Assembly (NCBI GenBank): GCA_030704845.1
Contig: JAUYKZ010000014.1
Span: forward strand, 1 to 38,347
DNA length: 38,347 nt
Reading direction: 5' to 3'
From: an archaeon
GTDB taxonomy: Archaea > Nanobdellota > Nanobdellia > Woesearchaeales > GW2011-AR9
Positions 1 to 38,347 of the stretch are shown one piece after another (within the stretch, counting starts at the first letter, position 1; the number at the start of each line of letters is the position of its first letter). Under the pieces are notes generated by a model. The model was not told the origin of the DNA. It saw only the letters and a program-made list of their open reading frames with translations, and ran no database searches. A program made the translations under genes and the position numbers.

Positions 1-142
1 ATATATAAAGTGCCAAAAATAAGTTCGAAAGCTTTGGCACTTTAGTATATACTGAACGAAAAGTATTTTTGTGAACTTTTCGTTGGTATATACAAACGCT
101 AAATGAATTAAGTTCCAAATTTCATTTAGCGTTGAGTATATT
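1..142. repeat. Tandem hairpin array (copy 1, cut by the window edge)
   Basis: Three perfect hairpins lie in a row. Hairpin A (7-43) has an 11-bp stem AAAGTGCCAAA, hairpin B (55-84) a 10-bp stem AACGAAAAGT, and hairpin C (95-133) a 13-bp stem AACGCTAAATGAA. They are separated by AGTATATAC-like spacers. Positions 1-50 are the exact reverse complement of the first half of the elements at 21499 and 23809, so this copy is inverted and probably continues to the left of the window. The loops of A and C share TAAGTTC(G/C)AAA although their stems differ. The function is unknown. Confidence 0.85.
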
Positions 143-182
143 TGTGAGAATATTGCCTAGATTACCTAAATCAAAAGATTTC

Positions 183-1415
183 CTAGCTTTCAGGTTTCTT
201 CAAAGTCGTTGCATGTACACCGCCGATAACCAGAATCATTAATGCAACTACAAACATAGAATGTTGTGGTCCAAAGAAAGAGATTATTGGTTCCGCAACT
301 AAATAACCTAGCATTGAACCACCCCCACTAAGCATAGATCTTAAAGATAAAATGCTTGCCCGCTGGTTTGACGGGATATATTTATGTAACGCAGACTGTC
401 CAACTGGACGTGTACCGCCTTCTCCAACTTGAAAGAAACAAAAAGCTCCAATAGCAACCGAAACCAAAGATGCAATACCTAAACCTAAAGCGGAGATTAC
501 AAATATTAAATAAAATAAGAATAAAGCTGCCGGAATACCTTTCCGATAAGACATCTTCTTAGAAATATAAGCTCCAAAGACTGCAAAGAAGGTAGATACT
601 GAAACAATTATTCCAAAATAATATACCGGAATATTAAGGATATCTTTAAAAAAAATCGGCCAGCTAACTTCAAATAAACTAAGCGGAAAACCCTTAAATA
701 GAATGATTAATAACAAAACGGATAAGATATTATGCTTATATGAATAAACAATTGCATCTTTAGATTGTTTTTTAATTTCATGAAACATTTTTTTAAATGA
801 AAATCTCTCTGGAGTAAAACCTCGTTCTTCCATATATTTTAGTAATAATAAGAATCCGATTAGATTAAACAAAGCTAACGCAAGCCAAATAAATTGTATA
901 TTAAAGTATGCTATTATTGAACCAACTATACCACCTATAACCCAACCAATCTTACCTACAATAAATCTAGTAGAGAAAATATTCGTTCTAGATCTCTCGT
1001 TGATATCATTCCCATTTAAGTCCGGTTGTTTTCCTAATCCTAAAGTATCAATAATCCAAGCATCATGTGTTCCAGACTGGAAAGTCCACCCAAGCATAGT
1101 TAAAGAATTTAAAGCTATTAACCAATAATAATTAGTTGTAAAAAAAGTTAAGGTAAAAGATATAGTTAACAATAAAAATGAAAAAATGATTGATTTCTTT
1201 CTACCAAAAGAATCGGCAAAGGCCCCCGTTGGAAATTCAGATAACAAAAGCATTACTTGCCCGGTTGCATATAAGGTAGTTACTTGAATTAATGATAATC
1301 CGATTGATAAGAAATAAACGATTTTTAATGTTCCCAAGATTGATCTTCTTGATTCGTTTATAAACTCAACAAGATAATAGACATAACTAGATTTTTTATG
1401 AAAGTCTAAATTCTG
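183..1415 (-). CDS. Major facilitator superfamily transporter
   Basis: This is a polytopic membrane protein of about 410 residues with roughly twelve hydrophobic segments. The loop between segments 2 and 3 carries MFS motif A (GAFADSFGRKK), which supports a proton-coupled or facilitative transporter of small molecules; the substrate cannot be read from sequence. The frame stays open to a TTG at 1472, but I prefer the ATG at 1415. The nearest minus-strand TATA box (about 1613-1625) lies on the far side of a 123-bp element inserted at 1477-1599. Without that insert, the TTG would sit only about 15 nt from the TATA box, too close for a normal start. The insert separates the gene from its ancestral promoter, so its expression may be altered. 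Confidence 0.85.
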   Translation of the reverse strand, partial: QNLDFHKKSSYVYYLVEFINESRRSILGTLKIVYFLSIGLSLIQVTTLYATGQVMLLLSEFPTGAFADSFGRKKSIIFSFLLLTISFTLTFFTTNYYWLIALNSLTMLGWTFQSGTHDAWIIDTLGLGKQPDLNGNDINERSRTNIFSTRFIVGKIGWVIGGIVGSIIAYFNIQFIWLALALFNLIGFLLLLKYMEERGFTPERFSFKKMFHEIKKQSKDAIVYSYKHNILSVLLLIILFKGFPLSLFEVSWPIFFKDILNIPVYYFGIIVSVSTFFAVFGAYISKKMSYRKGIPAALFLFYLIFVISALGLGIASLVSVAIGAFCFFQVGEGGTRPVGQSALHKYIPSNQRASILSLRSMLSGGGSMLGYLVAEPIISFFGPQHSMFVVALMILVIGGVHATTLKKPES

Positions 1416-1476
1416 CATACCCCAACGTACATTCTGCAATTTATTAATTCTTTGAAGATTTTTCTTCGACAACAGC

Positions 1477-1599
1477 GGCTAATATGAAACCCTCTTTATC
1501 TTTTGTATTAGCGCCATGTCGGAGACGAGGCGGGTACTCGTAAGAGTACGATATCCGCCGTGCTCTAATACAAAGATTATTGAGGGTTTCATATTAGCC
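1477..1599. mobile_element. MITE-like element, copy 1
   Basis: This 123-bp element has long imperfect terminal inverted repeats of about 35 bp that begin GGCTAATATGAAACCCTC. An inner nested hairpin pairs GGCGG with CCGCC and GTACTC with GAGTAC. It differs from copy 2 (2347-2469) by only two visible substitutions. The flanks GACAACAGC (1468-1476) and GACAATGGC (1600-1608) match at 7 of 9 positions and look like a decayed 9-bp target duplication. It encodes no protein. It lies between the divergent PHP and MFS genes, downstream of the TATA region they appear to share. Confidence 0.85.
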
Positions 1600-1612
1600 G
1601 ACAATGGCAATA

Positions 1613-1625
1613 CCTTTTTATAGTT
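1613..1625. promoter_or_regulatory. Shared TATA region for the divergent PHP and MFS genes
   Basis: The sequence CCTTTTTATAG reads as a TATA box on the plus strand about 25-30 nt before the PHP start codon. On the minus strand the same bases read CTATAAAAAGG, facing the MFS gene. MITE copy 1 lies between this box and the MFS gene only. Confidence 0.55.
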
Positions 1626-1644
1626 CTGTTTTCCCAGAAGTTTT

Positions 1645-2352
1645 ATGCTAAAAGCAGAATTGCATACTCACATCAATGAAGATCCTAAAGATAATAAATT
1701 TATCAGATATTCAGGAAAAGAGCTAGTTGATAAAGCAATCCTAAAAAAGTTTGACGTTCTTGCAATTACTTGCCATAATTTAGTTTACCAAAATCCAGAA
1801 TTAAAAGATTACGCTAAAAATCGCGGTTTGATTTTAATATATGGCATTGAAAGAGATGTTGAAGAAAAACATGTTTTAATGTATAATATAACCCAAGATG
1901 AAGCTGAAAAAATAAATTCTTTTCAAGATCTTGCTCTGATAAGAAAACAAAAACCAGAAATTTTAACAATCGCGGCCCACCCAGTTTATTGGGGACCTTC
2001 CTGTTTAAGAAAAAATATTATCAAACATTTGAATCTATTTGATGCTTGGGAATATTCTTTTTTTCATACCAAGATAATTAATCCAAACAAAAAACTTCTC
2101 ACTCTCGCTAAGAAACATAATAAACCCGTTGTGGGAAATTCTGATGTCCATGTCATCCATGATTTAGGGAGAACTTATTCTTTAATTGATTCTGAAAAAG
2201 ATGAACAAGCTGTGTTATCTGCAATCAAAGAAGGAAAAGTACGGTATGTAACCAATCCTCTTAATCATCGAGAATTTTTCCACATCGCTTGGAAAGCAGT
2301 TATTTCTACAGCGAGACATCAAGTTAAAAAGAGATGGAAGAAAGAGGGCTAA
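1645..2352 (+). CDS. PHP-domain metal-dependent phosphoesterase
   Basis: This 235-residue protein has the ordered metal-binding motifs of the PHP (polymerase and histidinol phosphatase) superfamily: ELHTH at residues 5-9, ITCHN near 42, GIERD near 67, AAHPV near 111 and NSDVH near 165. It is probably a trinuclear-metal phosphoesterase of unknown substrate. A TATA box 25-30 nt upstream makes the transcript effectively leaderless. The 3' end is disturbed. MITE copy 2 inserted just before the stop codon, so the protein now ends W-K-K-E-G with the stop inside the element; removing the element and one target duplication restores W-K-K-E followed directly by TAA. The gene is flanked by MITE copies on both sides. 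Confidence 0.85.
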   Translation: MLKAELHTHINEDPKDNKFIRYSGKELVDKAILKKFDVLAITCHNLVYQNPELKDYAKNRGLILIYGIERDVEEKHVLMYNITQDEAEKINSFQDLALIRKQKPEILTIAAHPVYWGPSCLRKNIIKHLNLFDAWEYSFFHTKIINPNKKLLTLAKKHNKPVVGNSDVHVIHDLGRTYSLIDSEKDEQAVLSAIKEGKVRYVTNPLNHREFFHIAWKAVISTARHQVKKRWKKEG

Positions 2353-2469
2353 TATGAAACCCTCTTTATCTTTTGTATTAGCGCCCTGTCGGAGACGAGG
2401 CGGGTACTCGTAAGAGTACGATATCCGCCGTGCTCTAATACAAAGATTATTGGGGGTTTCATATTAGCC
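2347..2469. mobile_element. MITE-like element, copy 2, with perfect 9-bp target duplication
   Basis: This 123-bp element is nearly identical to copy 1 and in the same orientation. It is bounded by exact direct repeats AAGAAAGAG at 2338-2346 and 2470-2478. Its ends are GGCT and AGCC with terminal inverted repeats of about 35 bp. It overlaps the last codon and stop of the PHP gene and ends just before the promoter of the next gene. A 9-bp duplication is known from several DDE transposase families, but no transposase is present here, so mobilisation would have to be in trans. Confidence 0.92.
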
Positions 2470-2482
2470 AAGAAAGAGTAAA

Positions 2483-2493
2483 CCTTTATATAC
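2483..2493 (+). promoter_or_regulatory. TATA box for the gene at 2516
   Basis: CCTTTATATAC lies about 25-30 nt before the ATG at 2516, which implies a nearly leaderless transcript. It follows immediately after the MITE copy 2 target duplication and the ancestral PHP stop codon. Confidence 0.55.
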
Positions 2494-2515
2494 GTCTTCT
2501 CCCTAACTAAATCAT

Positions 2516-3130
2516 ATGCCCGGCACCAAAATAGACAAATCCCGCCTAATTAATGTTTTTGGCGGAAGTTCATTGCGGATTAAATATAAAGATGTTTTCA
2601 GCATAGACGAGTTATACATTGCCATGATGGAATGGCTTAGAGAATATGGTTGGAAGGATTATTATGAAGATTCCGATGAACTTTGGGAAACATTCTATAG
2701 TGAGAAAGTGGGCAGTGGCGGAGCGAAAAACATTACAATTTGGTGGAGATTACAACGGAAACCAAATAATGCCGAACAAATTCATTATTACCTTGATGTA
2801 GATTTTATGTCTTTTGCCGTTGTGCCAACAGAAGTAATTAAAGACGGACATAAGATAAGCACATTCAAAGGCGAATTAGAAATTACAATCAATGGTTTCG
2901 TTGATAAAAAGTATCTTGACACGTTAGATAAAAATTCTCTTCTTAAAACCATGAAAGAATTCTTTGTTCGTGATGTCTATGATCCGGGACCTTTTGTAAA
3001 AGAACTTTATCAAGAACTTTATGCTTTTCAGAACTTTATCAAACAATGGTTCAAGATGAAAAGATATTTACCTTATCAAGAAACTAAAGGATTCTTTCCA
3101 AGCCATTCCTGGCCGACTCATCAAAAGTGA
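2516..3130 (+). CDS. Conserved-looking protein of unknown function
   Basis: I do not recognise this 204-residue soluble protein. It has no signal peptide and no membrane segment. It is rich in aromatic residues (many Trp and Tyr, for example EWLREYGWKDYY and ITIWWRLQRKP) and alternates predicted strands with a helical C-terminal third (KELYQELYAFQNFIKQWFK). The ATG follows a TATA box by about 25 nt. The gene ends one base before the converging tRNA-Thr gene, so the two convergent transcripts have almost no spacer. A DPANN-restricted family is my inference. Confidence 0.75.
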   Translation: MPGTKIDKSRLINVFGGSSLRIKYKDVFSIDELYIAMMEWLREYGWKDYYEDSDELWETFYSEKVGSGGAKNITIWWRLQRKPNNAEQIHYYLDVDFMSFAVVPTEVIKDGHKISTFKGELEITINGFVDKKYLDTLDKNSLLKTMKEFFVRDVYDPGPFVKELYQELYAFQNFIKQWFKMKRYLPYQETKGFFPSHSWPTHQK

Positions 3131-3131
3131 G

Positions 3132-3253
3132 AGCCCCGGGGGAGATTTGAACTCCCGACCTCCTGATTGCTTAATGTGCTTTTTTATGCTTTTGTAAACA
3201 CACCAGCGAGTGCACCATACAAGTCAGGTGCTATACCGCTAAGCCACCGGGGC
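3132..3253 (-). tRNA. tRNA-Thr(TGT) with a 50-nt intron
   Basis: The acceptor stem is GCCCCGG/CCGGGGC with discriminator T. The T arm is GGGAG-TTCAAAT-CTCCC and the anticodon stem is CCTGA/TCAGG. The spliced anticodon loop CTTGTAA gives anticodon TGT. An intron of about 50 nt (3168-3217) sits at the canonical 37/38 position. Loop bases CTTG can pair with TAAG near the intron 3' end and GTGC with GCAC inside it, as expected for a bulge-helix-bulge cut by the archaeal splicing endonuclease. CCA is not encoded. The spliced length is 72 nt. A minus-strand TATA-like box lies at about 3277-3289. Confidence 0.9.
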
Positions 3254-3276
3254 GTAGGTCTCTGAGAAAGAGAATC

Positions 3277-3289
3277 ATTTATTAAGTTT
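3277..3289 (-). promoter_or_regulatory. TATA-like box of tRNA-Thr
   Basis: Read on the minus strand, AACTTAATAAATG lies 24-36 nt before the first base of the tRNA, the usual distance for an archaeal promoter. Confidence 0.4.
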
Positions 3290-3358
3290 TTGGCCGGAAG
3301 ATCTACTTATTCAAATAATATCAAAAATAACCCAATAAGAACATGACAATACAGAAAG

Positions 3359-3369
3359 TTATTTAAAAT
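3359..3369 (+). promoter_or_regulatory. TATA box of the DUF504/pilin operon
   Basis: TTATTTAAAAT lies about 30 nt before a GAGGTG ribosome-binding-like sequence (3397-3402), placing the start of transcription near 3388. Confidence 0.5.
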
Positions 3370-3399
3370 AAAGAAACTTACTGATTCTTAGAAAAAGAG

Positions 3400-3861
3400 G
3401 TGTTAACTATCGTATTGCGAGAGCAAGATAAACATTTTTTAGCTTCATTATACGCAGCGGTAGCTGTAATCTTTGCATGGAAAGGTATTTGGGAAGGGAT
3501 TTATGTAATTCCAATAATTAGTGATTATATCGGCGATCCATTTGTATTTCTCTTCATTGGTTTAACTATGCTTACGTTCTCTGGATTAATCTTTAAAGAA
3601 TTTGATCCATTTGGAGGTTTAGAAAAATCAACCACCAAAATTATTAATGAAGTACATAATCATCCTGAGAAAAAACAGTTTATAATTAAATATTATGATA
3701 AAATAAAAAAGAAGAACATTACCCTTAATCCCGCATCAATCGTTAAAGTTGAACGTGGAGCAATTATTGTAAAACTTGCCGGCCAAAAAAAAGAAATATT
3801 TATTCCAAATCACCGGGTAACTGAAGTACTGTATAAAGGAAAACAGTACTGGAGACTCTAA
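3400..3861 (+). CDS. Membrane-anchored DUF504/MJ1316-like protein 1
   Basis: This protein of about 153 residues has two N-terminal membrane segments (about 12-32 and 46-64). They are followed by a 70-residue soluble domain with a predicted beta-rich pattern ending in IFIPNHRVTEV and a terminal Y-W. That pattern resembles the DUF504/MJ1316 domain, implicated in recognition of RNA cyclic-phosphate ends, but I assign it by eye only. The start is uncertain. GTG at 3400 overlaps the GAGGTG ribosome-binding-like sequence, and a TTG at 3415 is an alternative. It is the first gene of a tight operon and is paralogous to the next gene one base downstream. Confidence 0.75.
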   Translation: MLTIVLREQDKHFLASLYAAVAVIFAWKGIWEGIYVIPIISDYIGDPFVFLFIGLTMLTFSGLIFKEFDPFGGLEKSTTKIINEVHNHPEKKQFIIKYYDKIKKKNITLNPASIVKVERGAIIVKLAGQKKEIFIPNHRVTEVLYKGKQYWRL

Positions 3862-3862
3862 G

Positions 3863-4300
3863 ATGGTATCAATGGATGAATTAAAAAGAGCTTTCTGGTT
3901 TTTGTTTGGGGTACTTGGAGTTGTATTTTTTTGGACTGGAGTTTGGGATGGAATTGGAAATCTGTGGTATCTTGAAAATCCTCTAGTAAGTCTTTTGGTT
4001 GGTATCTTTCTGCTTGGTATTTCAAAATTCATTTTACGTGGAGCTGATCCGTTCTGGGGCGGTGAAGAAAATAAGGTCATAAGAGCTGTTCAGAAAGTTA
4101 AAAGACATAAGAAAAATCATGAGTTCGATATTAAATTTAAAGATAAAACAAAACATAGAACACAATCTATAAAAGCAAGTAAACTGAAGGATATTGAAAA
4201 AGGGTTCATGGTTTTGGTTGAAGAAGGTAAAGAAATGTTTATACCAGTCCATAAAGTAAAAGAAATTACTCGTAATGGAAAAACGCATTGGAAAAGATAA
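3863..4300 (+). CDS. Membrane-anchored DUF504/MJ1316-like protein 2
   Basis: This 145-residue protein has the same layout as its upstream neighbour: two N-terminal membrane segments (about 10-28 and 42-58), then a GADPFWGG turn like the neighbour's FDPFGG, then a soluble domain ending MFIPVHKVKEI and a Trp. The pair evidently arose by duplication. The conserved I-P-x-H-(K/R)-V core is the best link to the DUF504/MJ1316 family. ATG at 3863 is used here; ATG at 3872 is also possible. It lies 1 nt after gene 1 and 2 nt before the pilin-like gene, so the three are probably co-transcribed. Confidence 0.75.
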   Translation: MVSMDELKRAFWFLFGVLGVVFFWTGVWDGIGNLWYLENPLVSLLVGIFLLGISKFILRGADPFWGGEENKVIRAVQKVKRHKKNHEFDIKFKDKTKHRTQSIKASKLKDIEKGFMVLVEEGKEMFIPVHKVKEITRNGKTHWKR

Positions 4301-4302
4301 AT

Positions 4303-4764
4303 ATGAAAGATAAAAAAGGTATTACACCAATCATGGCAACAGTACTGTTATTATCATTTGCCGTAGCTATTGGTGTTGTCGTAATGAATTTTGGACGTGC
4401 TCAAGTAGAAGAATCTGCTGAATGTCCAGTGGATATTGGTTTAAAATTAGCAGAAATCAGTGGCCAGAAACAGTTATGTTATAATGCTGGAAGTAAACAA
4501 GTTAAATTTACTATTGAGAATGGTGTGAACACGGAAGTTAAAGGAATAATCGTGAATATTATTGGCGCTCAGGAAGCAAAATCCTTTGATATTCCAAGTG
4601 CAAGCATGATTAAGTTAGGCAATTATTTAGGAAATGTTAATTATGATAGCGGAATTTCAGGAGATATCAAGCAGGTTAAAATTACTCCAAAAGTTGTTCT
4701 TTACGACCAAGAACAAATTTGTGTGGAACAAGCGTTAGTTGTCGAGAATCTTAAAGGATGCTAG
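4303..4764 (+). CDS. Type IV pilin-like secreted protein
   Basis: This 153-residue protein begins with a class III signal. Short charged MKDKKG is followed by ITPIMATVLLLSFAVAIGVV, the pattern of archaeal pilin N-terminal domains cleaved after Gly by an EppA/PibD-type prepilin peptidase. The remainder is a predicted beta-rich extracellular domain with four Cys that could form disulfides. The ATG at 4303 is chosen because it gives the canonical short leader and lies 2 nt after the upstream stop. It sits third in an operon with two membrane-anchored DUF504-like proteins; no pilus ATPase or platform gene is nearby. Confidence 0.8.
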   Translation: MKDKKGITPIMATVLLLSFAVAIGVVVMNFGRAQVEESAECPVDIGLKLAEISGQKQLCYNAGSKQVKFTIENGVNTEVKGIIVNIIGAQEAKSFDIPSASMIKLGNYLGNVNYDSGISGDIKQVKITPKVVLYDQEQICVEQALVVENLKGC

Positions 4765-4795
4765 TTTTCCCATTTAAGTCATTTCTTATCAGAAA

Positions 4796-4806
4796 CATTA
4801 AATAAG
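4796..4806 (+). promoter_or_regulatory. TATA box of the NFACT-R gene
   Basis: CATTAAATAAG lies 23-33 nt before the ATG at 4829. Its position shows that the short NFACT-R gene has its own start and is not the tail of a longer reading frame. Confidence 0.5.
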
Positions 4807-4828
4807 TCCCACTTTTTTATATTAGATT

Positions 4829-5614
4829 ATGCAAGTAGAATTTAATCTTCAAAAATCAGTAGATGAAAACGCTGGCCGATACTTTGATCTAGCTAAGAAA
4901 GCAAAGAAAAAACTGGAAGGAGCTAAAGTAGCTCTTAATGAAAGTAAGAATAAATTAAAAGAGTTAGAAAAACAAGAAGAAAAATTCTGGAAAGAAGAAG
5001 AAAAGAAACAAGAAAAAAGGCAACGTAAACGAGAATGGTATGAGCAATTTCATTGGTTTTTTTCTTCAGAAGGATTTCTTTGTATTGGCGGAAAAGATGC
5101 AACGTCTAATGAGATGATTATAAAAAAACATACCGAAATGGGAGATCTCGTCTTTCATACTGATATGGCTGGATCACCTTTCTTTGTAATCAAAAATGGA
5201 CAAGAGGCTGGTGAAAAAACTATCGCCGAAACTGCTCAAGCTGTAGCTGCAAATTCAAGAGCCTGGAAACTGGGCCATGGTAATGTGGATGTGTTTTATG
5301 TTAACCCAGAACAAGTAAGCAAAGAAGCTAAACCAGGTGAACATCTTTCCAAAGGAAGTTTCATGGTATATGGTAAGACCAACTATCTTCATCCTCAACT
5401 TGAATTTGCTATTGGTCTAGTTGAGAAAGATATTATTGGCGGACCAGTTGACGCCATTTCTTCAAAAACTAAAAATTTTGTGATTGTTATACCTGGAAGA
5501 GAAAAGAAAAGTGCACTAGCCAAGAAAATTAAATCTTTATTGAAAAGCGGAGATTTAGACGACATTATTAAATTTCTGCCTGCTGGTGGTGGAGATTTAA
5601 AGAAGAAAAGATAA
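4829..5614 (+). CDS. Shortened RqcH/NEMF-type protein (coiled coil plus NFACT-R)
   Basis: This 261-residue protein starts with a charged coiled coil (about 15-75) and continues with an NFACT-R (DUF814) domain: SSEGFLCIGGKDATSNEM, then FHTDMAGSPFFVIK, then a Lys-rich tail. Full-length archaeal RqcH/NEMF, which rescues stalled 50S subunits and adds C-terminal tails, is more than twice as long and begins with an NFACT-N domain. That domain is absent here and the gene has its own TATA box 25-30 nt upstream, so this looks like a genuine short form. Standalone NFACT-R proteins are known; a role in ribosome quality control or RNA processing is inferred. Confidence 0.85.
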   Translation: MQVEFNLQKSVDENAGRYFDLAKKAKKKLEGAKVALNESKNKLKELEKQEEKFWKEEEKKQEKRQRKREWYEQFHWFFSSEGFLCIGGKDATSNEMIIKKHTEMGDLVFHTDMAGSPFFVIKNGQEAGEKTIAETAQAVAANSRAWKLGHGNVDVFYVNPEQVSKEAKPGEHLSKGSFMVYGKTNYLHPQLEFAIGLVEKDIIGGPVDAISSKTKNFVIVIPGREKKSALAKKIKSLLKSGDLDDIIKFLPAGGGDLKKKR

Positions 5615-5624
5615 TAAATAATTT

Positions 5625-6359
5625 CTATTCACAAGGCCACATTAAACGAATTGGGAAATTGTCTATGTCATACCTTTCTCCAAGAACGTTCTCAAAAAGG
5701 TATGTTTTCTCTTTATAACTTAATTGGAATACTGCGCCTAAGTAAGTTGGTACAATTACATCTTTCTGTTCACCAACGTCTCTTATTTGAATTATTTTAT
5801 CTTGTGCTTGCCTACCGAAAGTATAACCTCTACTTCGAGTATATTGATACGGATTATTATCTGCACTAAATATTGTCGTTAATTCTAATGGTCGATTACA
5901 TTCTGTTCCTTTTGAACAAGGATATCTAACCATGAGCCCATAATTGTCTTTAGTAAAATCAGTCGTACTCATAAATCCAACGTTAACATCTCCCCTTTCA
6001 AGAATAGAAAGAGCTCTTTCTGTAACCGGAAGATTACTAGTTAAACCGTTATCTTCGTTAAGAAAGAATGCTGTATTTGTTTCACTATCAGTCCCATCAT
6101 ATTTAAAAATGATTCCGTCAACTAACGCTCTTCCACCTTTAAAATAAGTTTGACCACATGTTAATGGTACAACTTCGATTAATTCTTTGGGAGATTCTTT
6201 TTCTTCTTGAACTATCGGTTCTTCTGGTATGAATGGTTCAGAAACAATAGATTCTTCGGGTAATTGAATTGCTTCTCCAGTAGATGGAGTTGTTTTTGAA
6301 GAACAAGCTACTAAGAACAAAGCAAGGATAATTATAACTAATGCTAAGAATTTTTTCAT
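5625..6359 (-). CDS. Predicted lipoprotein of unknown function
   Basis: This 244-residue protein has a short basic N-terminus, a hydrophobic stretch and the lipobox LVAC, so Cys19 is probably lipidated on the outer face of the membrane. A Pro/Glu-rich linker (about 25-62) leads to a globular domain with Cys at about 68, 148, 154 and 243. I do not recognise the domain. A ribosome-binding-like AGGTGA lies just before the ATG. The gene faces away from the tRNA-Arg gene and shares its upstream region. Confidence 0.8.
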   Translation of the reverse strand: MKKFLALVIIILALFLVACSSKTTPSTGEAIQLPEESIVSEPFIPEEPIVQEEKESPKELIEVVPLTCGQTYFKGGRALVDGIIFKYDGTDSETNTAFFLNEDNGLTSNLPVTERALSILERGDVNVGFMSTTDFTKDNYGLMVRYPCSKGTECNRPLELTTIFSADNNPYQYTRSRGYTFGRQAQDKIIQIRDVGEQKDVIVPTYLGAVFQLSYKEKTYLFENVLGERYDIDNFPIRLMWPCE

Positions 6360-6434
6360 CTATTCACCTAATACTTAGTAGAATACCTTTGTTTATATAT
6401 TTTACTTAGTTTTTATAATTTTAAGACACATAAC

Positions 6435-6446
6435 CTTTTAAATAAT
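6435..6446 (+). promoter_or_regulatory. TATA box of tRNA-Arg
   Basis: CTTTTAAATAAT lies 22-33 nt before the first base of the tRNA. Confidence 0.5.
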
Positions 6447-6467
6447 CACTTTTTATAACTATTGTAT

Positions 6468-6556
6468 GCCCTTGTCGTCTAGCCCGGACAGGACGTGAGC
6501 TTGCGGCCAGTAATGACAAAAAGCTTGAAACCGGGGTTCGAATCCCCGCGAGGGCA
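6468..6556 (+). tRNA. tRNA-Arg(GCG) with a 15-nt intron
   Basis: The acceptor stem is GCCCTTG/CGAGGGC with discriminator A. The D stem is GTCT/GGAC, the T arm CGGGG-TTCGAAT-CCCCG, and the anticodon stem TGAGC/GCTTG. The 22 nt between the anticodon stem halves are resolved by removing 15 nt (6507-6521) at the 37/38 position, leaving loop TTGCGGA and anticodon GCG. A20 in the D loop fits arginine identity. The 3' splice site lies in an AAA bulge next to CAA, which can pair with TTG. CCA is not encoded. If the intron boundary were shifted the anticodon would change, so the identity is less certain than the tRNA call. Confidence 0.8.
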
Positions 6557-6585
6557 TGAATAAACTGAAATGACCACGTGGGGCC

Positions 6586-6606
6586 CAAAAATCAAAATGA
6601 TTTTTG
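6586..6606. terminator. Hairpin downstream of tRNA-Arg
   Basis: CAAAAATCA pairs with TGATTTTTG (9 bp, 3-nt loop). It lies between the tRNA and the convergent zinc-protein gene and could end transcription from either side. A CCTCGCGAGG palindrome and a short T-tract follow at 6611-6627. Confidence 0.4.
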
Positions 6607-6637
6607 TTTGCCTCGCGAGGGCATTTTTATTAGAATT

Positions 6638-7033
6638 CTACAACAGATTAAAAGTTGTCAACCTCGGAACATCCTGATTACAATATGGGCAAGTTCTAGG
6701 AGTTTTCTTAAATGGGTCGTACTTGAACGTAAATTTACAATGTACACATTTACATTGAACCTGATGAGTTCCAGGAATTCTCGAAAAAGGACTAACTTCG
6801 ACTTCCTGCCTTCTTGATCTAGACATTTTTTCTAAATAATCATCTTCTGCGTCCCAACCAGCCGGTTTATCCTTTTTAGTAACCTTTTCTTCCTGTTCTT
6901 TTTGCCGTTTTGCTTCAGTTCTACCACTAAAACAAGTTGGGCAAACCATCTTTTTGTACTTATAATGAAGCTTGAACTGGTCTGCAGGTGCTTCCATCCC
7001 ACATTCTCGACAAGGAACTTTTATTGGATTCAT
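6638..7033 (-). CDS. Double zinc-ribbon protein
   Basis: This protein of about 131 residues has two four-Cys sites. The N-terminal one has C-x2-C (CREC) and, about 25 residues later, CPTC. The C-terminal one has CVHC and CPYC. They are joined by a charged, probably disordered linker. It is probably a nucleic-acid or ribosome-associated zinc protein; I cannot name a family. The ATG at 7033 is chosen because a minus-strand TATA box at about 7050-7062 is 20-30 nt upstream, while an alternative start at 7051 would lie almost inside that box. Confidence 0.8.
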   Translation of the reverse strand: MNPIKVPCRECGMEAPADQFKLHYKYKKMVCPTCFSGRTEAKRQKEQEEKVTKKDKPAGWDAEDDYLEKMSRSRRQEVEVSPFSRIPGTHQVQCKCVHCKFTFKYDPFKKTPRTCPYCNQDVPRLTTFNLL

Positions 7034-7073
7034 GCCCTCACAAAATAACAATAAATATAAATAGTTTTGGATA

Positions 7074-7084
7074 GTATATAATAC
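7074..7084 (+). promoter_or_regulatory. TATA box for the gene pair 7108-7868
   Basis: GTATATAATAC lies about 25-34 nt before the ATG at 7108. A GGGGTG ribosome-binding-like motif (7097-7102) lies between them, so this transcript probably has a short leader. It is divergent from the zinc-protein promoter at 7050-7062. Confidence 0.5.
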
Positions 7085-7107
7085 AGGATTATTAAAGGGG
7101 TGTCAAG

Positions 7108-7341
7108 ATGAATGTTAATTATAGAACTGTTATTACAGTTGCTTTAGCTATGTCTTCTTTCTATGCTGGGAAAAAACTAGGCGAATATAGAACTTCACCT
7201 CAAAATGCTGCTTGTTCTAACGATATGATTGATGTGCAAACACAGAACGGACAACATTATGAATTTAGAATGGAAAACGGTCTTTGCATCTTTCCAGATA
7301 GAAAAACATTAAATTGCCTTGAACAATGTCTAGAAAAATAA
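7108..7341 (+). CDS. Small exported or membrane-anchored Cys-containing protein
   Basis: This 77-residue protein has a weakly hydrophobic N-terminal segment (about 6-21) that may be a signal or anchor. A short polar domain with four Cys (about 35, 60, 69 and 73) follows. GGGGTG is well spaced before the ATG. The next gene begins 16 nt before this stop, so translational coupling is likely and the small protein may act with the membrane protein that follows. I do not recognise it. Confidence 0.6.
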   Translation: MNVNYRTVITVALAMSSFYAGKKLGEYRTSPQNAACSNDMIDVQTQNGQHYEFRMENGLCIFPDRKTLNCLEQCLEK

Positions 7342-7868
7342 AAAAACATCACCTTTCACCATTTTGGGAAAAGGTAGAACATTTTAACTCTAAATTAATC
7401 GTACCTGCATTAGTTCTTTTGTTATTTGTGATTATCTTTGAATTGTTTATACCTGTTGATAATCACATCTTGGAACAAACCGTTACTATCGCTGATTGGA
7501 TAATAGTTACCATCTTTGTAATTGATTTAATTTTTCTTGCTATTAAAGCTAAAAGTACCAAATTTTTCTTCGAAAATTATTGGTTAGATATTATTGCCGT
7601 ATTTCCGTTTGGGATTATTTTTGCGTTTGTTGGAACTATTTATCGAGCCGTTGTTCTCTCTGAAAGAATAGTTATTACTCAGGCCATCTTCCATGAAACT
7701 CTTGAAGCAACAAAAGGAGTTAAAGTAGTCACTGAAGGTTCAGGTAAAGCTGCAAAAATAACCAGGATTGCTGCAAGATCTTTACGGTTTATCACAAAAT
7801 CAAAATTATTTAAAAAATTCTCACATCCTAAAAAAAGAGAAAGAAAAACTAAGAAGAAACGACGGTAA
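7326..7868 (+). CDS. Voltage-sensor-like membrane protein without a pore
   Basis: This 180-residue protein has hydrophobic segments at about 26-45 (S1-like), 58-76 (S2-like, with an internal Asp) and 85-105, containing NYWLDIIAVFPF, a close match to S3 of voltage-gated channels. Late in the protein a helix has positive residues every three to four positions (KITRIAARSLRFITK), as in S4. The protein then ends in a Lys/Arg-rich tail with no S5-pore-S6. It could be a regulatory subunit, a voltage-sensor-only protein or a proton channel; only the fold is supported. It overlaps the upstream small gene by 16 nt and the convergent cca gene by 20 nt. Confidence 0.75.
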   Translation: MSRKIKKHHLSPFWEKVEHFNSKLIVPALVLLLFVIIFELFIPVDNHILEQTVTIADWIIVTIFVIDLIFLAIKAKSTKFFFENYWLDIIAVFPFGIIFAFVGTIYRAVVLSERIVITQAIFHETLEATKGVKVVTEGSGKAAKITRIAARSLRFITKSKLFKKFSHPKKRERKTKKKRR

Positions 7869-9087
7869 TTTTTTTAACTTTCTCCAGGACATATTTCTTC
7901 TTAAGAGTATATTCTACAAAATCCTTCAACCGAGGATTTCTGGTTTTAATCTCAGCCATAATTCTTCCATCTTGTTCATAGGTCTTAGAATTCTTTTTCT
8001 TAAAGTCTTTCACATTTTCTTTCATTGTCAAAGGCGGCCCTGGACGTACTTGAATTTCTGGAAGATTATCCGTTTTAAGAATAAAATAATACGTAACTTT
8101 GTCATTCCATTCCCAATCTCCTTCAACAACCCCGAAAGGATTTAGTTCATCTTTCAAGAATTCAAAAACTTTAAAATTTTTCATACCAATTACATCTTCT
8201 TTTCCATCAAAAGGGATTGCCGTAAGAATCACGAATGGTTTCTTTCCTGCTTTCTTTTCTACCATTTCCTTTGTAAGCAATTCTGTCTCAAAAAAGGATT
8301 TAGAAGGTTTTGTTAAATATCCTTTTGCTTTTTTCTGAAATAATTTAACTTTATCTTCAGTTAAAGCTGCTGCCGCGTTACGATTTTTATCTACTGGATC
8401 AACAATTATGATTGGTGATTGAGTTTTCGATTTATTTAGATGAAACAATGCATCTTTTTTATAGAATTTGCTTGGATCAATTACTTCTTTTTTCTTCCAT
8501 TTCTGTGAAGCTTTCAATAAATTTATGAAAGATCCATAAGTGATTACCAAAATTTCAATCACGTACCCACTAAATCCCCCAAGATAAGATTCAGCGCCAT
8601 AGAGAGCGTTAGCTTTACAGAATTGTTTAGCTAATCGAATTTCGTCTTTCAGATTTTTGCCCTGAGAATTCACCCATTCAGTATGAAGAGGAGAAACATC
8701 CGTGATATTTATTATTCTTTCCGCAGCTTCAATTTTGAGTATTGGGACAACTTCAAAATGATATCCTTGATAAATCAATTGAAAATAATCGCGACTTCCA
8801 TGAACTCTTTCAATTTTTATCTTTGGGAATATCTTTTTTAATACTAATTCAAGTTCTTCAGAAAGATGTTGAGATTTTGAAACAAAAGTCTTGTAATCAA
8901 ATTGCACAAAAACATCAACATCATGATTTCCAGATAACCATGTATCTTTAGCACTACTTCCTCCTAGAATTACTTTCGCCTTGCTTCCAAGAGATTTTTG
9001 TAAGATTTTAAGAAACCCAGTTGCTACTATCCCAAATTTCTCCCGCTCACTTTTTCCAGGCACTATTTTTTGCAAAACTTCTTTCAT
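7849..9087 (-). CDS. cca: CCA-adding enzyme, archaeal class I
   Basis: This 412-residue protein is the usual length for archaeal tRNA nucleotidyltransferase, which builds or repairs the CCA end of tRNA without a template. The nucleotidyltransferase signature GGSSAKDTWLSGNHDVDVF places catalytic carboxylates at Asp56 and Asp58. The third carboxylate region reads HFEVVP, with Glu112 where Asp is common. The tRNA-binding tail contains IQVRPGPPL. Both tRNA genes in this window lack an encoded CCA, consistent with dependence on this enzyme. A minus-strand TATA box (about 9098-9110) implies a leaderless transcript. Confidence 0.95.
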   Translation of the reverse strand: MKEVLQKIVPGKSEREKFGIVATGFLKILQKSLGSKAKVILGGSSAKDTWLSGNHDVDVFVQFDYKTFVSKSQHLSEELELVLKKIFPKIKIERVHGSRDYFQLIYQGYHFEVVPILKIEAAERIINITDVSPLHTEWVNSQGKNLKDEIRLAKQFCKANALYGAESYLGGFSGYVIEILVITYGSFINLLKASQKWKKKEVIDPSKFYKKDALFHLNKSKTQSPIIIVDPVDKNRNAAAALTEDKVKLFQKKAKGYLTKPSKSFFETELLTKEMVEKKAGKKPFVILTAIPFDGKEDVIGMKNFKVFEFLKDELNPFGVVEGDWEWNDKVTYYFILKTDNLPEIQVRPGPPLTMKENVKDFKKKNSKTYEQDGRIMAEIKTRNPRLKDFVEYTLKKKYVLEKVKKITVVSS

Positions 9088-9139
9088 AGAAAGATTATAA
9101 TAAAGAATCTATATTAATGTTTTTATTCAAAAATTGAAA

Positions 9140-9643
9140 TTATTCCCAGCTATATCCAGCAATCCCGAAACAAAGATTACCATCATACCTTGCAACATGT
9201 TCACTTATTAAAAGTTGATTGTTGTTAAAAACACAAGATCTATCGGAATCACAATAATCCATCAATGCTTTAAGTGAAGCCACCACATTTTCAACTATGC
9301 ATCTACTGTCATTAAGCTTACATTGAAACCCGATGATATTATCCCAAGATGGAACCCATCTCAAATCTTTGGTGTATAGTAAACTAACTGAACCGTATAA
9401 ATCTGGACATCGTTCTCTCACAGCTCCGTTAACAGTACAAGACGTTGTTATTTTAGTAGAATTACTAGCATCAGTTACTAAAAATTCTAAAAATCTGTTA
9501 TCAACTCGACCGTCAACAGTTTCAGCACAATCAAGAAGCATTTCTTCAAAATCTGTTGGTTCATCAAATAAATTCAATTCGCCACAACCAGTATTCAAAC
9601 CTGCCGCTAAAAAATAAGAGATTATTTTATTTAATTGATTCAT
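9140..9643 (-). CDS. Cysteine-rich, probably exported protein
   Basis: This 167-residue protein has a mildly hydrophobic N-terminus ending near LNTGC, which could be a poor lipobox or a signal end. About ten Cys are spread along the chain (for example YCDSDRSCVF), suggesting disulfides and export. I do not recognise the family. It lies 16 nt after the GCS2-like gene on the same strand, so the two probably form an operon. Confidence 0.6.
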   Translation of the reverse strand: MNQLNKIISYFLAAGLNTGCGELNLFDEPTDFEEMLLDCAETVDGRVDNRFLEFLVTDASNSTKITTSCTVNGAVRERCPDLYGSVSLLYTKDLRWVPSWDNIIGFQCKLNDSRCIVENVVASLKALMDYCDSDRSCVFNNNQLLISEHVARYDGNLCFGIAGYSWE

Positions 9644-9659
9644 TTTTAATCATACCTCA

Positions 9660-10475
9660 TTACCCAACTGAAAATTTAGTAGTTGACTTCAGACCACGTG
9701 CGATTAGGAGTGTCGACCAAGTTATGTTACAAATCGATTGAACGTCATCAGTTGCATCAAAAACACGTACCTCGATTATCCAGCCAGGTTTAATTTGAAT
9801 TAATGTATGTAATCTTGCTGGATCATGAACCAAACCACGTGAAACCAACAGATTATATAACTCACGTGTAGATTCCAACCGCATCGGATTGCAGTTGGGT
9901 GTCGCTTGACGATAAATTTGCATTCGTTGACCATTAGAACAATCCCCCATAACAATTAATTCTTCAAGCGCTTCAACCAAATGATTGTAACGTTCAATAC
10001 ATTGTTCGGCATCAGAGCACCCTATGTTTAACTGCCAACTAGCCACCGCGAGTGCAGCCTTAAGACCGCCGGCACCAGCACGTCGCACAATAATCTCGGC
10101 TACGTCTTTATACTTTGGATGAATCAGAATCGGTGGATTACCATTAAAGACTACGGGCATAGCTTGAATATACACATCATGCAAACGAACTGCTACTTCC
10201 TGCTCATTCATCACGCGCCTAAGTTCATTAGACAAGTCCTCAAACCGAATTGGCGAGGTTTTACATTCAATTTGCCAAGTCGAAAGTTCTGGACTATGGT
10301 GTACTGGATCTAAAAAAGACAATACTTGTGAAGCAATAGAAAGAGGATTACCATCCTCCCCAACAATAACCCGCTCAAGTTCAACACCAACCAACATTCC
10401 ATCCTTTCGGCAAGTAGAATCCATTTTAGCTAACCATTCATCAAACGAAAGAACCTTAATTTCCATGATATTCAT
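9660..10475 (-). CDS. GCS2-like carboxylate-amine ligase family protein
   Basis: This 271-residue protein follows the glutamate-cysteine ligase type 2 (YbdK-like) pattern: GVELE near residue 29, a strand with WQIECKTSP near 88, an IHPKY segment near 136, WQLNIGCSDAEQ near 165 aligned with the HVHVG region, and EVRVFDA near 246. Such enzymes join an amine to glutamate or another carboxylate with ATP. It is about 100 residues shorter than typical members, and the HVHVG core is changed to QLNIG, so activity is uncertain. Its composition is visibly richer in G and C and uses many CGN Arg codons, unlike its AGA-preferring neighbours, which suggests transfer. Confidence 0.7.
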   Translation of the reverse strand: MNIMEIKVLSFDEWLAKMDSTCRKDGMLVGVELERVIVGEDGNPLSIASQVLSFLDPVHHSPELSTWQIECKTSPIRFEDLSNELRRVMNEQEVAVRLHDVYIQAMPVVFNGNPPILIHPKYKDVAEIIVRRAGAGGLKAALAVASWQLNIGCSDAEQCIERYNHLVEALEELIVMGDCSNGQRMQIYRQATPNCNPMRLESTRELYNLLVSRGLVHDPARLHTLIQIKPGWIIEVRVFDATDDVQSICNITWSTLLIARGLKSTTKFSVG

Positions 10476-10542
10476 GCCTTGAAGAATAAATTTTATTTAA
10501 ACATTACTAAACAAATGATCAATATGAACAAATCATCCCAAC

Positions 10543-10552
10543 TTTTATAAAT
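10543..10552 (+). promoter_or_regulatory. TATA box of the exosome superoperon
   Basis: TTTTATAAAT starts 30 nt before the rnp2 ATG, so the operon message is probably leaderless at its first gene. Confidence 0.55.
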
Positions 10553-10572
10553 CTCTCTGGAATTAACATCAT

Positions 10573-10902
10573 ATGAAACTCTTACCATCACTTAAGGAAA
10601 GAAAACGATATGTGCTCTTTAAGATTGATTCTAAAGAAGATTTCACCGCAATGGATGTAAAAAAGGCTGTAGATAATGCAATAAAAGATTTTATTGGAGA
10701 GTTAGGCATCTCCAAGGCTTCACCAATGTTTCTTTCAGAAAGATATCAAAAAAACCAATTTATCGTTAAAGTTAACCATAAATTCGTAAATGAAGTTGTT
10801 TCAGCTATCATCTTAATCAAAAAGATTAAAAACACTCCGGTTCTTCTACAATCCGTTATAATCTCAGGAACTCTTAAAAAAGTCAGTTCCTACATTAAGT
10901 GA
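10573..10902 (+). CDS. rnp2: RNase P protein component 2 (Pop5/Rnp2)
   Basis: This 109-residue protein has the Pop5 opening LPSLKERKRYVLFKI and the compact alpha/beta pattern of the family. Pop5 pairs with Rpp30 (Rnp3) to activate the catalytic RNA of RNase P, which matures tRNA 5' ends. It is the first gene of the exosome superoperon and precedes psmA, as in many archaea; the usual rnp3 partner is not next to it. Its stop overlaps the ribosome-binding sequence of psmA. Confidence 0.9.
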   Translation: MKLLPSLKERKRYVLFKIDSKEDFTAMDVKKAVDNAIKDFIGELGISKASPMFLSERYQKNQFIVKVNHKFVNEVVSAIILIKKIKNTPVLLQSVIISGTLKKVSSYIK

Positions 10903-10906
10903 GGTG
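10901..10906 (+). promoter_or_regulatory. Ribosome binding site deciding the psmA start
   Basis: GAGGTG lies 6 nt before the ATG at 10913. A GTG inside this motif (10904) is in frame but would place the start codon within the ribosome-binding site, so the ATG is preferred. Confidence 0.65.
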
Positions 10907-10912
10907 TTATTT

Positions 10913-11638
10913 ATGACTATGAACAAACAAATGATTGACAAAATGGGCTACGATCGCTCAATTACTATGTTTTCTCCTGATGGACGACTGTTACAGGTAG
11001 AATATGCTAAAAAAACAGTGAGACAAGGTTCCACTGCTATTGGGATTGCCTGCAAAGATGGCGTAGTTTTAGTTACCGATAAAAGAATTACATCTAAACT
11101 TCTTGTTCCAGAAGCTATCGAGAAAAATTTCCAAGTTGATGACCATATTGCTGTTACTGCAGCAGGCATTATTTCTGATGCTCGAGTATTGGTTGATAGA
11201 GCTCAAGTTAAAGCTCAACAACATTTAGTTACATACGACACAAAAATTGACATTCTTTCAATTGTTAAAGACATCTGTGATCTTAAACAAGTATGCACTC
11301 AATCTGCTGGACTTCGTCCATTTGGTGTTTCCTTGTTAGTTGGTGGAGTTGAAGAAGACGGAACTGTAAAACTTTTCCTCACTGAACCCTACGGATTATA
11401 TTTCCAATATAAAGCTACAGTGATTGGAGAAGGAGAGGCTGAAGTTGATGCATTTTTACAGAAGAAATACCGTTCTAATATGTCTGTTGACGACGGTCTT
11501 AGATTAGGATTGGAAGCAATGAAACAATTCCTAAAAGATGATTTTAATTTTGACCGAGTTGACGCAGTTGTGATTAGACAGTCTGACAAACGATTCCATA
11601 AACTTGATAATGACACACTTAAATCATTCATGAAGTGA
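10913..11638 (+). CDS. psmA: Proteasome subunit alpha
   Basis: This protein of about 241 residues has the alpha-type N-terminus GYDRSITMFSPDGRLLQVEY, which gates the 20S pore, followed by GSTAIGI and the usual alpha/beta core. It forms the outer rings of the 20S core particle with PsmB, which is not in this window. The N-terminal Thr nucleophile of beta subunits is absent, as expected. It sits between rnp2 and sdo1, the conserved order of the archaeal exosome superoperon. Confidence 0.97.
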   Translation: MTMNKQMIDKMGYDRSITMFSPDGRLLQVEYAKKTVRQGSTAIGIACKDGVVLVTDKRITSKLLVPEAIEKNFQVDDHIAVTAAGIISDARVLVDRAQVKAQQHLVTYDTKIDILSIVKDICDLKQVCTQSAGLRPFGVSLLVGGVEEDGTVKLFLTEPYGLYFQYKATVIGEGEAEVDAFLQKKYRSNMSVDDGLRLGLEAMKQFLKDDFNFDRVDAVVIRQSDKRFHKLDNDTLKSFMK

Positions 11639-11655
11639 AATTCAACTGAGATCTC

Positions 11656-12345
11656 ATGTCGGAAAAAATAACTTTAGCTCGGATAAAAAAGTACGGGGAA
11701 ACATTTGAAATAAGTGTTGACCCAGACAAAGCTTTGCAATATAAGAAAGGTCTAATCTCCGATATCCAAGATGTTCTTCTTGCTAACAATATCTTTACTG
11801 ATGCCCATAAAGGAGAAGTTGCATCTCATGGCGAGTTAGAAAATGCTTTCAAGACTACCAACATCGATAAAATTGCTGAAATAATTTTAAAAGAAGGAGA
11901 AATCCAATTAACGGCTGAACATCGTGCTCACGAACGTGAACAAAAATTAAAGAAATTAATCACTTTGATTAGCCGACAAGCTGTTGATCCAAAAACTGGA
12001 TTTCCTCATCCCCCAACCAGAATAGAAGCTGCTTTGGAACAAGGAAAAATTCATCTTGACGATCGTAAAACTATTGAAGAACAATTTGATGATATTATTT
12101 CAAAGTTAAGACCCATAATTCCAATTAAGATAGAACAAAAGAAACTTTTAGTGACGATACCAGCCCAACATACAGGTAAAGCTTATAATATCGTTAAAAG
12201 TAATTCTAAAATTCTTAAAGAAAATTGGAATAACGATGGAAGTTGGTCTGCGGAAATAGAACTCCCTGCTGGATTTATTCATGAATTTATGGATAAGGTA
12301 AACACGGCCACTCATGGGGAAGCTATGATGGAGCAAAGAACATGA
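11656..12345 (+). CDS. sdo1: SBDS/Sdo1 ribosome maturation factor
   Basis: This 229-residue protein has the three-part SBDS layout. An N-terminal FYSH-like domain carries ARIKKYGETFEISVDPDKA and GEVAS. A helical middle domain includes HPPTRIEAAL, and a ferredoxin-like C-terminal domain follows. SBDS removes the anti-association factor aIF6 from new large ribosomal subunits. It lies 17 nt after psmA in the same operon. The last four residues extend past the end of the common fold. Confidence 0.95.
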   Translation: MSEKITLARIKKYGETFEISVDPDKALQYKKGLISDIQDVLLANNIFTDAHKGEVASHGELENAFKTTNIDKIAEIILKEGEIQLTAEHRAHEREQKLKKLITLISRQAVDPKTGFPHPPTRIEAALEQGKIHLDDRKTIEEQFDDIISKLRPIIPIKIEQKKLLVTIPAQHTGKAYNIVKSNSKILKENWNNDGSWSAEIELPAGFIHEFMDKVNTATHGEAMMEQRT

Positions 12346-12410
12346 TTATTTCATATGCCGAGACTAATTAGAAAGTAAGCATCACGATTTATATTCATTT
12401 TTCCCATAAA

Positions 12411-12516
12411 CTTTAAAAAGTAGCACCCAATTTATGCTCCAAAAGAAGGAAAACCCAAAGGAGGGTCCGCTTAACACCTTCTAACCATATATCATAAGGG
12501 CGGACAGATATGACAA
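12411..12516 (+). promoter_or_regulatory. rrp4 leader with internal TATA box and stem
   Basis: The 171-nt gap between sdo1 and rrp4 is unusually long for this operon. It holds a TATA-like CTTTAAAAAG at 12411-12420, so rrp4-rrp41-rrp42 may have their own promoter. A GTCCGC/GCGGAC stem (12465-12470 with 12500-12505) could be extended by two wobble pairs. A 16-codon reading frame at 12434-12484 starts too close to the TATA box to be convincing as a leader peptide. Confidence 0.45.
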
Positions 12517-13284
12517 ATGAGTCAAGTATTAATTAACGAAAGGGATATTGTCATCCCAGGTCAGGTTTTAGCTGAAGGATTAGATTACCTTCCAGGAGAA
12601 AACACTTACCGAAAAGACGATAAAATTTTTGCGAACGTACTCGGAATTACTTCCTTACCAGGAAGAGTGGTAAAAGTTACCCCACTTTCAGGACCGTATA
12701 CGCCTAAAGTTGGCGATAAAATTATTGGCCAAGTAGGAGATATTCTTATGTCCGGTTGGAGAATTGGCACCGGTACAGCTTATACTGCTGTTCTTAATGT
12801 TAAAGACGCTTCTTCAAGATTTATCAAATCTGGTGAAGATCTGAGTAGAATTCTTGCTATTGGCGATTATGCTGTAGTTAAAATTACCAAAGTTACTTCT
12901 CAAAACCTGATTGATCTTACAATGCGTGAACCTGGATTAAGAAGAATTAACGGTGGCAGAATTATGAAAATTAATAGCCATAAAGTACCAAGAGTTATTG
13001 GTAAAAAAGCTAGTATGATTAATCTAATTAAAGATAACACTGGCTGTGATATTACTGTGGGTCAAAACGGATTAGTTTGGTTAAGAGGATCTGCTGAAGG
13101 AGAAATCCTTGCAGAGAAAGCAATCAAACTTATTGAACAAAAATCTCACGAAGAAGGACTTACCGACAAAATGGAAAAATTCCTTCATGAAAATAAAGGA
13201 AATATCGTTGTTGACAAAAAGTTCCGACGTGAAGAAGGCGAAGAAAGCCAATCTGAAGAATCCTTTTCGGAGGAAGATCAATAA
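12517..13284 (+). CDS. rrp4: Exosome RNA-binding subunit Rrp4
   Basis: This 255-residue protein has the Rrp4 order: an N-terminal domain with VIPGQVLAEG, an S1 domain around residues 60-140, and a KH domain with the GKKASM loop near 166. Rrp4 caps the hexameric Rrp41-Rrp42 ring and feeds RNA into it for phosphorolytic 3'-to-5' degradation or polyadenylation. The C-terminal 30 residues are very acidic and probably disordered. The TAA is followed one base later by the rrp41 ATG, giving tight coupling. Confidence 0.95.
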   Translation: MSQVLINERDIVIPGQVLAEGLDYLPGENTYRKDDKIFANVLGITSLPGRVVKVTPLSGPYTPKVGDKIIGQVGDILMSGWRIGTGTAYTAVLNVKDASSRFIKSGEDLSRILAIGDYAVVKITKVTSQNLIDLTMREPGLRRINGGRIMKINSHKVPRVIGKKASMINLIKDNTGCDITVGQNGLVWLRGSAEGEILAEKAIKLIEQKSHEEGLTDKMEKFLHENKGNIVVDKKFRREEGEESQSEESFSEEDQ

Positions 13285-13285
13285 A

Positions 13286-13990
13286 ATGGCATACACAAAA
13301 CGATTAGACGGAAGAAAAAATAACGAACTTCGACCAATGGAAGCAAAAGCTAGTGTAGTTCCAAATGCTGACGGTTCTGCCTCATTCAAAATTGGTAAAA
13401 CCTGGGCAATTGCTGCAGTATATGGGCCACGAGAAATTTTCCCAAGATTTTTAGCAAATCCAAAAACAGGGATTATCAGATGCCATTATTCCATGATGCC
13501 TTTCTCAGGATCGGGAGAAAGAATTAGACCTGGAAGAAGCAGACGAGCTCAAGAAATCTCCATGGTAATGGAAAATGCATTAAATCCAGTTGTTGATTTA
13601 AGAGCATTCCCAAATACTGTTGTTGATATTTTCATTGAATTACCTCAAACTGACGCTGGAACACGATGTGCAGCAATTTCTGCAGCAGCAATCGCTTTAG
13701 CTGATGCTGGAATTCCTATGACAGATATGGTCAGTTCTATTGCTGTTGGTCAAGTTGACGGGACAGTTGTTGTTGACTTGATGTATAATGAAGAAGCGTA
13801 CCCTGCAATTGTCTCAGACGTGCCGGTTGCTATGCTACATAACACTAAAGAGATTACCTTATTACAAATGGATGGGGAAATCTCCAGGGAAGATCTAATG
13901 AAAGCGCTGGAAATGGCTAAAGATGCTACAGAACTAGTTTACCAGGAACAGATGAGAGCCCTGCAAGAAAAATTCACAAAAACGGAGTAA
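13286..13990 (+). CDS. rrp41: Exosome catalytic subunit Rrp41
   Basis: This RNase PH-fold subunit of about 234 residues opens MAYTKRLDGRKNNELRP. It has the phosphate-binding GTRCAA loop near residue 132 and DVPVAML near 178, where the conserved Asp expected in the active site is present. It degrades RNA phosphorolytically in complex with Rrp42. The ATG at 13286 is chosen because it gives the standard N-terminus and is preceded by CGGAGGAAG; the frame is open further upstream only inside rrp4. It is followed 7 nt later by rrp42. Confidence 0.96.
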   Translation: MAYTKRLDGRKNNELRPMEAKASVVPNADGSASFKIGKTWAIAAVYGPREIFPRFLANPKTGIIRCHYSMMPFSGSGERIRPGRSRRAQEISMVMENALNPVVDLRAFPNTVVDIFIELPQTDAGTRCAAISAAAIALADAGIPMTDMVSSIAVGQVDGTVVVDLMYNEEAYPAIVSDVPVAMLHNTKEITLLQMDGEISREDLMKALEMAKDATELVYQEQMRALQEKFTKTE

Positions 13991-13997
13991 AAAGAAA

Positions 13998-14789
13998 ATG
14001 ATCATAAATCAAGAACAAATTCGAGAACTTGCCGCTCAAGGCAAAAGATTAGATGGACGAGAACTTCAAGAATATAGAAGTCCAATCAAAGTTGATCTTA
14101 ACATTTCATGGACTGCAGAAGGTTCAAGCCAAGTTCAAATTGGAGAAACAGTTGTAATGGCTGGAGTAAAACTTTCTCTTGAGAAACCCTACAATGATAC
14201 CCCCGATGAAGGTGGAATCATGATTAATTCAGAATTAACTCCATTATCTAGTTCTGAATATGAATCAGGTCCACCTGGAATAAAATCGATAGAATTAGCT
14301 AGAGTTATTGACAGAGGTATTAGAGAAGCAAAAGCTATCGACATGAAAAAACTGTGTATCACTCCTGGTGAGAAAGCCTGGTTTGTAACTGTAGATATTA
14401 TCACTATTAATGACGCAGGTAATCTTTTTGATACCGCAGGAATTGCTGTTCTTGCAGCATTAAAAACAGCACATTACCCCGTAGTTAATTCTGAAACTGG
14501 CGCAATTAATTATAAAGAAAAAACCGATCAAAGTTTACCTTTAACAAAGGAACCAGTATCAGTTACTGTTTACAAAGTAAACGGGAAATTTTTAGTTGAT
14601 CCAACTATCCAAGAAGAAAAATCGGCTGATGCGAGATTAACAATTGCCTCTGATAAAAAAGGTACAATCTCAGCAATACAAAAAGGCGGAGATGCTCCAT
14701 TATCGCTTGAAGAAACTGATGCAATGATTCAAATTGCTTTAGAAAAAGCGACATATTTACGAAAAGAATTAAATAAGTTCGTAAATTAA
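13998..14789 (+). CDS. rrp42: Exosome subunit Rrp42
   Basis: This 263-residue RNase PH-fold protein (KRLDGRELQEYRSPIKVDL, then PPGIKSIELARVIDRGIRE) is the non-catalytic partner that alternates with Rrp41 in the hexameric exosome ring and helps bind RNA. Its length is normal. It has no Rrp41-type GTRC phosphate loop. It is the last core exosome gene here; the L37Ae and RpoP genes that often follow in other archaea are replaced by rpoK after a short hairpin. Confidence 0.95.
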   Translation: MIINQEQIRELAAQGKRLDGRELQEYRSPIKVDLNISWTAEGSSQVQIGETVVMAGVKLSLEKPYNDTPDEGGIMINSELTPLSSSEYESGPPGIKSIELARVIDRGIREAKAIDMKKLCITPGEKAWFVTVDIITINDAGNLFDTAGIAVLAALKTAHYPVVNSETGAINYKEKTDQSLPLTKEPVSVTVYKVNGKFLVDPTIQEEKSADARLTIASDKKGTISAIQKGGDAPLSLEETDAMIQIALEKATYLRKELNKFVN

Positions 14790-14795
14790 ACTTAG

Positions 14796-14816
14796 AAGAG
14801 GCCTTAATGGCCTCTT
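14796..14816 (+). promoter_or_regulatory. Short hairpin between rrp42 and rpoK
   Basis: AAGAGGCC pairs perfectly with GGCCTCTT around a 5-nt loop. No T-tract follows, so it is more likely an RNA processing or stability element, or a weak attenuator, than a full terminator. Confidence 0.5.
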
Positions 14817-14832
14817 AATTAAAAATTAAAAA

Positions 14833-15060
14833 ATGGCAAACCACAACACGATTGAAAAATATACCAAGTATGAGAAAGCACGAATGATCGGTTCACGTGC
14901 TTTACAGCTATCAATGGGAGCACCTTTTCTTTTAAAACTCTCTCAAGAAGAATTAGAAAAGATTAGCTTCAATCCGATTGAAGTTGCATTGCTTGAGTTC
15001 AATGAAGGCGTTCTTCCTATCACGGTAAGACGACCTACCAGAAAACCAGCTTTAGCTTAG
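14833..15060 (+). CDS. rpoK: RNA polymerase subunit K (Rpb6/omega homologue)
   Basis: This 75-residue protein has the invariant RpoK/Rpb6/omega core YTKYEKARMIGSRALQLSMG and the C-terminal PITVRRP segment. The subunit stabilises assembly of the largest subunit of archaeal RNA polymerase. It lies 43 nt after rrp42 on the same strand. Its place in the exosome operon, instead of a ribosomal protein cluster, is a local rearrangement. Confidence 0.95.
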   Translation: MANHNTIEKYTKYEKARMIGSRALQLSMGAPFLLKLSQEELEKISFNPIEVALLEFNEGVLPITVRRPTRKPALA

Positions 15061-15067
15061 TAATAAA

Positions 15068-15847
15068 ATGAGAAAAAAATTTAATGCACTTCTCATCGCT
15101 ACTTTGGTTGCTATCACGCCGGGTACAACTAGTTCTCAGAATGTTGAACAACAAAATGAAGATCCGCTCGAAGATATAATCATAAATGATCTTAAGAAGA
15201 ATTCTACCGTTTGTTTATTACGACATTCAGTATATTTCAGTGAAGGTAAAGCATTAATTCAATCAAAATCTTTTACCGGTCTTGTTACTGATTATGATAA
15301 TTTAGGAAGAGCTTATGTTCTTACTTCAACCCCAACCCCGAATAAAAGAATGCCGACTTTATTCGGAAGAGAAGTTTTAGATTTGGCAGAAATAACCTAT
15401 TTTGCTTTTGATAGAAATGATAAGATCCCATTAGAAGTTGTGGAAGAGAAAGGTAATGTTACTATGTTAAGAACAAGATCCGGTTTAAATATCAAAGATC
15501 ATAAAATTGGATACAAAGTTGAACCTAGCATAGTTCTTCAGGATGCAGCATCCCCTTTAGTCATTTTAAAATTGATGGAACCAGATTTAGTTTATGCTCC
15601 TGCTTGCGAAAGAAGCGGATTACGAAAAGAAAAACCGGTAGATGGATTAATCACAAATAGAGGCTATGATAAAGACCATTTTGAGGTAACTTTCCAAAAA
15701 AGAGTAGCTTCTACTACGGGTGGCCCAGTTTTTATTGTTAGGCCGGATGGAATCTATTTAGGTGGTCTTCTTGAAGAACAATCAAAAGATGGTAAAGGTG
15801 TTGTAATAAATATAAAAGGATTTTACAATCTAATTACCACCAAATGA
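15068..15847 (+). CDS. Exported protein resembling a trypsin-fold protease without the catalytic residues
   Basis: This 259-residue protein has a signal peptide (MRKKFNALLIATLVAITPG). The chain then follows trypsin/DegP spacing. SFTGLVTD-ydnlg-AYVLTSTPTP matches the usual G-x-G-(V/I)-x-T-N-x-H-V region but lacks His. LVILKL matches the strand after the catalytic Asp. STTGGPVFI matches GDSGGPV but has Thr in place of the catalytic Ser. I infer an inactive protease fold, perhaps a binding protein. It starts 7 nt after rpoK and overlaps the next gene by 4 nt (ATGA). Confidence 0.6.
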   Translation: MRKKFNALLIATLVAITPGTTSSQNVEQQNEDPLEDIIINDLKKNSTVCLLRHSVYFSEGKALIQSKSFTGLVTDYDNLGRAYVLTSTPTPNKRMPTLFGREVLDLAEITYFAFDRNDKIPLEVVEEKGNVTMLRTRSGLNIKDHKIGYKVEPSIVLQDAASPLVILKLMEPDLVYAPACERSGLRKEKPVDGLITNRGYDKDHFEVTFQKRVASTTGGPVFIVRPDGIYLGGLLEEQSKDGKGVVINIKGFYNLITTK

Positions 15848-16155
15848 ATAACATCATCACTGAAGAGAAACTGAATAAATATTTTGATATTACTAGAGAA
15901 GCCTTAGCCAAAGCCAAAGAAGCCTTTGATAATGACCGAAAGAAACAAGCGGAAGATTTTTTTGATATGGCTGAAAGATATTTTAAAGATGCTAATTTCT
16001 TTTTTAAGGAAAAAAATGACCTAGTTCTTGCCTTTGCCGCCCTTAATTATGCTCACGGATGGCTTGATGCTGGAGCAAGAATTGGATTGTTTATCGTCAA
16101 TGATTCTCGATTATTTACCGTTGACGACAATGCCGTAACCACTAAAGAGTACTAA
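15844..16155 (+). CDS. DUF357 family protein
   Basis: This 103-residue helical protein ends with AFAALNYAHGWLDAGARIGL, the signature of the archaeal DUF357 family. The first half is a charged helical hairpin (AKAKEAFDNDRKKQAEDFF). The family function is not established. The start codon overlaps the stop of the preceding exported protein (ATGA), so it is the last gene of the exosome operon here. Confidence 0.85.
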   Translation: MNNIITEEKLNKYFDITREALAKAKEAFDNDRKKQAEDFFDMAERYFKDANFFFKEKNDLVLAFAALNYAHGWLDAGARIGLFIVNDSRLFTVDDNAVTTKEY

Positions 16156-16168
16156 ATACTCCGAAAGA

Positions 16169-16178
16169 TTTATAAATA
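16169..16178 (+). promoter_or_regulatory. TATA box of the TrmB-type regulator
   Basis: TTTATAAATA lies about 34-43 nt before the ATG at 16212, leaving a short G-rich leader. Confidence 0.5.
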
Positions 16179-16211
16179 AATAGTCTCAGAAGGGATTATA
16201 GGGGTTTTGGG

Positions 16212-17033
16212 ATGGATGTTAATACCCGGGGGGAACCGATTACAATGATTGTTCAAAAAGATTTCCTAAATAAACTCAAAGATTTTGGATTAAACTCTTA
16301 CGAGAGTAAACTATGGATAGCTCTACTTAGCAGAGGCGTTTCAACAGCAGGAGAACTTTCCGACATCTCTAACGTACCTCGTTCTAGAGCATATGACGTT
16401 CTTGAATCACTTGAAAAAAAAGGATTTATCGTAATGAAAGTTGGTAAACCTATCAAATATTTGGCCGTACCACCTTCAGAAGTTATTGAACGTGTAAAAC
16501 GAAAAATTCAAGAAGATACCGACGTTAAACAGAAAACTCTTACTCAATTAAAAGAAAGTGAAACTCTTGATGAATTAAATACTCTTCATACCGAAGGAAT
16601 CAAACTCGTTGATCCTACCGACAAATCCGGTGCATTTAGAGGACGAGATAAAGTTCACGAACATCTCTCAACCATGATTAAAAATGCTCAGAAAACAATT
16701 ACTTTGGTAACCTCAAAAGATGGTCTTGACCGAAAATTTGATGCCCTTGGAAATCATTTAAAGAAAGCCGCAAAAAATGGTGTTGAGATTAGAATCGCAG
16801 CAACTTCCCCAGCAAATAAGGAAACTGTTGACGCTTTGAGTAAAATTGCAACAGTTAAACATATTAAAGAAACTAATGCTAGATTCTGTATTGTTGACAA
16901 TAAAGAATTGCTTCTTTTCCTTACAGATGATAAGAAAATTCACAAAAGTTATGACTGTGGTGTCTGGTTAGATGCCCCATTCTTTGTAGAATACTTCGGT
17001 AGTTTGTTTGAAAAAGAATGGAAAAGTACGTAA
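16212..17033 (+). CDS. TrmB-family transcriptional regulator
   Basis: This 273-residue protein has a winged helix-turn-helix at about 17-85 (FGLNSYESKLWIALLSRG, then VPRSRAYDVLESLEKKGFI), diagnostic of TrmB-type regulators. A coiled linker follows, then a C-terminal domain with a phospholipase-D-like half (VEIRIAATSP, then IVDNKELLLFL). The catalytic HKD motif is absent, as in other TrmB effector domains. TrmB proteins usually sense sugars or other small molecules; the ligand is unknown here. The gene is monocistronic, with a T-rich terminator downstream. Confidence 0.88.
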   Translation: MDVNTRGEPITMIVQKDFLNKLKDFGLNSYESKLWIALLSRGVSTAGELSDISNVPRSRAYDVLESLEKKGFIVMKVGKPIKYLAVPPSEVIERVKRKIQEDTDVKQKTLTQLKESETLDELNTLHTEGIKLVDPTDKSGAFRGRDKVHEHLSTMIKNAQKTITLVTSKDGLDRKFDALGNHLKKAAKNGVEIRIAATSPANKETVDALSKIATVKHIKETNARFCIVDNKELLLFLTDDKKIHKSYDCGVWLDAPFFVEYFGSLFEKEWKST

Positions 17034-17047
17034 AGTCAATATTTGAT

Positions 17048-17072
17048 TTTATTTTTTAATCTTTTTTAAACA
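17048..17072 (+). terminator. T-rich terminator after the TrmB-type gene
   Basis: Several T-tracts follow the stop codon by about 15 nt with no strong hairpin, the usual form of archaeal intrinsic termination. Confidence 0.5.
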
Positions 17073-17122
17073 ATTTCTTTCGATTAGTAAGATTTTTAAT
17101 CTACATCCCATTACTTCTTTAA

Positions 17123-17467
17123 ATGGCATTAAAACAAGTTATTCTTATCAGACAAGATCTTAAGCTACCAAAAGGAAAAGCTTGCGCTCAGGTTGCTCAT
17201 GCCTCCGTAGATGCCGTTCTAAAAACCCCACCAGAAGTTATCAAGAAATGGAGAAGTGAAGGGATGGCCAAGATTGCTCTCAAAGTAAAAGATGAAAAAG
17301 AACTCATTAAGTTTTTCCAAATAGCAAAAGACGAAGGTCTTCCGGTTTCATTAATCACGGATGCTGGAAAGACTGTTGTTGCCCCGGGAACTAAGACTTG
17401 TGCAGGTATCGGACCGGGAGATGAAGAGGATATCGATAAGATCACAGGTGGTTTATCACTGTTATAA
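17123..17467 (+). CDS. pth2: Peptidyl-tRNA hydrolase, archaeal type
   Basis: This 114-residue protein is the full length of Pth2. It shows IRQDLKLPKGKACAQVAHAS at the start and TVVAPGTKTCAGIGP near the end, both conserved around the active site. It releases tRNA from peptidyl-tRNAs that fall off the ribosome. A TATA-like GATTTTTAAT sits about 25-30 nt before the ATG. Confidence 0.96.
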   Translation: MALKQVILIRQDLKLPKGKACAQVAHASVDAVLKTPPEVIKKWRSEGMAKIALKVKDEKELIKFFQIAKDEGLPVSLITDAGKTVVAPGTKTCAGIGPGDEEDIDKITGGLSLL

Positions 17468-17505
17468 TCTTTCAACGCTAAAAATTAGAAAACCTTTCCG
17501 ATATC

Positions 17506-17516
17506 TTTATAAATAA
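17506..17516 (+). promoter_or_regulatory. TATA box of the L44e-S27e unit
   Basis: CTTTATAAATA starts 30 nt before the rpl44e ATG, so the transcript is probably leaderless. Confidence 0.55.
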
Positions 17517-17535
17517 CCTTCTTTCACAAGGCATT

Positions 17536-17844
17536 ATGAAAATCCCTAAGTCTATGATGAGACTTTGTAAAACCTGTAAGAAACATACAGAACATAAAGT
17601 AGCTCAAAACAAGCGTAGAACAGCAAGTTCTCTTAGCCTAGGATCAAAATACAGAGCTAGAAAACGAGGACAAGCTAGAGGGGTCGGTGGCCATGGAAAA
17701 TATTCTAAACCGGCAGTTACAAAATTCAAACGAACCGGAGCAAAAACAACTAAAAAGACAGATTTAAGGTATACTTGCAATATTTGTAAGAAAATATCTT
17801 GTCAAGCTGTGGGTATTCGTTCAAAACATGTTGAGTTGATTTAA
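17536..17844 (+). CDS. rpl44e: 50S ribosomal protein L44e (eL42)
   Basis: This 102-residue basic protein has the zinc-finger Cys pairs CKTC (residues 11-14) and CNIC (about 80-83), with the conserved GGHGKYSKP segment that reaches toward the ribosomal E site. The length and order match the archaeal family. It lies 2 nt before rps27e, forming the standard L44e-S27e-aIF2alpha-Nop10 gene order of archaea. Confidence 0.96.
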   Translation: MKIPKSMMRLCKTCKKHTEHKVAQNKRRTASSLSLGSKYRARKRGQARGVGGHGKYSKPAVTKFKRTGAKTTKKTDLRYTCNICKKISCQAVGIRSKHVELI

Positions 17845-17846
17845 AT

Positions 17847-18023
17847 ATGGAAACACCAAAAAGCAAATTCATTAAAGTAAGATGTAATCAATGTAAAAAC
17901 GAGCAAGTCGTATTCGATTGTGCTAGCACTATTGTATCCTGTCTTGTTTGTAATGCAGAACTTGTCCACCCTGCCGGTGGTAAATCTAAGATTGCAGCAA
18001 GAGTTCTAGAAGTGTTAGAATAG
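17847..18023 (+). CDS. rps27e: 30S ribosomal protein S27e
   Basis: This short gene encodes 58 residues with the S27e zinc ribbon: VRCNQCKNEQVVF, then SCLVCN. The ending GGKSKIAARVLEVLE is the usual C-terminus. It begins 2 nt after the rpl44e stop and is followed 41 nt later by eif2a, which has its own TATA box. Confidence 0.93.
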   Translation: METPKSKFIKVRCNQCKNEQVVFDCASTIVSCLVCNAELVHPAGGKSKIAARVLEVLE

Positions 18024-18034
18024 AAAGGGAAGAT

Positions 18035-18043
18035 TTTTAAATA
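18035..18043 (+). promoter_or_regulatory. TATA box of eif2a
   Basis: TTTTAAATA starts 30 nt before the ATG at 18065. Confidence 0.5.
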
Positions 18044-18064
18044 CGCTTCTTTCATCCTTATAGT

Positions 18065-18847
18065 ATGTTATATTCAGTAAATGGTTACCCCGAAGAGGAC
18101 GAGATAGTTCTTTGTAAAGTAACTAAGATTTATCCAAATTCGGTATTTGTAGATCTTCTTGAATATGAAGGAAAATTTGGGATTATTCATATCTCTGAAG
18201 TCTCACCAGGAAGAATCAGGAACCTTCGTGATTTTGTAAGTATTGGAAGGCAAATTGTATGTAAAGTTCTCCGGGTTGATGAACAGAAAGGGCACATTGA
18301 CCTATCATTAAGAAGAGTTAATTCTAACCAAAGAAGAGAAAAGCTTGAAGAAGTAAAACAAGAAATGAAAGCAGAACAACTTCTGAAAAACCTAGCTACC
18401 AAATTAAAGAAACCAGCAGACCAAATTTACAAGGAAGTGACTGATAAAGTCTTTAAAGAATATTCACATTTATATTTAGCCTTCAAAGATATTGTTTCTG
18501 AAGAATTTAATTTAGAAGAACTTGGAATAAAAAAAGATCTTGCAAATGAAATCAAAGAAGCTGTTTTAGAAAAATTTAAACCAAAGAAGATTATCATTGA
18601 AGGAGAAATCAAAATTCAAACCTTTGCTCCAAATGGAGTAAATAAAGTTAAAAATGTTCTAATAAAGATTGAAAAAATTTCTGATACAATATCTTTATCA
18701 TATCTTGGAGCAGGAAGATACAGAATACATATTGAAGATTTTGAATATAAGAATGCAGAAAAAACACTAGCGGAAGTAATTAAATTGTTAGAAGATTTCA
18801 ACGATAAAGTATCTACTGGTACTTTTATTCGTGAAAAAAGCGACTAG
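18065..18847 (+). CDS. eif2a: Translation initiation factor aIF2 subunit alpha
   Basis: This 260-residue protein starts with an S1 domain (EIVLCKVTKIYPNSVFVDL, then GIIHISEVSPGRIRNLRDF). A helical middle domain (about 90-170) and an alpha/beta C-terminal domain that binds the gamma subunit follow. With the beta and gamma subunits it delivers initiator tRNA to the small ribosomal subunit. The short C-terminal tail overlaps the ribosome-binding region of nop10. Confidence 0.95.
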   Translation: MLYSVNGYPEEDEIVLCKVTKIYPNSVFVDLLEYEGKFGIIHISEVSPGRIRNLRDFVSIGRQIVCKVLRVDEQKGHIDLSLRRVNSNQRREKLEEVKQEMKAEQLLKNLATKLKKPADQIYKEVTDKVFKEYSHLYLAFKDIVSEEFNLEELGIKKDLANEIKEAVLEKFKPKKIIIEGEIKIQTFAPNGVNKVKNVLIKIEKISDTISLSYLGAGRYRIHIEDFEYKNAEKTLAEVIKLLEDFNDKVSTGTFIREKSD

Positions 18848-18851
18848 GAGC

Positions 18852-19028
18852 ATGAAACACATTAACAAATGCACGCAATGTCTAACTTATACTCTTAAAG
18901 ATATTTGCCAAAAATGTGGGGCAAAAACAATCCAACCAAAACCGCCGAAGTATTCTCCAGAAGATAAATACGGACAATATAGAAGGGAAGAGAAGAAACA
19001 AGAATTTAAAGATAAAGGTTTAATTTAA
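18852..19028 (+). CDS. nop10: Nop10, H/ACA RNP protein
   Basis: This 58-residue protein has a zinc ribbon (CTQC at 7-10 and CQKC at about 19-22), KPPKYSPEDKYGQYRRE and the characteristic basic tail. Nop10 joins Cbf5, Gar1 and L7Ae in the RNP that makes guide-directed pseudouridines. The ATG at 18852 gives the standard N-terminus; it follows the eif2a stop by 4 nt. It converges on the next gene with the stop codons overlapping by 4 nt. Confidence 0.93.
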   Translation: MKHINKCTQCLTYTLKDICQKCGAKTIQPKPPKYSPEDKYGQYRREEKKQEFKDKGLI

Positions 19029-19783
19029 CCGATTCCAAAGTTGAAATCTTGCCCTTGAACTACGACACCATTTGATAATCCAATAAAAGATACTTTTTGT
19101 TCTCCTTCTTTAGATAACAACACATTCCCATCAAAAGAACCCATTGTTATCAAGTCGTCTTTTAATGGATAATCTAATCTATCTCCAACCTTAAGTGAAC
19201 CGCTTCCACGAGGGAATTCTACGCTGTTAAGAGTTACTTCAGTTAAAGTGATACTATCGTAAGGAAGATTAGTGAAGGATATTTCTAATTCTTTTAATGA
19301 AGCTAAAGAAACACCATTAACCGAAATTTTCTTAGCTTTACCCTTCAATGAGATCACTCCTTCATTAGTTAGCATCTCTCCTTCGAATCCACTTACTACT
19401 AAAGATACTTTTTCAATATTTTGCAGTTCTAATTGATCGCCGTTAATTGTAATTTCTGTTTCTAAATTTGTGAAATCAACCCCGACAGTCCCAACCTTAA
19501 CTTTTTCTTCTTTAAGTTCCGGAACTCCATCAAACATCAAATCTAAAGAAATTTCTTTAGCGATATCAAAATTATTTGCTTGAGAATTTTTAGAATTAAT
19601 TGCCATTAACGGATCTTTATCATACAAAACTTCTCCATTAGAATCAGTAGAACCTACAATAGCGCTCGTTAAACTGAATCCTTGATCATTAACTAAGAGT
19701 AATAAAAATATTCCAGCAACAACTAACGTACCTAAAATTATAAAGAATCTTAAATTATGATGTTTTGGATGTCCTTCTGGCAT
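19025..19783 (-). CDS. Single-pass membrane protein of unknown function
   Basis: This 252-residue protein has a His-rich N-terminus (MPEGHPKHHNLRF), one membrane segment (about 13-31) and a long predicted beta-rich outer domain of repeated amphipathic strands (for example VSLVVSGFEGEM and LEISFTNLPYDSITLTEVTL). The repeating strand pattern suggests a beta-solenoid or a stack of beta-sandwich units. I do not recognise the family. It is convergent with nop10 with a 4-nt overlap. Confidence 0.7.
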   Translation of the reverse strand: MPEGHPKHHNLRFFIILGTLVVAGIFLLLLVNDQGFSLTSAIVGSTDSNGEVLYDKDPLMAINSKNSQANNFDIAKEISLDLMFDGVPELKEEKVKVGTVGVDFTNLETEITINGDQLELQNIEKVSLVVSGFEGEMLTNEGVISLKGKAKKISVNGVSLASLKELEISFTNLPYDSITLTEVTLNSVEFPRGSGSLKVGDRLDYPLKDDLITMGSFDGNVLLSKEGEQKVSFIGLSNGVVVQGQDFNFGIG

Positions 19784-19865
19784 AATATTGGCCTCTTTTC
19801 TAAAGTTATGAGTTAATCGACGTTAATAAATGTTTTGGTTTCGACAGAAAAATTCTCAAGCATAA

Positions 19866-19987
19866 CCTTTTTAAATAAACCCCTTATTTAGAGTTTATTC
19901 GAGGGGTGCGCCGGTTAAGGCTTGCGCATACTGGAGAAGACATAGATCTTTTTCTCCTCATCGATCAACATGGAAAGGTGAAATAAT
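19866..19987 (+). promoter_or_regulatory. rps15 promoter and structured leader
   Basis: A TATA box CTTTTTAAATAA (19866-19877) is followed by a leader of nearly 90 nt, unlike the leaderless genes around it. The leader can form a TGCGC/GCGCA hairpin (19907-19911 with 19924-19928) and a GGAGAA/TTCTCC hairpin (19933-19938 with 19952-19957). AAGGTGA (19975-19981) lies 6 nt before the ATG. S15 is a known autoregulator in bacteria; autogenous control here is an inference. Confidence 0.6.
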
Positions 19988-20440
19988 ATGGCACGAATGC
20001 ATTCAAGAGCGAAAGGAAAAAGTGGAAGCACTAAACCTATTGGAAAAGTACCAGCATGGGCTCCTTACAAAGGCAAGGAAGTTGAAAAGTTAGTTGTAAA
20101 ATACGCGAAAGCAGGAAATACTGCCAGTGAGATTGGTATGATTCTTAGAGATAGTTATGGTGTTCCTAGTGTTAAAACATTTACTGATAAGAGGATTACA
20201 GAAATCCTTATTGAACAAAATTTAGCTAAAGAACTTCCAGAAGACATCTTAAGTTTAATTAGAAAACTAAACGATGTTAAACAGCATCTTGAAAAGAATA
20301 AACAAGATAAAACTGCTTTACGTGGATTCCAATTAACAAATTCTAAACTTCGACGCTTGGTAAAATATTACAAACGTAATGATAAATTACCTGCAGAGTT
20401 TAATCTTGATATCAGCAGATTAAAAATGTATCTCGAATAG
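19988..20440 (+). CDS. rps15: 30S ribosomal protein S15 (uS15)
   Basis: This 150-residue protein has the archaeal/eukaryotic N-terminal extension (MARMHSRAKGKSGSTKP) and the S15 core with LRGFQLTNSKLRRLVKYYKR, which contacts 16S rRNA helices. The length is right for archaeal S15. A well-placed ribosome-binding sequence and a structured leader precede it, and a T-rich terminator follows. Confidence 0.96.
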   Translation: MARMHSRAKGKSGSTKPIGKVPAWAPYKGKEVEKLVVKYAKAGNTASEIGMILRDSYGVPSVKTFTDKRITEILIEQNLAKELPEDILSLIRKLNDVKQHLEKNKQDKTALRGFQLTNSKLRRLVKYYKRNDKLPAEFNLDISRLKMYLE

Positions 20441-20445
20441 AGATG

Positions 20446-20490
20446 TTTTTATTTTTTAATATTTTTATTTTTTTTATTTAATCTTTTTTT
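20446..20490. terminator. T-rich terminator between rps15 and the metallo-hydrolase gene
   Basis: Successive runs of five to eight T follow the rps15 stop codon. This is typical archaeal plus-strand termination; no strong hairpin is present. Confidence 0.6.
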
Positions 20491-20496
20491 GATAAA

Positions 20497-21066
20497 TTAA
20501 TTTGATAACTTAAAGAATCGATTCTCATGTTTTTCTTTACTAATTGTAGAAGTTATCGTCGGCCCATAATTATGGCCAGGATAAATAACTGTATCTCCCG
20601 GCAATTCTTTTAGACGTTCAAGAGTGTTAAACATTTCTTTCGCATCACTACCCGGAAAATCTACCCTGCCACATCCCTGAACAAATAATGTATCGGAAGT
20701 AAACAAATTCTTACCAGCAAGAAGACAGATAGAATCATATAAATGACCAGGAGTGTGCATCACTGTTAATTTTAGTTCTCCCACCGCAAGAACATCACCA
20801 TCTTCTAATCCTTTATCGACGGTTATTTTAGTCGAACGATGACCATAAACCGGAATTCCGTTTTTATGATATATATCTAAATCTACAACATGGTCAAAAT
20901 GACTATGAAGAAAAACCACAAAAAGAGGATTGAAATTTTTCTTGTGGATAAATGAAAGAATTTTCTCTGCAGAAACTGCCGGATCAATGATGCAACATTC
21001 TTTATTAGATGAAATAACGTAAGTAAAGTTTTGGTCATAACCCCCGCAGAATGATTTAATTTCCAT
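20497..21066 (-). CDS. Metallo-beta-lactamase fold hydrolase (glyoxalase II-like)
   Basis: This protein of about 189 residues has the zinc-binding HSHFDHVVD motif near residue 54, HTPGH near 103, the bridging TSDTLF near 120 and PGH near 163. The arrangement matches hydroxyacylglutathione-hydrolase-like enzymes that cleave thioesters or persulfides. The short form lacks the glutathione-binding C-terminal helices, so the substrate is open. ATG at 21066 is chosen because it begins the fold directly and a TATA-like AACTTTAATTTTT lies about 25-35 nt upstream, inside the end of the HTH gene. Confidence 0.85.
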   Translation of the reverse strand: MEIKSFCGGYDQNFTYVISSNKECCIIDPAVSAEKILSFIHKKNFNPLFVVFLHSHFDHVVDLDIYHKNGIPVYGHRSTKITVDKGLEDGDVLAVGELKLTVMHTPGHLYDSICLLAGKNLFTSDTLFVQGCGRVDFPGSDAKEMFNTLERLKELPGDTVIYPGHNYGPTITSTISKEKHENRFFKLSN

Positions 21067-21097
21067 TGAAAAAATAGTAAAAGAAAAAAGAAAAAAA

Positions 21098-21373
21098 TTA
21101 AAGTTTAGTCCTAATACTCTCAATATTTGACGCTATATCGAATCCTTTCTTAGTTAATTCTAACAACTTTAATCTTCCTTCTTTCTTAAAATTGATTAAA
21201 TCTGCTCTCTGCATCTCTTGTAAAATCTTTACCACATGAGAATATGTACAGTCAATCTGCTTAGCTAAAACAGACGCATAGACGTCAGACGTCGCGTTCT
21301 TCAATTCAACCAACATCATTGCTGGTTTCTCTCTAAAAAATACGTCGAAGATTACCTTACTTTTTTTATTCAA
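21098..21373 (-). CDS. Small winged-HTH transcriptional regulator
   Basis: This 91-residue protein is almost entirely a winged helix-turn-helix: VLAKQIDCTYSHVVKILQEM as the recognition helices, then ADLINFKKEGRLKLLELTKKG as the wing. It resembles MarR/ArsR-type single-domain regulators. The start is TTG at 21373, preceded by GGGGTG. It lies directly upstream of the metallo-hydrolase gene and may control it or itself. Confidence 0.75.
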   Translation of the reverse strand: MNKKSKVIFDVFFREKPAMMLVELKNATSDVYASVLAKQIDCTYSHVVKILQEMQRADLINFKKEGRLKLLELTKKGFDIASNIESIRTKL

Positions 21374-21498
21374 TGTTACACCCCGCTGATCATCACCACA
21401 CCCCTAGAATGATTGGGTTCTAATGTTGATATTTAAACATTTATTGACTCTAAACGCTATATTGTAGAAGCTATCCGTTATTTAAACCTTTCGAAGCG

Positions 21499-21593
21499 AT
21501 ATACTAAAGTGCCAAAGCTTTCGAACTTATTTTTGGCACTTTATATATATAAAATGCGTTAATATATTCGAAATCTAACGCATTTTAGTATAT
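21499..21593. repeat. Paired-hairpin element, copy 2
   Basis: This 95-bp unit is bounded by perfect inverted termini ATATACTAAA and TTTAGTATAT. It contains hairpin A (21506-21542, stem AAAGTGCCAAA) and hairpin D (21551-21586, stem AAAATGCGTTA) joined by TATATATA. It is identical to copy 3 except for the length of the TA spacer. A TATA-like TTATTTAAACC (21477-21487) lies just upstream. The xpd gene's own TATA-like box lies after the element. Confidence 0.9.
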
Positions 21594-21607
21594 CATTGAA
21601 AACACGA

Positions 21608-21620
21608 ACCTTTTTAAGCC
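21608..21620 (+). promoter_or_regulatory. TATA-like box of xpd
   Basis: ACCTTTTTAAGCC lies 20-32 nt before the ATG at 21640 and downstream of hairpin element copy 2. Confidence 0.5.
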
Positions 21621-21639
21621 TTTACCAATCCTAAAAATT

Positions 21640-23502
21640 ATGATTTCAGAAGACCTTCTTCATTTTTTCCCTCATGAAAAGATTAGAGGAGGACAAGAAG
21701 AATTAGTAATAGACCTTTCTTCAGCTTTAAGCAATAAAAAGATTCTTCTGGCTCATGCTCCGACCGGTCTTGGAAAAACCGCTAGCGCGCTATCTGTAGC
21801 GTTATTTGAAGCTCAGAAACATAAAAAGAAAGTTCTCTTCTTAACTAATAGGCATACTCAGCATCAAATTGCAATCCATACTTTAAAATTAATTAGCCGA
21901 AAAATTGGGAAAAAAATTGTGTGTGCTGATTTAATTGGTAAGAGATGGATGTGCAGCCACGATACGGCAGGATTATTTGGTAATGATTTTAATGAATTTT
22001 GTAAAACAATTGTTGAAAGGGGAGAATGTGAGTTCTATAATAATATCAGAACCAATAAAGGACTTACCGTAACTGGAGAAGCTTTGCTTGCACAATTACA
22101 GAAACTTGAACCGTTACATAATGAAGAACTGATTGAACAAAGTAAAGAACAAAGAATGTGTAGTTATGAAGTATCATTAGCATTAGCTAAGAAAGCTGAC
22201 GTGATTATTGGAGATTATTATTATCTCTTTAACCCGTTTGTTCAATCTACCTTATTTGCTAAATTAGATATCACAATGGAGGATATCATAGTAATTGTTG
22301 ATGAAGGACATAATTTACCTTCAAGAGTTACCGACATGTTAAGTTCACAATTAACTACCGCAATGGTTTATAATGCTATTCAAGAAGCAAAAAAGTTCAG
22401 ATATGATGGTCTATTAAATTGGCTTCAGGAATTAGGAAAAGTGTTAGTTAATTTAGGTACATTTGAATCAACAGAAATTGGCAAAGAAAGACTTATTCTG
22501 AAAGAAGATTTCTTTAATGCAGTTAATAAAATACAAGATTATGATGAATTGATTAATGAAATTGAACTAGCAGCAGATGAAGTACGTAAAAAACAACGAA
22601 GATCTTACCTTGGTGGAATAGCTTCTTTTCTTGATTCATGGAAAGGCGAAGATGAGGGATTTATTAGAGCTGTAAGTGAAAAACCAGGAACTTCAAACGT
22701 AGTACATATGATTCGATATTCCTGCCTTGACCCAAGTATTGTTACTAAAACTGTTTTCCAAAGAGTTCATGCTGGAGTTATTATGAGCGGAACATTACAA
22801 CCAACGTTTATGTATAAAGATCTCTTAGGGATAGAAAACGGTGTTGAGAAAGGATATCATTCTCCGTTTCCTCCAGAAAATAGAGTTAGCCTAATTGTTC
22901 CTGAAACAAGTACTAAATATGAAACGCGAGGAGACGCTATGTATAAAAAAATCTCCGAAAAATGTTCAGATATTTCTTCTTTAATACCGGGAAATGTTGC
23001 TCTGTTCTTTCCATCATACGACTTGAGAGATCGAGTAGGCGTATTCTTTCTGTCAAAGAAAGAATTATTTTGGGAAAAAAGTTCCATGAGTAAAGAAGAA
23101 AAAGAAGAATTCCTTCAGAAGTTTAAAGATAAGAAAAAAACAGGCGCAGTTTTATTGGGAGTAACCGGGGGAAGTTTCGCTGAAGGCGTGGATTTTCCAG
23201 GAGATTTACTACAGGGAGTTGTTATTATTGGTCTACCACTTGGCAAACCAGATTTGATGACAAAGAAAACTATCGCTTACTATGACCTCAAATTTGGCAG
23301 AGGCTGGGATTACGGATATACTTTTCCCGCAATAAACAAATGTTTACAGTCAGCAGGAAGATGTATCCGCTCAGAGAAAGATCGTGGAGCAGTTATTTAT
23401 CTTGATGAACGATTTGCTTGGCCAAAATACTTTTCATGTTTTCCTCGAGAAGGATTGATTGTAACGAAAGAATATGAAAAATTTTTGAAAGAATTCTTTT
23501 AG
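21640..23502 (+). CDS. xpd: XPD/Rad3-family DNA helicase
   Basis: This 620-residue superfamily 2 helicase has Walker A APTGLGKT (40-47), motif II DEGH (221-224) and motif VI QSAGRCIRSEKDRG near the C-terminus. Four Cys (105, 121, 130 and 174) are placed as in the iron-sulfur domain of XPD, so it is probably a 5'-to-3' FeS helicase of DNA repair. Motif II reads DEGH where DEAH is usual in this family. The gene is bracketed by two direct copies of the hairpin element. Confidence 0.93.
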   Translation: MISEDLLHFFPHEKIRGGQEELVIDLSSALSNKKILLAHAPTGLGKTASALSVALFEAQKHKKKVLFLTNRHTQHQIAIHTLKLISRKIGKKIVCADLIGKRWMCSHDTAGLFGNDFNEFCKTIVERGECEFYNNIRTNKGLTVTGEALLAQLQKLEPLHNEELIEQSKEQRMCSYEVSLALAKKADVIIGDYYYLFNPFVQSTLFAKLDITMEDIIVIVDEGHNLPSRVTDMLSSQLTTAMVYNAIQEAKKFRYDGLLNWLQELGKVLVNLGTFESTEIGKERLILKEDFFNAVNKIQDYDELINEIELAADEVRKKQRRSYLGGIASFLDSWKGEDEGFIRAVSEKPGTSNVVHMIRYSCLDPSIVTKTVFQRVHAGVIMSGTLQPTFMYKDLLGIENGVEKGYHSPFPPENRVSLIVPETSTKYETRGDAMYKKISEKCSDISSLIPGNVALFFPSYDLRDRVGVFFLSKKELFWEKSSMSKEEKEEFLQKFKDKKKTGAVLLGVTGGSFAEGVDFPGDLLQGVVIIGLPLGKPDLMTKKTIAYYDLKFGRGWDYGYTFPAINKCLQSAGRCIRSEKDRGAVIYLDERFAWPKYFSCFPREGLIVTKEYEKFLKEFF

Positions 23503-23559
23503 ATAGCAAAAACAGAACCATTTTGATGCAAATACCCCCCCAGTATACCAAAACGTAAC

Positions 23560-23703
23560 ATTTATATACCTGTCCCTCTTTTCTAACAAATACATCGAAA
23601 GACAGCGATAACTTGCGTCTTTCTTAAATCACAATGATTGAGGGGTTCCTCTATGAGTTCTACCACCCTCACCCCCTCTTGAGGAATCCCCCATCTTTTT
23701 CTT
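23560..23703 (+). ncRNA. Candidate small structured RNA
   Basis: A TATA box ATTTATATA (23560-23568) is followed at the right distance by an RNA-like region with no convincing reading frame. Stem 1 pairs GAAAGAC (23597-23603) with GTCTTTC (23617-23623) and is extended inward by GC/GC past one bulged A. Stem 2 pairs 23640-23651 with 23681-23692 in 11 of 12 positions, including one G-T pair, around a 29-nt pyrimidine-rich loop. A CTTTTTCTT tract then ends the unit. It does not match SRP RNA, RNase P RNA or box C/D patterns that I can recognise. Confidence 0.55.
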
Positions 23704-23776
23704 ATGATTTTAAATGAATAAAAAGTTCTAGCCAGGAATAAAGCAGTGCTACCTCCCAGTAGTTAAACGTCGAAAG

Positions 23777-23786
23777 TTTTATATAG
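23777..23786 (+). promoter_or_regulatory. TATA box upstream of hairpin element copy 3
   Basis: TTTTATATAG lies 23-32 nt before the hairpin element. Without the element it would lie about 30-38 nt before the ATG at 23911. The element therefore sits between promoter and coding region and is probably transcribed as a 5' leader. Confidence 0.5.
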
Positions 23787-23808
23787 AAGAAAGCTACATT
23801 TTTCTAAT

Positions 23809-23904
23809 ATATACTAAAGTGCCAAAGCTTTCGAACTTATTTTTGGCACTTTATATATATATAAAATGCGTTAATATATTCGAAATCTAACGCATTTTAG
23901 TATA
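23809..23904. repeat. Paired-hairpin element, copy 3
   Basis: This copy has the same A and D hairpins as copy 2 (A at 23816-23852, D at 23863-23898), in the same orientation, with a TA spacer two bases longer. It ends 6 nt before the start codon at 23911. Confidence 0.9.
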
Positions 23905-23910
23905 GCAAAA

Positions 23911-24336
23911 ATGACAACATACACTTACAGAAGACTATCGGATCTCCCAGAATCCTTAGATGATTTTTGTGGAGAAATGGGAGAAATTGGTTCAAAAAAT
24001 TCTTTAGAATCAATGGCAAAACCCGAAACTGAAGAAGTAGAACCATCAAAAATTTTTGAAAGAGTATGTTTTACTGCAGGCGCGATCTACCTTTTAGCGG
24101 CCCCATTAGTAGGTTATAAAATTTATACTAACCTTGAGAATTATTCAAGCGGAACAATTATAGCTGGCTCATTAGTAGTAACAGAACTAATCATGCTTGG
24201 CTTCACACATTTAGAATCAGCAAAAAAGGGATATCTCATAAACAGATATTCTAACACCTTGCTCTTTATTGGAACAGTTGCAGACTTCTTTGTAAAAACA
24301 TACGATTCAATTACTAAAAAAAATGAAAAAAAATGA
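23911..24336 (+). CDS. Small membrane protein of unknown function
   Basis: This 141-residue protein has an acidic N-terminal cytosolic part (DLPESLDDFCGEMGE) and hydrophobic segments at about 51-68, 81-98 and 112-125. I do not recognise it. The start lies directly after hairpin element copy 3, which forms its 5' leader. The next gene overlaps its end by 14 nt, and the two share an acidic S-(L/I)-D-D-(F/Y)-C motif near the N-terminus, hinting at a duplicated or interacting pair. Confidence 0.65.
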   Translation: MTTYTYRRLSDLPESLDDFCGEMGEIGSKNSLESMAKPETEEVEPSKIFERVCFTAGAIYLLAAPLVGYKIYTNLENYSSGTIIAGSLVVTELIMLGFTHLESAKKGYLINRYSNTLLFIGTVADFFVKTYDSITKKNEKK

Positions 24337-24703
24337 TTCGATAGATGATTATTGTGCGCAAGAAGTGACTGTTCCGTGTAAGTTACCTAACGATATTCGC
24401 TTTATGTTAACCACTTTTGGAATATATAACTTAAGTCTAGGATTATCTCTTTATGATTGTATTTTTAAAAACAATAGTGGAAGTTTAAAATTTACTCCAG
24501 ATGGAATGCAAATATGTTATATTTTAGCCCCAGTGTTAATAGCTAATGGTCTACGCTCATTTAAAGATGCAATATTCCCAATAAAAGAAATGACTATACC
24601 AAAAGGTGAATCACCAGAAGAGATTTATTTCAGCAGAGCTGTGGGCGTAACCGCCACTCTCTTTATTGGATATTTAGCATCAGTCAAATGCTTTTTAGAA
24701 TAA
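24323..24703 (+). CDS. Small membrane protein, overlapping partner of the gene at 23911
   Basis: This 126-residue protein starts MKKNDSIDDYC, resembling the ESLDDFC segment of its upstream neighbour. It has about three hydrophobic segments (about 26-47, 61-77 and 105-122). The function is unknown. Its start overlaps the upstream gene by 14 nt, so translation is probably coupled. The C-terminus converges on the gene at 24716 with a 12-nt gap. Confidence 0.65.
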   Translation: MKKNDSIDDYCAQEVTVPCKLPNDIRFMLTTFGIYNLSLGLSLYDCIFKNNSGSLKFTPDGMQICYILAPVLIANGLRSFKDAIFPIKEMTIPKGESPEEIYFSRAVGVTATLFIGYLASVKCFLE

Positions 24704-24715
24704 ATAAAAGATGAC

Positions 24716-25204
24716 CTAAATCATTTCATAGAAATTAACAAATTCTTCCTGCGAAATTAACAAACCCGCTTCCAAGAAATGTTTTGCTAGAACTCTTGCA
24801 TCCTTTTCAACATCTTTACTTTTTTTGAAATCAAGAATTCTCTGTAAAGTAAAACTGCTTAAATATCCGCCGTGCAATGAAAGAATTGTTTCCTTATCAC
24901 TACCAGATTTAGTAGATCTTTGAACTTTAAATGATTTTGGACAAAAAACATTATTCTCAAAATGAAATTTATCGCTTTTAGCTTCAAATCCAGGCATTTC
25001 CCGTAAAACTAAGTTAAGTAAGAATTCTTTTCTAGAATCACCGGAGACCATATTTCTGTCAGTATCTTCTCCAAGAGCGGAAGCTTGATGAATACGTCCA
25101 AGATATTGTTTAACCTTTTGTCTAGGACCATTTTCCGTACTTACGTTTTCCACTAAATACGCATAAGGCTTGTCGTGAATTGTCTTTACCCGAATAAATG
25201 CCAT
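24716..25204 (-). CDS. Protein with a transposase-type N-terminal motif
   Basis: This 162-residue protein begins MAFIRVKTIHDKPYAYLVEN and continues with GPRQKVKQYLGRI. This is very like the first 40 residues of IS1634/IS4-type transposases. No DDE catalytic core follows; the rest is a small helical domain. I infer a domesticated or independently used DNA-binding module, not a transposase remnant, because the frame is complete and has its own minus-strand TATA box (about 25228-25240). The function is unknown. Confidence 0.65.
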   Translation of the reverse strand: MAFIRVKTIHDKPYAYLVENVSTENGPRQKVKQYLGRIHQASALGEDTDRNMVSGDSRKEFLLNLVLREMPGFEAKSDKFHFENNVFCPKSFKVQRSTKSGSDKETILSLHGGYLSSFTLQRILDFKKSKDVEKDARVLAKHFLEAGLLISQEEFVNFYEMI

Positions 25205-25309
25205 TAAATACTAAAATTATGTTGTATATTATAAGGGTTTCCATTAAAACCACATATACACTATAGAAGGTCAATGATAAAAGAATATATCTTTCACCAC
25301 TAATAGTGT

Positions 25310-25645
25310 ATGAAAATGACCCCTGCACCAATTAATAGGTGCGTTGAATGTTTTCATACAATTACTAATCCGCTCTGTACATCTTGTCTTGCAGAAAGGA
25401 TGAATATGGTAATTGGTGAGACTTATCCTGGACTGGCAAAAGAGATTATTCCCGCAAATATTGAAGGAGAAACAGAATGTATTTCTTGCCATAAAAAAAC
25501 AGGATTATGTGCACATTGTTTCAGTAAAGATATTTATGAATATCTCAAAGAACGTAACCCTGCTGCAGCAAAAGAATTTTGTAATCGCTTTGATTTTGAA
25601 ATCATAAAAATGCGTAAAAGCGTTCTGCCTAGACGCTTTTCTTGA
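25310..25645 (+). CDS. Zinc-binding protein with four Cys pairs
   Basis: This 111-residue protein has Cys pairs CVEC, CTSC, CISC and CAHC, enough for two zinc sites. A short helical segment lies between the second and third pairs (ERMNMVIGETYPG), and a similar one after the fourth (KDIYEYLKERNPA), suggesting an internal duplication. ATG at 25310 or 25316 is possible. A TATA-like AGAATATATC lies about 20-30 nt upstream, and a CACTAATAGTG palindrome sits just before the start codon and could be an operator. Confidence 0.65.
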   Translation: MKMTPAPINRCVECFHTITNPLCTSCLAERMNMVIGETYPGLAKEIIPANIEGETECISCHKKTGLCAHCFSKDIYEYLKERNPAAAKEFCNRFDFEIIKMRKSVLPRRFS

Positions 25646-25756
25646 CCACACATTTTTAGGATCCAAGAAAACACTATGCAATGCACTACATCCTCGCCCT
25701 AAAGAAAGAGGTATTGTGCTTTTCTTCAGATAAGAAAGATACAAAAATTATCTTAA

Positions 25757-27253
25757 CTATCTTCCGGATTGAACTTCTTCACATAACTCAAAAACTCTAT
25801 CCACTGTTAATTGGAATGAAACACTCGGTAAAGTTGGATGTGTTAACAATGAACTATCTTGCCCTTCATGTAATGTGATTACTTCTTCATTAACAATTTT
25901 TCCTTTATCCTTTCTCGTAAGTCTAATTGGAACAATAACATTTTCCCCATTACAATGGTCCGGCATTTGTAGAACCTTCCATTCCAATGCCCCTGCCGCA
26001 GTATAACTTCCTCGTTTTGGTTTTATAGTATAACTTTCACCATCACTTGTCAAAACACTTAATGAATAATAATTACAAGTTTTATCACAGATCTGACTTC
26101 CCTTATACAAATCAGCTAATTTTCCACAAGTCCCATCGATACACAATGCTCCTTGAGGACATTGCAAATTATCATTACATTCTCCACCAATCATTGCTCC
26201 AACATTACGTTCAAAATTATCACAAAGAGCATTATTATTTGCATCTGTACAACATGCATCACCATCCGGGTTTGGAATCTGGGGAGCTGTACATTCAACA
26301 GTATAAGTTATTTCTCCGGCGGTTCCGGTAGCATTACCTCCAACTAATCTTTGGAAATAAACTGCTTGCCCAACCGATGCTTGCAATATGAAAAATATTC
26401 CAAGAACTAAAAGAACTCCAACAATCCCGATTATCGCCATCTTCTTTTTATCCGGAGAAATCTGATCTGCACTTTTCTGTTGGTAACGAGTGTAATTATG
26501 TTTCATCGTTGCTTTGTAAGCATTAGCAATATCAGAATCGGACCAACCCGCTTTCTTAAGGTTCTCTTGAATATGCGGAAATTTCTTTCCTTCACGTACA
26601 TGTTTGGTGATATAATCTACCACACTTTTATCAACGGTATTCCCTAATTGAAATCCTTTTCGACGAAGGTAATAAACAACAACTCCACCAACAACTCCAA
26701 TTATTGCTAAGAAAATTAAGACGTTAGCCATCCGTCTACGTGAACTAACTTGCTCTTCGAGAGTACTTAGATCGGTTTTAGTAACACCAAGATCTTCTTG
26801 TAAACCAGCAAGTCCAGTTGCTACAGCATCTTCTTGAGATCCTACTTCTTGAAGAATGGTGTTCATACGTTGACTTATTTCCCTTAATTGTTCTTCTTGC
26901 TGATTACCCAATCCTTGGAATTCGCTAATTTGTCTTTCTAAAGCATCAATTCTTAACTGTAAATCCTCTAAATCCATTTGAAGTAAAAATACACTCTGTT
27001 CAATTGGTGTTTCGGGAAGATTTGTTGAAGCAACAATCGGAACAGAAACATTATCTGCCGATTCTTCTATTTCAACTACACAACTCCCTAGAACATCATC
27101 GCAATAATAAGTTCCGGGAGGATATTCTCCACTTAAGAATTCTTCGCAAGTGAAATCATCTAAACATTGAAAACCCGTATCAATTTGAGCAGAAGCTAGG
27201 AAACTTAATAGAATAAGCAGTACACCTATCACGATCGGAATGTTTTTCCGCAT
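25757..27253 (-). CDS. Coiled-coil membrane protein with a Cys-rich outer domain
   Basis: This 498-residue protein has a signal peptide (about 1-22), an outer domain with Cys pairs, and a coiled coil at about 85-170 (QMDLEDLQLRIDALERQI). Membrane segments lie at about 174-194 and 273-293. Between them a cytosolic helical motif ends with NLKKAGWSDSDIANAYKA, which resembles the UBA-like G-W motif seen in other archaeal membrane proteins. The C-terminal outer domain has many Cys (ECNDNLQCPQGALCIDGTC). I do not recognise the whole protein. Confidence 0.75.
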   Translation of the reverse strand: MRKNIPIVIGVLLILLSFLASAQIDTGFQCLDDFTCEEFLSGEYPPGTYYCDDVLGSCVVEIEESADNVSVPIVASTNLPETPIEQSVFLLQMDLEDLQLRIDALERQISEFQGLGNQQEEQLREISQRMNTILQEVGSQEDAVATGLAGLQEDLGVTKTDLSTLEEQVSSRRRMANVLIFLAIIGVVGGVVVYYLRRKGFQLGNTVDKSVVDYITKHVREGKKFPHIQENLKKAGWSDSDIANAYKATMKHNYTRYQQKSADQISPDKKKMAIIGIVGVLLVLGIFFILQASVGQAVYFQRLVGGNATGTAGEITYTVECTAPQIPNPDGDACCTDANNNALCDNFERNVGAMIGGECNDNLQCPQGALCIDGTCGKLADLYKGSQICDKTCNYYSLSVLTSDGESYTIKPKRGSYTAAGALEWKVLQMPDHCNGENVIVPIRLTRKDKGKIVNEEVITLHEGQDSSLLTHPTLPSVSFQLTVDRVFELCEEVQSGR

Positions 27254-27357
27254 TATTTAATGTCCTCTTTTTATAGGAGAGAGTATTTTTTTAGATTTAT
27301 ATATGTTTGTGTTTAACGAAGGTAAATTTTATATAACCCCCAATTATTTCAACCATC

Positions 27358-28638
27358 ATGCTAGACATTAATCTTGTTCGAGAACAACCAGATCTTTTAA
27401 AAAAGAACGAAAAGAAACGAAATAAGGACATCAAAGTGGTGGATGTTATTCTAAAATTAGACGAACAATGGCGGACAGCTTTGAAAGAAGTTGAAACACT
27501 TAAACATACCCGTAATGTTGTTTCTGAAGAGATTAATAAAGCTAAAAAATCCAAAGATGAAAAAACAGCACAGAAAAAAATTAAAGAAATGAAAACTGTC
27601 GCTGACGATATCAAAAAACAAGAAGACAATGTCAAAGACCTTCTTGAAAAAAGAGATAAAGAACTTCTTAAACTTGGCAATATTATGCATCCTGACGTCC
27701 CACAAGGGAAAGATGATTCCGAGAATTTTGAATTAAAAAAAGTTGGAAAAATTCCCTCATTTAGTTTTGAAATAAAAAATCACGTTGAAATCTTAGAAAA
27801 CCTAGGATTGGTTGATTTCGATGCTTCCGCTGTAACCTCCGGAAACGGATTTTATTTCTTGAAAGGACAATTAGCTCTACTGAACCAAGCTTTAATCCAT
27901 TTTGCGATCAATTTTATGCAGAAAAAAGGATATACTTACATTGAACCACCATTAATGCTGAGGAAAGAAATTCTTGGTGCTGCTGTTGATGTGGAAGAAT
28001 TTGGTAAAAGTATTTATTCTATTGAAGGAGAAGACTTATCTTTGATTGGGACTAGTGAACATGCTTTACTTGGAATGCACGCTGCTCAAGCAATCCCCGA
28101 ACAAGAACTTCCAAAAAAATATTTCTCTTACTCCATGTGTTTCAGAAAAGAAGTTGGTGCTCATGGAATTAACGAAAAAGGATTGTGGAGAACCCATCAA
28201 TTTAATAAAATAGAACAATTCATTTTTTGTAAACCTGAAGAGAGTAATAAAATGTTTGAAGAACTTCTTAAGAACACCGAAGGATTGGTTAAAGAATTAG
28301 GATTGCCATACCGAGTTATCGAACTTTGTTCCGGTGATTTAAGCGCATGGAAACAAAGAAGTTATGATGTGGAAGTTTGGAGACCAACTTTAAATGCTTA
28401 TGGTGAAATTGCTTCTTTGAGTAATTGTACCGACTACCAGGCAAGAAAATTAGGGATCAAAGTGATTAGAAAATCTGAAAGTAAAAGAGAAGTTCTTCAT
28501 ACGCTTAACAATACCGCCATCGCTACATCCAGAATCATGGTAGCCATCCTAGAAAATTTCCAAACTAAGAAAGGTACAGTAAAAGTGCCAAAAGCCCTCC
28601 AACCATACATGATGGGTATTACTGAGATTGGGAAATAA
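27358..28638 (+). CDS. serS: Seryl-tRNA synthetase
   Basis: This 426-residue class II synthetase has the long antiparallel coiled-coil arm (about 30-105) that grips the serine tRNA variable arm. Motif 2 carries FRKEVGAHGINEKGLWRTHQ near 262, and motif 3 carries NTAIATSRIMVAILENFQ near 384. It is of the common bacterial/archaeal type, not the methanogen-specific form. A TATA box about 25-30 nt upstream implies a leaderless message. Confidence 0.96.
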   Translation: MLDINLVREQPDLLKKNEKKRNKDIKVVDVILKLDEQWRTALKEVETLKHTRNVVSEEINKAKKSKDEKTAQKKIKEMKTVADDIKKQEDNVKDLLEKRDKELLKLGNIMHPDVPQGKDDSENFELKKVGKIPSFSFEIKNHVEILENLGLVDFDASAVTSGNGFYFLKGQLALLNQALIHFAINFMQKKGYTYIEPPLMLRKEILGAAVDVEEFGKSIYSIEGEDLSLIGTSEHALLGMHAAQAIPEQELPKKYFSYSMCFRKEVGAHGINEKGLWRTHQFNKIEQFIFCKPEESNKMFEELLKNTEGLVKELGLPYRVIELCSGDLSAWKQRSYDVEVWRPTLNAYGEIASLSNCTDYQARKLGIKVIRKSESKREVLHTLNNTAIATSRIMVAILENFQTKKGTVKVPKALQPYMMGITEIGK

Positions 28639-28713
28639 ATTTTCTTTTAAATCAAAAAGACTATACCTCCACCCCCACAATCAATATAAATCATTTAATT
28701 TTGCTTTATCATT

Positions 28714-29781
28714 ATGTCATTATTCAAGGATATGCTTAAATCTGGAGAAACTTTATTTCGAGACACAGTTTTTCTCAGTTACGATTTTCAACCAAAAATT
28801 CTTTACGGGCGTGAAAATGAACAACAACGATTTGCTATCGCTATAAAACCATTATTACAGGGACATAACGGAAGAAATCTTTTTGTCTATGGCGCTCCGG
28901 GAATTGGAAAAACTACTGCTTGCCGGCATGTTCTAAGAGAATTAGAAGAAGAAACCGACGAAACTATCCCAATCTACATCAATTGTTGGAAGGAAAATAC
29001 TACATACAAAATATTCTATAAGATTTGTGAGGAGATTGGCTTTAAATTTTTACATAACAAAAACACTAACGAACTCTTCGCCATGATAAAATCTAAGCTC
29101 AATAAAGGTGGAGTGGTATTTATCTTTGACGAAATTGACAAGTTAGATGAAACCGATTTTCTTTATACCATTTTAGAAGATATTTACCGGAAAACAATCA
29201 TCTTGATTACAAATTACCGTGATAGTTACACTGAACTTGATGAAAGGATTAGAAGTAGATTAAATCCCGAATTTCTTTATTTCCGACCGTATAATGAGTC
29301 TGAAATTGCAAATATTCTAAGACAAAGGAGAGATTATGCATTCGTGCAAGGATGTTGGGATGAAGAGTCATTTAAAGAAATTATCGAAAAATGTGTTGAA
29401 ACGAATGATGTCCGGATAGGATTATACTTAATGAGAGAAGCCGGTAATCTTGCTGAAGAAAATTCTTTAAGAAAGATTACTCTCGCCAACGCTGCTGCTG
29501 CCATCAAGAAAGCGGAAGATTTCCATATCAAATCAAAAGATTTACTGGAAGAAGATTTACGACACATCTTAAATATTGTCCAAGATAATAGTGGGAAAAA
29601 GATTGGAGATGTTTATACTCTCTATCAGCAGAATGGCGGAGAAATGAGTTATAAGAGTTTCCAGAGAAGAATTGTCAAACTTAAAGAAAGCAATTTTATC
29701 TCTACTGAGAAAGTTTCTGGTAAGGACGGCAACACAACTATTGTTAATTTTGCTCAACATAAAAAATTGACAGATTTCTAG
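28714..29781 (+). CDS. orc1: Orc1/Cdc6 replication initiation protein
   Basis: This 355-residue AAA+ protein has Walker A GAPGIGKTT near 60, Walker B VVFIFDEIDKLD near 135, a sensor region ILITNYRDSYTELDERIRSR and a C-terminal winged helix (about 270-350). It binds replication origins and helps load MCM. The short upstream gap (75 nt) contains a TATA-like AATATAAATC about 25-30 nt before the ATG and no visible origin-recognition repeats. Confidence 0.94.
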   Translation: MSLFKDMLKSGETLFRDTVFLSYDFQPKILYGRENEQQRFAIAIKPLLQGHNGRNLFVYGAPGIGKTTACRHVLRELEEETDETIPIYINCWKENTTYKIFYKICEEIGFKFLHNKNTNELFAMIKSKLNKGGVVFIFDEIDKLDETDFLYTILEDIYRKTIILITNYRDSYTELDERIRSRLNPEFLYFRPYNESEIANILRQRRDYAFVQGCWDEESFKEIIEKCVETNDVRIGLYLMREAGNLAEENSLRKITLANAAAAIKKAEDFHIKSKDLLEEDLRHILNIVQDNSGKKIGDVYTLYQQNGGEMSYKSFQRRIVKLKESNFISTEKVSGKDGNTTIVNFAQHKKLTDF

Positions 29782-29817
29782 GATAAATTTTATAAACAAA
29801 GTGCCTAACTGGAGATT

Positions 29818-30549
29818 ATGACATTCGCAGATTGGTATGAACAACAAGAAAAGACCACTTTAGCTAAAGTTGTATCTACGTATGATCTCGTTATATTTGA
29901 TAATGCTTTTGGCTTCCCTCAAAAAGATTTTCTTGACTTTAATCCAAGAAATCCGGATTATTCTCTTAGAAAACCATTACAGAAAGAATGTCGTATTACT
30001 GAAGAACAACTTGATCTTATCAAAGAATCAGAAGATATTTATGTGACTACAAGAGTTTTTGGCGAATTTCTTAGATTAGTTGAGATTGTTAATGATAGAA
30101 CAAATTACTTACAAGATGTAAGAGCCTCTAGTTTTAAAAAAACTAGAAATGATAAAGATAAAAGAACAAAAGAGTTCGGTAAATTAAAATCATTTGTTGA
30201 CTTAATGGAAAGAGTTTCCGAACTTTATCAAGAAATGTCAGAACACCTTAAAGAATGTCTAATTGCTCCAATTAATTTTAATTTTCCACATGGAAGGGGG
30301 AGTGAAACTGATCGAGAGATTGTATCAACTGCCATTGCTAATTATCTGGCTGAAGAAAATGAAAGTACTGCAATCCTCACTCGTGACCACGACATAATGT
30401 ATCTGTTTTTACAATATTTCAGAAGACAAACGTATCATCAAAAGGAAAATTTAAACAAAAGAGTGCATATCCATTTTGTATCTAGAGAAGAGCCATCAGA
30501 AATAGTAAGAGTAGACCCAATATTATATGCTCGAGGAGATTGTTGGTAA
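29818..30549 (+). CDS. PIN-like nuclease domain protein
   Basis: This 243-residue protein has a pattern of acidic residues consistent with a PIN-like active site: Asp28 in LVIFDNAF, Glu83 in VFGEFLRLV, Asp165 in SETDREIVSTAI, and Asp190/Asp192 in ILTRDHDIMY. A charged helical insert lies between the second and third. PIN domains cleave RNA in decay, rRNA processing or toxin systems; no antitoxin is next to it. It lies 36 nt after orc1 with its own TATA box. Its 3' end overlaps the convergent nnrE gene by 27 nt. Confidence 0.7.
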   Translation: MTFADWYEQQEKTTLAKVVSTYDLVIFDNAFGFPQKDFLDFNPRNPDYSLRKPLQKECRITEEQLDLIKESEDIYVTTRVFGEFLRLVEIVNDRTNYLQDVRASSFKKTRNDKDKRTKEFGKLKSFVDLMERVSELYQEMSEHLKECLIAPINFNFPHGRGSETDREIVSTAIANYLAEENESTAILTRDHDIMYLFLQYFRRQTYHQKENLNKRVHIHFVSREEPSEIVRVDPILYARGDCW

Positions 30550-31170
30550 ATTCTTTGGAATACCAATATCAACAATAACCATTCTTTCTTTATATTCTTC
30601 CAATCCGGCTTTCAAATCATGAAGTGCTACAATCAGATCTGCGTTACATTTCTGTCCAAGAGATTCACCGGTATCTGGATTTACCCCAGAAGGTACATCA
30701 ATAGAAATTTTATCCCCTTTTAAAGAATTAAAATGTCCTATTCCCAATGTAATTGGTTCACGTATTCCTCCCGAGATGCCGGTCCCAAGTAAAGCATCTA
30801 TCAGAATTAGTTTATGATCTTGTTGAAAATGAAATTGAGATAAGTCATCTTGTTTAGAAATTTGAACTATTGTCACTATATCTTTAATGCGAGTATAATT
30901 ATCTAATGCTTCCCCATTCAATTTATCTTGATCTCCAAATAACAGAACTACTACTGGAACTTCTTCATGAAGATATCTTGCTGCTACAAAACCATCGCCA
31001 GCATTATTACCTGTTCCAGCGAAAATAACTATATGTTTATCTGCTAAACCAAAATTCTCGCGCAAAGTTTTCGCTATTTCCCTGCCAGCATTTTCCATTA
31101 AATCTTCAACAAAAATACCTTGCTTCTGAGCAAATCTTTCCAACATCTGCATCTGTTTAACAGTTATCAT
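30523..31170 (-). CDS. nnrE: NAD(P)H-hydrate epimerase (YjeF_N domain)
   Basis: This 215-residue protein has the YjeF_N motifs GTGNNAGDGFVAARYL near 51, DALLGTGISGG near 124 and DVPSGVNPDTG near 158. The enzyme interconverts the R and S forms of damaged, hydrated NAD(P)H so that a dehydratase can repair them. In many prokaryotes the epimerase is fused to the NnrD dehydratase; here it stands alone and no dehydratase is in the window. A minus-strand TATTATAT-like box lies about 20-30 nt upstream. Confidence 0.92.
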   Translation of the reverse strand: MITVKQMQMLERFAQKQGIFVEDLMENAGREIAKTLRENFGLADKHIVIFAGTGNNAGDGFVAARYLHEEVPVVVLLFGDQDKLNGEALDNYTRIKDIVTIVQISKQDDLSQFHFQQDHKLILIDALLGTGISGGIREPITLGIGHFNSLKGDKISIDVPSGVNPDTGESLGQKCNADLIVALHDLKAGLEEYKERMVIVDIGIPKNLPTISSSI

Positions 31171-31209
31171 AAACTCTGGAACGAAAGATGATTTATATAA
31201 TTTTCCAGT

Positions 31210-31620
31210 CTACAAAAATAGATATACTAGCAAAGAAATAATAAATCCCATCAATGAACCAATTAACACTTGTAATGGGGTATGGCCCATCGCAAAATGA
31301 GTTTTTGTTTTCAATTTAATTTTCTTTAAAACTTGATTAATTACTATCCCTTCCTCACCAACACTTCTACGAACTCCAAAAGCATCTCTGATTACGATTA
31401 ACATTAAAACTAAGGTTATTGCAAAAAAAGTTCCCGGACCTTCTTCAAGATACGTAATTGTAGCTAAAGAGACTACAAACGCCGAATGAGAAGAAGGCAT
31501 ACCTCCCGTAACTACCAAATCACGAAGAGTTAAAGTCTTATGTCTAAACCACAAAACGATTAATTTTACAATTTGAGTTCCAAATCCAGCTAGTAAAACT
31601 GCCATTAATACTTTGTTCAT
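31210..31620 (-). CDS. Divergent PAP2 family (DUF212) membrane phosphatase
   Basis: This protein of about 136 residues has four or five membrane segments and the DUF212 motifs GGMPSSHSAF, RDAFGVRRSVG and MGHTPLQVLIG, which correspond to the phosphatase motifs of the PAP2 superfamily. The ATG at 31620 is chosen because a minus-strand TATA box (about 31640-31652) is 20-30 nt upstream; longer starts would run through the promoter. It is divergent from uppS, which suggests it dephosphorylates polyprenyl phosphates, but this is inferred. Confidence 0.88.
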   Translation of the reverse strand: MNKVLMAVLLAGFGTQIVKLIVLWFRHKTLTLRDLVVTGGMPSSHSAFVVSLATITYLEEGPGTFFAITLVLMLIVIRDAFGVRRSVGEEGIVINQVLKKIKLKTKTHFAMGHTPLQVLIGSLMGFIISLLVYLFL

Positions 31621-31738
31621 TAATACTATTATATCCGCACTATTTAAAAAAATTCGTTCTAATTGTAAAGTAGCTACCCTTGAGGATTTTACCAAATCTT
31701 CCACAAGGTTTTTAATGAAAACCCAGATTTTCTACCCT

Positions 31739-32437
31739 ATGGAAAGCAATCCCGAACATATTGGAATAATTCTCGATGGCAATAGAAGATTCTCTAAACG
31801 TTTGATGTTAGAACCTTGGAAAGGCCACGAATATGGAGCAAAAAAGGTGTCTAAGCTTTTCGACTGGTGTAAAGAACTAGATATCAAAGAATTAACTCTT
31901 TACATGTTTTCCATGCAAAATTTTAACCGACCAGAAAAAGAATTTAACTTTTTAATGAAACTGTTTAAAGAATTCTTTCAAGATCAAAATCATCTTAAAA
32001 CCATGCATGATAATAAAATAAAAGTTAAATTTATTGGCAGAATCCATCTGTTTCCAAAAGAGGTTCATGAATCAATGGTTAAACTCATGGAAGAAACAAA
32101 AGATTATGACCAATATCACGTCAATTTTGCTATGGCTTATGGTGGAAGAGAAGAAGTTATTGATGGGATTAAAAAATTAGCTAACGATCTTAAAGAAAAT
32201 AAGATTTCAATTGAAAAAATTAATGAAGAATCTTTTTCACCATACCTCTATCTCCAAAGTGAACCCGATTTAATTATCAGAACCGGTGGCGACCATCGAA
32301 CTTCTAACTTTTTAATTTGGCAATCTTGGTATAGTGAATGGTTTTTCTTAGATAAATTCTGGCCCGAATTTGAGAAAGAAGATCTTATTAAAATTATCAA
32401 AGAATTCTCCCAACGTGAACGAAGATTTGGAAAATGA
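31739..32437 (+). CDS. uppS: Isoprenyl (undecaprenyl-type) diphosphate synthase
   Basis: This cis-prenyltransferase of about 232 residues has the substrate motif GIILDGNRRFSKR near the start, FSMQNFNRP near 62, and RTGGDHRTSNFLIWQSWYSE near 180. It condenses isopentenyl units onto an allylic primer to make the long lipid carrier used in surface glycan synthesis. ATG at 31739 is chosen because a TTTTTAAT box ends just over 20 nt upstream, although ATG at 31715 is in frame. The last codon overlaps the next gene (ATGA). Confidence 0.94.
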   Translation: MESNPEHIGIILDGNRRFSKRLMLEPWKGHEYGAKKVSKLFDWCKELDIKELTLYMFSMQNFNRPEKEFNFLMKLFKEFFQDQNHLKTMHDNKIKVKFIGRIHLFPKEVHESMVKLMEETKDYDQYHVNFAMAYGGREEVIDGIKKLANDLKENKISIEKINEESFSPYLYLQSEPDLIIRTGGDHRTSNFLIWQSWYSEWFFLDKFWPEFEKEDLIKIIKEFSQRERRFGK

Positions 32438-32736
32438 ATGTTGAAGATGTTGTCGGTAAAGAATATCCTTTATTTACTGAAGAATACGAAGACGATATCC
32501 TTTCTGATAAAGAAAATCCACATTACTTAACTATTCCAAGGATCATAACGGCTTTTGGTGCGGGCGTATTCCCGGTTCTTACTTTAATCAATACCTTTTA
32601 TGTTATCAAAAATCCTTCTGCAGATGATGTTATCCAAGCTGCCACTATTGGTTCATTATCAGCCTTGGGAGCTGTCTCCTGCCTAATTTATTCGCTCTTT
32701 CCGGAACCTCTTAAAAGATATAAATCACGACCATAA
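32434..32736 (+). CDS. Small membrane protein coupled to uppS
   Basis: This 100-residue protein has an acidic N-terminus (EYPLFTEEYEDDILSD), two membrane segments (about 38-58 and 70-88) and a basic tail. The start overlaps the uppS stop by 4 nt (ATGA), so it is translationally coupled to the prenyltransferase and may help it at the membrane. I do not recognise the family. Confidence 0.7.
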   Translation: MNVEDVVGKEYPLFTEEYEDDILSDKENPHYLTIPRIITAFGAGVFPVLTLINTFYVIKNPSADDVIQAATIGSLSALGAVSCLIYSLFPEPLKRYKSRP

Positions 32737-32747
32737 TAAATATAAAC
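32737..32747 (+). promoter_or_regulatory. TATA box of mutL
   Basis: TAAATATAAAC lies 22-32 nt before the mutL ATG, directly after the stop of the preceding gene. Confidence 0.5.
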
Positions 32748-32768
32748 CCGTTCTGCGCCAGAGAAAAC

Positions 32769-34610
32769 ATGTCCAAGATAAAACTTCTTGATGAAGAACT
32801 GATTACACAAATTGCAGCTGGAGAAGTCATAGAGAGACCTTCCTCGGTAGTTAAAGAACTTTTAGAAAATTCTTTAGATGCAGGATCTACCAGAATTATT
32901 ATTCGTATTAAAGATTCAGGGAAGAAATTAATCAGTATTCAAGATAACGGACAAGGAATGGATGAAGAAGATGCTAAAAAATCCATCTTACGCCATGCCA
33001 CAAGTAAAATTTCTTCAGCAGAAGATCTTTTTGCTATCCAAACTCTCGGTTTCCGCGGAGAAGCTTTAGCTACCATTGCTGCCGTTTCTCAGTTGTCTAT
33101 CATTACTAAAACTAAAGATCTTTTAGAAGGATTTAATCTGGTAATTGAAGGTGGAAAGATAATAAGCACAGGAGTAATGGCTGCCGAGACCGGTACAACC
33201 ATTGAAGTCTGTAACCTTTTCTTTAATGTGCCCGTAAGAAAAAAATTTCTTAGAACTGATGCCGTAGAATTAAGACATATCATCGATGTAGTCACTAATT
33301 ATGCCCTTCTTAATCCTCACGTATCAATAAAACTATATCACGATAACCACGCTTTACTTGACACTCCGAATAGTGAAGATTCAAGACAAAGTATTGCCTC
33401 AATTTACGGTTTAAATATTGCGAAAGAATTGCTAGAAGTTTCTTCCCAGAATGAGAATATAATTATCAAAGGATTTATTGGTAAACCATTGCAATCACGT
33501 AATGATAAAAATCTTCAAGTAATTTTTGTGAATAATCGGTTAGTTAAAAATTCTGATATCGCCGATGCTGTATCTCAAGGATACCATTCCATGTTATTCC
33601 ATGGGAAATATCCTATTTTCTTTCTAAAAATTATCCTTGACCCTTCAAAAATTGATGTAAATATCCATCCTCAAAAATCAGAAATTAAGATTGAACAGAA
33701 AGAAGAATTAGGTCTAGCTATTAGTCTAGCCGTTAAAGAAACATTGCATAAAAATAATTTGGTTCCAATAATGGAATTAGATGACTCTTTTAACAATGGG
33801 TTTAATTCATTTTCATTAAATTCATCATCTAAGAATCAAACGAAATATCGATTTGATTCAAGTGCCCAAACCACTTTAGATTTAGAAGAAACTAGTGAAA
33901 CTAATCTTCCTCAACAATCAGTTATTGAGCAAGATTCTATTGAACAACTGAGTCAACCAGATCAAAAAGGAAAAGATTCAATCATTGGAACTACTTACCA
34001 ACCATCATATTCCCAAAATAAACAGATTACACCAAAACTTCCAGAGATGAAATTATTTGGCCAAATTCATAAAACTTTTTTCATTGCCGAAACTGACGGA
34101 GGGATTCTATTCATTGATCAGCATGCTACTCATGAAAGGGTGATGTATGAAAAATTCATGAAACAATTGCTTACCGATTCAGTTGAGATTCAACAATTAC
34201 TTCAAGGAGAGGTCATCGAGTGCAGTATCGGAGAAAAAATAATGATAGAAGAGTATCTTAAAGATCTTAAACAGTTTGGATTTTTATTAGAACCATTTGG
34301 GGGAAATTCTTTTATTCTAAAAACTCTTCCATCAGTCTTTGGAAGACTTCAGCCAGCAACAGCTTTACGAGAACTATTATCTTCCATCGATGATAAAAAT
34401 TCCTTGATTCAAAAAAAAGAAGAGATTATCACTCGTATGGCTTGTCGAGCAGCCGTTATGGCAGGGGATGTTTTAACAAACACCTGGATGGAAAATATTT
34501 TATGCGAATTGGAAGAAACAGATCATCCATTTACTTGCCCTCATGGAAGGCCGGGTATAATCAAAATTACTGCAGATGAACTAGAAAAGAAGTTTAAACG
34601 CAAAGGATAG
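32769..34610 (+). CDS. mutL: DNA mismatch repair protein MutL
   Basis: This 613-residue protein has the GHKL ATPase motifs (ENSLDAG, DNGQGM, TLGFRGEAL) in the first 110 residues. A Ser/Gln-rich linker (about 340-420) precedes the C-terminal domain. That domain has the endonuclease motif DQHATHERVMYE near 450, ACRAAVMAGD near 560 and CPHGRP near 595, so it should nick DNA like the MutL of bacteria without MutH. No mutS is present in the window. MutL is patchy in archaea, and acquisition from bacteria is plausible. Confidence 0.96.
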   Translation: MSKIKLLDEELITQIAAGEVIERPSSVVKELLENSLDAGSTRIIIRIKDSGKKLISIQDNGQGMDEEDAKKSILRHATSKISSAEDLFAIQTLGFRGEALATIAAVSQLSIITKTKDLLEGFNLVIEGGKIISTGVMAAETGTTIEVCNLFFNVPVRKKFLRTDAVELRHIIDVVTNYALLNPHVSIKLYHDNHALLDTPNSEDSRQSIASIYGLNIAKELLEVSSQNENIIIKGFIGKPLQSRNDKNLQVIFVNNRLVKNSDIADAVSQGYHSMLFHGKYPIFFLKIILDPSKIDVNIHPQKSEIKIEQKEELGLAISLAVKETLHKNNLVPIMELDDSFNNGFNSFSLNSSSKNQTKYRFDSSAQTTLDLEETSETNLPQQSVIEQDSIEQLSQPDQKGKDSIIGTTYQPSYSQNKQITPKLPEMKLFGQIHKTFFIAETDGGILFIDQHATHERVMYEKFMKQLLTDSVEIQQLLQGEVIECSIGEKIMIEEYLKDLKQFGFLLEPFGGNSFILKTLPSVFGRLQPATALRELLSSIDDKNSLIQKKEEIITRMACRAAVMAGDVLTNTWMENILCELEETDHPFTCPHGRPGIIKITADELEKKFKRKG

Positions 34611-34633
34611 ATAGATAAATAATTAATTAATTC

Positions 34634-37600
34634 TTAGAAATATTCGAACTTTCTGCGTTTTTTAATAAAGTACATAATCATAACGGCCGGAATGAAAATG
34701 AACATTAATAAGGCAGTTAAAACTAACCGAGTATTAATTCGATCCCAGAATCGCAGATTAGATACAGATTCTTCTCCTCCGAAATCCATTGCAAACTCTT
34801 GCTGTGCAATTATTTTATTTTCCTTGAACAACTTCATTTGAATCTGTTTCTGACCAGCATAAATTTCGGGATTATATTTCAATTGTTGAGCAAAAATAAA
34901 TCCTTTATCTTCCCGTACACTATAAGGTCCGTATACTTCAGCAAAAATCGGGTTTGAATTTTCTTCATTGCTAACGGTAAATTCAAGGAAATAATCATTA
35001 AATTTTTCTAATCCATCAATTGCAGGGATTAACATGTATAATTCCAATAATTTTTCATCTTTGAACAAATCAATGGTTACACCCATACCACTATCCTGTT
35101 CAGCAATATCTTTTTCTAAAACATCTTCCCCAGCTGATTTGAAAACTATTTTTCGAGGGACTGGATTTGCAGAAAGCCCTTTTCTCAAAGTACATGTTTT
35201 TTCAACTTTTTCTCCCGGCTTGACAAATAATTCTCCGCAATCCTCTAAATAGGACTCAAGAAGTTTACCTTTAACATGCTGACCGGTATACGTAATTCCG
35301 CTACTTAACCAGGAGTCTTCTTTTAAATTCTCTGTTTGAGATATTAATCCTGTGTTCCCTGTCAACTGAGTATTATCACTTGTAACTTGAGAGATCTCAT
35401 TTTGATTTAAACCAGGAACTGTATTCTTAATTTGATGCTCATTATCTAAACCAAGTAAAAGAGAGCCAGAAAGCAAAATAACGGCAATGAAAAATACAAA
35501 TTTAAAGAACCTAGACTTTGTTCTTCTTTTTCCATTTAAATCTTCCCCATAATTTCCCGCAATGGTTATTAATCCTAATAATACAACCACGATAGTGAAC
35601 AAGACGAAACCAAAAATAATGGATGACATCCCATCTTCAAAGATTGCTAATTTCATTTGACCTTCTTGCTCACCAAAGTACACATTAAATTCATGTTGCG
35701 CAACAACTTCCCCATTTTTGATAACTCTTGTTTGAATTAGTTTGTTTCCATAATAAACTTCTGGCTTATATTTAAATTGTTGAGCGAATACAAAACCCTT
35801 ATCTTCTCTGACTAAGAACGGCCCAAATAGTTCAGCAAATAGATATTTAAGGTTGGTATCTCCATTGATTGTATCAACCAGTTTATCGTCAATCATAAAT
35901 TCTAAGGAATAATCATTAAATTTATCTGACCCGCCAACTTTTGGAATTAACATATATAATTCTATTAAATTCTTTTGTAGATCAACATCGACCGCAGCTC
36001 CAATTGCCCCTTCTTGCGGATCAACATCTTTTTCTAGAACTTTCTTATTCTCTGATTTAAAGACTATTTGTGTAGAGGTAGGATTAGCAGTTATCCTTCT
36101 TCGCACAGTACAAGTTTTTTCAAAGATTTCCCCCGGCTTCAAAACTACTTCTCCACAATCCTCTAAACTAGATTCTAATAATTTACCTGTGATTTGTTGG
36201 CCAGTGTGGACAATATCTTCATTTGATTCAAAGAAACCAAAGGTTTTCTCTGTAAGGATTGGTTGTACATCTCCTGTAATTTTGATACTATTAATGATCT
36301 CTTGTAATAATTTTTCTTGCTCATCTCTCGATAATTCCGGATGTTCTTCACTGATCCTTAGATTTAATGCACTTTCCATTTCAGCTTGATTTTCAAGAAC
36401 AATTTCTTCTCCTTTCAGTTCTGGTGTTAAAGTGATAGTTTGATCTCCATCATTAAGATAATAAATAGGTACTTCCGTGAATGTAACGATTGGTGTAGTA
36501 GAAATTACTTGTTCCCCAACATTTTCAACAGGAACTTCTCCCGGTTTGAAAAGATTATCTAGGCTAAACGTCTTTTCTGTAAAGATTGGTTGAACATTCT
36601 TCTGTTCAATCAGTTTATATAGGTCTATTTGCTCTTCGGTTAAAGGTTCTCCAAGTTCGGAAGACCATTTTCTTAAGTTATCTTCAAATTCATCAATATA
36701 TTCTGGGCTGATAAGTTCTTCTTTAAGTTCGGGATATAAATTAACAATCGTATCCCCGTTATTTGTAATTGTAAATGTGATTTTTTCTGCGGTAGATATT
36801 GATTCAGATGAACTAGCTTCATAAGTTATTTCAGCTGCAGTCATCACGTCAACAGTAACTTTTCCGGCTCCCAATAATGTTATGACATCCCCGGCCGTTG
36901 CCGTTTTAAGAAGACTTCCATCGATAATACTATCTTCGCTAGTACTCTCTTCAACAACAGCACTTCCCCCACCACTACCTCCGCTTCCAGCACCGGCCCC
37001 AGCACTAGTTGTGAAAGCAATTTGAGTTGAAGATGGATTAGAGTTACCTAAAGCGTCTTGACAACGGACATAATAAACGTAAGCTCTTGAAGAACTCAGT
37101 CCAGTAACCGAGTGAGAGTGAGAAAGAGTGCCAGAACCATCCATGATGTACCTCATTTCAGCATATGACATCTCTCCGGAATCATACTTACAAGTTGCTT
37201 CTTCGTTAGTTGTTACAACTAATTGCGCGGTACTTGAAGTTATCAAAGTAGCACTTCCAATAAGAATTGGCGGAGTTATGTCTGATTGATTAATGGTAAA
37301 GTTTTGGGTGATGGATAAGTTGTTCAATAAAACACTATCATTACAACTTACGCTCCAGTTATGGTCACCTAAAGCTATCGCAATAGGGATAGTATAATCT
37401 GTTGTTGTTCCGTTTATGCTTGAAATGTCCGCCGTATTAATGGAATCATCCACAATAAGATCGCAGGTTAAAGTTGTAGCCCAGGTATCATTTACTTGCC
37501 ATTCGAAAGTTGGTGTGGTATCTAAGATACTTCTGTTGTTGGTTAAATTATACAACTCAACAGTATCTGGGGTGGTTGTATCAACAAGGAAATTAACAGT

Positions 37601-38347
37601 TGCATCGCTACTCAAATTACTTCCATCACTTGCAAAGACAGTTAAGGTATGATTTCCATCAACAATCGATTCGGAAGAGACTGTTAAGCTAGCGTTAAAC
37701 AATGAAGCGTTGGTTGAGCTTCCAGTTAAATTACCTAGATTAGAACCATTAGATATTTGGAAGAGTACGGAAGTTACAGCTATATCATCACTTACCGAAG
37801 CATTGAATACTATGATATCTCCGGTAGTGAAATTTGTTCTTGTAATTGGAGAATTTATTGCATTAATAGATGGAGCACCAGTACTGATAGTGAAATTGTG
37901 AGTCATAGAGTTACTATTAAGATTAACACTATCATTACAACTTATACTCCAATTATGATTCCCACTTGAAATAGCGGCTAAGAGGGTGTAATCCGTTGTT
38001 GTCCCATTTGTACTTGAGATGCCAGCAGTATTAATTGAATCATCTACGATAAGATCACAAATTAGAGTTGTAGTCCAAGTATCATTCACTTGCCATTCGA
38101 AAGTAGGGATAGTATCGGTGATAATTTTGCCACCAGTTAAATTATACAACTCAACTGTTTCAGGATTGGTAGTATCAACAAGGAAAGATACGTTTACATC
38201 TGTATCAAACGTATCATTCTCATTGCCAGCAGTATCGTTAGCATAAACAAACAGAGTATGATTTCCATCAAGTAAGGAACTTGCGCTTAAAGTCATATTG
38301 AACAAAGTGTCATTAGTTGAACTGGTCGTTTCATTTCTTAAAGTGCC
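34634..38347 (-). CDS. Giant repeat-containing surface protein (5' end outside the window)
   Basis: At least 1237 residues of one open frame run off the right edge, so the start is missing. From the N-terminal side there are two copies of a long Ig-like unit (LVDTTxPxTVELYNLT, then EWQVNDTW), a fibronectin-III-like unit ending before a Gly/Ser linker, a tandem pair of domains ending QPI(F/L)TEKTF, and a duplicated domain with DCGE and KGF(V/I)FAQQ. Three membrane segments lie near the C-terminus (nt about 35560-35640, 35445-35510 and 34660-34720), and the protein ends KKRRKFEYF. Many N-x-(S/T) sites suggest a glycosylated S-layer- or adhesin-like protein. Confidence 0.85.
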   Translation of the reverse strand, partial: GTLRNETTSSTNDTLFNMTLSASSLLDGNHTLFVYANDTAGNENDTFDTDVNVSFLVDTTNPETVELYNLTGGKIITDTIPTFEWQVNDTWTTTLICDLIVDDSINTAGISSTNGTTTDYTLLAAISSGNHNWSISCNDSVNLNSNSMTHNFTISTGAPSINAINSPITRTNFTTGDIIVFNASVSDDIAVTSVLFQISNGSNLGNLTGSSTNASLFNASLTVSSESIVDGNHTLTVFASDGSNLSSDATVNFLVDTTTPDTVELYNLTNNRSILDTTPTFEWQVNDTWATTLTCDLIVDDSINTADISSINGTTTDYTIPIAIALGDHNWSVSCNDSVLLNNLSITQNFTINQSDITPPILIGSATLITSSTAQLVVTTNEEATCKYDSGEMSYAEMRYIMDGSGTLSHSHSVTGLSSSRAYVYYVRCQDALGNSNPSSTQIAFTTSAGAGAGSGGSGGGSAVVEESTSEDSIIDGSLLKTATAGDVITLLGAGKVTVDVMTAAEITYEASSSESISTAEKITFTITNNGDTIVNLYPELKEELISPEYIDEFEDNLRKWSSELGEPLTEEQIDLYKLIEQKNVQPIFTEKTFSLDNLFKPGEVPVENVGEQVISTTPIVTFTEVPIYYLNDGDQTITLTPELKGEEIVLENQAEMESALNLRISEEHPELSRDEQEKLLQEIINSIKITGDVQPILTEKTFGFFESNEDIVHTGQQITGKLLESSLEDCGEVVLKPGEIFEKTCTVRRRITANPTSTQIVFKSENKKVLEKDVDPQEGAIGAAVDVDLQKNLIELYMLIPKVGGSDKFNDYSLEFMIDDKLVDTINGDTNLKYLFAELFGPFLVREDKGFVFAQQFKYKPEVYYGNKLIQTRVIKNGEVVAQHEFNVYFGEQEGQMKLAIFEDGMSSIIFGFVLFTIVVVLLGLITIAGNYGEDLNGKRRTKSRFFKFVFFIAVILLSGSLLLGLDNEHQIKNTVPGLNQNEISQVTSDNTQLTGNTGLISQTENLKEDSWLSSGITYTGQHVKGKLLESYLEDCGELFVKPGEKVEKTCTLRKGLSANPVPRKIVFKSAGEDVLEKDIAEQDSGMGVTIDLFKDEKLLELYMLIPAIDGLEKFNDYFLEFTVSNEENSNPIFAEVYGPYSVREDKGFIFAQQLKYNPEIYAGQKQIQMKLFKENKIIAQQEFAMDFGGEESVSNLRFWDRINTRLVLTALLMFIFIPAVMIMYFIKKRRKFEYF

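Follow-up and report, generated by a model that had tools for sequence, protein, structure and literature searches.

Hairpins whose stems differ and whose loops are related raise the question of what is being maintained, and by what. An earlier note on the DNA analysed here (a stretch of 38,347 nt, hereafter the window) described four perfect hairpins, A to D, at three loci, with the loop sequence TAAGTTC(G/C)AAA common to A and C, TTCGAAA in D, and TATATA spacers. It proposed selection on structure and not on sequence, and offered a non-coding RNA family, an array of recombination sites or ends on which a single-strand transposase or integrase acts in trans as possible readings.

Hairpins of the window

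A hairpin search of the window agrees with this description in the places, loops and spacers of the hairpins (Table 1). With a threshold of at least 10 perfect bp, a loop of 5-19 nt and at least two G/C in the arm, exactly seven hairpins were found, all of them copies of A to D, compared with a mean of 0.8 and a maximum of 3 in windows resampled from a first-order Markov model (n=20). RNA folding of positions 1-142 gave z = -9.0.

Table 1. Hairpins and composite elements (M1, M2) in the window
Feature	Position	Strand	Details
Right half of M1	1-47	.	Hairpin A 6-44; outer end TTTAGTA 41-47; model R1 match 1-49, cut by contig end
M2 element TACTG...GAGTA	50-138	+	Hairpins B and C; TA at 48-49 and 139-140
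Hairpin B, left end of M2	55-84	+	10-bp stem AACGAAAAGT, 10-nt loop
Hairpin C, right end of M2	95-133	+	13-bp stem AACGCTAAATGAA, 13-nt loop
Complete M1, TACTAAAGTGCC...CGCATTTTAGTA	21502-21590	+	A 21505-21543, D 21550-21587; R1 bit score 104, E 2.8e-17; TA flanks 21500-21501 and 21591-21592; upstream of helicase ORF 21640-23502
Complete M1, same orientation as the 21502-21590 copy	23812-23902	+	A 23815-23853, D 23862-23899; R1 E 8.9e-16; TA flanks 23810-23811 and 23903-23904; central TA run longer by 2 nt; ATG of ORF 23911-24336 begins 8 nt past the end

Two composite elements, M1 and M2

The view of A to D as one family did not hold, since A always forms an inverted pair with D, and B with C, giving two elements of about 89 nt each. 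M1 has the architecture TATAC-[A]-TATATA-[D]-GTATA, with outer ends TACTAAA...TTTAGTA, while M2 reads TATACTG-[B]-GGTATATACA-[C]-GAGTATA, with the outer TIR TACTG/TACTC. The loops of A and D are alike because the two hairpins are always the inverted ends of M1. The segment at 1-142 consists of the right half of M1 and a whole M2, the left half of M1 (D) being missing because the contig starts there; several other contigs of the assembly also start or stop at M1/M2 composites. Nor do the four hairpins form a single array; they make up two mobile elements with two ends each.

We searched for copies in the window's own assembly (G000), a draft of 1.02 Mb in 24 contigs that is 97% complete and comes from a tiny archaeon related to Woesearchaeota, examining them in stretches around matches and not by tiling the genome. 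G000 holds about 40 placements of M1 and about 23 of M2, dispersed and nearly identical. A census by foot pattern gave 69 matches, 68 of which are M1 hairpin ends, with about 28 intact pairs; the ends outside intact pairs mostly belong to copies into which M2 has inserted or which a contig end cuts off. Most copies are intergenic, and the gene contexts ++, --, -+ and +- are represented alike. In being short, non-coding and dispersed, with the TIR TACTAAA and about 40 copies, M1 is like a MITE. A fixed 1-nt bulge in the hairpins was considered and rejected: the extra base distinguishes the outer from the inner foot, and some solo hairpins have two outer feet.

A third pair type was also seen in G000, with stems AAAAGAATTGGGTT and CAAAATCCATAGATTTC and a centre interrupted by M2 (stretch L249, G000:C21, 3489-3680). 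A similar stem occurs in G048 (L058), a genome of another family.

Insertion at TA, nesting and mobility

The boundary of M1 was examined by matching only the core TACT...AGTA, with flanks not required, which gave 27 copies in 27 different contexts of G000. TA lies beside the element on the left in 27 of 27 contexts and on the right in 26, and flanks matched over at least 3 nt just once (4 nt), with no longer duplication otherwise; conservation therefore stops at TA. The same flanking sequence would be given by a duplication, by TA carried on the element and by a circle with a TA core.

M2 has three kinds of site in M1, namely the D loop, the central TATATA and the outer end, and is also found in the centre of the third pair type. 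At every scorable M2 junction, the DNA added to the target (filled minus empty) is the M2 core plus six TA nucleotides, and this arithmetic is constant whichever way M2 points and in each of several TA registers. In G271, an element-rich genome described below, one pair lies inside another, and there the arithmetic is the same. Altogether 20 of the 23 M2 placements are within or adjacent to another hairpin element, a count that includes contig-end copies and may count some twice. The arithmetic fits a TAC...GTA element with TA duplication and, equally, a circle with a TA-rich core, as TA runs make the two look alike.

Two sites of G271 carry a pair that its congener G280 lacks; the flanking genes align, but a second insertion lies close to one site and the intergenic stretch of the other has diverged, and the empty junctions are only approximate. 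In G000, an M1+M2 composite truncates a reverse-transcriptase-like ORF (NCBIfam TIGR04416, E 1.4e-11), which stops 3 nt into the element. We regard M1 and M2 as almost certainly mobile.

The region of this truncated ORF (L248, G000:C6, 70-1658) resembles a diversity-generating retroelement, with two ORF segments that have matching endings, followed by the cut ORF.

Covariation within the terminal hairpins

We used the pairing of stem positions across diverged copies as a measure of what is maintained in these elements. A covariance model was made from 13 diverse copies, all of them located through sequence similarity. Pairing within the two local hairpins amounts to 93.3% in the 13-row alignment, and double changes occur at 15 of 23 pairs (45 cells), a level never reached in shuffles (0/500); controls in which the partner was slid by 1-3 columns gave at most 8 pairs and 15 cells. 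When the same alignment was paired end to end, as one long hairpin, covariation was at the level of the shuffles (4 pairs), and this fold of M1 was accordingly rejected as a selected structure. Among 87 distinct units chosen by foot sequence alone, with 46 distinct 8-nt arms, pairing over nine positions reached 82%, as against 44% (maximum 49%) with arms shuffled. The loop contains GAAC, GAAT or GTAC in 60 of 80 cases, and M1-type ends mostly carry a TCGAACA-like loop. Most stem positions are variable, in contrast to the conserved foot and loop.

In a simple TIR element the two ends are expected to stay alike. The object maintained here is a hairpin at each end, together with its outer foot and its loop, and the folded shape seems to be kept more than the letters, in line with the selection on structure that the earlier note had proposed. 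The covariance search that it called for was run and recovered stem variants with preserved pairing in related genomes; the copies are not confined to exact ones, and they match no known IS end or ncRNA family. As to the cause of the covariation, we lean towards recognition of the hairpin. Neutral quasipalindrome correction could also keep the stems paired without selection, but one-arm mismatches persist in recent copies (the GCG/CAC and GTG/CGC variants of D), which counts weakly against it.

Distribution across the order

A BLAST search of 60 relatives recovered full-length copies in other genera at about 72-80% identity. Of the 288 genomes searched in the order, 21 gave matches to the covariance model, and these represent at least 20 genera in 9 families; the model's counts per genome are minima, a count of 14 meaning at least 14. 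A pattern scan of named genomes gave matches in MAGs labelled Woesearchaeota and Pacearchaeota, and a scan of IMG/VR gave none. The foot pattern matched 149 times in G271 and 53 times in G280, with many stem types, compared with one match of the reversed control pattern in each, and both genomes also contain inverted hairpin pairs. In literature lying mainly outside subscription papers we found no account of such elements from Woesearchaeota or DPANN.

Two further hairpin families were noticed. Stretches L162, L169, L171, L173, L174 and L179 of G271 carry an element of about 53 nt with two hairpins, TCTCGGGAATCAGAGATTCCTGAGA AGTTAGAAAGC TTT GCTTTCCAACTTA, which sits repeatedly in the central TATA of pairs and whose ends are not inverted repeats. 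Another family, with the stem AGTAAGTGAC (or AGTAAGTAAC), occurs in two genomes, at L107 2481-2533, at L125 67-105 and in the flank of a G271 element; two of its places are near Y1 transposase genes.

Proposed movement and candidate enzymes

We think it reasonably likely that M1 and M2 are non-autonomous, TA-inserting elements of about 89 bp with a hairpin at each end, moved by an enzyme acting in trans that reads mainly hairpin, foot and loop. Each element has two inverted ends, each a hairpin with a variable self-complementary stem. Insertion is at TA dinucleotides, leaving TA on both sides, and elements often lie within each other, having entered at a TATA step of a hairpin loop, a centre or an end. 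The enzyme would recognise each end mainly as a hairpin with its outer foot and loop, presumably as single-stranded or cruciform DNA. Stems could then drift with their pairing kept, because the ends would be read mainly in this way. Recognition of the ends by an enzyme supplied in trans is thus the reading of the earlier note that the data favour, with single-strand or cruciform recognition as a presumed part of it.

The class of the enzyme is a matter of presumption as well. Enzymes of the IS200/IS605-RAYT type recognise ends as hairpin plus foot and loop, and an HUH-type enzyme is a tentative candidate. Flanking by TA at both ends is commoner with DDE elements than with Y1 enzymes; a DDE-type enzyme is a rather doubtful candidate, and a tyrosine recombinase an improbable one. 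Neither an autonomous copy nor a cognate enzyme was found in G000 or the genomes examined, and the draft G000 has no match to Y1 (PF01797), TnpB (PF07282) or IS630-type DDE (PF13358). Its sole DDE_Tnp_1 element was rejected as the mover, its 14-nt inverted ends GGCTCTGTCCAGAA being unrelated to M1. Y1 is present in 9 of 26 element-positive genomes versus 3 of 14 others. Around the Y1, TnpB, IS630 and DDE_Tnp_1 genes of element-positive genomes no comparable ends were seen, and inspection of about 370 kb of G271 revealed no gene with M1-type ends on both sides. Neither G271 nor G280 has a match to PF00239, which makes a serine recombinase unlikely. Because the G000 assembly has breaks at copies of the elements, a multi-copy autonomous element, or the enzyme, may lie in missing sequence.

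A more far-reaching version, which we put forward as speculation, is that the elements belong to an order-wide archaeal transposable family whose main conserved identity is the terminal hairpin pair with its TA-flanked foot, and whose structure-reading enzyme, of a kind not yet described, would combine insertion at TA in the manner of Tc1/mariner with the recognition of hairpins known from HUH and attC systems. Small palindromic repeats are abundant in genomes, and what moves them is often unknown, above all in archaea. Here, one family combines well-defined boundaries and a preference for TA targets with nested insertions and dozens of paired stem variants across an order, and so makes it testable whether a transposition enzyme reads the shape of DNA rather than its sequence. 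In archaea that are hard to culture, such an enzyme could be sought with the two-hairpin model together with the foot TATACTAAA and the loop TCGAACA.

Alternative explanations

Another way to view M1 and M2 is as ordinary MITEs of a TA-duplicating DDE transposase of the IS630/Tc1-mariner kind (like RUP and Correia), with palindromic ends that are dimer sites or are kept by template-switch quasipalindrome correction. The size, TIR and TA flanks fit, and IS630-type genes occur in 3 of 40 genomes of the order. However, a DDE_3 gene is absent from G000 and from the element-rich G271 and G280. Dimer sites should conserve their letters, yet it is the foot and loop that are conserved here, with stems varying at most positions, while quasipalindrome correction has to contend with the uncorrected one-arm mismatches of D. 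We consider this explanation unlikely.

The hairpins might also be attC-like single-strand sites for a tyrosine recombinase, in which case the element would circularise and integrate at a TA-rich core like an integron cassette. The core plus six TA nucleotides added by each M2 integration is what a circle with a 6-nt core would give, and two loci of G000 have a tyrosine recombinase within a few hundred bp of an array, while in G295 such a gene adjoins one. However, arrays number about 45 per Mb, so that chance proximity of this kind is expected now and then, and the neighbouring genes are therefore a weak lead only. The recombinases concerned are XerA-like or phage-like and score under the NCBIfam cut-offs; enzymes of this class, of which G000 has five, occur in 12 of 12 genomes searched. 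Conserved loops and inverted pairs, as seen here, are unlike attC sites, and we judge this account very unlikely.

One such neighbourhood stood out on inspection: positions 1-3400 of L249 (G000:C21) form a foreign-looking patch that includes a 391-aa XerA-like tyrosine recombinase and immediately adjoins a hairpin array.

A structured RNA family, either a non-coding RNA or a cis-regulatory leader with covarying stems, would account for the strong folding and the covariation, and two of the window's copies lie just upstream of ORFs. Against this, the Rfam search of the window gave only two tRNAs, and mismatched cells with G.U number 10 on the unit strand versus 19 on the other; there is thus no RNA-style tolerance on either strand, and an RNA from one strand is not favoured. 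The occurrence of copies in all gene orientations alike also speaks against it, and the elements nest and vary by presence, as mobile DNA does. The non-coding RNA suggested by the earlier note consequently finds no support, and the RNA reading is highly improbable. Finally, the hairpins might be places in the chromosome where a host protein acts, as nucleoid sites, terminators or recombination hot spots, and which gene conversion has spread. Such sites would also be numerous, intergenic and palindromic, but the sharp conserved boundary at TA, the nested insertions of constant arithmetic, the ORF truncated by one copy and the differences of the arms between lineages leave that explanation barely credible.

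Comparison with known small elements

Our best reading is that M1 and M2 belong with small non-autonomous hairpin-ended elements, as MITE-, SMR- or REPIN-like elements. The SMRs of Haloquadratum are the nearest described, and M1 and M2 work most like a REPIN or an SMR. SMR-A of Haloquadratum walsbyi is about 110 bp long, has TIRs unrelated to known transposons, reaches up to 54 copies and prefers palindromes of other small elements, and its mobilisation was called 'enigmatic'; SMRs were reported without target duplication (PMC3119063). M1 and M2 share with them the archaeal host, the size, a TIR that matched none of the transposon ends examined and insertion into palindromes, but differ in being TA-flanked at both ends, in the covarying stems of their end hairpins and in their order-wide presence in a distant archaeal lineage.

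REPINs and BIMEs consist of two inverted palindromes whose movement is ascribed to RAYT (Y1 HUH) transposases, and compensatory changes between the two sides of the whole-element hairpin have been reported in REPINs (PMC3116915). The unit of about 100 bp, the two inverted palindromic hairpins (A/D, B/C), the extragenic location, the lack of autonomy and the occurrence of single halves are common to both. Unlike REPINs, however, M1 covaries only in its local hairpins and has the foot TATACT / GTATA with the TA-flanked outer end TACTAAA in place of a GTAG-type foot; Y1 is absent from G000, and the Y1 genes of other element-positive genomes lack matching ends.

PATEs, which derive from IS605, have near-terminal palindromes without terminal inverted repeats or target duplication (PMC3119063). 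They resemble M1 and M2 in being archaeal and tiny with near-terminal palindromes, but M1 and M2 have a TIR and TA on both sides, and TnpB and Y1 are absent in G000. The elements therefore fall outside both REPINs and PATEs, having no GTAG foot, no Y1 gene and a TIR. RUP, Correia/NEMIS and Nezha duplicate TA and are IS630-related, and M1 and M2 are like such bacterial MITEs in size, TIR, TA flanks and intergenic position. The difference from these elements, which are listed as MITEs (PMC3733652), lies in the covarying hairpin at each end, and in G000 no IS630 gene was found.

Other features of the window

The 620-aa XPD/DinG-type helicase ORF (21640-23502) is bracketed by the two complete, same-orientation M1 copies (21500-23904), probably by chance. 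Two copies of a long hairpin with 38-nt arms, GGCTAATATGAAACCCTC...GAGGGTTTCATATTAGCC, lie at 1476-1600 and 2346-2470; they are 92% identical over 151 nt and, 870 bp apart, flank a PHP-domain ORF (1645-2352), and may represent a small element or a structured RNA. The two Rfam tRNA matches, at 3132-3253 (-) and 6468-6556 (+), have no ARAGORN call; the former is 122 nt long and probably contains an intron. At 34634-38305 (-) the window encodes a 1223-aa protein with Ig-like domains and internal DNA repeats (D1, D3 and D4), likely a surface protein.
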